Shown: positions 1 through 64,000 of the stretch, piece after piece
Position numbering within the stretch: position 1 is the first letter of the stretch
How the letters are laid out: every line of letters begins with the position of its first letter
NCBI RefSeq assembly: GCF_035987325.1
Contig: NZ_CP108488.1
Coordinates: 3,100,001 to 3,164,000 of the forward strand
Source of the DNA: Streptomyces sp. NBC_01244
GTDB lineage: Bacteria; Actinomycetota; Actinomycetes; Streptomycetales; Streptomycetaceae
Direction of reading: 5' to 3'
DNA: 64,000 bases
The notes under the pieces: generated by a model
Told to the model about the DNA's origin: nothing
The model's input: only the letters and a program-made list of their open reading frames with translations
Database searches by the model: none
Translations under genes and position numbers: made by a program

Positions 1-268
1 AGGCCAGCACGCTCGGCAGGTACGCCCCGGGCAGCGCCGCCCGGGCGGCCTCCTCCACCACGACGGCGAGGTCGAGCAGGGTGCCGCCCTCCAGGTGGGG
101 TTCCAGCAGCCCGGAGGCGAGCAGCCCGTCCCAGTAGGCGGGCCGCGAGCCCGTCTGCGGCGGGGTGTCGAGGAGCTTGCGCACCTCCTCGGGCGGCACG
201 GCCCGCGCGACCCAGCCGCGTGCGGCCTCGGCCAACTCCCGCTGTTCCTGTGTGATTCCGATGCCCAT
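1..268 (-). CDS. acyl-CoA dehydrogenase, N-terminal part (runs off the window)
   Basis: Only the first 89 codons are inside the window; the gene continues to the left. The translation starts MGIGITQEQRELAEAAR and runs through a helical segment to an 'EEAARAALPGAYLPSVLA' stretch. This is the N-terminal helical domain of acyl-CoA dehydrogenases of the FadE/ChsE type, flavoproteins that introduce the alpha-beta double bond in acyl-CoAs. The ATG at 266-268 is preceded by a short leader and then a paired KstR-like operator. From that context I infer a role in degrading a steroid side chain or ring fragment rather than ordinary fatty acids. The catalytic Glu and FAD-binding parts lie outside the window, so substrate and activity cannot be judged. 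ACAD family call is fairly sure; the exact paralogue is unknown. Confidence 0.8.
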   Translation of the reverse strand, partial: MGIGITQEQRELAEAARGWVARAVPPEEVRKLLDTPPQTGSRPAYWDGLLASGLLEPHLEGGTLLDLAVVVEEAARAALPGAYLPSVLA

Positions 269-279
269 GCGCGGCAGAG

Positions 280-327
280 TAGAACACGTTTCATTCTGAC
301 GGAAGGTCAGAACTGAAACGTGTTCTC
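280..327. promoter_or_regulatory. paired KstR-like operator
   Basis: Two 14-bp sites face each other. TAGAACACGTTTCA at 280-293 matches TnnAACnnGTTnnA at every fixed position. TGAAACGTGTTCTC at 314-327 is nearly its exact reverse complement (13 of 14) and misses only the final A. The sites are separated by 20 bp and lie 12 bp upstream of the acyl-CoA dehydrogenase start codon, where a repressor would block transcription. A kstR-like gene is present about 20 kb away in the same window. Confidence 0.75.
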
Positions 328-420
328 ACTTTGCGAAGGGCGCGTCGAGGGCACGCGCCGGGCTCGGGACCCGGCGCGGGCGCGGCTCGGAAGCCCTGCG
401 CTCGACGGGGAAGCGGGACG

Positions 421-474
421 GCGAGGCGGCGGGGCGGCGGGGCGGCGAGGCGACGGGGCGACGGGGCGGCGGGG
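421..474. repeat. GC-rich short tandem repeat
   Basis: A run of imperfect units of the form GCGGCGGGG / GCGACGGGG. It sits in the roughly 490-bp stretch between the first gene and the membrane protein at 757. The rest of that stretch holds the operator and one doubtful reverse-strand reading frame. Confidence 0.6.
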
Positions 475-497
475 TCAGGGGATGAGGGCGAGGCCCG

Positions 498-767
498 TCA
501 CGGCCACGGCGCACACCGCGAAGCCCGCAGCGACTCCAGCGCGACCAGGACCGCCGGGACCTCGACACCCGTCTCCCCGAGTTCTCTCATCTCGTTGAGC
601 GCGTCCCGCTCGCCGATGATCGACAAGAGGGCGAGGAGGAGGACGACGCCGCCCACCGCGACGGACCAGCCGAGCACCTGGGAGACCGTGTCCACAGCGG
701 CGACCGTACGTCTTCGGGACACCTCCGGGAAACCCCCGCCCCCTACGATCGCGCCCATGTCCTCCAT
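498..767 (-). CDS. doubtful small membrane protein, possibly frameshifted
   Basis: This is an 89-codon reading frame with streptomycete codon bias, a purine-rich SD-like stretch (GAGGGCGGGT) before its ATG, and one clear membrane segment ('VLGWSVAVGGVVLLLALLSI'). Its C-terminus ends oddly (ASRCAPWP). A shift to the neighbouring frame near 520-540 would instead give a second hydrophobic segment ending 'VCAVAVTGLALIP' with a stop at 475. The start overlaps by about 10 bp the start of the forward gene at 757, which is unusual for two real divergent genes. It may be a real two-helix membrane protein with an indel, or nothing. I do not recognise a family. Confidence 0.3.
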   Translation of the reverse strand: MEDMGAIVGGGGFPEVSRRRTVAAVDTVSQVLGWSVAVGGVVLLLALLSIIGERDALNEMRELGETGVEVPAVLVALESLRASRCAPWP

Positions 768-1620
768 ACCCGCCCTCTTGGGTGACCGAGGTACCGAACT
801 CCGCGCGGACAGCGGCGGAATGGTCCTTCAGCGCCTCCACGAGGAGGTCCGCATCCCCCTTGCCGCCGTCGCCCGCGTGCACGCGAGGGGGCGGGTGGTG
901 GCCGTGGAACTGGCGGTCCCCTCCGGGACCAAGCCGGTCCCGTACCGGATCGGGGGCGTGAGCCGTGCCTCGGCCGCCGCCTTCGCTGCGGCGATGAACG
1001 GCTCGCTGCCCGAGCGCCCCGCCGGCCGGGTCCCGGCGGACGGATCGGCACTCGTGACGGTCACGCCCCGCGAGGACGCGGCCGCCGCCGGCCGGGAGGC
1101 GAGCGGCGAGGAGGGCGGTGAGGAGGGCGCGGAGCCGCTCCAGCCGGCCGAGTTCTTCGGCCGCTGCGCGATGGCCGCGGCCGTCCTCGGACTCGTCGCC
1201 CTCGCGGCGCGCGTGGTGATCGCCGGGGACCACGTGAGCCGCGCGCTCGCGGTGCTGCTGCTCGGTGTCCCCGTTCTGGCTGTCGGCAGGCTGTCGGCGA
1301 CCATGGTGGCGATGGTGTGGAACGAGTGGTACCTGCCCCGTCACGGCATCACGACCGAAGCGCGGCCCCTCCTCATCCACGGCAAGGTCACCTACGGCTA
1401 CACCGCCACCGACGGCAGGATCCGTCCCGCGCCCGTCCACGGCGCCGCACACGGCACCTCGTTCCAGGTCGCCTACCACCCCAAGTACCCGGCGCGCGCG
1501 GTGGTGTTCGGGAGCCCTGGTCAGGTCTTCCGGCTGACGATCCTGCCGGCGTTCTTCGGGACCCTCACCGCCCTCCTCTGCTGGGGCACGCTCGCCCTCG
1601 CCCAGCCCGCCGCCCGCTGA
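757..1620 (+). CDS. hypothetical membrane protein
   Basis: 287 residues. The N-terminal half (to about residue 125) is soluble and polar, with an 'RIPLAAVARVHARGRVVAVELAV' strand-rich region and an Ala/Glu-rich linker. Two hydrophobic helices follow around residues 140-190 ('AMAAAVLGLVALAARVVIAG' and 'VLLLGVPVLAVGRLSATMVA'). A beta-rich domain comes next, and a last membrane helix closes the C-terminus. The layout resembles streptomycete proteins annotated DUF3592-like: a short extracytoplasmic beta domain ('VTYGYTATDGRI...', 'VAYHPKYPARAVVFG') between helices. I recognise the DUF3592-type pattern but assign no function. It is convergent with the kinase gene 31 bp downstream. The start has no strong ribosome-binding site; a later ATG near 820 is possible. 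Confidence 0.7.
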   Translation: MSSIPALLGDRGTELRADSGGMVLQRLHEEVRIPLAAVARVHARGRVVAVELAVPSGTKPVPYRIGGVSRASAAAFAAAMNGSLPERPAGRVPADGSALVTVTPREDAAAAGREASGEEGGEEGAEPLQPAEFFGRCAMAAAVLGLVALAARVVIAGDHVSRALAVLLLGVPVLAVGRLSATMVAMVWNEWYLPRHGITTEARPLLIHGKVTYGYTATDGRIRPAPVHGAAHGTSFQVAYHPKYPARAVVFGSPGQVFRLTILPAFFGTLTALLCWGTLALAQPAAR

Positions 1621-1651
1621 GGCGCCTACTGAGGCGGGCCGGCAGCGAGGG

Positions 1652-3727
1652 TCAGGACTTCTCGTAGTAGTAGCCCTCGCCGTGCGACGGGCCCACGTTG
1701 TGCTGGAGGCCGGCCGGCAGGCTCTTGGTGAAGAAGGAGGGGTCCAGGACCCCGCAGAACTGGCTGGTGGACTTGGACTTGTCCACCGCCGCCGAGCCGA
1801 TGTTGATCCGGGTCCCGCCGGAGGCCAGCGAGGTCACCTTGGCGATGTTCTCGCAGTGCCCCATTTGGGACTCGTTGATCAGGCGGACCGCCCCGGACCG
1901 GGTGATGATCACCGTGCCCGGCTGGCCGATGTTGAAGTCGCCCTTGTAGGTCCAGGTCCCGGCGAAGTACGCGGGCACCGCGTCGCCGCCGCCGGAGCCG
2001 CCACCGCTGGGCGAGCCGCCACCACTCGGGGAGCCACCGCCGCTCGGCGAGCCACCGCCGCTCGGCGAGCCCGAGCCTCCTGGGGTGGCGCTCGGGCCGG
2101 TGCCCGTACCGGCGCCTCCGCCGGCCGGGCCCCCGCCGCCGCCCTGGCTCGCGCTGCTGCCGCCCGGGGTGCCGGAGCCGCCGCCGGGGTTCCCCGCGCC
2201 CGCCGCGGCGGCCTGACCGTCCGGCGCCGGTACGGGTGGGCTCTGGGAGGCCTGGGGGCTCTCGGTGCCGCCGGGGTTGCCGGGGTTGGGCGCACCCGGG
2301 GCCGGCGAACCGCTCGCCGCCGAAGGGGAGCCCGAGGAAGCGCCGGGGGTCACGGGCGCACTGCTCTCCGGGGGCGAGGCCTGCGCCCCGCCACCACCAC
2401 CGCCGAACGGCTCGAGCAGGGCCACCGTCCCCCCGCCGACGGTGAACACCAGGACCACCGGCACGGCGACGGTGAACCGCCGCCGCGCCCCGCGCCGTTC
2501 GCGCGGCGCGGTACCGCCGCCGGTGGCCGGTCCGGCAGACGGACCGGTCGCCGCTGCGGGCACCGCCCCGCCCGCCGGATCGACGACCACGACGACCTGC
2601 TCGCCGGACCCGCCGGACCCGCCGGACCCTCCCGACCCGCCGGACCCTTCCGCCTCCGGCCGCAGCCCGAGCGTCCCCCGGTCGGGGGTCTGCGCGTCCC
2701 CCACCGGCACGGACGGGGGCACGGGCGCGGGCACCGGCTCCTCGACCGGTGCCGCCTCCGCGTCGAGCAGCCGCGCCGCCTGCCGGGCCAGCCGCTCGAC
2801 CACCTCTGGCGGCAGCCACGCCCCGCCGCGCACCGCCGGGCGGACCCGCTCCGGATCCTCCAGCAGCTCGTCCACGCCCGGCCGTTCCTCGACGCCCTTG
2901 ACCAGGCAGCGGCCGATGAGCGCGCTCAGGGCGGGGTCCGCCACCCGCTCCAGGGCCGGCTCGCCCTCCACGATCTGGAACATCACCGCGTGCTGGTTGC
3001 TGGCGCCGTGCCCGAAGGGCAGCTCGCCCGTGGCCGCGTACATCAGGACACAGCCGAGCGTGAACACGTCGCTCTTCGCCCCGGCCCGCTGCCCGCGCAC
3101 CTGCTCGGGCGACATGAACCCGGGCGAGCCGACGACCATGCCGGTGCTGGTGAGCAGCGATTCGACGGAGGTCTCCAGGGCGCGCGAGATCCCGAAGTCG
3201 ATGACCCGGCTGCCCTCGACGGTGAGCATCACGTTCGACGGCTTGAGGTCGCGGTGCACGATCCCGGCGGTGTGGATGTCCTTCAGGGCGTGCAGCAGCC
3301 CGTCCGCGAGGGCGTGTACGGAGTCCACGGGCAGGGGGCCGTACCGGCGCACGATCTGCTCGAGCGAGAGCCCGGGTACGTATCCGGTGGCCACCCAGGG
3401 CCGTTCGGCGTCGGGGTCCGCGTCCAGGACGGGTGCGGTGTACCGCTCGCCCACCTTCCGGGCGGCGTCGATCTCGCGCCGGAAGCGGGCCCGGAACTGC
3501 GCGTCGGCCACGTGCTCCTCGTGCACCACCTTCACCGCGACCGTACGCCCGCCCTCGGAGCGCGCCAGGAACACCCGGCCCATGCCGCCGGCACCGAGGC
3601 GCCCGAGGAGCAGGTACGGCCCGATCCGGCTCGGATCACCGGCCGCGAGCGGCTTTATGCCCCCGTCGACGTAATCGTCGTCCCGGCCGTCCCGGCCATC
3701 CCGCCCGTCACTGATCGCGCTGCCCAT
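1652..3727 (-). CDS. membrane-anchored serine/threonine protein kinase
   Basis: 691-residue PknB-family kinase. The kinase domain covers about residues 35-300: glycine loop GRLGAGGMGRV at 42-52, the ATP lysine near 66, catalytic HRDLKPSN at 158-165 and DFG at 177-179, and the activation-loop end 'GSPGFMSPEQ'. A Pro/Gly-rich juxtamembrane stretch and one transmembrane helix ('FTVAVPVVLVFTVGGGTVAL') follow. The long outer region has Ala/Pro/Gly-rich sequence and a four-copy SPSGGG tandem, and ends in a compact globular domain of about 115 residues ('YFAGTWTYKGDFNIGQPG', two cysteines, 'GEGYYYEKS' at the end). The kinase should phosphorylate cytoplasmic targets in response to something bound by that outer domain. 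It has no PASTA repeats, so muropeptide sensing is not indicated. The ATG at 3727 was chosen because GGGGGCGGG precedes it; an upstream in-frame start lacks this. Confidence 0.93.
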   Translation of the reverse strand: MGSAISDGRDGRDGRDDDYVDGGIKPLAAGDPSRIGPYLLLGRLGAGGMGRVFLARSEGGRTVAVKVVHEEHVADAQFRARFRREIDAARKVGERYTAPVLDADPDAERPWVATGYVPGLSLEQIVRRYGPLPVDSVHALADGLLHALKDIHTAGIVHRDLKPSNVMLTVEGSRVIDFGISRALETSVESLLTSTGMVVGSPGFMSPEQVRGQRAGAKSDVFTLGCVLMYAATGELPFGHGASNQHAVMFQIVEGEPALERVADPALSALIGRCLVKGVEERPGVDELLEDPERVRPAVRGGAWLPPEVVERLARQAARLLDAEAAPVEEPVPAPVPPSVPVGDAQTPDRGTLGLRPEAEGSGGSGGSGGSGGSGEQVVVVVDPAGGAVPAAATGPSAGPATGGGTAPRERRGARRRFTVAVPVVLVFTVGGGTVALLEPFGGGGGGAQASPPESSAPVTPGASSGSPSAASGSPAPGAPNPGNPGGTESPQASQSPPVPAPDGQAAAAGAGNPGGGSGTPGGSSASQGGGGGPAGGGAGTGTGPSATPGGSGSPSGGGSPSGGGSPSGGGSPSGGGSGGGDAVPAYFAGTWTYKGDFNIGQPGTVIITRSGAVRLINESQMGHCENIAKVTSLASGGTRINIGSAAVDKSKSTSQFCGVLDPSFFTKSLPAGLQHNVGPSHGEGYYYEKS

Positions 3728-4012
3728 GCTGCCCGCCCCCGGTGATCCCCTGTGGTCGTCCGAACCCGCCTCAGGGTAAAGCCAGTTGTTTGCGTGATGA
3801 AGGCAAGGGGTGGCCGAGCGCACGGTCCTGCTTCCGTACCACCGGCCGACCGGGTATTCCTGCGCCTCCCGGCCGCCCCGGGACAGGTGTCACCCGAAAC
3901 CCTTTTCCTCAAGGGAGGGCAGGCGCGAGGGGATCCCTAATGGGCGCTATGCCCGCCACCTGGACCTTGCTTGAGTGCGCATGTCCCGTTCGCACCCTTA
4001 CCCAGGAGTCCC

Positions 4013-4256
4013 ATGCCCTACCGCCCCCACCTCCGCAGTGCGGTGATCGGCGCGTGCACGGCGGCGCTCCTCGCCGGCTCCGGCCTTCCGCCGGAACGAC
4101 CATCCCACCGGCTGGGACGCGGTGGAGACGGGCCAGGCGGACGGCAACGCCAAGGTCGTCGTGACCCAGAAGTTTGAAGACGGCACACAGAACGAGGTGT
4201 GGTACACCGTAGGGGTCACCTCGCAGATCATCACCAACCTGACCGACCCCTCGTAG
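4013..4256 (+). pseudogene. small secreted protein gene with a frameshift
   Basis: The ATG at 4013 follows AGGAG and opens a typical signal peptide ('SAVIGACTAALLAGSG'). About 70 bp in, the coding signal jumps to the next frame, where 'DHPTGWDAVETG', 'NAKVVVTQKFEDG' and 'NEVWYTVGVTSQIITNLTD' reads like a folded mature domain and stops at 4256. The whole span is one base longer than a multiple of three, so removing one base near 4080-4095 would restore a protein of about 80 residues. In the original frame the signal peptide runs into nonsense. It is either a recent pseudogene or a sequencing indel. No family recognised. Confidence 0.55.
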
Positions 4257-4267
4257 ACCCCGGCCCC

Positions 4268-4307
4268 GCCGCTGCTCGGGCCACCCACAGGCGTCCGGAG
4301 CAGCGGC
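4268..4307. terminator. bidirectional terminator hairpin
   Basis: Perfect 10-bp inverted repeat, GCCGCTGCTC at 4268-4277 and GAGCAGCGGC at 4298-4307, with a 20-nt loop. It lies between the convergent small secreted gene and the DUF397 gene. Confidence 0.6.
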
Positions 4308-4318
4308 GCGCCGTCCCG

Positions 4319-4579
4319 TCAGAGGCTGCGGACGAACTCCGCGAAGGCGGCGGGGGCGACGGTGAAGGCGGGGCCGTCGGGGACCTTGGAGTCCCGGACG
4401 GCGATCCGGCACGGCTGGGGGGCGATCTCCACGCACTCGCCGCCGGTGTCACCGCTGTACGAGGACTTGTGCCAGGCGGCGTCGCCGAGCGGGGCGCACT
4501 CGACGCAATCACCGCCGGTGTCACTGCTGTACGAGGACTTACGCCACCGCGCGCCCGTCAGGTTCTGGATGGTGTCCAT
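4319..4579 (-). CDS. DUF397 protein (two repeats)
   Basis: 86 residues containing two copies of the DUF397 signature, 'WRKSSYSSDTGGDCVECAP' and 'WHKSSYSGDTGGECVEIAP', followed by the usual 'IAVRDSKVPDGPAFTVAPAAFAEFV' end. In streptomycetes these small proteins are encoded beside XRE-type WhiJ-like regulators and act as their partners in developmental control; the evidence for this is genetic, and the biochemical role is unclear. The start overlaps the end of the XRE gene by 41 bp on the same strand, so the two are translated from one message. Most family members carry a single repeat; this one is an internal duplication. Confidence 0.93.
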   Translation of the reverse strand: MDTIQNLTGARWRKSSYSSDTGGDCVECAPLGDAAWHKSSYSGDTGGECVEIAPQPCRIAVRDSKVPDGPAFTVAPAAFAEFVRSL

Positions 4580-5387
4580 AGCGTTCCTCCATTACGCGGG
4601 CGATCAGTTCCGCCGATTTCTCCACGGAGAGCGCAGCGGCCTGCAGGTGATCGTAACGGAGCGAACCCTCCCTGAGAGCTTCCGGATTGGCCGTCATGTG
4701 CCCCTGCACGAAGTCCTCGGTGTAGACGAGATCCGGGTCGTCGTCGAAGCGCAGGAGGGTGAACGAACCCATCTGCCCCGCGTGCGCGCCCGCCTCGAAG
4801 GGCAGGATCTGCACCCGCACCCACTCCCGGTCCCGCAGCTCCAACAGGTGGGCGAGTTGGTTTCGCATCACCTCCCGGCCGCCGACCTCCTGGTGCAGGG
4901 TGGCCTCGCTCAGCACCACCCACATCAGCGGCGGGTGCTCGCGGTCCAGGATCCGCTGCCGCTCCATGCGGGCGGCCACCTGCGCGTCGAGGCGCTTGTC
5001 GTGCCGCACGCCGAGCACGGCCCGCGCGTACGCCTCCGTCTGCAGCAGTCCGTAGACGAGCTGCGCCTGGAAGGTGGAGATGTAGGTCGCCTTCGCCTCC
5101 ATCTCCGCGTACGCCTGGAACCACGTCGGCAGCTGGCTCCGCAGCACCAGCCCCACCAGGCGGGAGAACACCCCGCCCGTGTCCAGCGCGGCGTCGACCC
5201 GTTCCGAGAAGTCTCGGGTCGGCACCTTCCTCGCGGTCTCGATCTGCCCGATCAGCGAGCCCGCGCAGAAGATGATGTCGCCCAGCTGCCCCTGTTTCAG
5301 TCCGGCGGCCTCCCGCAGGCGGCGCAGTTCCGAGCCGTAGTAGTCCAGCGGCGAGGCGCTGGGATCGAGGCTGCGGATGTTGACCAT
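4539..5387 (-). CDS. XRE-family regulator with DUF5753 (WhiJ-like)
   Basis: 282 residues. A helix-turn-helix occupies about residues 17-75 ('ELRRLREAAGLKQGQLGD', 'SLIGQIETARKVPT'). The DUF5753 ligand/partner domain follows, recognisable by 'YISTFQAQLVYGLLQTEAYARAVL', 'RMERQRIL', 'VVLSEATLHQEVGG' and 'FTLLRFDDDPDLVYTED'. Such proteins are DNA-binding regulators of development and antibiotic production in Streptomyces and usually pair with a DUF397 protein and a HATPase-type protein, both of which flank this gene. The ATG at 5387 was preferred over an upstream one at 5462 because family members begin close to the HTH. It is divergent from the ATPase gene with 84 bp between starts. Confidence 0.93.
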   Translation of the reverse strand: MVNIRSLDPSASPLDYYGSELRRLREAAGLKQGQLGDIIFCAGSLIGQIETARKVPTRDFSERVDAALDTGGVFSRLVGLVLRSQLPTWFQAYAEMEAKATYISTFQAQLVYGLLQTEAYARAVLGVRHDKRLDAQVAARMERQRILDREHPPLMWVVLSEATLHQEVGGREVMRNQLAHLLELRDREWVRVQILPFEAGAHAGQMGSFTLLRFDDDPDLVYTEDFVQGHMTANPEALREGSLRYDHLQAAALSVEKSAELIARVMEERYGHHPEPDGRAVA

Positions 5388-5471
5388 GGAGCGGTCACCC
5401 CCAAGTTCACGCCGTGCGGCGTTCGTTTCGGTCCATAGCCGAGCGTAACGACGCCACCTCACCCTGATGTC

Positions 5472-5888
5472 ATGAATCTCGCAACTGGCCCCTCATCAGC
5501 AGGAATTGACCACAGCTACCGCATGGGCTTCACCGTCGGTGACCATTCCGCCCGGCACATGCGCCGCATCCTGCGGATGTTCCTCGCCCAGTGGGAGCTC
5601 GACGCCCTGGCCGACGCCGCGGAGCTCGCGCTCACCGAGCTGGTCGCCAACGTCGCACGACACGTCCCCGGGCGGGGCTGCGCGGTCCTCATCCTCCGAC
5701 AGCCGGCCGGACTGCGCGTGGAGGTCTCGGACGGCTGCCCCGCGCCACCGCGGCCCGCACCCGACTCCGGGGAGCTCAGCGAGGGCGGCCGGGGCCTGCT
5801 CCTGGTCGAGGCGGTCACCGACCGCTGGGGCACGGACGCGGACTCCACCGGAAAGACGGTGTGGTTCGAGTGCGACCTCGACCGGTGA
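5472..5888 (+). CDS. anti-sigma-factor-like ATP-binding protein (HATPase_c_2)
   Basis: 138 residues with the GHKL fold of RsbW/SpoIIAB-like kinases: N box 'AAELALTELVANVARHV', G1-like 'VEVSDGCP', and G2-like 'GGRGLLLVEAVTDRWG'. Streptomycetes carry dozens of these small ATPases; many sit beside whiJ-like regulator/DUF397 pairs, as here. It may bind a sigma factor or anti-sigma antagonist; no such partner is encoded nearby. Divergent from the XRE gene, so the shared 84 bp probably carries both promoters. Confidence 0.88.
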   Translation: MNLATGPSSAGIDHSYRMGFTVGDHSARHMRRILRMFLAQWELDALADAAELALTELVANVARHVPGRGCAVLILRQPAGLRVEVSDGCPAPPRPAPDSGELSEGGRGLLLVEAVTDRWGTDADSTGKTVWFECDLDR

Positions 5889-5961
5889 CCGGTGTTCGGG
5901 TCAGCCGCGCGCCTGAACCTTCCCGCCCCCGGCAGGGAACACCCCCCTTCCGCCCCCGCGG

Positions 5962-6696
5962 TCAGCGGACCCGCGCGTGCTCGACGGCCGCCGCCGCCAG
6001 GCCCGTGACGATCGGGTGGGCGCGGGTGCCGTCGCCGTCCAGTTCGGGCTGGAAGAGGGTGGCCAGGAAGAAGGGGTGCTCGGCCAGTTCGGCGATGCGG
6101 ATGTCTCCCGACTCGTCGGCGCCGGTGAAGGTCATGCCGTGGGCGCGGAGCAGGTCCAGGTGGAGCGGGTTGGGGCCGTAGGTGCAGTGGTAGCGGGCCT
6201 GCGTGCGGTCCGCGCCGAGCAGCCGGGCGGCGCGGGATCCGGGGGTGATCCGTACGGTGCCCTCGTGGCCCACGAGCGAGCAGGCCAGCGGGACGACCAC
6301 GGCGTCCGCCTCGGCGGTTCCGGGGGCGTTCTCGGAGTGGGCGGCCCGGTCGAGGCCGCAGACCGTACGGGCGAACTCCAGCAGGGCGTGCTGGAAGCCG
6401 CCGCAGGTGCCGAGGAAGGGGATGCCGTTCTCGCGGGCGTCCCGGATCGCCGCGAGCACCCCGTCCTCGCTGCGGTAGGGGCTGCCGGGCAGGACCCAGA
6501 CGGCGTCGAAGCCGTCCATGCCCTCGCCCGCCTCCTCGGTGGGGATCCAGTAGGCGTCCAGGTCCAGGCCCTCGCGCAGGCGCAACGCCTCCAGCAGGCC
6601 GGGGACGCGGGCGTGGGAACGTACGGCGTCGGAGCGGTCCGCGATGAGGGCGATGCGGGCGGTTGCCGGGCCGGCGGTCTGGTTCACGTTCATCAT
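5962..6696 (-). CDS. CTP-synthase C-terminal-region-like protein (class I amidotransferase fold)
   Basis: About 244 residues. The nucleophile elbow GTCGGFQHA is present, and near the end 'HPFFLATLFQPELDGDG' occupies the place of the FHPE catalytic motif. The His of the normal Cys-His-Glu triad is therefore Gln. This FQPE form is characteristic of the family annotated 'CTP synthase C-terminal region-related protein', which lacks the synthetase half, so glutaminase activity is doubtful. It may hydrolyse or bind another amide. Either ATG of the pair at 6696/6693 is preceded by GGAGG at suitable distance. Divergent from a LysR regulator 71 bp away, which probably controls it. Confidence 0.82.
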   Translation of the reverse strand: MMNVNQTAGPATARIALIADRSDAVRSHARVPGLLEALRLREGLDLDAYWIPTEEAGEGMDGFDAVWVLPGSPYRSEDGVLAAIRDARENGIPFLGTCGGFQHALLEFARTVCGLDRAAHSENAPGTAEADAVVVPLACSLVGHEGTVRITPGSRAARLLGADRTQARYHCTYGPNPLHLDLLRAHGMTFTGADESGDIRIAELAEHPFFLATLFQPELDGDGTRAHPIVTGLAAAAVEHARVR

Positions 6697-6767
6697 GACG
6701 ACCATCCTCCGAGCCCTCGGCCCATCACGTCCAACGATGATCCGCACTACCCACATAAGCGATACTG

Positions 6768-7658
6768 ATGCCCATGGATCCGCATCTCCTCCGCACCTTC
6801 GTCGCGGTCCTCGAACACCGCTCCTTCTCCACCGCCGCTTCGGTCCTCGGCTACACGCAGTCGGCCGTCTCCCAGCACATCGCGGCGCTCGAAGCCGACT
6901 TGGGCGCCAGGCTGGTCGAGCGGCGGCCCGTCGCCCCCACCGAGGCGGGGGCCCGGCTGATGGAACACGCCCCCGCGCTGCTCCTGCGCCTGGACGCGGC
7001 CCGCGCCGACATCGCCCGTCTGCACCGGGCCCCCGACGCCCGGCTGACGCTGGCCTGCTCCCCCGCGACCTTCGGCCCGGCGCTCGCCCGGGCCCTGGCC
7101 CGGCTGCGCGCCGAGGGGCCGGTCGACGTCGACCTCCACGTCCTGGGCCGGGACTCCGTACTCGAGGCGGTCCTGACCGCCCGCGCCGACCTCGGCCTCG
7201 TGGACGGGGTGGCCGCGCCCAGCGACCCCCTCCCGCTGCCGGACCTCGGCCCCACCGTCACCCTCGCCGTCACCGAGGAGCCCCTGGCCGTGCTCTTCCC
7301 GCACGACCACCCCCTGGCGCGGCGGAGTTCGGTCCGGCTGCCCGACCTCGCGCAGGCGCAGTGGATCGACGCGCCCGACACGGCGGTCCCCCTCGCCCGG
7401 CTCCGCGAGGTCAGCCACACCCCCGGCTTCCAGCCGCGAATCCGCCACCACGGCACCGATCCGCACGCCCTGGCGGCCCTGACCGCGGCCGGCCACGGCC
7501 TGACCGCCCTCCCCCTCTCCCTGGCCGCCGCCTTCCCCGGCACCACGGCGGTCCCGGTCCGCACCCCCCGCCTGGTCCACCGCACGGAACTCCTCCACCC
7601 GACGTCCCCGACCCCGCACACTGCCCGCCTGACGGCCCTCCTCACGGTCGCGCGGTAG
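6768..7658 (+). CDS. LysR-family transcriptional regulator
   Basis: 296 residues. The N-terminal winged HTH is clear ('LLRTFVAVLEHRSFSTAASVLGYTQSAVSQHIAALEADLGARLVER', residues 6-52), followed by the linker helix and a periplasmic-binding-protein-like co-inducer domain ('LTLACSPATFGPALARALARL', 'LAVLFPHDHPLA'). Divergent orientation to the amidotransferase-like gene is the classic LysR arrangement, so it likely regulates that gene and itself from the 71-bp spacer. The inducer is unknown. Start could be at 6768 or at the in-frame ATG 6 bp later. Confidence 0.93.
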   Translation: MPMDPHLLRTFVAVLEHRSFSTAASVLGYTQSAVSQHIAALEADLGARLVERRPVAPTEAGARLMEHAPALLLRLDAARADIARLHRAPDARLTLACSPATFGPALARALARLRAEGPVDVDLHVLGRDSVLEAVLTARADLGLVDGVAAPSDPLPLPDLGPTVTLAVTEEPLAVLFPHDHPLARRSSVRLPDLAQAQWIDAPDTAVPLARLREVSHTPGFQPRIRHHGTDPHALAALTAAGHGLTALPLSLAAAFPGTTAVPVRTPRLVHRTELLHPTSPTPHTARLTALLTVAR

Positions 7659-7712
7659 GCCCGGCCCGTCCGGACCGGTCCTCCGGGCCGCAGCGGGGGG
7701 CACGCAGCCGCC

Positions 7713-8849
7713 CTACTTCCACTCCACGCCCTTCACCGACAACTTCGTCGCGTCGTAGGCATCGGTGGAGAGGACCGTCGCGGGTCCACCGCCCTGCGGG
7801 ACCTCCACGACCGCCGTCACACTCCACACTTCCTCGATGCTGGCCCACTTGCGGCGACCCCCGCCCAGCAAGGCTTCGGAGTCGCTCTCCGCATCCAGCA
7901 GCGCCCAGTTCGCCACGGTGACACCCCGGTTCCGGTACGTTCCCTCGAGCGTGCAGGTGACCAGGGAGCCGCCGTTCTTCAGCCGGAACACCGGCAGTTC
8001 CTCCCCCGCCGGCCGGTAGGAGAAGCTGCGCTGCAACTTCTCCGCGTCCCACCCGTTGAAGTGGTCCACCATCTTGCTGGTGAAGTCACCCGGTTCGAAG
8101 TGCGGGCTGTCCGGCTTCCCCGCCGGCGCGATGAAGCTCAAGTAGTCCGCGTAGCGCCCGCACACAGCGGTGTCCGCCGTCGCGGTCGGCGACAGCTCCG
8201 CGCTGTCGGCCGCTCCCCGCGCCGGCTCCGGCAGCACCTTCGGGCGGACCTTGATGACCCCCGCCTCGGGGGACGCCGTCGGCGAGGCGCTCGGGGTCGC
8301 CGGAGGAGGCACGGTGACGACCCAAGTGGCCACCACGGCCTTCCAGTCCCCAGCGCCTCCGCCGCCTCCGCCGCCTCCGCCGTCTCCGCCGTCTCCGCCA
8401 CGAGTGAAGTAGTGCAGGACAGAGCTCCGGTCCTTCTCCGCCCCCTCCCTCTTGCTCAGTACGGCGAATCCCCGGGGAGCCCGCGCACCCTCCACCACCG
8501 CCGGAATCAGGAACACCGGTTGCACATAACGGACCGGCGTCGTCTTGGTTCCCTTGGCCTGGTCCAGCCGCGCCGCGGCCCGGCTCTCCTCCAGCAGCCG
8601 ACCGCCCTCCACGGCGGCGACCGCCCCGGTGTCGCCCTTTTCGACGGCTGCGGCCTTCTCCAGCACCTACCTGTCGAAGACCAACTTGGCCTGCGCCTCG
8701 GTCAGCAGCGGCGCGGCGCCGCCTGCGGTACCGGCCGAAGACCGGCCGGGGGATCCGGCGGCCCCGCCGCCACCCGCGCACCCGGCCATGACCGTCCCCA
8801 CCATGACAACGGCTCCCGTCGCACTCCACGCACGCCCGCGCAGGACCAT
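7713..8849 (-). pseudogene. lipoprotein gene interrupted by an in-frame TAG
   Basis: The reading frame opens at 8849 (GGGGGAG precedes the ATG) with a lipoprotein signal ('TGAVVMVGTVMAGC', lipobox Cys). It reaches 'LTEAQAKLVFDR' and then a TAG at 8667-8669. The same frame continues without a break for 317 more codons: 'VLEKAAAVEKGDTGAVAAVEGG', a Gly-rich linker, and a globular C-terminal domain with 'GVTVANWALLD' and 'VWSVTAVVEVPQGG'. A single base change (for example TAC to TAG) would explain the interruption. A GTG directly after the stop could restart translation but would lack the signal peptide. No family recognised; related proteins are streptomycete-specific lipoproteins. Pseudogene, read-through and sequencing error are all possible. 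Confidence 0.6.
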
Positions 8850-8938
8850 CGCCCGCTCCCCCTGTCGGCCCATCAGATCGACGTGATCATAGAGTGCGGG
8901 GATGACCGCAGGGGCTACTGGACAGCCCCCAACCCCCA

Positions 8939-9378
8939 GTGATCGACCGGAGAATTCGTATGGCCTTGCAGCAGATGTCCGTCGACCGCGAACCGGCCGC
9001 GGGAGCGATCCTCCTGACAGGCACCTCCTGGCGGACAGCTTCGCGCGGGCCGGTTTCGTCCCGGTGCTCGATGACGTCGTGGTCCGCCGTTCCCACCTCG
9101 ACCTCTACCGCGCGAAGCTGACGGCCGTGCCGCTGCACCTCGTCGTGCTGGCTCCCGGTCCGGCGGTCGCGTGGGAGCGGAACCAGACCCGCGAGAAGGT
9201 CCTCGCCGTGGACTGGTCCCCGCTGGACGAGGCGCTGCGCTCCGAACTCGGGCGGGAAGGAACGTGGATCGACAACGCCGCGCAATCGGTCGAGGAGACG
9301 GTCGAGGCGATCCTCTCCGCAATCGGTCTGGGGGCCGAGGTCTGCCCCGCGGGCGGCGCCGGAGGCCGTGTTCGCTAG
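8939..9378 (+). pseudogene. remnant of a P-loop kinase/AAA-type gene
   Basis: From about 9030 to 9378 one frame encodes the C-terminal two thirds of a small P-loop kinase related to chloramphenicol-phosphotransferase-like proteins: 'HLLADSFARAGFVPVLDDVVV', 'VPLHLVVLAPGPAVAWERN', 'VEETVEAILSAIG'. The N-terminal Walker A region is missing. The best start-proximal segment ('ALQQMSVDREPAAGAILLTG') is in a different frame, joined near 9025. The gene is therefore truncated and frameshifted. An intact P-loop kinase of another type follows directly. Confidence 0.45.
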
Positions 9379-9416
9379 CTCGTCCCCACCGTACGCGCCG
9401 CCCGCAAGGAGTTCCC

Positions 9417-10259
9417 GTGCCCGACAGCCGCTACGGCCTTCCTCCCGAACGCGCCGCCCTCATGGCCCGCTTGGTCGACCGGTGCACACCGTTGCTCGAG
9501 CGGGGCGAGGGAATGGAACAGGTCCAGCAGCTACTGCGGGAGCTCGGAACGGGGGTGATGGACTCGATCATCGTCACCCGGAACCTGCTCGGGGCCGGCC
9601 TCGCGGAGGCGAAGGAGATCGTGCTGTCGAGTGCCGCGTGGACGACCGGGCCGCCGCAGGACCGGCAGCCCGTGGACTTGGCGGAGCGGGCGGGGGACGT
9701 TGCCGAAGGCCTTCTGCGGCTGCCCCCGACCCGACGGGCCACCAGACTCCTCGCCGTCGACGGCGCCGGCGGATCAGGCAAGACCACGCTGGCCACCGCG
9801 GTGGCCACGCTCCTCGGCGGCGCCGTCGTGGTCCACGTGGACGACTTCTACCGCCCCATGCCCGAGCACGAGCGCGAGCAACTCGACGCCGAACAGGGAT
9901 ACCACCGCTACTTCGACTGGGAGCGGCTGCGCGACCAGGTGCTGATCCCGCTGCGGGCCGGCCGGGCCGTCCGCTACCAGCTCTACGACTGGAGCACCGG
10001 ACGGCTGGGGGCCTGGCGCGAGGTCGCCCGCGGCAGCGTGGTGATCGTCGAGGGGGTCTACTCCGCCCGTCCGGAACTGGCCCCGTACTACGACCTCACC
10101 GCCTACGTCGACACCCCTCGGGACGTCTGCCTGCGGCGGGTGCGCGCACGCGGCGAGAACTCCGAGGAGTGGATCCTCCGCTGGCGCGCCGCCGAGGACC
10201 ACTACCTGCGCACCACCTGGCCCCAGACCCGAGCGGGGCTCCTCGTCAGGGGCTACTGA
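9417..10259 (+). CDS. uridine-kinase-like P-loop kinase with L7/L12-like N-terminus
   Basis: 280 residues, GTG start at 9417 with AAGGAG 5 bp upstream. Residues 35-75 ('VQQLLRELG', 'MDSIIVTRNLLGAGLAEAKEIV') look like the C-terminal domain of ribosomal protein L7/L12. The kinase domain starts near residue 110: Walker A GAGGSGKTT at 116-124, 'VVHVDDFYRPM' as the catalytic/substrate Asp region of uridine/phosphoribulokinase-like enzymes, then 'GSVVIVEGVYSARPEL' and a LID-like 'RRVRARGENSEEWILRW'. It probably phosphorylates a nucleoside or small metabolite. The substrate and the role of the added domain are unknown. Confidence 0.82.
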   Translation: MPDSRYGLPPERAALMARLVDRCTPLLERGEGMEQVQQLLRELGTGVMDSIIVTRNLLGAGLAEAKEIVLSSAAWTTGPPQDRQPVDLAERAGDVAEGLLRLPPTRRATRLLAVDGAGGSGKTTLATAVATLLGGAVVVHVDDFYRPMPEHEREQLDAEQGYHRYFDWERLRDQVLIPLRAGRAVRYQLYDWSTGRLGAWREVARGSVVIVEGVYSARPELAPYYDLTAYVDTPRDVCLRRVRARGENSEEWILRWRAAEDHYLRTTWPQTRAGLLVRGY

Positions 10260-10278
10260 GCGGGCGGCACCCGCGCCG

Positions 10279-10905
10279 TCAGGAAGCCGCCGGTCCGGCG
10301 GACTCGGCGCGGCCCAGGAGGAACTCCGTCGCCCGGGCGATGGCCTCCGCGTACGTGGGGTGCACGGCCTGCGACTCCTCCTCCTGTCCGTCCGCGGCGA
10401 CGGCGGTGTACCACCAGGCGTCGGCGTCCGGGTCGTGGTGGATGACGGCGGTGCCGCCCGCGTAGCGCAGCGGGATGGACTCGCTGGCCGACCGCTTCGC
10501 CACGGCGTGGGGCCACTTGAGTCGGGCGGACTGGCGCTTGATGCCGCCCCAGGCAGCGCCGAGCTGTGTGTAGCTGGCTCCGCTGCGGCCTGCGACGGTC
10601 GCGGCGCTCTCGGCCATCCGGTCGACGGACCGCTTGGCTTCGTAGAGCGCCCGCAGCAGGGCCAGTTGTACGTCGGGGGCGGCCATGAGGGCGGAGTCGA
10701 AGTGCTTTCCCGCGGCCCGGTAGGCCTGCGCGCGCGTCGAGATGCGCTGCGCCAGCGGGCGGACCGCGTCGAGCACCTGGTCGTCCATGTCGAACGCCTC
10801 GTCTTCGGCGGGCTCGCTCCAGGCGGGCTCCACGAGGGCCATGACGGTGGCCCAGAAGTCCTCGTCGTTCCTGTCGGGGGTCGGAATCGGTGCCGAATCA
10901 TCCAT
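10279..10905 (-). CDS. hypothetical protein with a putative HTH
   Basis: 208 residues, largely helical. The middle contains 'GASYTQLGAAWGGIKRQSARLKWPHAV', which has the spacing of the HTH segment found in many streptomycete proteins of the form 'GASWxDIGxALGxSRQxARxRWP'. An acidic N-terminus and a C-terminal 'WWYTAVAADGQ...VHPTYAEAIARATEFLLG' domain flank it. A role as a DNA-binding accessory protein is possible but not shown. It is convergent with the kinase 19 bp away. An AT-richer segment with GTTTAC and GTAAAAC half-sites lies directly upstream (10906-10960) and probably holds its promoter. Confidence 0.75.
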   Translation of the reverse strand: MDDSAPIPTPDRNDEDFWATVMALVEPAWSEPAEDEAFDMDDQVLDAVRPLAQRISTRAQAYRAAGKHFDSALMAAPDVQLALLRALYEAKRSVDRMAESAATVAGRSGASYTQLGAAWGGIKRQSARLKWPHAVAKRSASESIPLRYAGGTAVIHHDPDADAWWYTAVAADGQEEESQAVHPTYAEAIARATEFLLGRAESAGPAAS

Positions 10906-10944
10906 GTGACATGTTTACCTGCCGAGAGAGTGGATGACAAGTAA

Positions 10945-11757
<813 letters not shown>

Positions 11758-11903
11758 CCATCTGATCATCCAGGCGCCGCCCTTTCGGCCCCGGGCCGCA
11801 CCCCCACACCCACCCCCGCCCCCATCTCGGCATATAACCTCACCGCGCCCCCGGATGGCCCAGGGTCCGTACACCCGACCGACCTCCGGTCTAGCATCGC
11901 CGG

Positions 11904-12884
11904 GTGCGCTACGACGAAAGCTCCCCTCCGCTCCCCGAGTCCTCGACGTCCGTCAGTCCGGACCGGCCCTGGTACGCCCGCCGGTCCACCCTGGTCGTCG
12001 CGGCGGCCGCGATCGCCCCGGCCGCCCTGGCGGCGTGGGTACTGACCGAGGTGCTGAGCGGGGGCGCGGGCGACGACTCGCGGCCGCCCCGGATCGTGAT
12101 GCCGCTCGCGGCGTCGGCGGCGGTGCCTTCCGCACCGGCGGCGCCGACCCCCGCACCGGGCGCGAGCGCGGCCCCCGCCGGGACCCCGGGCCCCGCCGCC
12201 GCCAAGGGTCTCGCCGGCCGCACGGTCGTCATCGACCCCGGCCACAACACGGGCAACTTCAAGCACACCACCGAGATCAACCGCCAGGTGGACATCGGCA
12301 CCAACCGCAAGGAGTGCGACACCACCGGCACGACCACCAACTCCGGCTACATGGAAGCCGAGTTCAGCATGGACGTGTCCCGGCGCCTGCGCACCGTCCT
12401 GGAGGCCAAGGGCCTCAAGGTGGTCCTCACCCACGAGGCCGGCAAGGAACGCCCCTTCGGCCCGTGCATCGACGAACGCGCCCGGATCGGCAACGAGGCC
12501 GCCGCCGACGCGGTGGTCTCCGTCCACGCGGACGGGGTGTCGGCCGGCAGCCGCGGCTTCCACGTCATCCTCCCCGCCAAGGTCAAGGGCGGCGGCGCCG
12601 ACACCGCGAAGATCATCGAACCCTCCCGGCAGCTCGGCGAGCGCATCGCCGGGAACTTCGCCCGGACCACCGGTTCCGCGCCCGCCAACTACCTGGGCAG
12701 CGGCACCGGCTTGGTCGTCCGCGACGATCTGGGCGGACTGAACCTCTCGACCCGGCCCAAGGTGTTCATCGAATGCGGCAACATGCGTGATGCCAAGGAC
12801 GCGGCGCAGCTGTCGAGTCCGGAGTGGCGCCAGAAAGCGGCCCAGGGCATCGCGGACGGCATCGTCGGCTTCCTCGGCGGGTAG
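11904..12884 (+). CDS. N-acetylmuramoyl-L-alanine amidase (Amidase_3)
   Basis: 326 residues with GTG start. One N-terminal membrane segment ('STLVVAAAAIAPAALAAWVLTEVL') acts as a signal or anchor, then an Ala/Pro linker. The zinc amidase domain starts near residue 100: 'TVVIDPGHN' (first His ligand), 'YMEAEFSMDVSRRLRTVLEAKG' (Glu ligand), 'NEAAADAVVSVHADG' (second His ligand) and 'VFIECGNMRDAKDA' (catalytic Glu region). It cleaves the lactyl-amide bond between MurNAc and the stem peptide, outside the membrane, in wall turnover or division. Transcribed alone as far as can be seen. Confidence 0.93.
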   Translation: MRYDESSPPLPESSTSVSPDRPWYARRSTLVVAAAAIAPAALAAWVLTEVLSGGAGDDSRPPRIVMPLAASAAVPSAPAAPTPAPGASAAPAGTPGPAAAKGLAGRTVVIDPGHNTGNFKHTTEINRQVDIGTNRKECDTTGTTTNSGYMEAEFSMDVSRRLRTVLEAKGLKVVLTHEAGKERPFGPCIDERARIGNEAAADAVVSVHADGVSAGSRGFHVILPAKVKGGGADTAKIIEPSRQLGERIAGNFARTTGSAPANYLGSGTGLVVRDDLGGLNLSTRPKVFIECGNMRDAKDAAQLSSPEWRQKAAQGIADGIVGFLGG

Positions 12885-13032
12885 GGCCACCAGGACCGTC
12901 CCTCCGGACGGCCCGCAGCCCCGATCCTCTCGGCCGCGGCAAAGCTCCGTACCATGGTGCCGCCCGCCCCCTGCGTCACGGCGGGCACCCACGGCACCAC
13001 GAGACGACGAGACCGAGAAGGACACCTGAGAC

Positions 13033-13854
13033 GTGAACATCCGATCCCTCACTCGAGGCGACGGCGTGGTGATCGGAGCAGCGGCGTTGCTGTTCATCGC
13101 CTCGTTCCTCGATTTCTATTCCGCGCCCGGCGTCGACGCACCGAGCGCGTGGGACACCGACGTGTACCGGCTGGCGCTGCCGAGCATCTTCCTGCTCGCG
13201 TTCATCGCCGTCGGCCTGCTCGTCGCGGCCCGCCTGCAGCCCGCCGGACGCCAGCTCCTGGGCCTGCCCTTCCAGGCCTGGGGCACGGTGCTCTCCGTCG
13301 CGGCGGCATGGTCCGCGCTCTGGGCGCTGATCACCTGCCCGACCGGGGCCGACCTGGGTGCGGGCGCCGTCCTCGGCTTCCTCGCCACGGCCGTGCTGGC
13401 CGGCGCGACCCTCTTCGGGTCGAAGGTGCCCGCACTCGCCGGGCAGTTGATCCCGGACCCGAAGCCCGCCGCGGCCGCGGTCCCGCCGTACGGCGGGCAG
13501 CAGCAGCCGCAGCCGGGTGCCGGGTACGGATACCCGGGCGGCCAGGAGCCGCAGCCGTACGGGGCCGCCCCGCAGCCGGTCCCGCCCTACGGCGGCGGCC
13601 ACGAGCAGCCCCAGCCCCCGCAGGACGCGACCCCGCAGCCGGCCCCGGCGGCGGACTTCACTCCGTTCTGGTTCGCCGTTCCGGTGGCCCGTCCGCTCTT
13701 CGCCGAGGACGGCAACCCCGCCCCGATCGCGGAGCTCGCGCCCGGCACCTGGTACCTGGCCGTGGAACAGCGCGGTCCGGCCACCCTGATCGCCCAGACC
13801 CAGGACGGCCGGCGCGGCGTCCTGAACGACACCTCGGGCATCCAGCGCGGCTGA
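13033..13854 (+). CDS. DUF5336-like membrane protein
   Basis: 273 residues, GTG start. Four hydrophobic helices occupy about residues 10-140 ('GVVIGAAALLFIASFLDFY', 'LALPSIFLLAFIAVGLLVAA', 'VLSVAAAWSALWALI', 'VLGFLATAVLAGATLFG'). A Pro/Gly/Gln-rich low-complexity stretch with repeated PPYGG follows, then a short C-terminal beta-like domain ('WYLAVEQRGPATLIAQTQDGRRGVL'). The architecture matches actinobacterial DUF5336-type proteins, which are uncharacterised. A strong terminator follows 26 bp after the stop, so this is a single-gene unit or operon end. Confidence 0.75.
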   Translation: MNIRSLTRGDGVVIGAAALLFIASFLDFYSAPGVDAPSAWDTDVYRLALPSIFLLAFIAVGLLVAARLQPAGRQLLGLPFQAWGTVLSVAAAWSALWALITCPTGADLGAGAVLGFLATAVLAGATLFGSKVPALAGQLIPDPKPAAAAVPPYGGQQQPQPGAGYGYPGGQEPQPYGAAPQPVPPYGGGHEQPQPPQDATPQPAPAADFTPFWFAVPVARPLFAEDGNPAPIAELAPGTWYLAVEQRGPATLIAQTQDGRRGVLNDTSGIQRG

Positions 13855-13879
13855 TCCCGCGAGCCCGTACGGCGCCACG

Positions 13880-13911
13880 ACGGCCCCCCGCCCTTCCGGG
13901 CGGGGGGCCGT
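13880..13911 (+). terminator. intrinsic terminator
   Basis: Perfect GC-rich hairpin, ACGGCCCCCCGCCC and its complement around a four-base TTCC loop, followed by TTGCC. It ends the transcript of the DUF5336-like gene. Confidence 0.85.
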
Positions 13912-13925
13912 TGCCCTACAGTCAC

Positions 13926-13940
13926 CTGACGCATCGTCAG
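13926..13940. promoter_or_regulatory. 15-bp palindrome upstream of the LLM oxidoreductase
   Basis: CTGACGCATCGTCAG is a perfect inverted repeat with a 3-bp centre, 22 bp before the ATG at 13962. Its size and position suit an operator for a TetR-type repressor. It does not match the KstR-like sites elsewhere in the window. Confidence 0.55.
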
Positions 13941-13961
13941 ATTCGTGGAGGGGACCGTCAC

Positions 13962-14972
13962 ATGCGCCTCGGACTCGCACTCGGCTACTGGGGCCGCGGC
14001 CCCAATCCGGACCACCTCGACCTCGCCGCCGAAGCCGAGAACCTCGGCTACGACTCCGTGTGGACCGCCGAGGCCTGGGGCTCGGACGCCTTCACCCCGC
14101 TCACCTGGATCGCCGCGCACACCTCGCGGATCCGCCTGGGCACGGCCATCGCGCAGATGGCCGCCCGCACCCCGACCGCCACCGCCATGCAGGCCCTGAC
14201 CCTGGACCACCTGTCCGGCGGCCGGATGATGCTGGGCCTCGGCCTGTCCGGCCCGCAGGTGGTCGAGGGCTGGTACGGGCGCCCCTTCCCCTCCAGCCCC
14301 CTGACGGCGACCCGGGAGTACGTGGACGTCATCCGCCAGGTGCTGCGCCGCGAGGCCCCGGTCGCACTGGACGGCCGCTTCCACAGCCACCCGTACCGGG
14401 GCGCGGACGGCACCGGCATCGGCAAGCCCCTCAAGCCCATCACCCACCCGCTGCGGGCGGACCTGCCGGTCCTGCTCGGCGCGGAGGGACCGAAGAACAT
14501 CGCCCAGACCACCCGCATCGCGGACGGCTGGCTCCCCCTCTACTGGTCGCCGACCCGCACGGACGTCTACCAGGCCTCGCTGTCCGAGCTCCCCGAGGGG
14601 TTCATGATCGCCCCGATGGCGCGGGCCAAGGTCTGCGACGACGTCTCCGAGGGACTGCTCCCGGTCAAGGCGATGCTGGGCTTCTACATCGGCGGGATGG
14701 GGCACGCGGCGCGCAACTTCCACGCCGACCTCATGGGCCGGATGGGCTACGAGGAGGAGGCGCGGCGGATCCAGGAGCTGTTCCTGGCCGGGCGCAAGGA
14801 AGAGGCCGTCATGGCCGTCCCGGACGCCTTCGCGGACGAGATCTCCCTGATCGGCCCGCGGGAGCGGATCGCCGAACGCCTGGAGCTGTGGCGCAAGGGC
14901 CCGGTGACCGACCTGCTCCTGACCGCCCCCGACCCGCACACCCTGCGGGTCCTGGCGGAGCTGAACAGCTAG
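13962..14972 (+). CDS. LLM-class F420-dependent oxidoreductase
   Basis: 336 residues, (beta/alpha)8 luciferase-like fold: 'LGLALGYWGRGPNPDHLDLAA' at the start, 'YDSVWTAEAWGSDAFTPLTWIA', 'DHLSGGRMMLGLGLSGPQVVEGWYG', and 'LPVLLGAEGPKN'. The wording of these motifs is very close to the mycobacterial Rv3520c type, which belongs to the KstR regulon in M. tuberculosis. That makes a role in sterol-type catabolism plausible, but no KstR-like site is present here; a different palindrome precedes the gene. Uses coenzyme F420 for hydride transfer; substrate unknown. The start follows GGAGGGGACC. Confidence 0.88.
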   Translation: MRLGLALGYWGRGPNPDHLDLAAEAENLGYDSVWTAEAWGSDAFTPLTWIAAHTSRIRLGTAIAQMAARTPTATAMQALTLDHLSGGRMMLGLGLSGPQVVEGWYGRPFPSSPLTATREYVDVIRQVLRREAPVALDGRFHSHPYRGADGTGIGKPLKPITHPLRADLPVLLGAEGPKNIAQTTRIADGWLPLYWSPTRTDVYQASLSELPEGFMIAPMARAKVCDDVSEGLLPVKAMLGFYIGGMGHAARNFHADLMGRMGYEEEARRIQELFLAGRKEEAVMAVPDAFADEISLIGPRERIAERLELWRKGPVTDLLLTAPDPHTLRVLAELNS

Positions 14973-15016
14973 GCCGGATCGGCCTGGGGCCGGCTCGTGC
15001 CTACCCCGGCTCGTGC

Positions 15017-15502
15017 CTAGGCCGGCTCCTCCGGGGCCGTTTCCGGGGCGGCCGGCTCCTCCGGGGCTGCTTCCGGGACGGCCTGCCCCAGCGCGGCCAG
15101 CAGTTCCCGGAGGTCCAGTGGCATCACGGCGATCTCCATGTCCCCGGCGGCTCCGGCGGATCCGACGGCTCCGGCCCCGCCGTCCTCGAACGCGCAGGTC
15201 ACGATGCGCGAGCCCGGGTTGATGGAGATGCCCTCCTTCACGGAGGGAACCCGTACGCCGGTGGCCCGGCCGCCGGTCAGGATCACGGGCTCGCCCCGGC
15301 CGGGCACCCAGCGGGCCGCGCCCCGGTCCGCGTAGACCCGGCCGCTGCGCCAGCGGCCGGTGCCCGCGGGCCGGCGTGCCATGCACGGGATACCGGGCAC
15401 GGGCGCGACGGCCCGGCGCCGCAGGTGCTTGCGGCGCATCAGCCAGCCGGTTCCGGCGGCGGCGCCGGCGAGGACCACGTACTCGATCACCGCCCCATTC
15501 AA
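15017..15502 (-). CDS. DUF2550-like membrane protein
   Basis: Up to 161 residues. A short N-terminal hydrophobic segment ('VIEYVVLAGAAAGTGWLM') and a basic stop-transfer (RRKHLRRR) precede a beta-rich domain with 'GRWRSGRVYADRGAARWVPG', 'PVILTGGRATGVRVP' and 'IVTCAFEDG', then an Ala/Pro/Glu tail containing repeated 'APEEPA'. The order of elements resembles DUF2550 proteins of actinobacteria; the match is by pattern only. The frame opens with TTG at 15502, or with GTG at 15490; neither has a clear ribosome-binding site. Confidence 0.6.
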   Translation of the reverse strand: MNGAVIEYVVLAGAAAGTGWLMRRKHLRRRAVAPVPGIPCMARRPAGTGRWRSGRVYADRGAARWVPGRGEPVILTGGRATGVRVPSVKEGISINPGSRIVTCAFEDGGAGAVGSAGAAGDMEIAVMPLDLRELLAALGQAVPEAAPEEPAAPETAPEEPA

Positions 15503-15510
15503 ACAGGTGG

Positions 15511-15546
15511 AACAGGCCGGACCGGAATGCTCCGGTCCGGCCTGTT
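15511..15546 (-). terminator. intrinsic terminator, 16-bp perfect stem
   Basis: AACAGGCCGGACCGGA and its exact complement flank a four-base ATGC loop. It lies just downstream of the lipoprotein gene (stop at 15582) and directly before the start of the next reverse-strand gene. Confidence 0.85.
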
Positions 15547-15581
15547 CCAGGGCGGCGACTTCGGGAGGGCGGCGGCTGCGC

Positions 15582-16226
15582 TCAGCCGGTCAGCTGCCCG
15601 GCGCTCGGGATCTTGTCGGTCACCGTGGCGCCCGCGCTCTTCCCGGCCTCCTTGACGCCGTTGATGACGTCCTCGAAGGCGCCGATGTCGGCGTCGCCCG
15701 CCTGGCCCTTGCGCAGCTTGGAGCCGAGTCCCTTGAGGGAGTCGATGCCCGCCGTCAGCGGGCCCACGGCCTTCGACAGCAGCGGGTCGCCCTTGGCGTT
15801 CTCGCTGGCCGCCTTCAGCCGGTTGTAGGCGAAGGCGCCCGCGAGGCCCGCCTTGACCAGGGCGAAGGTGCGACCCTTGGTGCCCTTCTTGAACTTGCCG
15901 GCCTTGTACGGCTTGATGATCCACTGGTAGGTGGCACCGGCCGCGAGGCCCGCGTTGGCGACGAAGCGGGTCTTGGCGAACTTCTGCTTCTCCTCCGGGC
16001 TGCTGGGCGAGGGCGTGGCGGCGGCGGCTTCCGCGTCCTCGGCGGAGGCCGCGGCGTCGGCCTCGGCGAACGCGGCCATGGCCACCGAGACCTCGTCGGC
16101 CTGACCGGCGGCGGTCTTGTCGCCACCGCCCGAGCCGCAGGCGGTGGCACCGCCGAGCAGGGCGCAGGACAGGAGGACCGCCGTGAGGGCACGGCGGAAA
16201 CGGACGGCTGTGGTGGGCAGGGACAC
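15582..16226 (-). CDS. lipoprotein of unknown function
   Basis: 214 residues. Signal peptide with lipobox 'LLGGATAC' (Cys30), then an Asp/Ala-rich spacer and a basic helical domain ('FAKTRFVANAGLAAGATYQWIIKPYKAGKFKKG', 'LVKAGLAGAFAYNRLKAASENAKGDPLLSKAVGPL'). It should be exported and lipid-anchored on the outer face of the membrane. No enzyme motif visible. Bounded downstream by a strong terminator. Confidence 0.8.
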   Translation of the reverse strand: MSLPTTAVRFRRALTAVLLSCALLGGATACGSGGGDKTAAGQADEVSVAMAAFAEADAAASAEDAEAAAATPSPSSPEEKQKFAKTRFVANAGLAAGATYQWIIKPYKAGKFKKGTKGRTFALVKAGLAGAFAYNRLKAASENAKGDPLLSKAVGPLTAGIDSLKGLGSKLRKGQAGDADIGAFEDVINGVKEAGKSAGATVTDKIPSAGQLTG

Positions 16227-16339
16227 GGGTTTCCTCCGGGGACTGAGGCGTCCCCCGCAGCCTCGCCCCGGCCGCCCGACTCCGCTACCCGGGGGACCCG
16301 TTCGGGTTTATCCGGCCGGGGAGCGGCCAGAAGCGCGGC

Positions 16340-16642
16340 ATGCCCACACACACGCGAGTGCACACCAGAGGAAGCAGCCAGGCAGGCCGCGCCGTCGCGG
16401 TCGTGGCGGACGTCATGGCCTTCGTCATCGGCCTGTGGATCCTGCTGTACCTGCTGGAAGCCAACCAGGGCAACTCCCTGGTGGACTTCATCCACGACGC
16501 GGCGAGCTGGCTGGCCGGCTGGTCCTACGACCTGTTCACCTTCGACCGCGACTGGATCCAGGTGGTGGTCGGCTACGGCATCGCGGCCGTCGCCTACCTG
16601 GTCATCGGCCACGCCATCGCGGGCCGGCTCTACCGGCGCTGA
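16340..16642 (+). CDS. small integral membrane protein
   Basis: 100 residues with two membrane helices ('VAVVADVMAFVIGLWILLYLL' and 'VVVGYGIAAVAYLVIGHAIAG') joined by an amphipathic loop 'VDFIHDAASWLAGWSYDLFTF'. No known function. Divergent from the lipoprotein gene with 113 bp between the starts, so both promoters lie there. Ends 24 bp before a terminator. Confidence 0.78.
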   Translation: MPTHTRVHTRGSSQAGRAVAVVADVMAFVIGLWILLYLLEANQGNSLVDFIHDAASWLAGWSYDLFTFDRDWIQVVVGYGIAAVAYLVIGHAIAGRLYRR

Positions 16643-16666
16643 CGGGCCCCGGCCCGTGCCGGTGTC

Positions 16667-16692
16667 CGTCCCCCGGCCCGTGCCGGGGGACG
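16667..16692. terminator. bidirectional terminator
   Basis: CGTCCCCCGGC and GCCGGGGGACG form an 11-bp stem with a CCGT loop between two convergent genes. Confidence 0.75.
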
Positions 16693-16700
16693 AGCCGTAC

Positions 16701-17801
16701 TCAGGCGGGCGTCCCGGCGCAGCAGTCCGGTTCCAGTCCGGACGGCAGCGAGAGCCCGCCGAAGACCGTGCCGGTGGCCTCGTCGCCGCCCAGGGCGGCC
16801 ACCGCGAGGAGCAGCGAGCCCGCCGTCCAGGTGGTCTGTTCCACGGGCCAGACCTCCCGGTCGTCGAAGACGTACCCGGTCCAGTACATGCCGTTGTCGG
16901 CCCGCAGGTGGCCGATCGAGCGCAGGATCTCCAGGGCCCGGTCCGACTCCCCCGTCGCCCACAGCGCGAGCACCAGTTCGCAGGACTCCCCGCCGGTCAC
17001 CCAGGGGTTCGGCAGCACGCACCGTACGCCGAGGCCGGGGACCACGAACTCCTCCCACCGCTCCTCGATCCGGGCCTTCGCCTCCGCGCCGGTCAGCGCC
17101 CCGCCGAGGACGGGGTAGTACCAGTCCATGGAGTAGCGGGACTTGTCCAGGAACCGCTCCGGGTGCCGGCGTATCGCGTGCCCGAGGGCGCCCGCGGCCA
17201 GTTCCCAGTCGGGCTGCGGATCGCCCCGGTACTCGGCGATGGCCAGCGCGCAGCGCAGTGCCTGGTGGATGGAGGAGGACCCGGTGAGCAGCGCGTCCCG
17301 GACGTCCTCGCCGGACGGTTCGCGCTTCCAGCCGATCTCGCCGCCCGGCTGCTGGAGCCGCAGGACGAACTCGACGGCCGCGTACACGGCGGGCCACATC
17401 CGGTCGAGGAAGGCCTCGTCGCCGGTGGACAGGTGGTGGTGCCAGACGCCGACGGCGAGGTACGCGACGAAGTTGGTCTCCCGGCTCGCGTCCTGCGGCT
17501 CGCGGGTGTCGACCCCGTCCTCGCGGTCGGCGTAGGCCGCGTACCAGGAGCCGTCCTCGTTCTGGTGGCGGACCAGCCAGTCGTAGGCCCGCTCGGCGGC
17601 CTCGTGCTCGCCGGCCGCGTCGAGGGCCATCGCGGCCTCGGTGTGGTCCCACGGGTCGAGGTGGTGCCCGCGGAACCAGGGGATGGCCCCGTCGGCGCGC
17701 TGCGCGGCGAGGATCCCGGCGACGGTGGCGGCGGCCTGCTCGGCGGTCAGTACGCCGTCCAGGACCAGGTGTTCGGGTGCGGTGCGCCCGGGAGAGCTCA
17801 C
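16701..17801 (-). CDS. prenyltransferase-like alpha/alpha-barrel protein
   Basis: 366 residues made of repeated helix pairs with Gln/Trp-type motifs: 'AAQRADGAIPWFRG', 'VRHQNEDGSWYAAY', 'LQQPGGEIGWKRE', 'NGMYWTGYVFDD'. The fold belongs to the six-hairpin / prenyltransferase-squalene-cyclase class; such streptomycete genes are usually annotated prenyltransferase, but glycoside-active relatives share the fold. GTG start at 17801 overlaps the upstream methyltransferase stop (GTGA), so translation is coupled. Last gene of a three-gene operon with a methyltransferase and a glycosyltransferase, which suggests it modifies a lipid-linked or surface glycan. Confidence 0.72.
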   Translation of the reverse strand: MSSPGRTAPEHLVLDGVLTAEQAAATVAGILAAQRADGAIPWFRGHHLDPWDHTEAAMALDAAGEHEAAERAYDWLVRHQNEDGSWYAAYADREDGVDTREPQDASRETNFVAYLAVGVWHHHLSTGDEAFLDRMWPAVYAAVEFVLRLQQPGGEIGWKREPSGEDVRDALLTGSSSIHQALRCALAIAEYRGDPQPDWELAAGALGHAIRRHPERFLDKSRYSMDWYYPVLGGALTGAEAKARIEERWEEFVVPGLGVRCVLPNPWVTGGESCELVLALWATGESDRALEILRSIGHLRADNGMYWTGYVFDDREVWPVEQTTWTAGSLLLAVAALGGDEATGTVFGGLSLPSGLEPDCCAGTPA

Positions 17802-18568
17802 TGCGCGGCGCCCACGGCCTCGGCCCCGGCCGTAGCCCCGGCGGCGTCCACGGGGAGGTGCGGCTTGGTGGCGTAGGCGACGAAGCTCTTGCCGATGACC
17901 GGGTTCAGTGCCTGCTCCGCGAGCCGGGTGAGCGCGGGCTTCTTCATGATGTCCCAGACCAGGAGCTTGTGGTACGCCTTGACGGGCAGCGCCTTGTCGT
18001 TGTCGACGCCGAAGGCGCACTTGAGCCACCAGTACGGCGAGTGCAGGCCGTGCGCGTGGTGGGTGCCGTACGGCTTGAGGCCCGCGGACTCCATCTTGCC
18101 GAGCAGTTCCTCCGCCTTGTAGATGCGGATGTGGCCGCCCTCGACCTCGTGGTAGGCGTCGGAGAGCGCCCAGCAGATCTTTTCGGGGCCGTAGCGCGGC
18201 ACGGTGATCGCGATGCGTCCGCCGGGCTTCAGGACGCGGACCATCTCGGCGAGGACGCCCTTGTCGTCGGGGATGTGCTCCATCACCTCGGAGATGATGA
18301 CGACGTCGAAGGACTCGTCGGGGAAGGGCAGCGCGAGGGCGTCGCCCTCCATGGCGGTGGCGGTGGCGCCGGCCGGGGCCTCGCCGGCCTCCTTCATCGC
18401 GGCGAACCACTTGGCGACCTCGCGGATCTCCTCGCCGTTGCGGTCGAGGGCGACCACCTGGGCGCCGCGCCGGTAGCACTCGAAGGCGTGCCGGCCTGCG
18501 CCGCAGCCCAGATCGAGTACGCGGTCGCCTGCGGCGAGCGGGAACCGGGAGAAATCGACGGTCAGCAC
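17798..18568 (-). CDS. class I SAM-dependent methyltransferase
   Basis: 256 residues. Motif I 'DRVLDLGCGAGRHAFECYRRGA' lies near residues 15-36; later 'MEGDALALPFPDESFDVVIISEVMEHIPD' and 'EMVRVLKPGGRIAITVPRYGP' complete a Methyltransf_11 fold. The C-terminal part ('HAHGLHSPYWWLKCAFGVDND') is characteristic of sterol/sugar-lipid methyltransferase-like proteins of this locus type; the acceptor is unknown. GTG start. Middle gene of the operon: glycosyltransferase 61 bp upstream, prenyltransferase-like gene overlapping by 4 bp downstream. Confidence 0.87.
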   Translation of the reverse strand: MLTVDFSRFPLAAGDRVLDLGCGAGRHAFECYRRGAQVVALDRNGEEIREVAKWFAAMKEAGEAPAGATATAMEGDALALPFPDESFDVVIISEVMEHIPDDKGVLAEMVRVLKPGGRIAITVPRYGPEKICWALSDAYHEVEGGHIRIYKAEELLGKMESAGLKPYGTHHAHGLHSPYWWLKCAFGVDNDKALPVKAYHKLLVWDIMKKPALTRLAEQALNPVIGKSFVAYATKPHLPVDAAGATAGAEAVGAAQ

Positions 18569-18629
18569 GTGGTCCTGCCTTCGCGGTCGCGGGGTGGGGA
18601 GGGGAACTGCATCGGACGGAAGGTGGAGG

Positions 18630-19967
18630 TCACCGGGCGGTACGGGACTGCGGAGCCGCCGCCCGCTCGATGGCGGCGCGGTAGTGGACGACGGTGCCCT
18701 CGGCGGCCCTGGCCCAGGTGAAGCGGGACAGCACCCGCTCGCGGCCGGCGGCGCCGAGCCGGGTGCGCAGTTCGCCGTCGCCCAGCAGCCGGCCCAGCGC
18801 GGCGGCGAGCGCGCCCGCGTCGCCGGGCGGCACGGCGAGGCAGCTCTCGCCGTCGGGGCCGGTGACCTCGGGAATCGCGCCGCCGGTGGTGGCGACCAGC
18901 GGGGTGCCGGTGGCCATGGCCTCGGCGGCCGGGAGCGAGAAGCCCTCGTACAGCGAGGGCACGCAGGCGACCTGGGCGCTGCGGACGAGGTCGACGAGCT
19001 CGGTGTCGGTGATGCCCTTGACGAAGCGGACGGCGTCCTGGAGTCCGTACGTCTCGATCGCGCGGGCGACGGGGCCCTGTTCGGCGCGCTTGCCGACGAC
19101 GACGAGGTGGGCGTCGGGCTGTTCGGTACGGAGCTTGGCGAGGGCCTCGACGAGGTGCACGAGCCCCTTGAGCGGGACGTCGGCGCTCGACGTGGTCACG
19201 ATCCGTCCGGGCACCTCGGCCACGGATGCGTCGGGTGACCAGAGGTCGGTGTCGGCGCCGATGTGGACGACGTGGATGCGCTCGTCCCGGACGCCGAGGT
19301 GCTCGGCGATCTCCTTCTTGGAGGAGCCGGAGACGGTGAGCACGGAGGGCAGGCGGCGGGCCACGCGGCCCTGCATGCGCGTGAACCCGTACCAGCGCCG
19401 CACGGAAGCGCGCTTCCTGCGGTCCTTGGCGGCGGCCAGGTCCAGCTCGCGGTCGACGGTGATGGGGTGGTGGATGGTGGTGACCAGCGGGGCGCCGAGG
19501 TCGGCCAACAGCCCGTAGCCGAGCGTCTGGTTGTCGTGGATGACGTCGAACTCACCGGCGCGCGCGGCCAGATGCCTGCGTGCTCGCAGCGAGAAGGTCA
19601 GCGGCTCGGGGAATCCGCCGGTCCACATGGTCGCGACCTCGACGGCGTCGATCCAGTCGCGGTACTCGTCGCGCCCCGGCGTGCGGAACGGGTCGGGGCT
19701 GCGGTAGAGGTCCAGGCTGGGCAGCTCGGTGAGGGTGGCGCCGGCGCCGGTGAGGGCGTCGGTGTCGAGCACCGGGTAGGGCTGCGCGCCGATGACCTCG
19801 ACACGGTGGCCCAGCTTCACGAGCTCGCGCGCGAGGTGGCGGACGTAGACGCCCTGGCCACCGCAGAACGGGTTCCCCTTATAGGTGAGGAGTGCGATCC
19901 GCAACGGGCGGCTTCCGTCGGCGGCCGGACCCGTGAGAGGGCTCGTCACCATGGCCTCTGCGGTCAC
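18630..19967 (-). CDS. GT4-family glycosyltransferase
   Basis: 445 residues (or 440 from the ATG at 19952). N-terminal Rossmann half: 'LRIALLTYKGNPFCGGQGVYVRHLARELVKLGHRVEVIG' with the GGxGxY donor-loop motif. C-terminal half: 'GRIVTTSSADVPLKGLVHLVEAL', and 'VACVPSLYEGFSLPAAEAMATGTPLVAT', the EGFSLPAxEAMA signature for NDP-sugar binding. A retaining glycosyltransferase, probably acting on a lipid or surface polymer at the inner membrane. First gene of the operon and divergent from kstR. A KstR-like site lies 54 bp upstream of its start, so it may be a KstR target. Confidence 0.9.
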   Translation of the reverse strand: MTAEAMVTSPLTGPAADGSRPLRIALLTYKGNPFCGGQGVYVRHLARELVKLGHRVEVIGAQPYPVLDTDALTGAGATLTELPSLDLYRSPDPFRTPGRDEYRDWIDAVEVATMWTGGFPEPLTFSLRARRHLAARAGEFDVIHDNQTLGYGLLADLGAPLVTTIHHPITVDRELDLAAAKDRRKRASVRRWYGFTRMQGRVARRLPSVLTVSGSSKKEIAEHLGVRDERIHVVHIGADTDLWSPDASVAEVPGRIVTTSSADVPLKGLVHLVEALAKLRTEQPDAHLVVVGKRAEQGPVARAIETYGLQDAVRFVKGITDTELVDLVRSAQVACVPSLYEGFSLPAAEAMATGTPLVATTGGAIPEVTGPDGESCLAVPPGDAGALAAALGRLLGDGELRTRLGAAGRERVLSRFTWARAAEGTVVHYRAAIERAAAPQSRTAR

Positions 19968-20020
19968 TCTCGGCCCCCTTCTCCCTGCACTTTCGCCGGA
20001 GCGTAACCGCTCGGATAATG

Positions 20021-20034
20021 TAGAACAAGTTTCA
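20021..20034. promoter_or_regulatory. KstR-like operator between glycosyltransferase operon and kstR
   Basis: TAGAACAAGTTTCA matches all fixed positions of TnnAACnnGTTnnA. It lies in the 247-bp divergent region, 54 bp from the glycosyltransferase start and 181 bp from the kstR start, in a locally AT-richer stretch. It could serve autoregulation of kstR, control of the operon, or both. Confidence 0.75.
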
Positions 20035-20214
20035 GACTTGATCCGTTGAAGAGCATTGAATCTACCGGCCGGAAACCACACCGTAAGAGGGGTGGCGGGT
20101 GATTCGCGCCACGGCTCGGGCGCCTGCCATGCTGGGCGCGCGAGCACCCGGCGACACCCCCGCACACGCATGAACGCCTTGGAACTGGAACGCCTTGGAA
20201 CCGGAACGGGACAG

Positions 20215-20892
20215 ATGACAGCGGAAGCGAAGGCCGTGACCCCAGCCGTCACCACACCGGCGTCTCCGCCCCTGACGGAGCGCCAGGAGGCACGCCGCAG
20301 GAGGATCCTGCACGCCAGCGCCCAGCTCGCGAGCCGCGGCGGCTTCGACGCGGTGCAGATGCGCGAGGTCGCGGAGTCCTCCAGCGTGGCCCTCGGCACC
20401 CTCTACCGGTACTTCCCCTCCAAGGTGCACCTGCTCGTCGCGACCATGCAGGACCAGCTCCAGCACATGCACGGAACGCTGCGCAAGCGCCCGCCGGCCG
20501 GGGACGAGCCGGCGGCCCGGGTCGCGGAAACCCTGATGCGGGCCTTCCGCGCGCTCCAGCGCGAGCCGCACCTGGCGGACGCGATGGTCCGGGCCCTGAC
20601 CTTCGCGGACCGCAGCGTGAGCCCGGAGGTCGACACGGTCTCCCGGCTGACGACGGCGATCATCCTGGACGCGATGGGCCTGGACGCCCCGCCGACGGCG
20701 GAACAGCTGTCGGCGGTCCGAGTGATCGAGCACACCTGGCACTCGGCCCTGATCACCTGGCTGTCGGGCCGGGCCTCGATCGCCCAGGTGAAGATAGACA
20801 TCGAAACGGTCTGCCGCCTGATCGACCTCACGGCCCCGCAGCCCCCGGCGGCGGCGCCTGCGGCGCCCTCGGCGCCCCCGAAAAAGTCCTGA
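20215..20892 (+). CDS. kstR: TetR-family repressor, KstR-like
   Basis: 225 residues. The DNA-binding domain (residues 25-72) reads 'RRRRILHASAQLASRGGFDAVQMREV' and 'VALGTLYRYFPSKVHLLV'. It is nearly the same as in mycobacterial KstR, which I recall with 'GGYEAVQMRAVAD' and 'VGTLYRYFPSKVHLLV'; the C-terminal ligand domain keeps 'RALTFADRSVSPEVD' and 'WLSGRASIAQV'-type matches. KstR represses cholesterol catabolism genes and is released by 3-oxo-cholestenoyl-CoA-type ligands. Several matching operators occur in this window. The ATG at 20215 was chosen over upstream in-frame starts at 20056 and 20170 because only it has a GGGA element nearby and family members start close to the HTH. Assignment rests on remembered sequence, not on a search. 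Confidence 0.82.
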   Translation: MTAEAKAVTPAVTTPASPPLTERQEARRRRILHASAQLASRGGFDAVQMREVAESSSVALGTLYRYFPSKVHLLVATMQDQLQHMHGTLRKRPPAGDEPAARVAETLMRAFRALQREPHLADAMVRALTFADRSVSPEVDTVSRLTTAIILDAMGLDAPPTAEQLSAVRVIEHTWHSALITWLSGRASIAQVKIDIETVCRLIDLTAPQPPAAAPAAPSAPPKKS

Positions 20893-20968
20893 TCCCGCTG
20901 TAGCGGGTGCGCGCACTCCGGCTATCCGTCCGACTCTGCGAACCGCTCCTCGCACTCCGGACTCTCCT

Positions 20969-21259
20969 TCAACGCGAGCAAGCTGAAGTAGGCCCTGCCG
21001 ACGGGCATCTTGACCTGGGCACCTCGACCCAGTTGGCCCGCAGGGTCGCCCGGGATTTCTCCGGGGCCAGCATGCCTCCGGCGACCAGGACCCCCACCCC
21101 GGCGGCCACCACGGCCAGCACCTTGAGCCGCTTGGCCGTGCTGCTCTTGCCGGAGCCGGCGGACTGCACGCCTCCTGTGTCCGGTTCGGTCGGTTCGGCC
21201 GGTTCGGATACTTCGGACACTTCGGACACAGGCGTCCCGTTGTTCTCGCTCATGCTCAT
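20969..21259 (-). CDS. small membrane protein, C-terminus uncertain
   Basis: 96 residues: a polar N-terminus with repeated 'SEVSE/EPTEP', one transmembrane helix ('LKVLAVVAAGVGVLVAGGML'), and a short tail. In the present frame the tail ends 'CPSAGPTSACSR'. The adjacent frame instead continues 'KMPVGRAYFSLLALKESPECEERFAES' to a stop at 20922, which looks more like a protein end. A one-base indel near 21020 may therefore have truncated the gene. Function unknown; upstream GGCGGG supports the ATG at 21259 (a second ATG is 6 bp later). Confidence 0.55.
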   Translation of the reverse strand: MSMSENNGTPVSEVSEVSEPAEPTEPDTGGVQSAGSGKSSTAKRLKVLAVVAAGVGVLVAGGMLAPEKSRATLRANWVEVPRSRCPSAGPTSACSR

Positions 21260-21384
21260 CCCGCCCCTTGCGAAGCCGCCGGGCGAGGTTCGGCCCGACG
21301 GCGGTCGCAGGAGTGTCCACACGCTGCCGGATGTGGAGCGGGGGTCGGGGCCGCTCCACGGGCCCCGGCCCCCCGGCGACCCCC

Positions 21385-21618
21385 TCAGTCCTCCGGAGGG
21401 AACACCGCCTCGCCGCTGCCCAGCAGGGTGATCGCGATCGCCTCGACCGGACACCCCTCCGCCGCCGCGAGCACCGGCTCGCTCGCGTCCGTGTCCGCGA
21501 CCCGCGGATGCGACTGCCGCGCCGAGTCGAGGGCGAAGCCCTCCGGGGCGTGGTTCACGCACATCCCCGAGCCGATGCAGACCCCCCGGTCCACCTCGAC
21601 GTGCCACCGGTCACCCAT
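21385..21618 (-). CDS. [3Fe-4S] ferredoxin
   Basis: 77 residues. Cys14, Cys20 and Cys56 occur in 'CIGSGMCVNHAPEGF' and 'AAEGCPVEAI', the C-x5-C...C-P pattern of single-cluster 3Fe-4S ferredoxins that feed bacterial P450s. Its start overlaps the aldehyde dehydrogenase stop (TGATG; a GTG 3 bp earlier would give GTGA), so the two are co-translated. Likely electron donor for a P450; the CYP125-like P450 about 12 kb away, which shares the KstR-like operator type, is the obvious candidate partner. Confidence 0.9.
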   Translation of the reverse strand: MGDRWHVEVDRGVCIGSGMCVNHAPEGFALDSARQSHPRVADTDASEPVLAAAEGCPVEAIAITLLGSGEAVFPPED

Positions 21619-23096
21619 CACGCACCGGCCGCGGGGGGTACGTACCCTGCCGGGAGGTGGATCATCTTGTGCTCCAGGTACTCGCTCAGCCCCTCCGGGC
21701 CGAACTCCCGCCCGACGCCGCTGTTCTTGTAGCCGCCGAACGGCCCGAGCATGTCCAGGCTGAAGGTGTTCACGTTGAAGGTGCCCGTCCGCACCTGCCG
21801 CGCGAAGTCGATGCCGTGCTCGACGTCACCGGTCCAGACGCTGCCGCTGAGCCCGAACTCCGAGTCGTTGGCGACCCTCAGGGCCTCCGCCTCGTCCCCG
21901 TACGGGATCAGGCAGACGACCGGGCCGAAGATCTCCTCACGGGCGATCCGCATCGAGTTGTCGACGTCGCCGAAGAGGGTCGGCTCCACGTACCAGCCCT
22001 GGTCCAGGCCCTGTCCCGCCGGACGTCCGCCGCCGGACAGCACCTTGGCGCCCTCCTCCTGACCGATCCGGATGAAGTCGAGCGAGCGCTGCTGCTGCCG
22101 CCTTGCCACCAGCGGGCCGAGCTGCGTCGCGGGGTCCAGCGGGTCGCCGACCACCAGCGCCGAGGCCGCGGCGGCGAGCGCCTCGGCGATCTCCTCGTAG
22201 CGGCTGCGCGGGGCGAGGACGCGGGTCTGGGCCACGCAGGCCTGGCCGTTGTTCATCCAGGCCGCGGGGACGATGCCGGCGATGGCGGTGTCGAGGTCGG
22301 CGTCCGGGAGGATGACGGCCGCGGACTTGCCGCCGAGTTCGAGGGTCACGCGGGTGAGGTTCTTCGAGGCGACCTCCATGACCCGCCGGCCGGCGGGCAC
22401 GGAGCCGGTAAAGGCGACCTTGTCCACGTCCGGGTGGCCGACGAGGTACTCGCTGACCTCTCGGTCGGCGGGCAGGATCGACAGCACGCCCTCGGGCAGT
22501 CCGGCCTCGCGGGCGATGTCGGCGAGGATGTAGGAGTCGAGGACCGCCTCCGGGGACGGCTTGAGGATCACCGTGCAGCCGGTGAGCAGCGCGGGCGCCA
22601 GCTTGGCGGCGGCCACGAACTGCGGGACGTTCCACGGGATGACGGCGGCGACCACGCCGACGGCCTCGCGCCGGACGAGGATCGGGCCGAGGACGCCCTG
22701 GCGGAACTCCTCGTAGGGGTAGGCGCGGGCCACGGTGATCGCGGCGTCGTAGACCATCATCGGGCCGAGGGCCTGGGCGAGGATGCTCCAGGAGTACGGG
22801 GACCCGTTCTGGGAGCTGATCGAGCGGGCGATCTCCTCGTGGCGGACGGCTATGGCGTCCTTGATCCGGGTGACGACGGCGATCCGCTCTTCGAGCGTGG
22901 TGCGCGGCCAGGGGCCCTCGTCGAAGGCCTTGCGGGCCACGGCGACGGCCCGGTCGACGTCCGCCTTCGAGGCGTGCGGGACGCTGCCGATGACCTGCCC
23001 GGTGTGGGGCGAAACGACCTTGATCGTGTCGGAGCCCAGCGGATCCGTCCACTCACCGCCGATGAACAGTTTTCCGTGTTCCACGAGCTCGGTCAT
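21618..23096 (-). CDS. NAD(P)-dependent aldehyde dehydrogenase
   Basis: 492 residues, full-length ALDH superfamily. Cofactor-binding 'IPWNVPQF' and 'FTGSVPAGRRV'; general base Glu253 in 'TLELGGKSA'; catalytic Cys287 in 'NNGQACVAQTR'; 'EEIFGPVVCLIPY' and 'PFGGYKNSGVGREFG' near the C-terminus. It oxidises an aldehyde to the acid. With a ferredoxin in the same operon and a KstR-like site 35 bp upstream, a role in oxidising a sterol side-chain aldehyde or a related intermediate is likely but not proven. Confidence 0.92.
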   Translation of the reverse strand: MTELVEHGKLFIGGEWTDPLGSDTIKVVSPHTGQVIGSVPHASKADVDRAVAVARKAFDEGPWPRTTLEERIAVVTRIKDAIAVRHEEIARSISSQNGSPYSWSILAQALGPMMVYDAAITVARAYPYEEFRQGVLGPILVRREAVGVVAAVIPWNVPQFVAAAKLAPALLTGCTVILKPSPEAVLDSYILADIAREAGLPEGVLSILPADREVSEYLVGHPDVDKVAFTGSVPAGRRVMEVASKNLTRVTLELGGKSAAVILPDADLDTAIAGIVPAAWMNNGQACVAQTRVLAPRSRYEEIAEALAAAASALVVGDPLDPATQLGPLVARRQQQRSLDFIRIGQEEGAKVLSGGGRPAGQGLDQGWYVEPTLFGDVDNSMRIAREEIFGPVVCLIPYGDEAEALRVANDSEFGLSGSVWTGDVEHGIDFARQVRTGTFNVNTFSLDMLGPFGGYKNSGVGREFGPEGLSEYLEHKMIHLPAGYVPPAAGA

Positions 23097-23130
23097 GGCT
23101 GATGCCTCCTGCGGCTTGGCGTTCCAGAAC

Positions 23131-23144
23131 TGATACCAGTTCTA
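23131..23144. promoter_or_regulatory. KstR-like operator upstream of aldehyde dehydrogenase
   Basis: On the reverse strand TAGAACTGGTATCA fits TnnAACnnGTTnnA with one mismatch (GTA for GTT). A further TAGAACTAGAAC run overlaps it. It lies 35 bp upstream of the ATG at 23096 and also faces the metallo-beta-lactamase-fold gene starting at 23299. Confidence 0.65.
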
Positions 23145-23298
23145 GTTCTAGGAGTCCACGGCGCTGACCGAACCGCCCGCGCATCGGTTCACCCGACACC
23201 CCGAAGATCCAACGACTAGTCAGGAGCCCGCAAAAATGGTCGACTTGGGCGACTATTGCAACACGTTCCTGTTAGAGCCCGTAAGAGCGGAGCCCCTC

Positions 23299-24363
23299 AT
23301 GGCAGAGGACACCCCGGACGTGGCACCTCACGTCACCGATCACGGCGGCGGCGTGTGGGGCATCAAGGTCCCCATCCCCGACAATCCGCTCGGCCACACC
23401 CTCGTCCACGTCCTCGACACCGACCGCGGCCCGGTCCTCATCGACACCGGCTGGGACGACCCCGCGTCCTGGGACACCCTCGTCGCCGGCCTCGCCGCCC
23501 TCTCCATCGCCGTCGCCGACGTGCACGGCGTGGTCATCACCCACCACCACCCCGACCACCACGGCCTGTCCGGCCAGGTCCGCGAGGCTTCCGGCGCCTG
23601 GATCGCCATGCACGCCGCCGACAGCGAGATCGTGGTGCGGACCCGGGCCTCCGAACCCGGCGTCTGGTTCGACTACATGAGCGAGAAGCTGGCCACCTCC
23701 GGAGCCCCCGAGGAGCACATCGCCCCGCTGCGCGCCGCCCGCGCGAGCGGCCGCATGAGCACCCTCCCGGGGCTGCGGGCCGCCGTCCCCGACCGGGAGA
23801 TCGTGCCCGCCGAGCTGCTGCCGCTGGCCGGCCGCCGGCTGCGGGCGATCTGGACCCCGGGGCACACCCCCGGCCACGTCTGCCTGCACCTGGAGGAGAA
23901 GCATCCGGCGAACCTGCCCGGCAACGGCCGCCTCTTCTCCGGGGACCACCTACTGCCCGGGATCTCCCCGCACATCGGCCTCTACGAGGACCCCTCCTCC
24001 GAGCGGATCACCGACCCCCTCGGCGACTACCTCGACTCCCTCGAACGCATCGGCCGCCTCCGGCCCGCCGAGGTGCTCCCGGCCCACCAGCACGCGTTCA
24101 CCGACGCCCCGGCCCGCGTACGGGAACTCCTGGACCACCACGAGGAGCGGCTGACCGGGCTGCGCGAACTGCTCGCCGCCGAGCCGCTGACCCCGTGGGC
24201 GCTGGCGGAGCGGATGGAGTGGAACCGGCCCTGGGAGCAGATCCCGTACGGCTCCCGCAACATCGCCGTCTCCGAAGCGGAGGCCCACCTGCGGCGCCTG
24301 GTGAAGCAGGGCCGCGCGGAGGCGGTACCGGGCACCGACCCCGTGACGTACCGCGCCGTGTAA
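23299..24363 (+). CDS. metallo-beta-lactamase-fold hydrolase
   Basis: 354 residues. Metal-binding signature 'VVITHHHPDHHGL', then 'IWTPGHTPGHVCLHLEE' and 'LFSGDHLLPGISPHIG' provide the other ligands. The C-terminal 'ERLTGLRELLAAEPLTPWALAERMEWNR' is a winged-helix-like tail typical of the lactamase_B_2/LACTB2-like group that acts on thioesters or lactones. The ATG at 23299 has GAGCGGAG upstream; an earlier in-frame ATG at 23236 lacks this. Divergent from the aldehyde dehydrogenase across a KstR-like site, so possible co-regulation. Hydrolysis of a CoA thioester would fit the context but is inference. Confidence 0.88.
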   Translation: MAEDTPDVAPHVTDHGGGVWGIKVPIPDNPLGHTLVHVLDTDRGPVLIDTGWDDPASWDTLVAGLAALSIAVADVHGVVITHHHPDHHGLSGQVREASGAWIAMHAADSEIVVRTRASEPGVWFDYMSEKLATSGAPEEHIAPLRAARASGRMSTLPGLRAAVPDREIVPAELLPLAGRRLRAIWTPGHTPGHVCLHLEEKHPANLPGNGRLFSGDHLLPGISPHIGLYEDPSSERITDPLGDYLDSLERIGRLRPAEVLPAHQHAFTDAPARVRELLDHHEERLTGLRELLAAEPLTPWALAERMEWNRPWEQIPYGSRNIAVSEAEAHLRRLVKQGRAEAVPGTDPVTYRAV

Positions 24364-24408
24364 GGGGCGCCGGTGGGCGGCGCCACCCGGTACCGGAGCT
24401 ACGGGCCG

Positions 24409-24530
24409 GTAGAGTATGGGCGTCGTCCACACTTCCGTACGGGGGGAAGCCGGTGCGAATCCGGCGCTGACCCGCAACCGTGACCCTCCCCGGCAGCACC
24501 GGGGCGGGGAGCCGGATTGCCCCGTGCCGG
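24409..24530 (+). promoter_or_regulatory. cobalamin (B12) riboswitch
   Basis: The leader contains the conserved core order of the cobalamin riboswitch: GGGGGAAGCCGGTGCGAATC, then CCGGCGCTGACCCGCAACCG TGA, a GC hairpin, and GCCGGATTGCC (B12-box core, about 24439-24521). GC-rich alternative hairpins follow to about 24600 and could hide the start region of the gene at 24665. Cobalamin binding should switch the downstream operon off. Boundaries are approximate. Confidence 0.88.
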
Positions 24531-24664
24531 AGGTGCGCGGCTCGTGCCGCCGGGTCCTCCGGCGGCCGGCACCGTCGAGGTAAACGGAGCCGGAGCCCGG
24601 TGCCAGCCCCCGCCGCTGTGCTGCCTGCCTCCGGGTCCCCAGCACGAGAGGCACCCGCCCCGCC

Positions 24665-25927
24665 ATGAACGTCCGCCGCAGCGCCGCCACGCTCGCCGTC
24701 TCCGCCGTGCTCTGCGTGGGCACGGCCCCCGCGGCCCTCGCCGATGTCGCCACGCCGTCCCCGGCGCCCGTCATCCCCTCCGGGCTCTACGGCAAGAACG
24801 ACCCGACGTACGACGGGGTGTGGCGGCAGTCCTTCGCGCTGCTCGCCCAGCACACGGTCGGCGTGAAGCCCGCACAGGCGGCCGTGGACTGGCTCGTCGG
24901 CCAGCAGTGCGCCGACGGCGGCTACGCCTCCTTCCGCGCGGACACGGCAGCCGCGTGCGACGCGAAGACGATGCTCGACACGAACGCCACCGCCGTGGCC
25001 GTGCAGGCGCTGAAGGCGCTCGGCGGCCAGGACGCGGCGGTGAAGAAGGGCGTGGACTGGCTGAAGTCCGTCCAGAACGCGGACGGCGGCTGGGCCTACG
25101 TCCCCGGCTCCCCGAGCGAGGCCAGCTCCACCTCCGTGGTGATCAGCGCGCTGGCGGCGGCGGGCGAGAAGCCGGCCGAGGTCAAGTCCAAGACCGGCAA
25201 GTCCGCGTACGAGGGGCTGCTCGCCTTCCAGCTCGGCTGCTCGGCCGAGCCGGCCGCCGACCGGGGTGCCTTCGCCTACCAGCCGACGGCCGACGGCAAG
25301 CTCCCCGCCAACGCCGACGCGACGGCCGCCGCCGTACTGGCGGGCCTCGGCAAGGGCGCGCTCCTCTCCCCCTCCTCCTCTCCTACGGACACCCCCGCGG
25401 CCGCGCTCGCCTGCCCGGCGACCGCCGGTGACCCGGCGGCGGCGGCCCAGGGCGCGGCCGGATACCTGGCCGAGGCCCTGAAGAAGGACGGCCACCTCAC
25501 GGCCCTCACCCCGGGCGCCGACCAGCCGACCCCGGACACCGGCAACACCGCCGACGCGGTGATCGCCCTGGCCGCGGCCGGACACAAGCAGTCCGCGGCG
25601 GGCGCCCTGGAGTGGCTGAAGACCAACTCCGCCGAATGGTCCAAGGGCAGCCCGGCCGCCCTGGGCACCCTGGTCCTTGCCGCGCACGCGACGGGCACCG
25701 ACCCGAAGGCCTTCGGCGGCACCGACCTGGTCGCGGCGCTGAACGCGACGGGCCCGGCGCCGCAGAGCGCCTCCGCGAAGGCGTCCGACCAGCCGGCGGA
25801 GAAGAAGGACGAGAAGAAGGAGAAGGACTCCGGCAGCAACGTCTGGTGGATGATCCTCGCGGGCGCCGCGGCCGGCATGGGCATCGGCATCGTGCTGAGC
25901 GGCCGCCGGAAGCGGAACCAGCTCTGA
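24665..25927 (+). CDS. secreted transcobalamin-like alpha/alpha-barrel protein, membrane-anchored
   Basis: 420 residues. Signal peptide ('LAVSAVLCVGTAPAALAD'), then an alpha/alpha barrel built from repeats with 'WLVGQQCADGGYASF', 'WLKSVQNADGGWAYV', 'AYEGLLAFQLGCS', 'NTADAVIALAAAG', 'EWLKTNSAEWSKGSPAALGTLVLAAHATG'. Prenyltransferase/squalene-repeat folds of this kind also form the alpha domain of intrinsic factor and transcobalamin, the vitamin B12 binders. A Lys/Glu-rich stalk and a C-terminal helix ('WWMILAGAAAGMGIGIVL') with a basic end anchor it in the membrane. It is the first gene after the B12 riboswitch and overlaps the next by one base (TGATG). I infer cobalamin capture outside the cell. 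Confidence 0.8.
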   Translation: MNVRRSAATLAVSAVLCVGTAPAALADVATPSPAPVIPSGLYGKNDPTYDGVWRQSFALLAQHTVGVKPAQAAVDWLVGQQCADGGYASFRADTAAACDAKTMLDTNATAVAVQALKALGGQDAAVKKGVDWLKSVQNADGGWAYVPGSPSEASSTSVVISALAAAGEKPAEVKSKTGKSAYEGLLAFQLGCSAEPAADRGAFAYQPTADGKLPANADATAAAVLAGLGKGALLSPSSSPTDTPAAALACPATAGDPAAAAQGAAGYLAEALKKDGHLTALTPGADQPTPDTGNTADAVIALAAAGHKQSAAGALEWLKTNSAEWSKGSPAALGTLVLAAHATGTDPKAFGGTDLVAALNATGPAPQSASAKASDQPAEKKDEKKEKDSGSNVWWMILAGAAAGMGIGIVLSGRRKRNQL

Positions 25928-26589
25928 TGCGCCGCCGCAGCCGTCCGGCTCTGCCGGTCTTCGTCCTCGGTGTCATCCTGACGGTGCTGGCCGCCTCCCC
26001 CGCCCTGGCCTCGACCTACCGCTACTGGTCGTTCTGGGACGGCGCGGGCGGCACGTGGGCGTACGCCACCCAGGGCCCCTCCTCGCTGCGCCCGGCGGAC
26101 GGCTCCGTGCAGGGCTTCCACTTCGTGGTGAGCAAGGACGCCGCCGATCAGGCCGCCCCGCCGCGCGCGGACGCCGACTTCGCGGCCATCTGCTCGGCCA
26201 CCGCCCCGGTGGCGGGCAAGAAGCGGATCGCCCTGGTCATCGACTTCGGCACGCCCGCCGAAGCCCAGGCGGGCGAGACCCCGCCGCAGGAGGCTCCGCG
26301 TACGGCGTGCGCGCAGGTCGGCCCGGACGCCACGACGGCCGAAGCACTGGCCGAGGTGGCCAAGCCGCTGCGCTACAACAGCGCGGCGCTGCTGTGCGCC
26401 ATCTCGGGCTACCCGAAGCAGGGCTGCGGCGAACCCATCGCGGACACCGCGGCCGCTCCCGCAGCGGACGAGCCCGCCGCCGACTCCGACAGCGGGGGCC
26501 CGTCGGCGGGCCTCCTCGCGGGCCTCGCGGCGGTGGCCGCCCTGGGCGCAGCCGCCTTCTGGCAGTCCCGCCGCCGCCGCACCCGATGA
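25927..26589 (+). CDS. SCO2322-family secreted protein, transcobalamin beta-domain-like
   Basis: 220 residues with a signal peptide ('VFVLGVILTVLAASPALA') and a C-terminal membrane helix followed by RRRRTR. The mature part starts 'STYRYWSFWDGAGGTWAYATQGPSSLRPADGSVQGFHF' and ends with 'YNSAALLCAISGYPKQGCG'. The order YW...G...DG...F resembles the small beta domain (DUF4430-like) that forms the other half of transcobalamin, though the similarity is weak by eye. Homologues sit next to ECF transporters in other streptomycetes (SCO2322 type). Co-translated with both neighbours (1-bp and 4-bp overlaps). Confidence 0.75.
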   Translation: MRRRSRPALPVFVLGVILTVLAASPALASTYRYWSFWDGAGGTWAYATQGPSSLRPADGSVQGFHFVVSKDAADQAAPPRADADFAAICSATAPVAGKKRIALVIDFGTPAEAQAGETPPQEAPRTACAQVGPDATTAEALAEVAKPLRYNSAALLCAISGYPKQGCGEPIADTAAAPAADEPAADSDSGGPSAGLLAGLAAVAALGAAAFWQSRRRRTR

Positions 26590-27905
26590 CGGGCGGCCCC
26601 AAGGAGAACGGCGGGGCGGGCGCCGACGGCGATCTGCCACCCACCAGGGCCACCCGCACCCGCCCGTCGACCCGCACGGGTGGTGCGGGTGGGAACCCCG
26701 CCCGGCCGCAGGCCGGGCGCACGCCCCACGGAGCGGCGGGCGACGTCCTCACCCCGACCCACCCGGACGCCCCCGACAGGGCAACCGGCACCCAGCACGT
26801 GCCGACGTACAAGAAGAAATGGCAGGCCCCCGAGGCCACGCGTGGCAACGCCCTGCACGCGGGTGCCTGGTGGCTCTGGGCCCTCGGGCTCGCCACCGCC
26901 GCCTCCCGCACCACCAACCCGCTCCTCCTCGGCCTGATCGTCGGCGTCGCCGGGTACGTGGTCGCGGCCCGCCGTACCGATGCCCCCTGGGCGCGTTCCT
27001 ACGGGGCGTTCGTCAAGCTCGGGCTCTTCGTCATCGGCCTGCGCCTCGTCTTCTCCATGCTGCTCGGCTCCCCCATCCCCGGCGTGCACACCCTCTTCAC
27101 CCTCCCGGAGGTCCCGCTCCCGGACTGGACGCGGGGCATCCGGCTCGGTGGCCGGGTCACCGCCGAGCAGCTCGTCTTCGCCTTCTACGACGGTGCGAAG
27201 CTGGCCACGCTCCTGATCTGCGTCGGCGCCGCCAATGCTCTCGCGAATCCGGCGCGGCTGCTGAAGTCCCTGCCCGCGGCCCTGTACGAGGTCGGCGTCG
27301 CCGTGGTCGTCGCGATGACCTTCGCGCCGAACATGGTCGCGGACGTGGTGCGCCTGCGTACGGCCCGTCGCCTGCGCGGCCGCCCCACCGGCGGGATCAA
27401 GGCGATCCTCCAGATCGGCCTGCCGGTGCTGGAGGGCGCGCTGGAACGCTCGGTGGCCATCGCCGCCTCGATGGACGCCCGCGGCTACGGTCGCACCGCA
27501 CACGTTCCCGCCGCCGTCCGGCACACCACCAACGTGCTCACCCTCGGCGGGCTGCTCGGCATCTGCGCCGGCACGTACGGGCTGCTGGCGGCGGAGGGCG
27601 CCGGATACGGCCTCACCCTCCTCCTCTTCTCCCTCCTCCTGGCCCTGGCCGGGCTGCGGCTCGGCGGCCGCCGGTCGATCCGGACCCGGTACCGGCCGGA
27701 CCGGTGGGGCGTACGGGCCTGGCTGGTCGCCGGGTCGGGCGCGGCGGTGGCGGCGCTGCTGATCCGGGCCGCGTCCCTGGACCCGGAGGCCCTGCGCCCC
27801 GGCGTCGTCCCCCTCGTCGTCCCGACCCTCCCGCTCTGGCCGGCCGCGGCGATCCTGATCGGCCTCCTCCCGGCGCTGGTGGCCCCACTACCGAAGGAGG
27901 CATAG
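26586..27905 (+). CDS. ECF transporter T component (CbiQ family)
   Basis: 439 residues. About 75 residues of disordered N-terminus precede a membrane domain with several helices ('WWLWALGLATAASRTTNPLLLGLIVGVAGYVV', 'VGVAVVVAMTFAPNMVADVV', 'LLGICAGTYGLLA'). The coupling motif 'SMDARGYGRT' is the A-R-G box by which EcfT contacts the ATPase. It links the ATPase to the substrate-binding S component. ATG overlaps the previous stop (ATGA). The N-terminal extension is unusual for the family and may be a streptomycete addition. Confidence 0.9.
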   Translation: MTGGPKENGGAGADGDLPPTRATRTRPSTRTGGAGGNPARPQAGRTPHGAAGDVLTPTHPDAPDRATGTQHVPTYKKKWQAPEATRGNALHAGAWWLWALGLATAASRTTNPLLLGLIVGVAGYVVAARRTDAPWARSYGAFVKLGLFVIGLRLVFSMLLGSPIPGVHTLFTLPEVPLPDWTRGIRLGGRVTAEQLVFAFYDGAKLATLLICVGAANALANPARLLKSLPAALYEVGVAVVVAMTFAPNMVADVVRLRTARRLRGRPTGGIKAILQIGLPVLEGALERSVAIAASMDARGYGRTAHVPAAVRHTTNVLTLGGLLGICAGTYGLLAAEGAGYGLTLLLFSLLLALAGLRLGGRRSIRTRYRPDRWGVRAWLVAGSGAAVAALLIRAASLDPEALRPGVVPLVVPTLPLWPAAAILIGLLPALVAPLPKEA

Positions 27906-27911
27906 GCCCCC

Positions 27912-30269
27912 GTGATCCACTTCGAAGACGTATCGGTGACGTACGAGGGCGCGGCCGCCCCCTCCCTCGCGCACGCCGATTTCACGCTCCCGGAAGGCGA
28001 GCTGACCCTCCTGGTCGGCCCCTCCGGCGTCGGCAAGTCCACCCTGCTCGGCGCGGTCTCGGGCCTGGTCCCGCACTTCACCGGGGGCACCCTGAAGGGC
28101 CGGGTCACGGTCGCGGGCCGCGACACGCGCACGCACAAGCCGCGGGAGCTCGCGGACGTGGTGGGAACGGTCGGCCAGGACCCGCTGGCCCACTTCGTGA
28201 CGGACGTCGTCGAGGACGAGCTCGCCTACGGCATGGAGTCCCTGGGTCTGCCGCCCTCCGTCATGCGCCGCCGCGTCGAGGAGACCCTCGACCTCCTCGG
28301 CCTGAACGACCTCCGCGACCGCCCCATCGCCACCCTGTCGGGAGGCCAGCAGCAGCGGGTGGCCATCGGTTCGGTCCTGACCCCGCACCCCCGCGTCCTG
28401 GTCCTGGACGAGCCGACATCGGCCCTCGACCCGGCGGCGGCGGAAGAGGTCCTGGCCGTCCTGCAACGCCTGGTCCACGACCTGGGCACGACCGTCCTGA
28501 TGGCGGAACACCGCCTGGAACGGGTCGTCCAGTACGCCGACCGCGTCCTGCTCCTCCCCAACCCGGGCGCACCCCCCGTCCTGGGCACCCCCTCCGACAT
28601 CATGGCCATCTCCCCGGTCCACCCCCCGGTGGTAGCCCTGGGCCGCCTCGCACACTGGTCCCCCCTCCCCCTCTCCATCCGCGACGCCCGCCGCCAAGCC
28701 ACCCCCCTCCTCACCCGCCTGTCCACCACCACCCCACCCCGGACATCCCCCGGGGCGGGGCCCGGGCCGGGGGCGGGCACGAGGGCGGAGCCCTTGGCCG
28801 CGCCCGGAACGGCCCCCCGCAACGGGTCCGGTGCGGAGCCCCATGCCGGTGCCGGTGCGGAGCCCGTGGTCTGGGCCGGAGCGCAGCCGCCGGCTGAGGC
28901 CGGGGCGCAGCCCCAGGCCGCGCCCGGAACGGGGCCCGGGGCGGAGCCCCATGCCGGTGCCGGTGCGGAGCCCGTGGTCTGGGCCGGGGCACAGCCCCAG
29001 GCCGGGTCCGGGGCGCAGCCTCCGGCTGAGACCGGAGCGCAGCCCCCGGCCGCGCCCGGAACGGGGTCCGGGGCGGAGCCCCATGCCGGTGCCGAGGCGG
29101 AGCCCGTGGTCTGGACCGGGGCGCACCCGCCGGCCGAGGCCGGGGCGCAGTCCCACGCGGCCCCCGGCACGGGCCCCCGTACCGGGTCTGGTGCACAGCC
29201 CCAGGCCGGGTCCGGGGCGCAGCCTTCGGCTGAGGCCGGAGCGCAGCCCGAGGACGCGCCCGGAGCAGGCCCCCTCACCGGTACCGGGGCGCAGCCTCCG
29301 GCCGGGTCCGGGGCGCAGCCCCGCAAGGGGTCCGGGGCGCAGCCCCGGGGAACGGGCGAAGGGTGGGTAGGGGACGGCCGCCCGCAGGGCCCCCGCTCCG
29401 ACACCGGCCCCGCACGCCGCCCCGGCCTGCTCGCCCGGCTGCGCCACCGCGGCCTCCGCACCCCTCAGCCGGCCCCGACCGGGGCGAGCAGGGCGCCGGG
29501 GGCCACCCCGGCCACGGTCACGGCCGTCTCCCTCCGCCGCGGCCGCGCCGAAGTCCTCCGCGACATCACCCTCACCGTGTCGCACGGCGAGACCATCGCC
29601 CTGATGGGCCGCAACGGCGCAGGAAAGTCCACCCTCCTCGCCACCCTCATCGGCACGCTGGAGCCCACCACCGGCCAGGTGACGGTGAGCGGCCGCACCC
29701 CCCACCGCACGCCGCCCCCCGAGATGGTGACCCGCGTCGGCCTGGTCCCCCAGGAGCCCCGCGACCTCCTCTACGCCGACACCGTCGCGGCCGAGTGCAC
29801 CGCCGCCGACCACGACGCCGGCCAGGCGCCCGGCACCTGCCGTGCCCTCGTCGCCGCGCTGCTGCCCGACGTCCCCGACGACACCCACCCGCGCGACCTC
29901 TCCGAGGGCCAGCGCCTGGCCCTCGCCCTGGCGCTGGTCCTGACCGGCCGACCGGCCCTGCTGCTCCTCGACGAGCCGACGCGCGGGCTGGACTACGCCG
30001 CCAAGGCCCGCCTCGTGGAGATCCTGCGCGGGCTCGCCGCCGAGGGCCACGCCATCATCCTGGCCACCCACGACGTGGAGCTCGCCGCAGAACTGGCCCA
30101 CCGCGTGGTGATCCTGGCCGGCGGCGAGATCGTCGCGGACGGCCCGACCGCCGAGGTCGTCGTCTCCTCCCCCGCCTTCGCCCCGCAGGTGGCCAAGATC
30201 CTGGCCCCGGGCCACTGGCTCACGGTCTCCCAGGTCGCGGCGGCCCTCTCCGCCCGGGCGGACTCATGA
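27912..30269 (+). CDS. ECF transporter ATPase, two fused ABC domains with a repeat-derived linker
   Basis: 785 residues, GTG start. First ABC domain (1-270): Walker A GPSGVGKST at 36-44, signature LSGGQQQR at 142-149, Walker B 'VLVLDEPTSALD'. Second domain (535-785): Walker A 'GRNGAGKST' near 566, signature LSEGQ near 663, Walker B 'LLLLDEPTRGLD'. Between them lies a linker of about 250 residues of 'GAQP/GAEP' octapeptide-like repeats whose DNA belongs to the same 22-24 bp repeat family as the intergenic block at 35390-35930. Both ATP sites look intact. It powers the ECF module with the T gene upstream and the S gene downstream (ATGA overlap). The double-domain layout resembles YkoD-type ATPases; the linker is far longer than needed. 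Confidence 0.92.
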   Translation: MIHFEDVSVTYEGAAAPSLAHADFTLPEGELTLLVGPSGVGKSTLLGAVSGLVPHFTGGTLKGRVTVAGRDTRTHKPRELADVVGTVGQDPLAHFVTDVVEDELAYGMESLGLPPSVMRRRVEETLDLLGLNDLRDRPIATLSGGQQQRVAIGSVLTPHPRVLVLDEPTSALDPAAAEEVLAVLQRLVHDLGTTVLMAEHRLERVVQYADRVLLLPNPGAPPVLGTPSDIMAISPVHPPVVALGRLAHWSPLPLSIRDARRQATPLLTRLSTTTPPRTSPGAGPGPGAGTRAEPLAAPGTAPRNGSGAEPHAGAGAEPVVWAGAQPPAEAGAQPQAAPGTGPGAEPHAGAGAEPVVWAGAQPQAGSGAQPPAETGAQPPAAPGTGSGAEPHAGAEAEPVVWTGAHPPAEAGAQSHAAPGTGPRTGSGAQPQAGSGAQPSAEAGAQPEDAPGAGPLTGTGAQPPAGSGAQPRKGSGAQPRGTGEGWVGDGRPQGPRSDTGPARRPGLLARLRHRGLRTPQPAPTGASRAPGATPATVTAVSLRRGRAEVLRDITLTVSHGETIALMGRNGAGKSTLLATLIGTLEPTTGQVTVSGRTPHRTPPPEMVTRVGLVPQEPRDLLYADTVAAECTAADHDAGQAPGTCRALVAALLPDVPDDTHPRDLSEGQRLALALALVLTGRPALLLLDEPTRGLDYAAKARLVEILRGLAAEGHAIILATHDVELAAELAHRVVILAGGEIVADGPTAEVVVSSPAFAPQVAKILAPGHWLTVSQVAAALSARADS
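28740..29400. repeat. 24-bp-unit repeats inside the ECF ATPase gene
   Basis: Units such as GGGGCGCAGCCCCAGGCCGG(GTCC) recur with 24- or 36-bp spacing, which keeps the reading frame. The array ends in the segment CCCCGGGGAACGGGCGAAGG followed by GGTGGGTAGGGGACGG, which is also the end of the intergenic repeat block at 35850-35890 and occurs in altered form near 50350-50390. Confidence 0.85.
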
Positions 30270-31225
30270 CCACCCCGACCCCGGCCACCCCGACCCCGGC
30301 CACCCCCACCCCGGCCACCCCCACCCCGGCTCCCACCCCGTCCGCCCCGGCCGCCCAGGCCTCCCACCCCCGTTCCCGCCCCCTCCGCATCGGCCCCCGC
30401 GCCGCCGCCGCCCTGGTCCTCGTCACCCTGATCGGTCTCGCCGCCTTCGGCTGGCCGCTCCTCGCCGACCGCCAGTCCGGCTTCGCGCACGCCCAGGACG
30501 CCCCCTGGCTCTTCGCGGCCCTGCTCCCGCTCCTCGTCGGGGTGGTCGTCGCGACCATCACCGACGACGGAATGGACGCCAAGGCCGTCGCCATGCTCGG
30601 CGTACTGGCCGCGGTCGGGGCCGCACTGCGCCCCCTCGGCGCCGGTACGGCCGGGCTGGAGCCCATGTTCTTCCTGATGGTGCTGAGCGGCCGCGTCCTC
30701 GGCCCGGGCTTCGGCTTCGTCCTGGGCGCGGTCACGATGTTCGCGTCGGCCCTACTCACGGGCGGAGTCGGGCCGTGGATGCCGTTCCAGATGCTGGCCA
30801 TGGGCTGGTTCTCGCTGGGCGCCGGGCTACTGCCTGGGCCGGACCGGATCCGCGGGCGGGCCGAGCTGGCGATGCTCGCGCTGTACGGGTTCCTCGGCTC
30901 GTTCGCGTACGGCACGATCATGAACCTTCAGGGCTGGGTGATCATTCAGAGCATGGACCAGGGCATCTCCTTCCACCCCGGGGAGCCGGTCCCGGCGAAC
31001 CTCGCGCGCTTCCTCTTGTACTGCCTGGCTACCTCGATGGGCTGGGACCTGGGCCGGGCCGCGCTGACCGTCGTACTCACCCTCACGCTCGGCGCGACCC
31101 TGCTGAAGGCGTTGCGGCGGGCGACCCGGAAAGCGGCGTTCGACGCGCCCGTGGCCTTCGATCCGCGGGTCACGAATCCCCCCAAACCTTCCCCTGAAAG
31201 GCATACGGGCAGCCACGGAGCGTAA
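30266..31225 (+). CDS. ECF transporter S component (substrate-binding membrane protein)
   Basis: 319 residues. The start overlaps the ATPase stop (ATGA). The first 25 residues are a 'PTPAT' tandem encoded by 15-bp repeats. Six or so membrane helices follow: 'AAALVLVTLIGLAAFGWPLL', 'LFAALLPLLVGVVVATI', 'AVAMLGVLAAVGAALRPLG', 'MFFLMVLSGRVLGPGFGFVLGAVTMFASALLTGGVGPWMPFQMLAMGWFSLGAGLL', the last being the typical EcfS core. Given the B12 riboswitch upstream, cobalamin or a corrinoid precursor is the likely cargo; cobalt is an alternative. Confidence 0.85.
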   Translation: MTTPTPATPTPATPTPATPTPAPTPSAPAAQASHPRSRPLRIGPRAAAALVLVTLIGLAAFGWPLLADRQSGFAHAQDAPWLFAALLPLLVGVVVATITDDGMDAKAVAMLGVLAAVGAALRPLGAGTAGLEPMFFLMVLSGRVLGPGFGFVLGAVTMFASALLTGGVGPWMPFQMLAMGWFSLGAGLLPGPDRIRGRAELAMLALYGFLGSFAYGTIMNLQGWVIIQSMDQGISFHPGEPVPANLARFLLYCLATSMGWDLGRAALTVVLTLTLGATLLKALRRATRKAAFDAPVAFDPRVTNPPKPSPERHTGSHGA

Positions 31226-31570
31226 GATCCGGACCGTCCGCCGGTGACCCGCCCCACAGGACCTAGGTCACATACGAACCGGGATAGTAGTCCTTGAATG
31301 GCCCGCGCCCACCCCCGCACACGGCCCCCCACCAGCGGTGATGCCCACCCGCCCCGAGAGGGGCCGTTGCGCCCCGGCTGCGAGGGCCACTAGTAAGAGG
31401 GGTCGTTGCCAGGCGCGCTCTACCCCCGTAGAACTGGATGAGTCGCAGGGCGGACGGAGATCCCCCGGGTTCACCCCGGTTCTCCCGCTCCCGCCGATGA
31501 ACCCCTCTCTTTCACGTGAGTGGCCCATGCACGTCTGCGACCGTCCTTGCCCCCGTCGAAAGGTCCGTCC
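31226..31570. other. 345-bp intergenic region
   Basis: End of the ECF operon and leader of the transglycosylase gene. A CCCCGAGAGGGG hairpin is visible near 31355. No gene, known riboswitch core or KstR-like site seen. Confidence 0.5.
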
Positions 31571-31975
31571 GTGTCCAACGCAGTCATCCGCCGCATCGCC
31601 GCTTCGAAGAAGACCCTCGTGGGTTCCGTCCTCGCCCTGGGTGTCGCCGGCTCCATGCTGGCCGCCGTTCCCGCGCAGGCCGCCCCGATGAGCGCCAAGG
31701 CGATCGCCCAGCAGATGATCAAGGACCCGGCGCAGTTCGCGGCGTTCAACAACATCGTCTCGAGGGAGAGCGGCTGGAACCACACCGCCACGAACTCCTC
31801 CTCGGGCGCCTACGGCCTGGTCCAGGCCCTGCCGGCCTCGAAGATGGCCTCGGCGGGCTCGGACTGGAAGACCAACCCGGCCACCCAGATCAAGTGGGGC
31901 CTGGACTACATGAACTCCCGCTACGGCAGCCCCGCAGGCGCCTGGACGTTCTGGCAGAACCACCACTGGTACTAA
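31571..31975 (+). CDS. small secreted lytic transglycosylase (SLT-like)
   Basis: 134 residues from the GTG at 31571 (GAAAGG upstream). The signal peptide is 'LVGSVLALGVAGSMLAAVPAQAA'. The mature domain is a minimal lysozyme-like fold: 'FNNIVSRESGWNHTATNSSSGAYGLVQALPASKM' holds the catalytic Glu in 'SRESGW' and the 'SGAYGLVQ' motif, ending 'QIKWGLDYMNSRYGSPAGAWTFWQNHHWY'. It should cut the glycan strands of peptidoglycan outside the cell, in the style of RPF-associated SLT proteins. No LysM or other wall-binding module is present. Confidence 0.9.
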   Translation: MSNAVIRRIAASKKTLVGSVLALGVAGSMLAAVPAQAAPMSAKAIAQQMIKDPAQFAAFNNIVSRESGWNHTATNSSSGAYGLVQALPASKMASAGSDWKTNPATQIKWGLDYMNSRYGSPAGAWTFWQNHHWY

Positions 31976-32049
31976 GCCACCAGCGGCAGCAGACGAAGCG
32001 GTACCTCGGCAGCACCCGAGCGGTACTGCACGCCACCCGCGCAGCACAT

Positions 32050-32100
32050 GCGAAGGCCCCGGCGGCCGACCTCCCCAGGTCCGGCCTCCGGGGCCTTCGC
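32050..32100. terminator. bidirectional terminator
   Basis: GCGAAGGCCCCGG and CCGGGGCCTTCGC form a 13-bp perfect outer stem, with further pairing inside, between the convergent transglycosylase and thiolase genes. Confidence 0.8.
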
Positions 32101-32139
32101 GATCCCATCCCACAGGGTCCAAAGGCGGCGCAGCAGGTG

Positions 32140-34911
<2,772 letters not shown>

Positions 34912-34993
34912 TTACCGGCCGGTCGCCGGTCGTTACCGTCTCGCCGCCTGCGAGATCATTGCCTTGGCGCCGAACCGGACCCAGACTGCCCGG

Positions 34994-35344
34994 ATGAACC
35001 TCGATGACCCGAGCGCGAGACGGTGGCAGCGGCTGCCCACGACGTGGCAGCGGATGGTCGATCTCGGCGGCGGTTCCGAGCCCATGAGCCAGGGGGTCCT
35101 GGCCCTCATCGAGGCCGCCCGCGAGGAGCCGGAACTGCGCCGGCTGTACCCGTACACCAGCCACTTCACCCTGTGGTTCAGCGCCTCCGCCGGCCACCCC
35201 TTCGCCGTGACCGCCCCGGCCGTGGAACCCCTCCCCGACGGCCGCTTCCGCGTCCGCGGCCCCCGCCAAACCACCGTCCTCGGCGAAGCGGACACGGCCC
35301 GCGCAGCAATAGCCCTGGTAGTCGCCCACCTCCCGCAGCAATAG
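34994..35344 (+). CDS. small DUF6193-like protein
   Basis: 116 residues. 'MVDLGGGSEPMSQGVLALIEAAREEPELRRLYPYTSHFTLWFSASAGHPFAVTAP' and 'VRGPRQTTVLGEADTARAAIALVVAHLP' form one compact alpha/beta domain like those of streptomycete DUF6193 proteins, whose function is not known. It stands alone after the P450 terminator and just ahead of the repeat block. Ribosome-binding site weak. Confidence 0.72.
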   Translation: MNLDDPSARRWQRLPTTWQRMVDLGGGSEPMSQGVLALIEAAREEPELRRLYPYTSHFTLWFSASAGHPFAVTAPAVEPLPDGRFRVRGPRQTTVLGEADTARAAIALVVAHLPQQ

Positions 35345-35389
35345 CCCCCACCCCGAAGCCACTCGGCGGGTCGGGCGGCACAGCCCCAA

Positions 35390-35930
35390 GGCGGGTCCGG
35401 GGCTTAGGCGCAGCCCCGGGGGTTAGGGCGCAGCCCCGAGGGGGTTAGGGCGCAGCCCGAGCAGGCCCGGAGCGCAGCCCCGAGGCGTTGGGGTGCAGCC
35501 CCCAGGGGGCCCGGGGCGCAGCCCGAACGGGTCCGGGGCGCAGCCCCAAGGCGGTCCGGGGCGCAGCCCCGAGGGGGCCAGGGGCGCAGCCCCAAGGCGG
35601 TCCGGGGCGCAGCCCGAACGGGTCCGGGGCGCAGCCCCAAGGCGGTCCGGGGCGCAGCCCCGAGGGGGCCAGGGGCGCAGCCCCAAGGCGGTCCGGGGCG
35701 CAGCCCGAACGGGTCCGGGGCGCAGCCCCAAGGCGGTCCGGGGCGCAGCCCCGAGGGGGCCAGGGGCGCAGCCCCAAGGCGGTCCGGGGCGCAGCCCCGA
35801 GGGGGCCAGGGGCGCAGCCCCAAGGCGGTCCGGGGCGCAGCCCCGGGGAACGGGCGAAGGGCGGGTAGGGGACAGCCCCGCAGGGCCCGCACGCGTCGCC
35901 GCCCCGCGCGACCCCGCGCGACCCCGCCCC
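35390..35930. repeat. higher-order array of 22-23 bp GC-rich repeats
   Basis: Three unit types, each beginning GGGGCGCAGCCC: A ends AAGGCGGTCC (23 bp), B ends GAGGGGGCCA (23 bp) and C ends GAACGGGTCC (22 bp). From about 35500 they run in the order C-A-B-A repeated, a superunit of about 91 bp, ending B-A-B-A. A tail with CCCCGGGGAACGGGCGAAGG then GGCGGGTAGGGGACAGCC closes the block. No gene here: long open frames on both strands come from the repeats. It fills most of the 700 bp between the DUF6193-like gene and the GT87-PAP2 gene. Confidence 0.9.
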
Positions 35931-36043
35931 GAGTGGCGGAAGCCACCCCGCAGGCGGATCCTGGCAGAACGCGGCGATCCATCGCGAAGGGGTGCCGGGG
36001 CGGGCTGCTACACCGCCCCGGCACCCCTTCGTCGGCAGTCGGG

Positions 36044-38071
36044 CTACGCCCGAGTCCGTTCCACGGACCCCGCTCCGACCCGCTCGGGCCGCCGAGGCCG
36101 AGGCAAGGCCACCCCGGCCGGCACCGCATCGCCCCGAGGGCCCGACAGCACGTAGACGAGCCCGAATCCGGCCACGACGACGAGCGCCCCGCCCACCGCG
36201 TCGAGCACCCAGTGGTTGGCGGTCGCGACGATCGCGCACACCGTGATCGTCGGGTGCAGTGCCCCCAGCAGCTTCTGCCACCCCTTGGGCGCGATCATGA
36301 CGATCACGATCCCGCACCACAGCGACCAGCCGAAGTGCAGCGAGGGCATCGCCGCGTACTGGTTGGAGATCGCGGTCATGGCCCCGTAGCTCGGGTTCGC
36401 CAGGTCCTGCACCCCGTGCACGGTGTCGACGAAACCCAGTCCCGGCATCAGCCGCGGCGGCGCCAACGGATACAGCCAGAAGCCTATGAGCGCCAGCACG
36501 GTCGCCAGTCCCAGCGAGGCCCGGGCCCAGCGGTAGTCCTTGGGGCGGCGCCAGTACAGGACGGCCAGGATCGCCAGCGGAACCACGAAGTGGAAGGAGG
36601 TGTAGTAGAAGTTGAAGAACGCCTCCAGCCAGGGCGTGTTCACGACGGCGTGGTTCACCGCGTGCTCGATGTCGATGCCGAGCGCCTTCTCGATCCCGTG
36701 GATCTGGCTGCCGTTGCCCTCGGCGAGGGTGCGGCTGGTGGGCGCGGCGGCACGGATGTGCGAGTAGAGCGAGTACCCGACCCGTATCAGGAGCAGTTCC
36801 AGCAGCAGGTTCGGCCGCGACAGCACGCGCCGCCAGAACGGCAGCAGCGGCACCCGCGCCCACCGCGCGGGCGCGGGCCGCCCGTAGGCGGTGGGGACCG
36901 GCTCGCGCCAGTACGGGGAGGAGCGCGGCAGGAACGGCACGGCGCAGGCCGCCGCGAGGGCCGCGAGCAGCAGCACGTTGTCCCGTACGGGGGCCAGCGC
37001 GACCAGGTTGGGCAGCAGCACGTCGCTCGGCAGGGTCATGGCGAGGACCACGGCCACCGGCCACACCGGCCGGTCGGCGGCGCGCTTGCCGACCTTGCCG
37101 GCGACCGCGAGCAGCACCCACAGCATCTGGTGGCGCCAGCCGGTCGGGGACACGGCGACGGCCACGCAGCCGGTGATCGCGACGGCGAGCAGCAGCTGGC
37201 CGTCACGGGCGTAGCGGGCGGCGCGGCGTAGGCCGATCCAGACGATCGGGGCCGCGAGGGCGGCGTAGAGCAGGATCTCGCCGGGGCCGGAGAGGCCCAG
37301 GCGCAGCAGGGCGCCGTGCACGGACTGGTTGGCGATGCTGCCGGGTGCGCCACCGAGGCCGGTGCCGGCCAGGTGCTGGACCCAGTACGTCCACGAGTCG
37401 CTGGGCAGGGCCGCCCAGGACAGGGCGGTGGCACCGGCGAAGGTCACGGCGGCGGAGCGCGCGGTGGCCCTGCGGCCGGACAGCCACAGCAGGGGCGCGA
37501 AGAGCAGCAGCGCGGGCTGGAGGGCTGCGGCCAGGCCGATCAGGAAGCCGGAGGGGCGCTCGCTCGGGACCCGGAACACGCCGAGGAGCACCAGCAGCAC
37601 CGGCAGTACGGCGGTCTGCCCGGGCAGGGCGGCTTCGCGGACGGGCAGCGAGACCATCATCAGCGCGACCAGCACGGGCGCGGCGAGCAGCGCGGTGCGC
37701 CGCGGCACGGGGTCGGGCAGGGCGCGCGCGGCCACCAGCCCGATGGCGGCCACGAGCAGCAGCGTCACGCAGGTCCAGGCCACCTCCAGGGAGGGCGCGG
37801 CGAGGCCGAGGAGCGGCTTGAGGACCAGCCCCGCGAAGGGCGTCCCGGTGAACTGGCCGCTCGTGTAGAGCGAGCCCGGCAGGCTGCCCGGGAGGTGGAA
37901 GCCGCTGAGCCACTCGCCCGGTGGCACGCGCAGCACGACCGCGGCCTGCCTGACGGCGAGCAGCATGGCCAGCGCCCACAGCATGAGGCGCGCCGCCCCG
38001 AGCCTGCCGCCGCTACCGCCTATGACCCCGGCATGTCCGTTCGCACCACTGTGCTCCGCCGCGTTAGCCAC
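36044..38071 (-). CDS. GT87 mannosyltransferase-like / PAP2 phosphatase-like fusion
   Basis: 675 residues, GTG start. The N-terminal two thirds is a polytopic GT-C-type glycosyltransferase (DUF2029/GT87-like; 'GEWLSGFHLPGSLPGSLYTSGQFTGTPFAGLV', many helices). The C-terminal third is a PAP2-superfamily membrane domain with 'AMPSLHFGWSLWCG' (the SLH motif) and 'ANHWVLDAVGGALVV' (HxxxD). The same fusion is annotated in other actinobacteria. PAP2 members of this branch include inositol phosphorylceramide-synthase-like transferases. A role in making or recycling a polyprenyl- or inositol-linked glycolipid is likely. No partner genes adjoin it. Confidence 0.85.
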   Translation of the reverse strand: MANAAEHSGANGHAGVIGGSGGRLGAARLMLWALAMLLAVRQAAVVLRVPPGEWLSGFHLPGSLPGSLYTSGQFTGTPFAGLVLKPLLGLAAPSLEVAWTCVTLLLVAAIGLVAARALPDPVPRRTALLAAPVLVALMMVSLPVREAALPGQTAVLPVLLVLLGVFRVPSERPSGFLIGLAAALQPALLLFAPLLWLSGRRATARSAAVTFAGATALSWAALPSDSWTYWVQHLAGTGLGGAPGSIANQSVHGALLRLGLSGPGEILLYAALAAPIVWIGLRRAARYARDGQLLLAVAITGCVAVAVSPTGWRHQMLWVLLAVAGKVGKRAADRPVWPVAVVLAMTLPSDVLLPNLVALAPVRDNVLLLAALAAACAVPFLPRSSPYWREPVPTAYGRPAPARWARVPLLPFWRRVLSRPNLLLELLLIRVGYSLYSHIRAAAPTSRTLAEGNGSQIHGIEKALGIDIEHAVNHAVVNTPWLEAFFNFYYTSFHFVVPLAILAVLYWRRPKDYRWARASLGLATVLALIGFWLYPLAPPRLMPGLGFVDTVHGVQDLANPSYGAMTAISNQYAAMPSLHFGWSLWCGIVIVMIAPKGWQKLLGALHPTITVCAIVATANHWVLDAVGGALVVVAGFGLVYVLSGPRGDAVPAGVALPRPRRPERVGAGSVERTRA

Positions 38072-38205
38072 GCCTCGCCGGCCTCCCGCCCTGTTGACCG
38101 CAACCCTGACTTCGCCTGGCTGCCGCGTTTCGTACCGCGTTTCATACCGCGTGCTTCATTTACCCGGACGACGATATCCCCCGCGCGATACCTAGGATGG
38201 CGGGC

Positions 38206-38577
38206 ATGAGCATCGTGAAGATCAACGCCCTCACCGTCCCCGAGGAACAGCGGGAGGTTCTGGAGCAGCGGTTCGCCTCCCGTGCGGGCTCCGTGGAGAG
38301 CTCGGACGGCTTCGAATGGTTCGAGCTGCTGCGGCCCGTCGAGGGCACGGACCAGTATCTCGTGTACACGCGGTGGCGTTCCGAGGCGGACTTCCAGGCG
38401 TGGATGGACGGGCCCATGAAGGCGGCCCACCAGGGTGGCGGCGCGGGGCGCCCGGGCGGCGGTCCGGCGGGCGCGGAAGGCGGCGAGGGCGGCGCGGAGC
38501 GGCCGAAGCCCGCTGCCACGGGCTCGTCGGTGTGGTCGTTCGAGGTCGTGCAGCAGGCGGCGCCGAAGCAGGGCTGA
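38206..38577 (+). CDS. mhuD: MhuD-type heme-degrading monooxygenase
   Basis: 123 residues, ABM fold. The four heme-site residues of mycobacterial MhuD are at identical positions: Asn7 ('VKINALTVP'), Phe23 ('LEQRFASRAG'), Trp66 ('DFQAWMDGP') and His75 ('MKAAHQGG'). 'FEWFELLRPVEGTDQYLVYTRW' also matches. After His75 there is a Gly/Ala-rich insert of about 30 residues ('GRPGGGPAGAEGGEGGAE') absent from MhuD, before the usual 'ATGSSVWSFEVV' end. It should cleave heme, release iron and form a mycobilin-like tetrapyrrole. Followed by a bidirectional terminator. Confidence 0.88.
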   Translation: MSIVKINALTVPEEQREVLEQRFASRAGSVESSDGFEWFELLRPVEGTDQYLVYTRWRSEADFQAWMDGPMKAAHQGGGAGRPGGGPAGAEGGEGGAERPKPAATGSSVWSFEVVQQAAPKQG

Positions 38578-38583
38578 CGTACG

Positions 38584-38618
38584 GAGAGGGTCCCGGAGCC
38601 GTGGCTCCGGGACCTCTC
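38584..38618. terminator. bidirectional terminator
   Basis: GTCCCGGAGCC GT GGCTCCGGGAC hairpin, extended by GAGAGG/CCTCTC, between the convergent heme-oxygenase and SnoaL-like genes. Confidence 0.85.
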
Positions 38619-38652
38619 TCCTTCGCTTCCGGCTCCTTCGCTTCCGGCCGGC

Positions 38653-39048
38653 TCAGCTCCAGAAGGCGTTCATCTCGTCGATGTCCTCGATGCAGACGTC
38701 GAGGTCGCTGATCTTCCCGCCGACGATCGTGAAGAAGATGCCCTCGTGGATCTCCATCCCGCGGTCGCCGCGATCGGCGCGCGTTGTGTGGAAACTCATG
38801 ACGTGGCCGCGGCCGTCCGCGAGCAGTTTGTCCAGGTGGAGCCGCATTGTGCCGTGCGTCTCCTCTCCCATCCGGCGGTAGAGGTCGAGGACGGCTTCGC
38901 GACCCTTGTGGTGCCCGGAGATGGGGCTGCTGCCGGGGACGTGCTGGATGACGTCGGCCGTCATCATCGTGCTCAGCTTCTCCATGTCGCCCTGGCCGAA
39001 GGCCTCGTAGCCGCGGCGGATCAAGGCACAGTCAGGATGCTCCGACAT
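38653..39048 (-). CDS. SnoaL-like (NTF2-fold) protein
   Basis: 131 residues: 'LIRRGYEAFGQGDMEKLSTMMTADVIQHVPGSSPISGHHKGREAVLDLYRRMGEE' followed by 'VMSFHTTRADRGDRGMEIHEGIFFTIVGGKISDLDVCIEDIDEMNAFW'. This is the cone-shaped NTF2-like fold used by polyketide cyclases, isomerases and limonene-epoxide-hydrolase-like enzymes. Active residues cannot be assigned with certainty. The ATG at 39048 was preferred to a GTG 9 bp earlier because GAAGGG is better spaced from it. Confidence 0.85.
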   Translation of the reverse strand: MSEHPDCALIRRGYEAFGQGDMEKLSTMMTADVIQHVPGSSPISGHHKGREAVLDLYRRMGEETHGTMRLHLDKLLADGRGHVMSFHTTRADRGDRGMEIHEGIFFTIVGGKISDLDVCIEDIDEMNAFWS

Positions 39049-39153
39049 GACGGTCACGCCCTTCGTGCGAACGGTTTGCCCTTTTTCCTATCATCGGCCC
39101 GGTCCTGTGGATATTCCAACGCGGGCGGCCGGGACCCGCTCCACAATGACGTC

Positions 39154-39765
39154 ATGACCAGCAGAGAGACGCTCACCACGAACACGCCCACGTCCTCCCC
39201 CACAACCGCTGCCGCTACCGGGTCCACTACTCCGCCCTCGCCCTTGCCTTCGCCCTCGCCTTCGCCCTTGCCCTTGCCTCCGGCCGGGACTTGGCAGGTT
39301 GTCGCCGAGCCGTTCACCGCCCCGGACGCCACGCTGCTGCGCCGCGCGTACTACGCGGAGGTCGCCGGCCGGTACTGGCGGCGGTCCGTCACCGAGGCGG
39401 AGATCGACCAGGGCCTCCTGGACTTCCCGGACGACGAGCTCACGGCGCCGACGGGCCGGTTCGTGGTCGGCAGACTCGACGGCCGTCCCCTCGCCTGCGG
39501 GGGGATACGCCTCCTGGACCCCGTCACCGCCGAGCTCACCCGGGTGTACGTGGACCCGCGCGCCCGCGGCACGGGTGGCGGGGCGGCCCTGCTCCGGGTC
39601 TTGGAGGACGCCGGCCGCGCGCTGGGCGCCGAGCGGGTCCGGCTGGACACCAGGTCCGACCTGGTGGAGGCCCGCGCGTTGTATGCGCGCCAGGGGTACG
39701 CGGAGATACCCGCGTACAGCTCGGGTCCGTACGCGGAGCACTGGTTCGAGAAGCGCCTGGTCTGA
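39154..39765 (+). CDS. GNAT-family N-acetyltransferase
   Basis: 203 residues. A low-complexity Thr/Pro/Ser N-terminus (about 45 residues, hexanucleotide repeats CTCGCC/TTGCCT in the DNA) precedes the acetyltransferase domain: 'GRPLACGGIRLLDPVTAELTRVYVDPRARGTGGGAALLRVLEDAGRALGAERVRLDTRSDLVEARALYARQGYAEIPAY'. The 'RGTGGGAALL' segment is the acetyl-CoA pyrophosphate loop. Target unknown. Convergent with the MFS gene. Confidence 0.88.
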   Translation: MTSRETLTTNTPTSSPTTAAATGSTTPPSPLPSPSPSPLPLPPAGTWQVVAEPFTAPDATLLRRAYYAEVAGRYWRRSVTEAEIDQGLLDFPDDELTAPTGRFVVGRLDGRPLACGGIRLLDPVTAELTRVYVDPRARGTGGGAALLRVLEDAGRALGAERVRLDTRSDLVEARALYARQGYAEIPAYSSGPYAEHWFEKRLV

Positions 39766-39786
39766 CCTGTCACCCCGCGGGGTGGT

Positions 39787-41847
39787 TCACCTGGCGGAGT
39801 GGTCCCGGCGGGGCAAGGCCTCGTAGGGCTCCTCGGCGACAGAGCCGCAGAGCTCCGAGTTGATCTCCGCGACCAGCTCGGACAGGTCGGTCGGGCGGTC
39901 GGCGGTCCACCAGTCGCCGAGCAGTTCGGCGAGCGACTCCTCCCGGGCTGCGGACAGCTTCAGCGCGCTCGCGCGCCCCTTCTCCGTCAGGATCAGTGGC
40001 AGCCCGTCGCGGACGGCCAGCCCCCGCTCCTCGATCTGGCGGCCCGCGTCCGTGATGGCCCGCAGCGGCACCATCGTCTTCTCGGCCAGCACGGCCGGGT
40101 CGGCGCTGCCGTACCTGTTGATCCGCAGCAGCAGCCAGCTGGCGGCGGGCAGCAGGTCGTAGCCGGCCTTCGCGGTGATCTTCTCGTAGACGTGCTTGCG
40201 GCCCTGGAGGGTCCCGAGCACCGTCAGGGCGCGGGCGACCTCCTCGCGGGAGGAGCGCTGGACGGGGTTGGAGGCGAGGGTTTCGGTGACATCGGGCGCC
40301 GTCACCGAACCGCGCAGCTTGTCCTCCTTGAGGAACCAGGCCACGACGAAGGCCACCAGCACCACGGGCGCCGCGTAGAGGAAGACGTCGGTGATGGAGG
40401 TGGAGTAGGCGTCGAGCACCCGCGGTCGCAGCACGGCGGGGAGGGCGCCGATGGCCCGCGGGTCGGCCTCCAGCCTGCTCGCGTCCAGCCCCGGGGGCAG
40501 CGGGACCCCCTTGAGCGCACCGGCCAGTTTGTCGTCGAGCCGGTTGGTGAAGATCGTGCCGAAGATGGCGACGCCGAAGGAGGCGCCGATGGATCGGAAG
40601 AAGGTGGCGCCCGAGGTGGCGACGCCGAGGTCGGCGTAGCTGACCGAGTTCTGCACCACGAGGACGAGCACCTGCATGACCAGTCCGAGGCCGGCGCCGA
40701 AGACGAAGAAGTAGACGCTCATCTCCCAGGTGGAGCTGGTGCGCTCCAGCTGGTGCAGGAGCAGCAGCCCGACGGCGGTCAGGGCCGTGCCCGCGATCGG
40801 GAAGACCTTCCAGCGCCCGGTGCGGCTGACGATCTGGCCGGACACGGTGGAGGTGATCAGCAGCCCGAGCACCATCGGCAGCATGTGGACGCCCGACATG
40901 GTCGGGGAGACGCCCTGGACCACCTGCAGGAAGGTCGGCAGGTAGACCATCGCGCCGAACATCGCGAAGCCGACGATGAAGCTGATCAGCGAGCAGAGGG
41001 TGAAGGTCCGGATCCGGAACAGCTTCAGCGGGAGCACCGGCTCCACGGCCCGCCGCTCGACGATCACGAAGGCGACCAGCAGGACGAGGCCCAGTACCGC
41101 GAGCCCGATGATCTCCGGGGAGCTCCAGCCCCAGGTGCCCCCGAGCGAGGCGACGAGCACCAGGCAAGTCGCGACGGAGGCGATGAGGAAGGTGCCGAGG
41201 TAGTCGATGGTGTGCTTCTCGGTGCGCACCGGGATCTTCAGGCTCGCGGCGATCACGACCAGGGCGACGAGACCGATGGGGAGGTTGATGTAGAAGACCC
41301 AGCGCCACGACAGGTGGTCCACGAACAGTCCGCCCAGCAGCGGCCCCAGGACGCTGGTGGCTCCGAAGACCGCGCCGAAGAGCCCCTGGTACTTGCCGCG
41401 TTCGCGCGGCGGGACGATGTCTCCGACGATCGCCATCGACAGCACCATCAGTCCGCCGCCGCCGAGTCCCTGCAGCGCGCGGAAGCCGATGAGCTGCGGC
41501 ATGTTCTGCGCCAGGCCGCACAGGGCGGACCCGATCAGGAAGAGCACGATGGCGGACTGGAAGAGCTTCTTGCGTCCGTACTGGTCCCCGAGCTTGCCCC
41601 ACAGCGGCGTGGCGGCGGTCGAGGCGAGCATGTAGGCCGTGACCACCCACGACAGGTGCGACATCCCGCCGAGGTCGCTGACGATCGTCGGCAGGGCCGT
41701 CGACACGATCGTCTGGTCGAGCGAAGAGATGAGCAGCCCCAGCAGCAGCGCACCGATGGAGACGAGCACCTCGCGTGAGGCGTGTTCGGCACTGGGGCCG
41801 GATGTCCGCTTCCGCGGGTCGGGCTCCGTGGTCACGTCCTGCACCAT
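39787..41847 (-). CDS. DHA2-type multidrug exporter with C-terminal MarR-like domain
   Basis: 686 residues. The first about 520 residues form a 14-helix MFS exporter of the EmrB/QacA type: motif A '[14 protein letters not shown]', motif C region '[20 protein letters not shown]', '[16 protein letters not shown]'. After the last helix a soluble tail of about 140 residues ('[26 protein letters not shown]', '[41 protein letters not shown]', '[29 protein letters not shown]') has the layout of a MarR winged helix. It probably exports a toxic compound; the tail may sense substrate or regulate transport. Start at 41847 has GGAGGAG at ideal spacing; an upstream ATG at 41880 does not. Confidence 0.9.
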
Positions 41848-41975
41848 CGGCTCCTCCTCAGGCCTGATCGACTCCTCCATCCTGAGCGGTGTGTCCGGTT
41901 ATGGCCTGTCGGGCGGGTTGGGCGGGTTACCGGGGGTCTGCATAATCGCAGGCAGCGGCCAGGGGAGGGATTCGA

Positions 41976-43844
41976 GTGAGCACAGAGCAATGTCCGGAAT
42001 GCAGCAGAACAGGAGGGGCCTGCGACTGCGCACCAGGCTTCCAACCCCTGCGCGTCCGCCCCTACGTATCCCTCCCGAACCCCACCCCACCCACCCCCGC
42101 CCCGCCGAACCCCACGGCACACCCGGGCCAGGCGGGCACGCCGACACACCCCGGCCAGGCGGGCACGACACCCCCGCACACGGGCCAGCGGGACACCGCT
42201 CCGCCCCACCCCGACCAGGCGGCCACCCCACCAAGCCCCGGCCGGCCGGCCGCTCGGCCCCACCCCGACCATGCAGGTGCGATGCCCCCGCACACAGGCT
42301 GGTCGGACACCACTCCGCCGCGGCCCGACCAGGTGGGCGCTACGGCACACCCGGCCCGGACGCCCGGCCTGCCACCACACGCCGACCCGGCGGGCACCAC
42401 CACACGCCCCGCCTCCCCGGATCCCGCGGCACACCCGGGCCGGGCGCCGGGCCTGCCGCCGTACCCCGGCCCGGCGAACACCCCGGTGCCCGACCGGTCG
42501 GGCACCACGCCTTCGCACCCCGGTCCGGCGGGCACCACGGCAGGCCCTCGCCCTGCCGACACCGCAAAGCCCCACGCCGACCCGGGGGGCACCACCACGC
42601 GCCCCGTCTCCCCGATTCCCGCGACCGACACCGCCCCAACGGCCGTCCTGCCGCCCTACCCCGGCCCGGCGTTCACCCCGTCGCCGCACCCCGGTCCGGC
42701 GGGCACCACTGCGCGACCCGGCTCCCCCACTCCCGCCCCGCACCCGGGCCGGACACCCGGCCCGCCGCCCTACCCCGGCCCGGCCGACGCCCCATCGCCC
42801 CTCACCAACGCCGCGGGCACTGCTCCGTACCCCGGCCACGCGGCCAACCTGCCGCCCCACCCCGGCCCCACGGACCCCACCACGCACACCAGCCCGCCGA
42901 GGACCCCGCCACACCACCCCGGCCAGGCGACCGCCTTCCCCTTCCACCCCGGCCAGGTGGATGCCACGTCGCCCTACCCCGGCCCGGCCGACGTCCCGCT
43001 GGCTCCCACGGCCCCCGCGGGCCCCACCCGCACCGCGCCGCTGCCGCCCGGGGCTGAGACCCCCGCGTACGGGACACCCGTAGCCTCCCCGCCCGAAGAA
43101 ACGATGCAGCTGCGCCCGATCCCGGCGTACGAGCCGTACACGACGCCCGGGGCCCACGGCTCGTACGAGTCGCCCGAGGCCCCCGCGTGGGACCAGGCCG
43201 GCCCGGCTTACGGGTACGGGGCACACGGCATGGACGGGGCGGACGGGCGGCGGCACTCCTCCGGCCCCCCGCGGCGCCGCATACGCGCGCTCCCCATCAC
43301 CGCGGCCGCCGCCGCGGTGACCGGCGCGGCGATCCTCGTCCTGCGAGCCTTCTCGGGCTCCGGCGCGCCGGAGACCACCCTCCTCGACGCGAAGCCGTCC
43401 TCCCCCTTGAGCAGCCTCACCCAGGTCGCCCCGTCGCAGCCCACCGAGAGCACCGACCCTCCCCCGTCGCCCACCCCCAGCCCCTCCCCTTCCGCGTCCA
43501 CATCCACATCCGCGTCCGCGTCGGCCTCCCCGTCCCCCTCGCCGTCCCCCACCCCGAGCCGCTCGTCGAGCCCGTCCCCCACCCCGTCGCCCACCCCGAG
43601 CCGCTCCTCCAAGCCGACCCCCCGGCCCCCCGCGGCGCCGACGCTCCGGTACGGGGACTCGGGCCCCGAGGTGGAGAAGCTCCAGCGCCTGCTGGCAGCG
43701 CAGGGCATCTACCGCGGCAAGTACGACGGCCGGTACGGCGCCCGTACGGAATCGGCGGTCTCGACGTTCCAGGCGTACAACGGCATCGACGAGGACCCCT
43801 GGGGCGTCTACGGTCCGGCGACCCGCCGCGCTTTGGAGGGATAG
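41976..43844 (+). CDS. Pro-rich membrane protein with C-terminal peptidoglycan-binding domain
   Basis: 622 residues, GTG start. A four-cysteine N-terminus ('CPECSRTGGACDC') suggests a small zinc knuckle. Residues 30-370 are Pro/Gly/Thr/His-rich degenerate repeats ('HPGQAGT', 'PYPGPA', 'HPGPAGTT'). One membrane helix ('ALPITAAAAAVTGAAILVLRAF') leads to a Ser/Pro stalk of about 80 residues and a PG_binding_1 domain ('LRYGDSGPEVEKLQRLLAAQGIYRGKYDGRYG', 'VSTFQAYNGI'). The long Pro-rich part is thus cytoplasmic and the wall-binding domain outside. It could tie an inner zinc-knuckle module to the wall, for example in division or sporulation; this is inference. Confidence 0.82.
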   Translation: MSTEQCPECSRTGGACDCAPGFQPLRVRPYVSLPNPTPPTPAPPNPTAHPGQAGTPTHPGQAGTTPPHTGQRDTAPPHPDQAATPPSPGRPAARPHPDHAGAMPPHTGWSDTTPPRPDQVGATAHPARTPGLPPHADPAGTTTRPASPDPAAHPGRAPGLPPYPGPANTPVPDRSGTTPSHPGPAGTTAGPRPADTAKPHADPGGTTTRPVSPIPATDTAPTAVLPPYPGPAFTPSPHPGPAGTTARPGSPTPAPHPGRTPGPPPYPGPADAPSPLTNAAGTAPYPGHAANLPPHPGPTDPTTHTSPPRTPPHHPGQATAFPFHPGQVDATSPYPGPADVPLAPTAPAGPTRTAPLPPGAETPAYGTPVASPPEETMQLRPIPAYEPYTTPGAHGSYESPEAPAWDQAGPAYGYGAHGMDGADGRRHSSGPPRRRIRALPITAAAAAVTGAAILVLRAFSGSGAPETTLLDAKPSSPLSSLTQVAPSQPTESTDPPPSPTPSPSPSASTSTSASASASPSPSPSPTPSRSSSPSPTPSPTPSRSSKPTPRPPAAPTLRYGDSGPEVEKLQRLLAAQGIYRGKYDGRYGARTESAVSTFQAYNGIDEDPWGVYGPATRRALEG

Positions 43845-43894
43845 AACACACCGGATCCGGTGGCGAGCACCCCTCTTCGTTTTGTATTGTTCAG

Positions 43895-43947
43895 GAACAA
43901 AGTGGTTCCGTCCTCACTCCCTGACCGGTGGACGGAACCACTTGTTC
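43895..43947. repeat. long inverted repeat in the HAD gene leader
   Basis: GAACAAAGTGGTTCCGTCC (43895-43913) and GGACGGAACCACTTGTTC (43930-43947) are complementary over 18 bp with one bulged A; the loop is 16 nt. The surrounding sequence is unusually AT-rich for this genome (TTCGTTTTGTATTGTTCAGG before it, TTCTCTTTCCC after it). It could end the upstream transcript in both directions or regulate the HAD gene, which starts 30 bp later. Confidence 0.7.
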
Positions 43948-43976
43948 TCTTTCCCGTCCCGTCTGGAGCCCCTCCG

Positions 43977-44657
43977 ATGCCGGCCAGCACCACCGCCGCC
44001 CCCGCCGTCCTGACCGCCAAGGCCCTGCTCCTGGACATGGACGGCACCATCGTCAACTCGGACGCGGTGGTCGAGCGCTGCTGGTACGACTGGGCCGTCG
44101 CCCACGGCCTGGATCCCGAGGAAGCCCTCAAGGTGGTCCACGGCCGCCAGGGCTACGCCACGATGGCGATCCTCCTCCCGGACCGCCCGATGGAGGAGAA
44201 CCTCGCCGAGAACGCGGTGATGCTCGCCCGCGAGACCGCCGACACCGACGGCGTGGTCCCGATCGGTGGCGCTCCCGCCTTCATGGCCGCCCTCAGCGCC
44301 CTCCCGCACGCCCTGGTCACCTCCGCCGACATGGCCCTGGCCACGGCCCGGATGACGGCCGCCGACCTGCCGATGCCCGAGGTCCGGATCACCGCCGAGT
44401 CCGTGCAGGCCAGCAAGCCCGACCCGGAGGGCTTCCTGATGGGCGCCGCCGCCCTCGGCGTGGACCCGGCCGACTGCATCGTCTTCGAGGACTCGGCCGC
44501 CGGCATCGCCGCGGGCCGGGCCGCGGGCATGAGGGTCATCGGCGTCGGCCCCCGCGCCGCCGCCCACGGCCCCACCGCCCACGTCCTCGACCTCACCGCC
44601 GTCGCCGTCACCACCTCCCCCGACGGCTCCATCACCGTCACCCTCGAGACGGCCTGA
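43977..44657 (+). CDS. HAD-family sugar-phosphatase-like hydrolase
   Basis: 226 residues. Catalytic 'LLLDMDGTIVNSD' with Asp20 and Asp22, motif II 'ALVTSADMALATA' (Ser/Thr), motif III Lys in 'ASKPDPEGFLMGA', motif IV 'CIVFEDSAAGIAAGRAAGMRVIGV'. A C1 cap lies between motifs I and II. Related to beta-phosphoglucomutase/glycerol- or sugar-phosphate phosphatases (YfbT/GppB-like). Substrate unknown. The ATG at 43977 has TGGAG upstream. Confidence 0.9.
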   Translation: MPASTTAAPAVLTAKALLLDMDGTIVNSDAVVERCWYDWAVAHGLDPEEALKVVHGRQGYATMAILLPDRPMEENLAENAVMLARETADTDGVVPIGGAPAFMAALSALPHALVTSADMALATARMTAADLPMPEVRITAESVQASKPDPEGFLMGAAALGVDPADCIVFEDSAAGIAAGRAAGMRVIGVGPRAAAHGPTAHVLDLTAVAVTTSPDGSITVTLETA

Positions 44658-44719
44658 CCCAGACGCCATCCCGGGTCCCGACCGGGCGGCCAAACCCAGT
44701 CACCCAGACAGACCGGCCG

Positions 44720-44910
44720 CCGCAACCCGGGCGACCAAACCCGGGCGGTCAAACCCAGTCACGGTGAACCGGTCGGCCTGACCCGAGCAGCAAACCCGGT
44801 CACCGTGAACGACTCACCCTGCCCCGAGCAGCCAAAGTCGGTCGACGTGAACCGGTCAGCCTGCCCCCGAGCGGCCAAGCCCGGTCGACGTGAACCGGTC
44901 AGCCCTCCCC
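44720..44910. repeat. degenerate tandem repeat of about 42 bp in an 800-bp gene-free region
   Basis: Four imperfect units contain CCCGGTCGACGTGAACCGGT followed by CAGCCTGCCCCGAGCGGCCAA-like sequence. The rest of the gap (to 45459) is GC-rich sequence without codon bias or recognisable domain on either strand; I see no gene between 44658 and 45459. Confidence 0.65.
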
Positions 44911-45459
44911 ACCAAACCCGACCCGGGCCACCAGACCCAGGAGGCCGGTCGCCTGCGCCCTGCCGGAGTTTCTGGTCGCCGAGGACCAAAACGCCGAGGT
45001 CGGCGCACGCCTGGCCACGCCTGAGCAACCCGACCGCGACGACCAGGCCCAGCGGACCAAGTCCAGGGGGACCGACCCAACACGACCCGCTCCAGATGGC
45101 TCACCCCAGCGAGCCTGCCTCATGGGCCAGGCCGTCTCTTCCGGATCTTGCCGGTCGGGTCCGCACCGTCCGGTGCCGTGCCGCATCACGTTGCCGAGCT
45201 CCGCGTACTGAACGCACGCGGGAGCCCAGACAGTGCGGCGAGGCACAGTCCCGGGCGACACGGGCCAGGCAAGACCCAAAAGAGACGACCTGCTCCCCGA
45301 CGGCGAAACCCAGGGACCAGGGAGCCGGCCCCAGAGGCAACCCCACCCCGTGCGGTCAGGCCCGGGCACTCAGCCCCAAGCGGCCGGCCCCCTCCGCCCG
45401 ACCCAGGCGCGCCGCACCCCAACAGCCGGACGCACACCGATCCATGCGAGCCGGCCGGC

Positions 45460-45912
45460 TCAAGCGACGCAAAACTCGTTCCCCTCAGGGTCCTGCAGCA
45501 CCACCCCGTAGTGCGTCTCCAACTCGTCCAGCACGCGGAGCACAGTCGCCCCCGCCCCGGTGAGCCGCTCCACCGTTTCGTCGACCCGCCGAGTCCGCAG
45601 CTCCATCGGAACCCCGCGCCCACCGCTGACCTTCAGATCCAAGTGCACCCGGTTCTTGCCGGCCTTGGGCTCCGGAACCTGCTGGAACCACACCCGGGGC
45701 CCCCGCCCGGACGGATCCACGATCGACTCCGGCACCTCCCCCACCCCTTCGGGCAGCTCCTCCGCTGGCACCCCCATGCCCTCCCAGTACGCGCGCCAGG
45801 ACGCATGCCCGTCCGGCGCCGGCTCCGGCACATAACCCAATGCTTCGGTCCAGAACGTCACCATCGCCCGCGGATCGGCGCAGTCGATGGTCAGTTGCAA
45901 CGTGGTCTCCAT
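45460..45912 (-). CDS. VOC-family (glyoxalase-like) protein
   Basis: 150 residues: 'LQLTIDCADPRAMVTFWTEALGYVP', 'VWFQQVPEPKAGKNRVHLDLKV', 'RLTGAGATVLRVLDELETHYGVVLQDPEGNEFCVA'. These are the paired beta-alpha-beta-beta-beta modules with His/Glu metal ligands ('RVHLDL', 'PEGNEFC') of the vicinal oxygen chelate family as found in small streptomycete Glyoxalase_6 proteins. Substrate unknown. Single gene. Confidence 0.9.
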   Translation of the reverse strand: METTLQLTIDCADPRAMVTFWTEALGYVPEPAPDGHASWRAYWEGMGVPAEELPEGVGEVPESIVDPSGRGPRVWFQQVPEPKAGKNRVHLDLKVSGGRGVPMELRTRRVDETVERLTGAGATVLRVLDELETHYGVVLQDPEGNEFCVA

Positions 45913-46016
45913 GACTTCAGCCTCGCAGGGAGGTCTGACAACGGAGGGTACGGTCGGCGATGACGCACCGGACGACCGGAACGCGCGGCCGCGAGCACGA
46001 CCACGGGGGAAATGCC

Positions 46017-46223
46017 ATGACCGAACTGATCGTCCTGTTCTCCCTGATGGGGATCGTGGGACTGTACGCCGTCGTCAAGGTGATGCGCCGGGAAAGGCGC
46101 AACCTCTCGGAGACGACGGACGGCCTCCTGGCCGAGCTGGAGCGCACCGAACAGCTGCGCAAGGACCGGATCACCTACAGCTCCAACTCGGTCCACAACA
46201 ACCCCTTCACCACCGGACTCTGA
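46017..46223 (+). CDS. small single-helix membrane protein
   Basis: 68 residues from the ATG at 46017 (GGGGGAAA upstream). One N-terminal membrane helix ('LIVLFSLMGIVGLYAVVKVM'), then a charged helical tail ('RRERRNLSETTDGLLAELERTEQLRKDRITYSSNSVHNNPFTTGL'). No family recognised. Followed directly by a terminator, so it is a single-gene transcript. Confidence 0.65.
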   Translation: MTELIVLFSLMGIVGLYAVVKVMRRERRNLSETTDGLLAELERTEQLRKDRITYSSNSVHNNPFTTGL

Positions 46224-46232
46224 TTCCGGATC

Positions 46233-46269
46233 ACGGCGCCGCCCCCGGAACGACCGGGCGCGGCGCCGT
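46233..46269 (+). terminator. intrinsic terminator
   Basis: ACGGCGCCG and CGGCGCCGT with additional inner pairing (CCCGG/CCGGG) around an AACGA loop, 10 bp after the small membrane gene. The remaining 280 bp to the nuclease gene hold no further gene. Confidence 0.75.
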
Positions 46270-46551
46270 TGCCATGCCCACCACCGCCACCGCCACTGCC
46301 GCCGCCACATCGGGACCAGGGCAGGGACATTAACCCCATCACCACCCAACCCCACCCAGAATCCCAACTCCCCCCACCCCAAGGCCAGTCACTCACCTCG
46401 CCATGACATGCTCATGCCTCCAGACTGTCACTTCGTGCCCACCCCCTCGAAACCCGGCACGGCCAGCATGGCCACGCCCCACAGCGCACCCACTCACCCG
46501 CTCACCCGCTCACCCCACCCCTGCCCCCACTCAAGAGCCCTGGAGCCCCTC

Positions 46552-47217
46552 ATGCCCTCCAAGCCCTCCTCCACGCCCTCCGTCTACGCGCGTCGACTCG
46601 GCACGCTCGCCTCCATACTCGCGGTGGCCTCTCTGACCACCCTCCTCACCGCCCCCACCGCCGCCGCCTCCCCTCCCACCCCCATCAGCGCCGCGGCCGC
46701 CCGCTCCTACCTCGCGACCGTCACCCCGAAGACCGAGGGCACCACCGCCGGTTACAGCCGCGACCTCTTCCCGCACTGGAGCACCGTCTCCGGCACCTGC
46801 AACACCCGCGAGACCGTCCTCAAGCGCGACGGTTCGGGCGTGGTCCAGGACTCCGCCTGCGCCGCCGTCAGCGGCAGTTGGTACTCCGAGTACGACGGCG
46901 CCACCTGGACGGCCGCCTCCGACATCGACATCGACCACATGGTCCCCCTCGCCGAGGCCTGGCGTTCCGGCGCCAACTCCTGGACCACCACCAAGCGCCA
47001 GCAGTTCGCCAACGACCTCACCCGCCCCCAGCTCATCGCGGTCACGGACAACGTGAACCAGGCGAAGGGCGACCTCGACCCCGGCAAGTGGCTGCCGCCG
47101 CGCACCGCCTACCGCTGCACCTACGCGCGCATGTGGGTCGAGGTCAAGCAGCACTGGGCCCTGAGCATGGACTCGACGGAGAAGACGGCGCTGGTCAACA
47201 TCCTCAACGCCTGCTGA
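46552..47217 (+). CDS. secreted HNH-family nuclease (DUF1524-type)
   Basis: 221 residues. Signal peptide 'LASILAVASLTTLLTAPTAAA'. The mature domain has 'GYSRDLFPHWSTVSGTCNTRETVLKRDG', then the HNH core 'ASDIDIDHMVPLAEAWRSGANSW', 'RQQFANDLTRPQLIAVTDNVNQAKGDLDPGKWLPP', and 'YRCTYARMWVEVKQHWALSMDSTEK', with Cys residues that could form disulfides. It should degrade DNA or RNA outside the cell, a nutrient-scavenging or defence role common in streptomycetes. Start supported by TGGAG. Confidence 0.9.
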   Translation: MPSKPSSTPSVYARRLGTLASILAVASLTTLLTAPTAAASPPTPISAAAARSYLATVTPKTEGTTAGYSRDLFPHWSTVSGTCNTRETVLKRDGSGVVQDSACAAVSGSWYSEYDGATWTAASDIDIDHMVPLAEAWRSGANSWTTTKRQQFANDLTRPQLIAVTDNVNQAKGDLDPGKWLPPRTAYRCTYARMWVEVKQHWALSMDSTEKTALVNILNAC

Positions 47218-47383
47218 CCCCCCACACGCACCCCACTCCCCACCCGCCCCTCACCCATCCCATCCCGCCCCATCCCACCCCACCCCTGGCCAAGGATCTT
47301 TCCCCCGCCAGGGGGAGGTGGACCACCCCCTTCCCGTCGTACGGTGATCAAACGGCAATGCCGGAAGAAGGAGGGGGAGTTGC

Positions 47384-49036
47384 ATGGGGACATTGCGCCT
47401 GGGACCGCTGCTGCGCCACGTCGACTGGGACGCGGGCGACTCCGCCACGCTGTGGATCGAGGCGGATCGCCCGTGCACCGCCGAGGTGCGCTGCGCCGAC
47501 GGCTCCGGCGGCAGCGTCCACACCTTCCAGATAGCCGGCCACCACTACGCCCTGATCACCGTCACCGGCCTCACCCCTGACTCCACCACGGCCTACGAGG
47601 TCCTCCTCGACGGTCTCCGGGTCTGGCCGCTGCCCGACAGCCCGTTCCCCGCGAGCACCATCACCACCCCTCCCGCGGGCAGGCCGGGCTCCACGACCGC
47701 TCCCGACCTCCGCCTGACCTTCGGCTCCTGCCGCCAGGCCGCCCCGCCGGCCGACCGGCGCGGACCGCACGGCCCCGACGCGCTCGACACCCTCGCCGCC
47801 GATCTGGCCGCCGACCCGGAGGCGGTGCGGCCCGACGTCCTGCTCCTCCTCGGCGACCAGGTGTACGCGGACCAGCTCTCCCGCTCCACCCGCCAGTGGC
47901 TGGCGGCCCGGCGGGACCTCCGCGAGGCCCCCGGAGCCCAGGTCGCGGACTTCGAGGAGTACACGCGGCTCTACTACGAGTCCTGGCTCGACCCGGAGAT
48001 CCGCTGGCTCCTGTCCACCGTCCCGAGCCTGCACATGTTCGACGACCACGACGTCATCGACGACTGGAACACCAGCGCCGCATGGCAGGCGGAGATGCGC
48101 GCCACGCCGTGGTGGCAGGAGAGGGTGGTCAGCGGCCTGATGTCGTATTGGGTGTATCAGCACCTCGGCAACCTCTCCCCCGCCGAGCTGGCGGCCGACC
48201 CCTTGTTCGAGGCGGTCCGGGCGACCCCCGACGGCACCGACGCGCTACGGGCCTTCGCCGCCTCGGCGGACGCCGACCCGGTCACGGTCCGCTGGAGCTA
48301 CCGTCGCGACTTCGGCCGGTCCCGGCTGCTGATGGTGGACACCCGGGCGGCCCGGGTGCTCGCCGAGGACGGGCGGGCCATGCTCGACCCGGCGGAGCGG
48401 CAGTGGCTCCGCGAGAACGCCCTGGCAGGACACGGGGGGTACGACCACCTCCTCATCGGCTCGTCACTGCCCTGGCTGATGCCGCCGCTCGTACACGACG
48501 CGGAGGTGTGGAACGCCGCGCTGTGCCGCGGGGAGCGGGGCCCGAGGTGGGCCCGGATCGGGGAGAACCTGCGCCGGCGGAGCGACCTCGAGCACTGGGC
48601 GGCGTTCCCGGCCTCGTTCGCGATGCTCAGCGACCTGATCGAGGAGGTGGGCACGGGCCCGCGCGCGCCCGCGACGGTGTGCGTGCTCTCAGGGGACGTG
48701 CACCACGCGTACGTGGCCGAACCGCGAATACCGAGCACGGCTCAGGTGTTCCAGCTCACCTGTTCCCCGGTCCACAACTCCATCCACACAGCGGTGAAAT
48801 GGGGCTTCCGGCTGGGCTGGTCACGGCTGGGCCGGTGGCTGGGCCGGGGCTTCTCCCGGCACGGCCGGACGGGACGGCCCCCGCTGAGCTGGCGGCGTAC
48901 GGGCGGCCCGTGGTTCGGCAACCAGCTCATGACCCTCGCACTGTCCGGGCGCTCCGCGCGGCTGAGCCTGGACCAGGCACGCAAGGGCCCCCGCCTGGTG
49001 AAGGTCCTGGACCGCGACCTCACGCCTCCCCACTGA
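47384..49036 (+). CDS. PhoD-like metallophosphatase
   Basis: 550 residues without a signal peptide. Begins 'LRLGPLLRHVDWDAGDSATLWIEA' (PhoD N-terminal beta domain). The metallophosphatase core: 'LTFGSCRQAAP', 'LLLLGDQVYADQL', 'HMFDDHDVIDDWN', 'LLIGSSLPWLMPPLVHDAEVWN', 'VCVLSGDVHHAYVAE'. Classical PhoD enzymes are Tat-exported phosphodiesterases/alkaline phosphatases; this one lacks an export signal and probably acts in the cytoplasm on an unknown phosphoester. ATG follows GGAGGGGGAG. Confidence 0.9.
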   Translation: MGTLRLGPLLRHVDWDAGDSATLWIEADRPCTAEVRCADGSGGSVHTFQIAGHHYALITVTGLTPDSTTAYEVLLDGLRVWPLPDSPFPASTITTPPAGRPGSTTAPDLRLTFGSCRQAAPPADRRGPHGPDALDTLAADLAADPEAVRPDVLLLLGDQVYADQLSRSTRQWLAARRDLREAPGAQVADFEEYTRLYYESWLDPEIRWLLSTVPSLHMFDDHDVIDDWNTSAAWQAEMRATPWWQERVVSGLMSYWVYQHLGNLSPAELAADPLFEAVRATPDGTDALRAFAASADADPVTVRWSYRRDFGRSRLLMVDTRAARVLAEDGRAMLDPAERQWLRENALAGHGGYDHLLIGSSLPWLMPPLVHDAEVWNAALCRGERGPRWARIGENLRRRSDLEHWAAFPASFAMLSDLIEEVGTGPRAPATVCVLSGDVHHAYVAEPRIPSTAQVFQLTCSPVHNSIHTAVKWGFRLGWSRLGRWLGRGFSRHGRTGRPPLSWRRTGGPWFGNQLMTLALSGRSARLSLDQARKGPRLVKVLDRDLTPPH

Positions 49037-49195
49037 CGGGTGGCGGGGGCGACCCGTCACGCCGGAGCACCGACCCGGGCGTCCGGTCCGTGGACACCCG
49101 GCGTACGCTGTTCCGCTGTCAGCCGCCCCTGCCGCTCCCCGCGACGTCGCGGCGCCTCACGCCGAGGCACGTCAACCGGACTGGGGAGTCCCGTT

Positions 49196-49822
49196 TTGCT
49201 TGAGACTCTGGGCTCGCTGACTTCGAGCCCATGGATCTACGCCCTCGTGGCGCTGTCCATCCTGCTCGACGTGTTCCTGCCGGTGCTGCCGAGCGGGGTA
49301 CTGGTGATCACGGCTGCGGCTGCCGCCGCGGCGGCGGCCGGGGCCGCGGGACCCGTGCCCGTGCAGTCCCGGGTGCCGGACATCCTGGCGCTGCTGGTGA
49401 CGGCCGTCACCGCCTCGGTACTGGGCGACATGGCCGCGTACCGGCTGGCCCGACGCGGCGGGGCCCGCCTCGACCGGGCCATCGCCCGCTCCCGCCGGCT
49501 GACCCGGGCCCACGAGCGCCTCGGCACCGCCCTCGCGCGCGGCGGCGGCGCCCTGGTGGTGATCGCCCGCTTCGCCCCGGCCGGCCGCTCGGTGGTCTCC
49601 CTCGGCGCGGGCAAGACCCAACGCAAGGTCAGGGAGTTCCTGCCCTGGTCGGTCCTGGCCGCCATCGCCTGGGCCGGCTACAGCATCGCCCTCGGCTACT
49701 TCGGCACCCAGTGGCTGGGCACCACCTGGCTCGGCACCGCGGTCTCCCTGATCGCCCTCTTCGCCGCAGGCGCCCTGGCAGCCTACGTAGTCCGCCGCCC
49801 CACCCCCACACCCACCGCCTAA
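49196..49822 (+). CDS. DedA/SNARE-associated-family membrane protein
   Basis: 208 residues from TTG at 49196, 7 bp after GGGGAG. Helices 'WIYALVALSILLDVFLPVLPSGVLVITAAAAAAA', 'ILALLVTAVTASVLGDMAAYRLARRGG', 'GALVVIARFAPAGRSVVSLGAG', 'FLPWSVLAAIAWAGYSIALGYFG' and 'LGTAVSLIALFAAGALAAYVV' follow the DedA pattern, including the 'xxGD..xYxxGRxGG'-like and 'RFxPxGRxxxxxxAG' motifs. DedA proteins flip undecaprenyl phosphate or other lipids. TTG is an unusual start, but no ATG/GTG fits. Confidence 0.82.
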   Translation: MLETLGSLTSSPWIYALVALSILLDVFLPVLPSGVLVITAAAAAAAAAGAAGPVPVQSRVPDILALLVTAVTASVLGDMAAYRLARRGGARLDRAIARSRRLTRAHERLGTALARGGGALVVIARFAPAGRSVVSLGAGKTQRKVREFLPWSVLAAIAWAGYSIALGYFGTQWLGTTWLGTAVSLIALFAAGALAAYVVRRPTPTPTA

Positions 49823-50823
49823 CCCACACCCGCCCCCCACAGCGCCCCGCCCCCACCCCCGGACGCGTCCCCCACTCCCCTCCGGCCGGCACGCCCCCTC
49901 CCTCCCACACTCCCGGCCGACCCCCGCTCGCCCTCTCCATTCCGGCCCCGACAAGCCACCACAAGGCTCCAGAGCCGAACCCGCGGCTCCCCGTCCAGCC
50001 CCGCCTCCCGCCCCAGCCGCTGCCCAGCCTCCGAAGCACGAACCCGGTCCCTGTCAGCCGTCCGCCGTTTGAGGACCAGGGTCAGGGGCGGACCCCCACG
50101 GGGCCCGCGCGCAGCCCGGCACCCCGCCAACCCATCCGACACCTGAGGACCGGAGTCCGGGACAGAGCCCCACCGGGCCCGGGCACAGCCCGACACCCGC
50201 TTCCTCAGCCCCGCCAGCATTTGAGGCGCGGGTCCGGGCAGCCCCCGGCAGCACGTCCAGCCCCACCAACATTCGAGGCACGGGTCCAGGCAGCCCCCGG
50301 CAGCACGTCCAGCCCCACCAACATTCGAGGCACGGGTCCGGGCGGAGCCCGGGGAACGGTGGAAGGGCGGGTAGGGGACTTCGCCCCGCAGGGCCCACCG
50401 CCCCCTCAAGCGCGCCAGACCCGGGGCCAGCACCAGGCCGGAGGGAAGCCCTGAGGCCGAAGCCCACGACTCAACCCGAAGGCCCGAGGCCGGGACCCGG
50501 GACCCGGGACCCGGGACCCGGGACCAAAGCCGGAGCCGGAGCCCGCGGCCAAGAGCCGAAGCCAAAAGCCAGAGCCGAAGCCCTCCACCCCAGCCGGGGC
50601 CCTGGCCCGGAGGCCCGGGGCCCGAGCCCAAGGCCGGTTCCGCGCTGCGCCCACGGGGCCCTGGCCACCCACCCCGCCCCACCTCCCCCGAGCGGAGCAG
50701 TGGCTCACCCGTTCACCCGACAGCGATCGCCGCAGCCGCCCCGTGCTCCTAGCGTCCAGAGAACGGTGCGCACTCGAATCCGCGCCGCACCGCGCCGTTC
50801 CCGGAGCCCGAGGAGTCCTCTCC
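49823..50823. repeat. 1-kb gene-free region with dispersed repeats
   Basis: It contains several copies of a repeat built around CCGTTTGAGGACCAGGGTCA (50060-50085), CATTTGAGGCGCGGGTCCGG (50219-50238) and two almost identical 57-bp copies with CACCAACATTCGAGGCACGG. A tail at 50350-50390 (GGGGAACGGTGGAAGGGCGG, then GTAGGGGACTTCGCC) matches the end of the block at 35850-35890. Further on, a GGGACCC heptamer repeats four to five times (50492-50523), and GCC-rich AGCCGGAGCC-like units follow. No coding signal. Confidence 0.8.
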
Positions 50824-51348
50824 ATGCCCGCCACCTCCCACACCTCCCACACCCCCCGCCGCTACCGCCCCCTCCCCCGCCTGCTGGCCGTCGCCGCCGC
50901 GACCGTCGCCTTCGCCGCGGCGGCTCCACCGACCCTCGCCCAGGCCCAGCCCTCCGGCAGCGTCTCCCCGACCAACGTCGCCCCCGGGGACCGGGTCAGC
51001 CTCAACGTCACCGGCTGCGGCACGCGCACCGGCAAGGCCACCTCCCGCGCCTTCGGCGACGTCTGGCTGACCCCGGGCAACGCCGAGGCCACCAACCTCT
51101 TCGGCTCCGCCACCACCTCCCGGAACATCAGCGCCGGCTCACATCCCGTCACCTTCGAGTGCGGCGGCCCCGGCGGCGAGCGCGTCACCGTGGCGCTGAA
51201 CATCACCCCGGGCGCCGCCCGCGGTGGACTCGGCGGCAGCGTCGGCTCCATGAGCCCGGGCCAGATCGCCGTCGGCGGCGCCCTCGTAGCCTGTGCGCTG
51301 GGCGCAGGCGCCTGGATCCTGCGCCGCCGCACGGGCCACGCCTCCTGA
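50824..51348 (+). CDS. secreted protein with C-terminal membrane anchor
   Basis: 174 residues. Signal peptide 'LLAVAAATVAFAAAAPPTLAQA', then an immunoglobulin-like beta domain ('GSVSPTNVAPGDRVSLNVTGCG', 'TFECGGPGGERVTVALNITPG') with two conserved cysteines, a Gly/Ser linker, and a C-terminal helix ('IAVGGALVACALGAGAWIL') with RRRTG. It is probably exposed on the outer face of the membrane; similar genes are common in streptomycetes and lack known function. ATG at 50824 follows CGAGGAG. Confidence 0.8.
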   Translation: MPATSHTSHTPRRYRPLPRLLAVAAATVAFAAAAPPTLAQAQPSGSVSPTNVAPGDRVSLNVTGCGTRTGKATSRAFGDVWLTPGNAEATNLFGSATTSRNISAGSHPVTFECGGPGGERVTVALNITPGAARGGLGGSVGSMSPGQIAVGGALVACALGAGAWILRRRTGHAS

Positions 51349-51540
51349 CCGCAGCCCCGCCCCAACGCCTCGACACCCACTCACCCCACGCCATCACCCA
51401 CCCACCCACTCAGCCACCGCTCCGCTCCCCACCACGGGAGTGGCCGATGGTCCCGCCCCACTCGGGACTTTCCCCACTCCCGCCCGGAGCCCACCCCCGC
51501 AAGGTTGAGTCCACGCACCGCTGCCACCAAGGAGCCCGTC

Positions 51541-52450
51541 ATGGACCAGACCCCTCGCCCCGTGATCGCCGCCGTCGACGGTTCCGCACACGGCAACCGG
51601 GCCCTGGAATGGGCCATCTCCCAGTCCCTGATGGCTGGGGCCCCGCTGCGCATCGTGCACGCCCGCCTCTCCATGAACAGCATCGGCGCGGCCCTGCCCG
51701 GAGCCTTCGGCGAGCCGGTCCTCGACGACGACCCCGTACTGATCCGGGTCCGTCCGTGAGGCCCTCGACGGCCGCGCCGGACTCCCCCCGATCGAGTACG
51801 CCTCGCACCCCGGCGCCCCCGACCACGTCCGGCCGGGCCTGCGCGAGGGCGCCCAGCTGATGGTCCTCGGCTGCCGCCGCGGCCGCGGCGGCTTCGCCGG
51901 CCTCCTGCTCGGCTCGAACGGCATCGCCTGCGCCGGCCAGGCAGCCTGCCCGGTGGTGGTCGTCCCGTGCGCCGAGCCCCCCGTGCACGACCCGTACGGG
52001 CAAGTCGTACTCGGCCTCAACAGCGCGGCCCCCGACCCGAGCACGACCTACTTCGCCTTCCGCGAGGCGGCCCGGCGCGGGGCCCGGCTCCAGGCCGTCG
52101 TCGCGTACGCCTGGCCCGGCCGGACCTTCACCACCGCCGACGCCATCGCCACGGCCGCGCACGAGAAGACCGCCAACGCCCACGAGGTCACGGCCCTGAC
52201 CTCCGCGCACCTGCGCCCGTACGCCGAACGGTTCCCGGAGGTGGAGATCGAGCAGGTGTCGGCGCCCGGCGACGCGGCCGGCCACCTGGTCGCCGCCTCC
52301 CAGGCCGCTGACCTGAACGTCATCGGCCGCCACCGCAAGCGCCCGCTCTCCCCGCGCCTGGGCTCCGTCACCAACGCGGTACTGCTCCACACCGGCTGCC
52401 CCGTCGCGGTGGTCCCCCTGGAAGAAGACGCCGTCCCGGCAGCCGCCTGA
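51541..52450 (+). pseudogene. universal stress protein gene with 4-bp duplication frameshift
   Basis: The start 'PVIAAVDGSAHGNRALEWAISQSLMAGAPLRIVHA' is a normal Usp N-terminus, but the frame ends at TGA 51757-51759. The rest of a two-domain Usp ('EALDGRAGLPPIEY', 'VLGCRRGRGGFAGLLLGSN', 'VVVVPCAE', then a second domain to 'NAVLLHTGCPVAVVPLEED') continues in the next frame to 52450. At 51748-51755 the tetramer GTCC is present twice in tandem; with one copy the frame reads straight through as 'IRVREALDGRAG' for 301 residues. Replication slippage (or its sequencing mimic) explains it. As it stands only a 72-residue fragment is made, plus possibly a separate product from the ATG at 51860. Confidence 0.85.
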
Positions 52451-52465
52451 CCGTTCGCCCAACCC

Positions 52466-52696
52466 TCACCCGGCCACGGCCGCCCCCGCCCCCCTGACGT
52501 GGATCCCCTCCAGCAGCTCCCTCGTAGCCTCCGCGACCGCGTCGACGGCGGCGGCGAAGACCTCCTGGTTGTGCGCGGCCGGCGCCCTGAAACCGGACAC
52601 CTTCCGCACGTACTGCAAGGCGGCGGCCCGGATCTCCTCCTCGGTCGCCTTCTCCGGAATCGCGGGCGGACGCAACGTCTTAATCGATCGGCACAT
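52466..52696 (-). CDS. DUF2277 protein
   Basis: 76 residues: 'MCRSIKTLRPPAIPEKATEEEIRAAALQYVRKVSGFRAP' is the invariant start of DUF2277, followed by 'HNQEVFAAAVDAVAEATRELLEGI'. Small helical protein of unknown role; the Cys2-Arg-Ser-Ile-Lys motif is the family hallmark and fixes the start at 52696. Single gene. Confidence 0.92.
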   Translation of the reverse strand: MCRSIKTLRPPAIPEKATEEEIRAAALQYVRKVSGFRAPAAHNQEVFAAAVDAVAEATRELLEGIHVRGAGAAVAG

Positions 52697-52866
52697 ACCC
52701 CCACTATCCCGCCCCACGAACCCCCCGTCACCACCCCGCAAGCCCCGGCCAAACCCCCGGCCCGACCCATGCGAAAGACGCCAACCGACGCCGGACACTT
52801 CTACGTGGCCGCCCGGATCCATCGGCGTCCACCACCCACATCGACGTCGGCCATGGACGTGCGAAA

Positions 52867-52893
52867 GCCCCCAACCATGAATCGGTTGGGGGC
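52867..52893 (-). terminator. terminator downstream of tRNA-Val
   Basis: GCCCCCAACC and GGTTGGGGGC form a 10-bp perfect stem with a 7-nt loop, just past the 3' end of the tRNA on its strand. Confidence 0.85.
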
Positions 52894-52901
52894 CTTCGTG
52901 C

Positions 52902-52976
52902 TGGTGGGCGCGGACGGTTTCGAACCGCCGACATCTGCTTTGTAAGAGCAGCGCTCTACCCCTGAGCTACGCACCC
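52902..52976 (-). tRNA. tRNA-Val (anticodon UAC)
   Basis: Read on the reverse strand, GGGTGCG pairs with CGCGCCC (one G-U) as acceptor stem. The D arm contains TAGCTCAGGGGTAGAGC, the anticodon arm is CTGCT-CTTACAA-AGCAG with anticodon TAC, and the T arm contains GGCGGTTCGAAACCGTC. The 3' CCA is encoded. No integrase gene or duplicated tRNA end is seen nearby. Confidence 0.95.
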
Positions 52977-53092
52977 GTGGATGAGTGGACAGCCTACATG
53001 CAGGGCGCACCCCCCACGCAAACCCGTTCGCGTGGGGGAGAATGGACCGGGGCAGGGGAATTGCGGACGGACCGGGTACGGGAGAGGCGACT

Positions 53093-54340
53093 GTGACGAC
53101 GGCACCCCGGCGGTGGTTCGGCGGCGGGCGGGACGAGAGTCGGCGGGCGGACGCGCAGGCGGCGAAGGACGCTGCCGCGGCGGCGTTCTACGAGCTCGAC
53201 AGCGCGCAGCGGGATCTGCGGATCTCGATCGAGACGATCGCGGCCGCGGACGGCTCGCCGGAGGCGCGTCGGGTGGGCGAGGGGTTCGCCGCGCTCGGGC
53301 AGCGCATCGACCAGGTGAGTCATGTCTACATCAACGCCGTCGACGCGCACGATCTCGATCGGGTGGAGCTGGAGGCGTCAGCCGCGACGCGGGCCCGGGA
53401 CGAGCTGACGCGGGCCAAGGAGGAGCTGGTACGGGTCAAGGGCGAGCTCGACCGGTTCGCCCTCGGCTTGCAGCCGTTGCTGGACCGGGCCGAGACGCAG
53501 CTGGCGCGGGTGGCGCCGGCCCGGGAGCGGGCCAGGGCCGCGCTGCTCGCGGCGAGCACGGCGCTGGACGAGGTGCGCGGCAAGGGGATCCGGGCCGACG
53601 ATCTGGCCGCCCGGCTGGCCGCGCTGGGGCCGGAGCTGACCAAGCTGAACCAGGGCGCCGCGCAGCACGGGGTGCAGGAGACCGTGCAGCGGGCCGACCG
53701 GATCCTGCGCGACGCCGAGGCGATACGGGCCGAGGCGGCGCGGCTCCCGGAGCGGGCCGCGGAGATCGACCGGCGTCTGGTGAGCCTGCGGACCCGGGCG
53801 CAGGCGCTGCGCAACCGGGCGGACCGGGTGGATCCGGTGCTCAGCGAGCTGCGCCGGCGTTTCAGCGCGGCCTGCTGGCAGGACCTCCAGCAGGTGCCTG
53901 AGCAGGCGGTACGGGACGTGGCGCAGGCCGAGGAGCGGCTCGCGGAGGCCGGCCGGGCGCGCGACCAGCAGCAGTGGGCGGTCGTGGCGGCCCTGGTCGA
54001 CGCGGTTCGGGCTTCGCTGGATGCCACCGACGAGGCGGTGTCGGCGGCGCAGGACCGGCTGACCCGGCTGGAGGCGGTGGCGCGGGATCCGCAGGCGGAG
54101 GTGCAGCGGACCCGGTTCGCGATCCGGGACGCGCAGCGCCTGGCGATGGAGGGCCGTACGGTCCCCGAGGACCGGCACGCCCGCCCGCTGGACGAGGCGG
54201 TGGCCCGGGTGGCCCGGGCGCTGGCCGCGCTGGAGGACCGCCACCCGGACTACTGGGCCTTCCTCCAGGAGATGGAGGCCGTACGGTCCTCCGTGCAGCG
54301 GGTGGTGACGGACATCCGGACCGAGCGCGGCCACGCCTGA
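53093..54340 (+). CDS. coiled-coil protein of unknown function
   Basis: 415 residues, GTG start with GGGAGAGG upstream. Apart from a basic N-terminus ('RRWFGGGRDESRRADAQ'), almost the whole protein is predicted long helix rich in Ala, Glu, Arg and Leu with heptads ('RARDELTRAKEELVRVKGELDRFALGLQPLLDRAETQLARV', 'RLPERAAEIDRRLVSLRTRAQALRNRADRVDP'). No membrane segment. Similar proteins occur beside tRNA genes in streptomycetes; the role may be structural. No enzyme motif found. Confidence 0.85.
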   Translation: MTTAPRRWFGGGRDESRRADAQAAKDAAAAAFYELDSAQRDLRISIETIAAADGSPEARRVGEGFAALGQRIDQVSHVYINAVDAHDLDRVELEASAATRARDELTRAKEELVRVKGELDRFALGLQPLLDRAETQLARVAPARERARAALLAASTALDEVRGKGIRADDLAARLAALGPELTKLNQGAAQHGVQETVQRADRILRDAEAIRAEAARLPERAAEIDRRLVSLRTRAQALRNRADRVDPVLSELRRRFSAACWQDLQQVPEQAVRDVAQAEERLAEAGRARDQQQWAVVAALVDAVRASLDATDEAVSAAQDRLTRLEAVARDPQAEVQRTRFAIRDAQRLAMEGRTVPEDRHARPLDEAVARVARALAALEDRHPDYWAFLQEMEAVRSSVQRVVTDIRTERGHA

Positions 54341-54423
54341 GGGGGGCGCCGAGGACTGGACTTGTCCTGGTGGGGCCATCGGCGGATGCTGGAGGGGCCA
54401 GGAACGGAGCAGAGGAGGGCGCC

Positions 54424-55155
54424 ATGGCCGCCCACGCTTCCCCCGCACGCCGTGGGACCGACGAGTCCCCCGCGCCGCAGGACTCGTACGCACCCCACGC
54501 GCTCTACGGGTGCCACGAGCCGCACGAGAACTACGCGCCCTACGTGGCCCACGAGCCGTACGCGACGGCGCCACCGCCCCGGAACTCCCCCGGGATCCTG
54601 CACCGCATGATGCGTCCCGTGAACGCGAGCCTCGACGAGCACCTGCCCAGCGATCACCGGCTCAGCCAGGTCTACCGGGTGGGCGCCGGCCTGACCGGAC
54701 TGCTGCTCGTGGCCTTCGGAATCATGGGGCTCATCGACCGGATCGGGTTCTTCGACACCGGCGGGGACACGGTGCTCGCGCTGAACACCAACGGCGCGCT
54801 CAGCGTCCTGTCGATCTGCATCGGGCTGCTGCTCTTCGTCGGGATGGTCATCGGCGGCAGCTTCGCCTCGACGCTCAACATCGTGCTGGGTGTGCTGTTC
54901 ATCGCGAGCGGGTTCGTGAACCTCGCGCTGCTCGACACGGGGATGAACTTCCTGGCCTTCCACATCCCCAACGTGCTGTTCAGCTTCGTCGTGGGCGTGA
55001 TGCTGATGTGGTTCGGGATGTACGGGCGGGTGGGCAGCGCCCTGCCGCACGACAATCCGTACTGGCGTGCCCGCCACCCCGAGCAGGCGGCTCGGGAGCA
55101 GCGGGCAGAGCAGCGGGCACGTGCGAGCACTAGGCCCGTCGGCCGGCCGGCGTAG
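54424..55155 (+). CDS. DUF4383 membrane protein
   Basis: 243 residues. About 80 residues of soluble N-terminus with Tyr/His/Pro repeats ('PYATAPPP'), then four membrane helices typical of DUF4383: 'VGAGLTGLLLVAFGIMGLI', 'GALSVLSICIGLLLFVGMVIGG', 'LNIVLGVLFIASGFVNLALLD', 'NVLFSFVVGVMLMWFGMYGRVG'. Function of the family is unknown. The gene ends at a strong bidirectional terminator shared with the broken transporter. Confidence 0.88.
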   Translation: MAAHASPARRGTDESPAPQDSYAPHALYGCHEPHENYAPYVAHEPYATAPPPRNSPGILHRMMRPVNASLDEHLPSDHRLSQVYRVGAGLTGLLLVAFGIMGLIDRIGFFDTGGDTVLALNTNGALSVLSICIGLLLFVGMVIGGSFASTLNIVLGVLFIASGFVNLALLDTGMNFLAFHIPNVLFSFVVGVMLMWFGMYGRVGSALPHDNPYWRARHPEQAAREQRAEQRARASTRPVGRPA

Positions 55156-55174
55156 GAGAAGGGGAGAGCGGGCG

Positions 55175-55204
55175 CGCGGACCCGGCCCGGCGGCCGGGTC
55201 CGCG
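55175..55204. terminator. bidirectional terminator
   Basis: CGCGGACCCGGCC and GGCCGGGTCCGCG, a 13-bp perfect stem with a four-base loop, between the convergent DUF4383 gene and the transporter remnant. Confidence 0.9.
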
Positions 55205-56340
55205 TTACGCCTCGATGCGTTCGACCTTGTCCACGAGGAAGAGGAAGGACAGGGCGCCGCCGATCGTGATGCCTCCGATCAGCATCAGCGGGAGGGCGAA
55301 GGAGCCGTCGCCGCCTCCGATCATGTAGCCGATGACGATGGGTACGACGATGCCGGCGAGGCTGCCGAAGACGTTGAAGACCCCGCCGGCCACGCCGAGC
55401 ATCCGCTCCGGGGCGATCTCGGTGACCAGGACCCAGGAGAAGGACGCGAGGCCGTTGGCGAAGAAGGCCACGCACATGACGGCGATCATCGCGGCGTTCG
55501 AGGTGACGTAGTTGGCGGCGACGATGACGCCCGCCAGGGCCGGGCCGGTGACGATCGGGGTCTTGCGGGCGAAGGAGGCCGTCATGCCGCGCTTGACCAT
55601 CCAGTCGGACCAACTGCCGCCGCACAGCACGCCCACGAGGGCGGCGACGAAGGGCAGGGCTCCGGTCAGACCGCCCTTGTCGAGGCTCAGGCCGCGCTCG
55701 TTGGCGAGGTAGGTCGGGAACCAGGTCAGGAAGAAGTACAGCGTCGAGGCGATGGCGAACTGGCCGAGGAAGACGCCCCAGATGCGGCGTTGCCGGAGCA
55801 GGAAGCCCATGTCCCGGCGGAAGGCGCCCTTCTCCCGGGCCCGGGCGGAGCTGTCGGCGCAAGCCCCGTCCTCGGTGATGTGGACGAGCTCGTACGCGCC
55901 GACCCGGGGGTGCTGTTCCGGGCGGTTGTGGATGACCTTCACCCACACCAGTGCCCAGGCGATGCCCATGCCGCCGGGGATCCAGAACACGTGGCGCCAG
56001 CCGAGGGCCGCGGCCATCCAGGCGATCAGCGGGAAGGCCACGCCGAGGCCGATACCCCTCCTCCTTCAAGCGGCCCCGAGGTGTAGCCGGCGACCGCGCG
56101 GCCGCGTTCGGCGCGCGGGAACCAGGAGGCGGCGACGCGCCCGTTGCAGGGGAAGGCGGGGGCCTCGAAGAGGCCGAGGCCCATGCGGCTGGCGAAGAGG
56201 AAGCCGAAGCCCTTCGCGAGCGAGCCGAGGGCGGTCATGACCGACCAGCCGACCAGCGCCCAGGCGTAGACGATGCGCGGGCCGAACCTGTCGACGAGGC
56301 GGCCGCGTCTCCCGGGGGACGTGTGAGGAGCGCTGAGCAG
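55205..56340 (-). pseudogene. ACS-family MFS transporter (galactonate-type), truncated and frameshifted
   Basis: The C-terminal 278 residues are intact in one frame ('VAFPLIAWMAAALGWRHVFWIPGG', 'FLLRQRRIWGVFLGQFAIASTLYFFLTWFPTYL', 'EIAPERMLGVAGGVFNVFGSLAGIVVP'), clearly an anion:cation symporter of the sugar-acid type. The preceding part ('GRLVDRFGPRIVYAWALVGWSVMTALGSLAKGFGFLFASRMGLGLFEAPAFPCNGRVAASWFP') is in another frame; the switch is at a G-rich run near 56055-56065. Upstream of 'GRLVDRFG' the first helices are missing altogether: the sequence runs into unrelated codons near 56320. Both a frameshift and an N-terminal deletion are therefore present. It faces the galactonate catabolic genes and was presumably their importer. 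Confidence 0.82.
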
Positions 56341-56414
56341 CGCGGAGGAGCAGCGCCGAGCAGGCGGAACCAGCCGCTCCGGCGACGCCCCGCAATAATT
56401 GCTAATTAACGATT

Positions 56415-56426
56415 ACTTGTGCAAGT
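56415..56426. promoter_or_regulatory. inverted repeat in the promoter of the GntR gene
   Basis: ACTTG TG CAAGT lies in an AT-rich patch (56395-56425, TAATTGCTAATTAACGATTA) 73 bp before the GntR gene. It is a plausible autoregulatory operator for the FadR-type regulator. Confidence 0.5.
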
Positions 56427-56498
56427 CTTTGCCTTGTCAGGGGGCACCAAGGGGAGCAAGTACGGACCAAAGCCCCGGCAGGGAGAGGGGAAACCGGA

Positions 56499-57194
56499 AT
56501 GAACAGCAGCAGTGAGGCCGCGTACGCCGGACGCGGGGTCCACAAGGCAGCGGTGGAAGAGCTGGCCCGCCGGATCTTCGACGGCACGTACGACGAGGGA
56601 GCCACGCTCGACCTCCCCCTCCTGATGGAGGAGCTCGACGTCAGCCAGACGGTGCTCCGCGAATCCATCAAGGTGCTCATGGCCAAGGGGCTGCTCGACG
56701 CCCGCCAGAAGCGCGGCACCTTCGTGCGACCGCGCACCGACTGGAACCTCTTCGACGCCGACGTGCTGCGCTGGAAGCTCGCGGCCGGCGCGCCCGACTG
56801 CTTCTTCACCGACCTGCTCGAACTGCGCCGCTCGATCGAGCCGGCCGCCGCCGCGCTGGCCGCCGTACGGGCCACCGAGCAGGACCTGGCCGCGCTGGAC
56901 GCGGCGCTGACCGCGATGGCGGCGAGCGACTCGGACCCGGTGCTGCACGTCCGGGCGGACGCCTCGTTCCACCTGGCGCTGCTGACCGCCTCGCACAACC
57001 TGTTCTTCGCGCAGATGTACCGGGTGATCATCCCGGCCCTCGTGGAACGCGACCGCACGGTGCACAAGGGGGACTTCGAGCACCCGCACGCGATCCACCG
57101 GGCCGTGGTCGACCGGGTCCGGGCCGGGGACCCGGACGGGGCGCACCGGGCCGTGCTCGACCTCCTCGACATGGCGCAGCGCGACCACCCGTAG
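56499..57194 (+). CDS. GntR/FadR-subfamily regulator (DgoR-like)
   Basis: 231 residues. Winged HTH at about 10-75 ('AAVEELARRIFDGTYDEGATLDLPLLMEELDVSQTVLRESIKVLMAKGLLDARQKRGTFVRPRTDWNLFDADVLRWKL'), then the FCD ligand domain with the metal-site pattern 'DLLELRRSIEPAAAALAA', 'VRADASFHLALLTASHN', 'HPHAIHRAVVDRVRAGDPDGAHRAV'. The 'RTDWNLFDADVLRWKL' segment is typical of galactonate regulators. It most likely represses the following dehydratase-aldolase-kinase genes until galactonate binds. Confidence 0.88.
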   Translation: MNSSSEAAYAGRGVHKAAVEELARRIFDGTYDEGATLDLPLLMEELDVSQTVLRESIKVLMAKGLLDARQKRGTFVRPRTDWNLFDADVLRWKLAAGAPDCFFTDLLELRRSIEPAAAALAAVRATEQDLAALDAALTAMAASDSDPVLHVRADASFHLALLTASHNLFFAQMYRVIIPALVERDRTVHKGDFEHPHAIHRAVVDRVRAGDPDGAHRAVLDLLDMAQRDHP

Positions 57195-57212
57195 AACCCG
57201 TAGACCCCCCCC

Positions 57213-57247
57213 CAGCCCCCAGCCCCCAGCCCCCAGCCCCCAGCCCC
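57213..57247. repeat. heptanucleotide repeat (CAGCCCC)5
   Basis: Five perfect tandem copies between the regulator stop and the dehydratase start, preceded by a run of nine C. A prime site for slippage; it lies 63 bp upstream of the dehydratase start, so length changes could affect leader or promoter spacing. Confidence 0.9.
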
Positions 57248-57309
57248 CGCAGACCAACCCCACAAAGACACCGTCCTGCCACCCCCACCAGGAGAGGACA
57301 CCGTCACCC

Positions 57310-58455
57310 GTGAAGATCACCCGCATCGAGACGTTCATGGCCCCACCGCGCTGGATGTTCGTGCGCGCAGAAACCGACGAGGGCATCGTCGGCTGGGGCG
57401 AACCCGTGGTCGAAGGGCGTGCCGAGCCGGTGCGCGCGGCCGTGGAGGTGCTGTCCGAGTACCTGATCGGCCGGGACCCGATGCGGATCGAGGACCACTG
57501 GCAGGTCATGACCAAGGGCGGCTTCTACCGCGGCGGCCCCGTGTTGTCCTCCGCCGTCGCCGGGCTCGACCAGGCGCTGTGGGACATCAAGGGCAAGGCG
57601 TACGGGATGCCCGTGCACCAGCTCCTCGGCGGGCCGGTCCGCGACCGGATCCGCGCCTACGCCTGGGTCGGCGGCGACGAGCCGCACGAGATCAAGGACG
57701 CGCTGGTCCGGCAGATCGAGGCGGGCTTCACGGCCGTCAAGATGAACGGCTGCGGCCGCATGAGCCCCCTCGCGACCCGCTCCGAGGTCCGCGACTGCCT
57801 CCGACGCGCCGAGACGGCCCGCGAAGTGCTCGGCGACGACCGCGACTTCGGACTCGACTTCCACGGGCGGGTCTCCCCCGCCAACGCCCGCCGGATCCTG
57901 CCCCTGCTGGCCCCGTACGACCCGATGTTCGTCGAGGAGCCGGTCCTCTCCGAGTACATGCAGGCCGTCCCCGATCTGGTGAACGCCTCCAACATCCCCC
58001 TCGCGCTCGGCGAACGGCTCTTTTCCCGGCGGGAGTTACTCGCTCCGTTGCAGGCAGGCGTGGCGATCTTGCAGCCCGACATCTCGTACGCCGGCGGCAT
58101 CTCGGAACTGCGCCGCATCGCCTCCCTCGCCGAGGTCTACGGAGCCCAGATCGCGCCGCACTGCCCGCTGGGGCCGGTCGCCCTGGCGGCCGGCCTCCAA
58201 GTCGCCTTCACCACCCCGAACTTCCTCATCCAGGAACAGTCGATCGGCATCCACTACAACCAGGGCGCCGAGCTCCTCGACTACGTCACCGACCCCGAGC
58301 CCTTCCGCTTCCACGCGGGCTCCCTGGTCCGCACGGAGCGGCCGGGCCTCGGCGTCGACGTCGACGGGGCGGCCGTCCGGGCCGCCGACAAGAAGGGCCG
58401 CACCTGGCGCAACCCGGTGTGGCGCCACGAAGACGGTTCCTTCGCCGAGTGGTGA
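57310..58455 (+). CDS. dgoD: D-galactonate dehydratase
   Basis: 381 residues, enolase superfamily. Matches E. coli DgoD along its length: 'MKITRIETFMAPPRWMFVRAETDEGIVGWGEPVVEGRA' at the start and 'WRNPVWRHEDGSFAEW' at the end. Catalytic His185 in 'LDFHGRVS' is at the same number as in E. coli, and His284 in 'IAPHCPLGP' corresponds to its His285; metal ligands are in 'FGLDFH', 'FVEEPVL' and 'LALGERL'. Converts D-galactonate to 2-keto-3-deoxy-galactonate. GTG start, GGAGAGGACACC upstream. First enzyme of the operon. Confidence 0.95.
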   Translation: MKITRIETFMAPPRWMFVRAETDEGIVGWGEPVVEGRAEPVRAAVEVLSEYLIGRDPMRIEDHWQVMTKGGFYRGGPVLSSAVAGLDQALWDIKGKAYGMPVHQLLGGPVRDRIRAYAWVGGDEPHEIKDALVRQIEAGFTAVKMNGCGRMSPLATRSEVRDCLRRAETAREVLGDDRDFGLDFHGRVSPANARRILPLLAPYDPMFVEEPVLSEYMQAVPDLVNASNIPLALGERLFSRRELLAPLQAGVAILQPDISYAGGISELRRIASLAEVYGAQIAPHCPLGPVALAAGLQVAFTTPNFLIQEQSIGIHYNQGAELLDYVTDPEPFRFHAGSLVRTERPGLGVDVDGAAVRAADKKGRTWRNPVWRHEDGSFAEW

Positions 58456-58514
58456 GCCCCCACCACCCCTCGCGATCTCCCCTCCCCCACACACATCAGA
58501 AGGCAGGCATTCCC

Positions 58515-59132
58515 ATGGAGTTCGGCGCAGCGCTGCGACAGGAGCGGCTCGTCGCCATCGTCCGCGGACGGGACGCGGAGGCGTCCTTCCGTACCGTCAT
58601 GACCCTCGTCGAGGAGGGCGTCCCGCTCATCGAGATCTCCCTCAGCGGGACCGACGCGCTGGACGTCATCGGCCGGGCCCGCAAGGAGCTCGGCGACGAG
58701 GCCTGGCTCGGGGCCGGCACGGTCCTGACCGCCGAGGACGCCCAGCGGGCCGCCGACGCCGGAGCCAATCTCATGGTCACCCCGGGGCTCGGCGCGGGCG
58801 TGCACGAATCCGTCCGGCAGGGGCTGCCGGTACTGGCCGGGGTCATCACCCCGACCGAGGTCATCGCGGCCGACGCGGCGGGGGCCGCCGCGCTCAAGCT
58901 GTTCCCCGGCTCGATCGGCGGTCCGGCCTACCTGCGGGCCCTGCGCGCCCCCTTCCCCGACCTGCCGTTCGTGCCGGTCGGCGGGGTGGACGCGGCCGCC
59001 GCGGGCGAGTACCTGTCCTCCGGCGCGGTGGCGGTCGGCGTCGGCTCCCCGCTGATCGGGGACGCGGCCGACGGCGGCGACCTGTTCGCGCTGCGGCGCC
59101 GGGCGGCGGAGTTCAAGGCGGTCTGCGCGTGA
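58515..59132 (+). CDS. dgoA: 2-keto-3-deoxy-6-phosphogalactonate aldolase
   Basis: 205 residues, class I KDPG/KDPGal aldolase. Schiff-base Lys128 in 'AALKLFPGSIGGPAYLRALRAPFPDLPFVPVGGVD', catalytic Glu40 in 'GVPLIEISL', and 'GAGTVLTAEDAQRAADAGANLMVTPG' for phosphate and substrate binding. Splits KDPGal to pyruvate and glyceraldehyde-3-phosphate. Its stop overlaps the kinase start (GTGA). In many bacteria this activity is fused to or adjacent to the dehydratase, as here. KDPG could also be a substrate. Confidence 0.92.
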   Translation: MEFGAALRQERLVAIVRGRDAEASFRTVMTLVEEGVPLIEISLSGTDALDVIGRARKELGDEAWLGAGTVLTAEDAQRAADAGANLMVTPGLGAGVHESVRQGLPVLAGVITPTEVIAADAAGAAALKLFPGSIGGPAYLRALRAPFPDLPFVPVGGVDAAAAGEYLSSGAVAVGVGSPLIGDAADGGDLFALRRRAAEFKAVCA

Positions 59133-60106
59133 CCGGGCCCGAAGCCGCCCCCGAGGTCCTCACCTTCGGAGAGACGATGGTCGCCCTGCGCGGGAGCGGA
59201 CCGCTGCGCCTGGGCGGGAGCATGCAGGTTTCGGTCGCGGGCGCCGAATCGAACGTCGCGATCGGCCTGGCCCGGCTCGGGCACGCGGTGCGCTGGGCGG
59301 GCGCGGTCGGCGAGGACGAGCCCGGTGAGCTGGTCCTACGGACCCTGCGTGCCGAGGGCGTCGACGTCCGCGGAGCCTGTCTCGACGACGGCGGGGCTCC
59401 GACCGGGCTGATGCTCGCGGAGCCGAGGCTGCCGGAGGTGACGCGGGTGCACTACTACCGCGCGGGCTCGGCGGGTTCGCGGCTCAAGGCGTGCTCGGTG
59501 GAGCGGGCCTTCACGGCTGCCCCGCCGAAGATCCTGCACCTGACCGGGATCACCCCGGCGCTCTCCCGATCGGCCCGCTCGGCCTGCACCCTCGCGCTGC
59601 GCCTCGCGGCCGAGCACTCCGCGCTGGTCTGCCTGGACGTGAACTTCCGGTCCCGGCTGTGGTCCTCCGAGGAAGCGGCGGCGGTGCTGCGCGCGTGGGC
59701 GCCTTCGGTGGACGTCCTCATCGCCTCCGACGACGAACTCCCCCTGTGCCTCCCGGCCCGGACCCCGGCCGACCCGGCCCTCCAGGCGAAGGAACTGCAG
59801 GCGCTCGGGGTCGGGGAGGTCGTCGTCAAACTCGGCGCGGCCGGCGCGACGGCCTACACGGACGACGGCCGGGCGGTGCACGCCCCGGCGCGGCCCGTCC
59901 GCGCGGTCGACACGGTCGGTGCGGGCGACGCCTTCGTGGCGGGCTACCTCTCGGCGTTCCTCGACGGGTCCACCACGGAGGCCCGCCTGGACCGCGCGGT
60001 CACGACGGGCGCCTTCGCGGTGGCCTCGCGGGGCGACTGGGAGGGCGCGCCGACCCGCGCGGAGCTCGACCTCCTCGCGGTCCCGCCCGGCACGGTGGTC
60101 CGCTGA
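59129..60106 (+). CDS. PfkB-family 2-keto-3-deoxy-galactonate kinase
   Basis: 325 residues, ribokinase fold. 'VLTFGETMVALRG' and 'VSVAGAESNVAIGLARLG' form the sugar-binding N-terminus; 'VVVKLGAAGATAYTDDG' and the C-terminal 'DTVGAGDAFVAGYLSAFLDG' carry the anion hole and catalytic Asp267. Pathway context makes KDGal (or KDG) the substrate, forming KDPGal for the aldolase. E. coli uses an unrelated DgoK; streptomycetes use PfkB-type KDG kinases, so the symbol is left open. Confidence 0.9.
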   Translation: MTGPEAAPEVLTFGETMVALRGSGPLRLGGSMQVSVAGAESNVAIGLARLGHAVRWAGAVGEDEPGELVLRTLRAEGVDVRGACLDDGGAPTGLMLAEPRLPEVTRVHYYRAGSAGSRLKACSVERAFTAAPPKILHLTGITPALSRSARSACTLALRLAAEHSALVCLDVNFRSRLWSSEEAAAVLRAWAPSVDVLIASDDELPLCLPARTPADPALQAKELQALGVGEVVVKLGAAGATAYTDDGRAVHAPARPVRAVDTVGAGDAFVAGYLSAFLDGSTTEARLDRAVTTGAFAVASRGDWEGAPTRAELDLLAVPPGTVVR

Positions 60107-60296
60107 CCCTCTGATCCGCCGGCGGGGCCGGGCCGACACGGGGGTGCGACCCGGCTCCGCCGGCTGCGGGGTGCCGCCGCGCGGGGCAGGAGTCCCCGCA
60201 GCAACCCTCCGCCCGGACCCCGGTCCTCCAACGTCGGACGGCTGAAAAGACGCCCGGGGATTCCGGAGGCCGGTCCGAACTGCGTAGCCTGTCCGC

Positions 60297-60515
60297 ATGC
60301 CCCGTTACGAATTCCGCTGCCGGACCTGCGAAGACACCTTCGAGGTCAGCCGGCCCATGGCCGAGTCCTCCGCGCCCGCCGACTGCCCCGCCGGGCACGC
60401 CGATACCGTCAGGCTGCTCTCCGCCGTCGCCGTCGGCGGGTCCAGCGCGGCCCCCGCCGCGGCCGCACCCATGGGCGGCGGCGGAGGCTGCTGTGGTGGG
60501 GGCGGGTGCGGTTAG
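60297..60515 (+). CDS. FmdB-type zinc-ribbon protein
   Basis: 72 residues: 'MPRYEFRCRTCEDTFEVSRPMAESSAPADCPAGHADTVRLLS' with CxxC and a second C-x2-H pair, typical of FmdB regulatory proteins, then an Ala/Pro stretch and 'GGGGGCCGGGGCG'. The family is small zinc-binding proteins first seen near formamidase genes; function unclear. The stop codon overlaps that of the convergent O-methyltransferase. Confidence 0.88.
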   Translation: MPRYEFRCRTCEDTFEVSRPMAESSAPADCPAGHADTVRLLSAVAVGGSSAAPAAAAPMGGGGGCCGGGGCG

Positions 60516-61171
60516 CGCTTGCGGGACAGGGTGATGCCGTCGGAGATCGCCAGCAGCACCGACTCCATGCGGGGGTCCGCAGTGACGTGGTCGTTGTAGG
60601 CCTGGACCCCCGCCGCCCCACCGGTCGCCGACGGGTTCAGCACCTCGCCGTGGTACAGCGTGTTGTCCGTGACGAGCAGCGCGCCCGGGCGCAGCCGCGG
60701 CACGAGCTCCTCCCAGTAGGCGATCTGGCTCTGCTTGTCCGCGTCCATGTACGCCATGTCGATGTGCGGCTCCGCCGGCATCGCGCGCAGCGTCTCGATC
60801 GCGGGCGCGATGCGCAGGTCGATGCGGTCCGCGACGCCGGCCTTCGCCCAGGCCTCGCGCGCGTACGCCGTCCACTCCTCCGAGACGTCGCACGCGATGA
60901 GGCGTCCGTCCGCCGGCATGGCCTGCGCCATCGACAGCGAGGAGAAGCCGGTGAAGGTGCCGATCTCCACGATGTGCCGCGCGCCGGTCAGCCGGACGAG
61001 GAAGGCCAGCAGTGGCCCCTGCTCCTCCGCCGACTGCATTCCGGCGGAGTCCGGGAACACCGCGTACGTCGTCGCCACCAGCCCCCGCTGGACCTCGTCC
61101 AGCGGGGGGTTGTGCGCGAGCATGTACTGGTAGAGCTCGTCCGTGATCTTGGTGCTGTTGCCCTTGGTCAT
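60512..61171 (-). CDS. family 3 O-methyltransferase
   Basis: 219 residues. SAM site 'ARHIVEIGTFTGFSSLSMAQAMPADGRLIACDVSEEW', metal/acid motif 'PHIDMAYMDADKQSQIAYWEELVPRLRPGALLVTDNTLYHGEVLNP', C-terminal 'MESVLLAISDGITLSRK'. These are the conserved blocks of metal-dependent catechol/caffeoyl-CoA-type O-methyltransferases. The acceptor is unknown. ATG at 61171; an upstream frame extension lacks coding character. Confidence 0.92.
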   Translation of the reverse strand: MTKGNSTKITDELYQYMLAHNPPLDEVQRGLVATTYAVFPDSAGMQSAEEQGPLLAFLVRLTGARHIVEIGTFTGFSSLSMAQAMPADGRLIACDVSEEWTAYAREAWAKAGVADRIDLRIAPAIETLRAMPAEPHIDMAYMDADKQSQIAYWEELVPRLRPGALLVTDNTLYHGEVLNPSATGGAAGVQAYNDHVTADPRMESVLLAISDGITLSRKR

Positions 61172-61190
61172 GGGCCCAGTGTGCCCATGA

Positions 61191-62021
61191 TCAGGCGGCG
61201 GGTGTGCCGAGTCGCGCCACTTCGCGGGTGAACGCGCGCACGATCTCCTCACCGGCCAGCACGCCCGCCTGGGTCAGCGCCGTCACGTGCGGCGCCGTCC
61301 AGCCCGCGTCGGCCAGCTCGCCGTGGCCCGGCCGCCAGGCCGTGTCCGCCGCCAGCAGCAGGTCCGCGTCCAGCAGCGAGTCCCCGGCGGCGAGCGTGCT
61401 CGTGGCCCCCACGCGCCGGGCCACTTCGTGCATGGCCGCGCTCTTGGTCAGCGGCCGGGGGACGGCGTAGATCTTCCGGCCCTGGAGCGAGACCGTCCAG
61501 CCGCGCGCCTCGGACCATTCCGTCAGCGTCTTGATCCACTCAGCGGGGACCAGCGCCCGCTCCACGACCAGGTACGCGAACAGGTCCTCCGCCACCCGCG
61601 CCTTGCGCAGCCACACCGGGTCCGTGACGGACATCAGGTGCGCGTGCATCTCCTCCAGCGGGACGGACTCCGCGGCGAGCCGCGCCGCGACCTGGCGGCG
61701 CCAGTCCCGGTCCGGGACCCCGTCCACCAGGAGCTGGCCGCCGTTGGCGCAGATCGCGTACTTCGCCGGCCGTCCGGGGAAGCGGATGCGCTGGTACTGC
61801 TTGCGGGTCCGGGTGGTGGTCGGCACGAACACCGCGCCCGGGTCGGCGGACAGCTCCGCCAGCAGCCCCGCCGCCGTCTCCGTCATGTACGACAGCGGCT
61901 TGCTCTCGTGCACCTCCACGCACAGCAGGCGCGGGGCCACCGGGTCGGGCATGGTCAGGCCGAGCGCGGCCGCCGAGTAGATGAGCGTACGGTCGAGGTC
62001 ACTGGCTACGAGAACGGTCAC
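61191..62021 (-). CDS. HAD-superfamily hydrolase of a Ter-associated operon
   Basis: 276 residues, GTG start overlapping the upstream stop (GTGA). Motif I 'VASDLDRTLIYSAAALGL', 'FVPTTTRTRKQYQRIRFPGRPAKYAICANGGQLLVDG' (Cof/SPP-type cap region), Lys in 'PLTKSAAMHEVARRVG', motif IV 'TLAAGDSLLDADLLLAADTAWRPG'. HAD enzymes of this type occur with phosphoribosyltransferases in tellurium-resistance-like (Ter) stress operons thought to make a nucleoside-like metabolite. It probably removes a phosphate from the product of the upstream enzyme. Confidence 0.85.
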   Translation of the reverse strand: MTVLVASDLDRTLIYSAAALGLTMPDPVAPRLLCVEVHESKPLSYMTETAAGLLAELSADPGAVFVPTTTRTRKQYQRIRFPGRPAKYAICANGGQLLVDGVPDRDWRRQVAARLAAESVPLEEMHAHLMSVTDPVWLRKARVAEDLFAYLVVERALVPAEWIKTLTEWSEARGWTVSLQGRKIYAVPRPLTKSAAMHEVARRVGATSTLAAGDSLLDADLLLAADTAWRPGHGELADAGWTAPHVTALTQAGVLAGEEIVRAFTREVARLGTPAA

Positions 62022-64000
62022 TTGGTGGCCACAGCCTTTCCGTCGGCGCCCGTGGCGCCGCGCGTGAATCGGGGATGGATGAGTCCTACGCAGCTGTACG
62101 GCAGGCCGTCGACCTCTTCCACCGGCACCCCCCGCTGCTCCGCGAGGAGTCGTACGTGGTCCAGGTCGGCCCCGGCGCCGCGCTGCGCGAGGATCTTCCA
62201 CGGCACCCGGCGCAGCAGCACCCGCGTGGTCTCGCCGACGCCGGGCTTCACCAGGTTCACGTCGTGGATGCCGTACTCCTCGCTGATCCGCTCCACCGCC
62301 CGCCAGCCCACCCAGGTCGGCGTGCGGTCGGCGGCGAGGAGCTCCTTGACCTCGGCGTCCACGGCCTCGGCGACCTCCTCGAAGTGCGCGCAGACGGTGT
62401 CGACGAACGCGACGGAGACATCGGCCCCGGCGAGCTCGCGGTAGAACTTCGCGCCGTGGAAATTGGCGGGCCCGACCAGGTCGGACCTGAGCACCGTACG
62501 CGAGACCAGTCCGGAAACAGTGGAATTGAGACAGGCGGAGGGGATCAGGAAGTCCTCGCGCGTGCCGTAGGTCTCCACGCAGGAGCCGGGGTCGGCGAGG
62601 ACCACGATCTCCGGGTTGAAGCCCTCGAACTCGCCCAGGGCCTCGCGCAGTTCGCGGGTGATCGCCCCCTTGCCGGTCCAGCCGTCGACGAAGACGACGT
62701 CGGCCGGATCGTGGTGGGCGGCCAGCCAGCGCAGCGCGTTGGCGTCTATGCCGCGGCCGCGCACGATGGAAACGGCGTAGTGCGGCAGGTCCAGGCCGTG
62801 CCGGGCCTGCGCCCAGCGCCGCATCAGCACGCCCACGGGGGTGCCGGCGCGGGCCAGGGAGACGAGGACCGGGGAGGGGGAGCGCTCGGCGAGGACCGTC
62901 TCGGTGACGGTGCCGACGGCGCGGGCCATCCGGGCGGCGGAGGCGGTCAGCGCGCTCTGGTAGAGCTGCTGGTACTCCGGGGACGGCTGGAACTCCACCG
63001 GCAGCGATTCCGCGTAGTGCGCGCCGCCCGCCTGGATGGCTTCCTCGCGCTCCTCCGTCGGGGCTTCCAACTCAACGTCGGAGAGGTCCTGGAGCAGCCA
63101 GCCGACGTCCTCGGCGGCGTAGGAGGAGAAGGCGGGCCCGCGCAGTGGTTCGCCCAGTGCTGCGCGCAGCGCTTCGCGCGGGGGCTCGGTCATGATCGGC
63201 TCCTGCCGGTCGGGTACGTACGAAGGTATGACCGCCAGCACGACCCGGCCGGTGTGGGGCGCGAGGGCCGCGAGCAGGCCGGTGCGGAGCCCGGCGGTGT
63301 CTCCGGCCGAGTCCACGACGGCGACCACGGCGTCGAAGCCGGCGCCGGCCGTGCTCGCGACGTTGTAGGCGTACCGGTCTCCGGGGCCGTCGGCCGGGTC
63401 GTCGTGGGCGGGGAAGACGAGCCGCGTGCGGATCGCGTAGCCGGGGTCGTCCACGGCGAGCACCGGCGAGCGGGTGGTGGTGGAGAAGCGCACCTCGACC
63501 GGCGCTGCGGCGGTGCCGGACGCCTCCAGGGCTTGCGCGAGGCGCAGCGGGGCGTACATCAGCTCCTCGTTGCCGAGTACGAGGACCCGTGCGGGGCCGT
63601 CGCCCAGCGCGGCCTCGAGCCGGTCCGCCATGGCGGGCAGCGCCGCGTCCAGTGCTGCGCGGTGCGCGGGGGTGAAGCCGTGGCGTCCGCCGTCGGGTAT
63701 CCCGGCCGGCCAGCCCAGTTCCACGTGGATGATCGGGTGCGGGTCGTCTGCCGGGGCGCCGCCCCGGACCCCGCTGCTCAAACGCCGCAGGGGCTGATTT
63801 TGCCCAGCCCCCGGCTGCGATGCGCCGACGGGAGCGGGTCCAGCGCCCGCAGCGGCCGGGGCACCGCCCGTGGCGGGGGGTGCAGTCCCGGCAGCCGCGG
63901 TCGCCAAGGCCGCCTCGGCCTCGTACTGCTCCACCAGGGCTTGCCCCTTCTCCAGCACGCCCTCCGGGAGGGAGACCGTGCCCGAGGCCAGGGCTATGAG
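62018..64000 (-). CDS. phosphoribosyltransferase / StiP-type Ter-associated protein (5' end beyond window)
   Basis: At least 660 residues; the frame stays open to the window edge ('LIALASGTVSLPEGVLEKGQALVEQYEAE'). After an Ala/Pro segment that contains a genomic repeat, a PRTase_2-like domain appears: 'HPIIHVELGWPAGIPDGGRHGFT', 'RVLVLGNEELMYAPLRLAQALE', 'VRFSTTTRSPVLAVDDPGYAI'. The C-terminal half has 'PVLVSLARAGTPVGVLMRRW', 'PHYAVSIVRGRGIDANALRWL', 'VVFVDGWTGKGAITREL', of the StiP-like domain, then a PELOTA-like end ('NLVKPGVGETTRVLLRRVPWKILAQ'). These combinations define Ter-linked phosphoribosyltransferase operons. Co-translated with the HAD gene. Confidence 0.82.
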   Translation of the reverse strand, partial: LIALASGTVSLPEGVLEKGQALVEQYEAEAALATAAAGTAPPATGGAPAAAGAGPAPVGASQPGAGQNQPLRRLSSGVRGGAPADDPHPIIHVELGWPAGIPDGGRHGFTPAHRAALDAALPAMADRLEAALGDGPARVLVLGNEELMYAPLRLAQALEASGTAAAPVEVRFSTTTRSPVLAVDDPGYAIRTRLVFPAHDDPADGPGDRYAYNVASTAGAGFDAVVAVVDSAGDTAGLRTGLLAALAPHTGRVVLAVIPSYVPDRQEPIMTEPPREALRAALGEPLRGPAFSSYAAEDVGWLLQDLSDVELEAPTEEREEAIQAGGAHYAESLPVEFQPSPEYQQLYQSALTASAARMARAVGTVTETVLAERSPSPVLVSLARAGTPVGVLMRRWAQARHGLDLPHYAVSIVRGRGIDANALRWLAAHHDPADVVFVDGWTGKGAITRELREALGEFEGFNPEIVVLADPGSCVETYGTREDFLIPSACLNSTVSGLVSRTVLRSDLVGPANFHGAKFYRELAGADVSVAFVDTVCAHFEEVAEAVDAEVKELLAADRTPTWVGWRAVERISEEYGIHDVNLVKPGVGETTRVLLRRVPWKILAQRGAGADLDHVRLLAEQRGVPVEEVDGLPYSCVGLIHPRFTRGATGADGKAVATK
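63750..63800. repeat. dispersed GTTTGAG-type repeat inside the phosphoribosyltransferase gene
   Basis: On the gene's strand: CAGCCCCTGCGGCGTTTGAG then CAGCGGGGTCCGGGGCGGCG. The same arrangement occurs between genes at 50050-50090 (CAGCC...CCGTTTGAGGACC...GGGTC...GGGGCGGACC). Here it encodes 'QPLRRLSSGVRGGAPADDP' between a linker and the PRTase_2 domain without breaking the frame. Confidence 0.75.

Follow-up and report, generated by a model that had tools for sequence, protein, structure and literature searches.

Uptake of vitamin B12 in Gram-positive bacteria is poorly known. To our knowledge, ECF transporters are generally thought to function without an external binding protein, and B12 ECF systems of actinobacteria were reportedly predicted by Rodionov in 2009.

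The closest described systems are those of Burroughs et al. 2007 (PMC1796856), where, in the accessible part of the paper, toroid plus SLBB (transcobalamin-type) proteins encoded in CbiO/CbiQ operons are considered likely B12 scavengers. The general idea of a toroid and a transcobalamin-type domain beside CbiO/CbiQ is already published there; the words “Streptomyces” and “circular permutation” do not occur in that paper. In acI freshwater Actinobacteria, an ECF module behind cobalamin/AdoCbl riboswitches was proposed as a cobalamin transporter (PMC5301498, text excerpts). Putative B12 riboswitches were placed before eight further S. coelicolor genes or clusters (PMC4991794, citing Borovok 2006, in excerpt), and for S. 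lividans the available portion of PMC8079986 gives two cobalamin riboswitches, those of the cbiM and cobD operons, the present operon not being among them.

The initial annotation had claimed that no characterised system of this kind was known. This holds for experiments, of which none were found, but likely B12 scavengers of this type had been described in 2007 (PMC1796856, accessible part). At the level of title and abstract, nothing related was retrieved for SCO2321-SCO2325 and, by title or abstract start, nothing on bacterial B12 uptake for DUF4430. Similarly, no work on SCO2321 and SCO2322 as a pair of families, or on a transcobalamin-type domain that is permuted, turned up in the literature searched, an earlier mention of the operon in riboswitch surveys being possible.

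The operon and its leader RNA

Coordinates are positions within the window, which is the whole 64,000-nt stretch of DNA that was analysed, and every operon part lies on its (+) strand:

24445..24513 (+), cobalamin riboswitch core, RF00174 model positions 47-167; 30.5 bits, E 4.2e-6 (421-base search)
24568..24604 (+), conserved leader segment, hairpin-capable (GGCACCG ... CGGTGCC), read from the sequence
24665..25927 (+), SCO2321-family alpha/alpha-barrel protein, 420 aa, exported, with C-terminal membrane anchor; NF053823, 568.3 bits against a cut-off of 300
24977..24985 (+), D-T-N in place of the squalene-hopene cyclase DXDD motif, from the alignment
25927..26589 (+), SCO2322-family exported protein, 220 aa, with a predicted permuted small beta domain and C-terminal anchor; NF040672, 208.8 bits against a cut-off of 85
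26586..27905 (+), EcfT transmembrane coupling subunit; PF02361 (CbiQ), 18.8 bits, E 0.0014, cut-off of 25 not reached
27912..30269 (+), EcfA, GTG start; two PF00005 stretches (ABC domains over cut-off)
30266..31225 (+), EcfS substrate-specificity component; PF12822, 25.3 bits, E 1.7e-5, cut-off of 30.7 not reached

The order is thus riboswitch leader, SCO2321-family gene, SCO2322-family gene, EcfT, fused EcfA and EcfS, with neighbouring genes overlapping or nearly so; gene and profile checks confirmed every part that the initial annotation had listed, position included. The window leader carries the conserved B12-box core, yet its score is 1.0 bit short of the RF00174 gathering score of 31.5, and therefore the whole-window scan left it unlisted. 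A 35-base leader core was found 5′ of the SCO2321 orthologue in all 21 other testable loci with 0-4 errors (L037, whose contig ends inside the gene, is excluded), while only 1 of 389 random control segments matched at ≤8 errors. The gathering score was passed in 6 of the 9 orthologous loci searched, L019, L034 and L039 falling below it. A chance riboswitch is ruled out by the core in 21/21 loci together with these six, and the cobalamin control claimed in the initial annotation is supported by the riboswitch core and its recurrence before orthologues. Downstream, the segment at 24568..24604 is, from its sequence, a possible expression platform. A similar segment is visible in other aligned leaders.

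In the wider class, 13 of the 20 loci searched have an upstream, same-strand match to RF00174, RF01482 or RF01689 above the gathering score. Cobalamin riboswitches were seen in 4 of the 21 small-domain loci L063-L083, whose short flanks are too short to judge, and in none of the 15 DUF4430 loci of the phylum searched with Rfam (out of 30), where the 1.5-kb flanks are again too short to judge.

EcfT, a pair of ATPase domains and an S-component are encoded together and make up a complete ECF transporter. The window EcfT matches its paralogue in locus L041 at 1e-96, and the latter reaches 45 bits, above the Pfam cut-off. EcfA is composed of two ECF ATPase domains joined by a long Ala/Pro/Gly-rich linker and scores 285 and 282 bits against TIGR04521 and TIGR04520, below their cut-offs of 330 and 315. 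Of 9 genomes searched, 5 have an EcfS that exceeds the PF12822 cut-off. Corrinoid uptake by the operon is well supported, because PF12822 matches (E≤0.001) occur just twice in the window's genome, both times in a B12-riboswitch operon: this one and a second one whose EcfS is 46% identical to that of the window. Cobalt-only transport was rejected, since CbiM was not seen among the operon genes; it lies behind a different riboswitch.

Swapped halves in the small protein

The SCO2322-family protein carries the following parts:

26014..26136 (+), first half of the permuted domain (YRYWSFW...; strands S3-S4-S5 of the standard order); standard-order HMM positions 85-132
26215..26430 (+), second half of the permuted domain (KRIALVIDFG...GCGE; S1-S2-helix-insert); standard-order HMM positions 13-78
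26497..26580 (+), GPS-CTERM C-terminal sorting/anchor domain; NF040681, 31.8 bits, cut-off of 28

In the predicted model the first half forms strands at 3-10, 16-19 and 33-42, and the second half forms strands at 71-78, 97-103, 120-122 and 128-131 with a helix at 109-116; the second half also holds a Cys invariant across 23 aligned rows. The two halves match the standard-order family in swapped order in 24/24 proteins and again in 28/28 class loci (L124 of the latter set is the same gene as L063 of the former). Rotating the domain restored one match, with a median of 64.1 bits versus 35 for the native domains over the 24 proteins, whereas half-wise residue shuffles gave a median of -1.2 bits. 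Profile comparison behaved likewise, the standard-order profile covering 115 columns of the rotated domains (score 117.5) versus 49 of the native ones (80.7). Judged from these matches, the small domain is a circular permutant of the standard-order family, cut before S3 and running S3-S4-S5-S1-S2-H-insert.

The initial annotation had called the beta domain of animal intrinsic factor and transcobalamin DUF4430-like and assumed the same design for the bacterium; the permutation had escaped it. What stands is a remote similarity of the standard-order family to DUF4430 at the profile level: the pooled family profile scored 34.4, against at most 17.5 for 60 column shuffles and 7.1 for the reversed profile, single sub-profiles being weak. 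What does not stand is plain membership, since Pfam DUF4430 (PF14478) matched neither the window small protein, which for this reason is not assigned to PF14478, nor six standard-order relatives, and the domain is a predicted circular permutant. After rotation, the element order of the predicted model (pLDDT 75.6, secondary structure only) fits the transcobalamin-type SLBB row in the accessible part of PMC1949818. Foldseek and VIA-align gave no fold match with the permuted model; searched by sequence, the PDB had no match for the small protein, and PDB searches with standard-order or DUF4430 profiles gave only rows judged to be chance. In human B12 carriers a small domain closes over the vitamin, and the small protein seems to be related to that domain by circular permutation.

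The barrel and its distribution

The SCO2321-family protein has a signal peptide and anchor that were read from its sequence. Its SQHop/Prenyltrans Pfam matches indicate an alpha/alpha barrel, and so does the AlphaFold2 model (pLDDT 85.1, pTM 0.82); this is the fold of the transcobalamin and intrinsic factor binders, and it is common to many other families. The initial annotation had taken the barrel as transcobalamin-like. A closer likeness to transcobalamin than to other toroids was not borne out: the best structural matches are squalene-hopene and drimenyl cyclases, along with many other alpha/alpha toroids, and transcobalamin and intrinsic factor are absent among the best 50 structural rows listed, an absence that excludes nothing. 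At the site aligned with the catalytic DXDD motif of class II terpene cyclases, the family has DxN, D79 and N81 being invariant in 22/22 aligned rows; the Asn presumably occupies the position of the catalytic Asp. One of the 22 rows has a DxDD elsewhere, within an acidic stretch taken to be linker.

Coordinate lists place barrel and small protein next to each other in 44 of the 45 family genomes with a barrel above cut-off, the exception being G034, where different contigs carry them. A single reading frame contains a standard-order small domain together with a barrel match in 5 of 12 second-type loci. Permuted and standard-order forms both adjoin the same type of EcfT, EcfA and EcfS, and ECF gene order is kept in 24 of 28 class loci. 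Nonetheless, a genome-wide search matched no barrel in 10 of 13 relatives that retain the small protein and ECF genes and were chosen in part because their locus was free of it, and 10 of 28 class loci show no barrel match close to the small protein. The barrel is an optional, variable part of the system, and its absence from those ten relatives is why a two-module binder, as initially proposed, is not the system core. The conserved unit of cobalamin control, surface proteins and ECF importer was upheld.

Six streamlined class genomes have no CobN match; all of them have NrdJ and a B12-binding domain above cut-off, and each has one PF12822 match (2/6 above cut-off) lying roughly 3 kb or less from the permuted protein. 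In two streamlined genomes without a CobN match, only the AdoCbl riboswitch, the permuted protein and the ECF genes are present. Such reduced genomes of the class probably must scavenge B12.

Several other readings have to be weighed against these data. The swapped halves could be two unrelated short modules that converged on the standard-order family with no circular permutation, and the low scores of the second half alone (6.4-19.0 bits over the 28 class loci) go in that direction. Yet both halves are present and swapped in every protein of both sets, the rotated full-length domain far outscores its half-wise shuffles, and both forms adjoin the same kind of transporter genes, which makes this reading very unlikely. 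That the barrel is an enzyme, a class II terpene cyclase or prenyltransferase in an operon that makes or moves lipid, is hardly credible: although squalene-hopene and drimenyl cyclases top both its sequence and structure matches, the reading is rejected because DXDD is lost to the invariant DxN, and the barrel is moreover exported, anchored and behind a B12 leader.

A joint, essential closed B12 clamp made of barrel and small protein, mimicking the two modules of transcobalamin, would suit their adjacency in 44/45 genomes and the single-frame fusions, and the accessible part of PMC1796856 argues likewise for other bacterial toroid-SLBB proteins; with no barrel match in 10 of the 13 chosen relatives and none near the small protein in 10 of 28 class loci, and transcobalamin missing among its best 50 structural rows listed (which excludes nothing), we regard an essential clamp as somewhat unlikely. 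It is also unlikely that the operon brings in, instead of cobalamin itself, a corrinoid precursor or some different corrinoid (cobinamide, other cobamides). In favor of this, locus L134 has CobU, CobT and CobS genes above cut-off, divergent from barrel and small protein, L147 has a CobS-like gene below its cut-offs, and the riboswitch reports adenosylcobalamin and not the species imported; the use of NrdJ without a CobN match in the six streamlined genomes (f92) speaks against it, not decisively. Our preferred reading, an operon for uptake of a corrinoid, most probably cobalamin, with a permuted capture protein, an optional barrel and ECF import, is likely as a whole.

Proposed mechanism and comparison with known systems

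For ligand, direction of control, fold, binding, hand-over and barrel role, we infer the following. Adenosylcobalamin would turn the operon down through the leader RNA. The SCO2322-family protein would be exported and held at the outer face of the membrane, where its permuted transcobalamin-type (SLBB/DUF4430-like) beta-grasp may capture the corrinoid and present it to EcfS, import being powered by EcfT and the fused ATPases. The SCO2321 barrel would be an optional partner, a cyclase-type alpha/alpha toroid whose cyclase motif was lost; where present, it may close over the ligand from the opposite side, like the toroid of transcobalamin. More tentatively, these operons might represent a class of ECF vitamin importers with a dedicated membrane-anchored permuted transcobalamin beta-grasp, the permutation having arisen in one actinobacterial class, from Streptomyces to streamlined B12-requiring lineages, with the toroid kept as an add-on or dropped. 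In that case transcobalamin-type B12 capture in these bacteria would centre on the small domain and not on the barrel. If the preferred reading of the operon is right, many actinobacteria, reduced genomes included, would have an external capture protein, open to testing, for a B12 ECF importer, and a natural circular permutant would exist of the domain type closing over B12 in human carriers, along with a clue to the evolution of the two-part B12 binder.

Animal transcobalamin and intrinsic factor, like the barrel-bearing relatives here, combine an alpha/alpha barrel with a small beta-grasp-type domain. Here, in contrast, these are separate anchored proteins, the small domain is a predicted permutant, no direct structural match was obtained and B12 binding is only predicted. 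ECF-CbrT (PMC5997447, in excerpt) is likewise an ECF-type importer for cobalamin, and the window EcfS has no sequence link to PDB S-components, its PDB hits being only potassium channels and designed repeat proteins judged to be chance. Locus L123 of the class has a layout like the acI riboswitch and ECF module of PMC5301498, for which the text excerpts mention no extracellular protein, unlike the operon here. Circular permutation within the beta-grasp fold has a precedent in the UFD domain of eukaryotic E1 enzymes (PMC1949818, accessible part), in which S1 lies at the C-terminus, whereas the small protein is cut before S3. The systems of PMC1796856, in its available part, share with the window exported and in some cases anchored proteins, a toroid with a small domain, CbiO/CbiQ-type transporter genes and proposed B12 scavenging. 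The window differs from them in belonging to an actinobacterium with B12 synthesis genes and in encoding toroid and small domain as separate proteins. What goes beyond the 2007 proposal is that the small protein, unseen by Pfam DUF4430, is circularly permuted and that the barrel is not universal.

The operon, its leader and the genomic B12 regulon

All the parts that the initial annotation had assigned to the operon, namely a riboswitch core, two exported proteins, EcfT, a fused EcfA and EcfS, were recovered at 24445–31225 of the window, in a host genome of 10 Mb where the window covers 3,100,001–3,164,000 of contig 1:

24445–24513, + strand, cobalamin-riboswitch core (RF00174)
24665–25927, + strand, SCO2321-family gene (exported alpha/alpha barrel)
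25927–26589, + strand, SCO2322-family gene (small exported, anchored protein)
26586–27905, + strand, EcfT gene
27912–30269, + strand, fused EcfA gene
30266–31225, + strand, EcfS gene

The leader match of the window lies one bit below the Rfam gathering score, which was passed in 6 of 9 orthologous loci, and a 35-base leader core precedes the orthologous gene in all 21 other testable loci with 0–4 errors. A conserved, hairpin-capable segment (GGCACCGTCGAGGT..ACGG..) located 3′ of the aptamer at 24568–24604 recurs in orthologous leaders and is, judging by its sequence, a candidate expression platform. On sequence reading, a long Ala/Pro/Gly/Gln repeat linker (~28750–29360) joins the two ATPase domains of EcfA. 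5′ of the operon lies a gene for a Strvi_7410-family MBL-fold hydrolase (23236–24363), which also precedes the operon in 20 of the 22 loci L019–L040. The 22 named loci with small-protein relatives are titled Streptomyces in 21 cases and “Actinobacteria bacterium” in one.

The genome holds 12 RF00174 matches, 11 of them above cut-off, and the genes behind the six that were looked up (CbiM, MetE, NrdD, NrdA, CobN and CbiB) represent an ordinary B12 regulon. Only two PF12822 matches (E≤0.001) were found in it, the EcfS of the window and that of a second operon, L041, at ~8.57 Mb (contig 1, 8,562,000–8,580,000), the two being 46% identical. The L041 operon is preceded by a riboswitch over the gathering score, and its divergent neighbour has another; this neighbour shows a DUF4430 match at E 0.0043, below cut-off, and a very weak one to a toroid (E 0.1). 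Its first frame (964 codons) combines an SCO2322-like small domain in standard order with cyclase-type toroid matches, and a separate small-domain protein is also encoded. Therefore, one type of S-component occurs in two operons behind B12 leaders, each time together with toroid and small-domain proteins. Among the 12 loci of this second type (L041, L050–L060), 10 carry a cobalamin riboswitch over the gathering score, with none over it in L051 and L053; L054, L058 and L059 each have two separate standard-order small-domain frames and two or three cobalamin riboswitches. Another riboswitch-led DUF4430 protein (PF14478 over cut-off) is encoded in the same genome at L042, 8354–9100 (−), with an ABC-ATPase-like frame ~3 kb away; at L042, 64–1594 (−), a strong cobalamin riboswitch (99 bits) precedes an apparent methylmalonate-semialdehyde dehydrogenase gene.

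Circular permutation of the small domain

In paralogues and phylum-wide relatives, the small domain follows a standard order: a VVVDF strand pair, a helix, a Cys-containing insert and then the YWSYW...W.YS..G...G..W.F part. In SCO2322-family members, the YWSYW part stands first. A profile built from 28 standard-order domains gave two matches in swapped order in each of 24 permuted proteins (the window, L019–L040 and L063). Exchanging the halves yielded a single match, whose median of 64.1 bits compares with 34.9 bits for the best piece in native order and −1.2 bits after half-wise shuffling; rotation at two other points gave 54.8 and 55.8, which we explain by restoration of the same junction. 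Swapped halves were also seen in 28 of 28 class loci, where L124 is the same gene as L063 of the former set and the first match in L131 covers more of the standard-order profile than expected. Profile-profile comparison agrees with these searches, standard versus rotated aligning over 115 columns (score 117.5) and standard versus native over 49 (80.7).

An AlphaFold2 model of the SCO2322-family protein (pLDDT 75.6, 23 sequences) presents, from the second half onward, a strand, a strand, a helix, two short strands and three strands, with an extra 4-residue helix within the stretch joining the halves. According to PMC1949818, the transcobalamin-type SLBB domain is ordered S1-S2-H-extended insert-S3-S4-S5. 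Once the model is rotated, its predicted order of elements fits this arrangement, and the permutation cut as modelled lies before S3.

Pfam detected no DUF4430 in the SCO2322-family protein of the window or in six standard-order relatives, an initial small profile comparison with DUF4430 was not significant, separate sub-profiles matched weakly, and rotation brought no gain for the permuted family alone (24.0 vs 23.8). A profile pooling standard, rotated and more distant standard-order members was co-linear with actinobacterial DUF4430 domains along 95 columns and scored 34.4 with an E of 4.4e-5; the reversed control scored 7.1 and 60 column shuffles at most 17.5. By sequence similarity the two are probably related, short of proof.

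NF040672, the SCO2322-family model, was over cut-off in 47 of 61 family genomes, nearly full length and hence permuted in all save G034, where the match is partial. It was over cut-off in 74 of 216 class genomes. Across the phylum, 10 genomes out of 296 had such a match, each of them from the same class; therefore, among the genomes sampled, permuted domains are confined to one class and standard-order domains have the broader distribution.

Loci without the barrel or without ECF genes

Six single-contig class genomes of 1.3–1.5 Mb contain NrdJ and a B12-binding domain over cut-off, and a CobN match was found in none of the six. Each has exactly one PF12822 match (two over cut-off), at a distance of ~3 kb or less from the permuted protein. 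The two of these loci that were searched with Rfam, L123 and L149, have an AdoCbl riboswitch that passes the gathering score directly 5′ of the permuted protein, which is followed by EcfT, EcfA and EcfS without a barrel. In the two-module binder initially annotated, the barrel is by these computed results optional. The available text of PMC5301498 describes acI freshwater strains without B12 synthesis, in which cobalamin and AdoCbl riboswitches precede an ECF module, and mentions no exported protein; the six genomes presumably belong to this acI group.

A same-strand upstream cobalamin-class riboswitch was present in 13 of the 20 class loci (out of 28) searched with Rfam; L125 has one in another position. 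No ECF genes were found near four class loci (L134, L137, L147 and L148); L134 and L137 have both barrel and permuted protein, and L147 neighbours a CobS-like gene below its cut-offs. L134 carries an AdoCbl-II riboswitch and is flanked by divergent CobU, CobT and CobS, which may indicate another transporter partner.

Proposed uptake route and known systems

The results computed here are the operon, its leader, the swapped halves and the optional presence of the barrel. As to the ligand, the direction of control, the fold, binding and hand-over, we infer the following. AdoCbl-rich cells would hold the operon down, and under B12 shortage the SCO2321 and SCO2322 proteins would be exported and anchored. 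The permuted domain would then capture a corrinoid close to the membrane. In loci that have the barrel, this may cover the corrinoid, which EcfS would receive for ATP-driven import.

The literature searched yielded no published work on the SCO2321/SCO2322 pair and no report of a permuted transcobalamin-type domain. A two-part binder is not new in kind, since bacterial toroid-SLBB proteins in CbiO/CbiQ operons had already been proposed as B12 scavengers (Burroughs et al. 2007, PMC1796856). A finding of the small domain as the core of the system and the barrel as its optional part was likewise not met in the literature searched.
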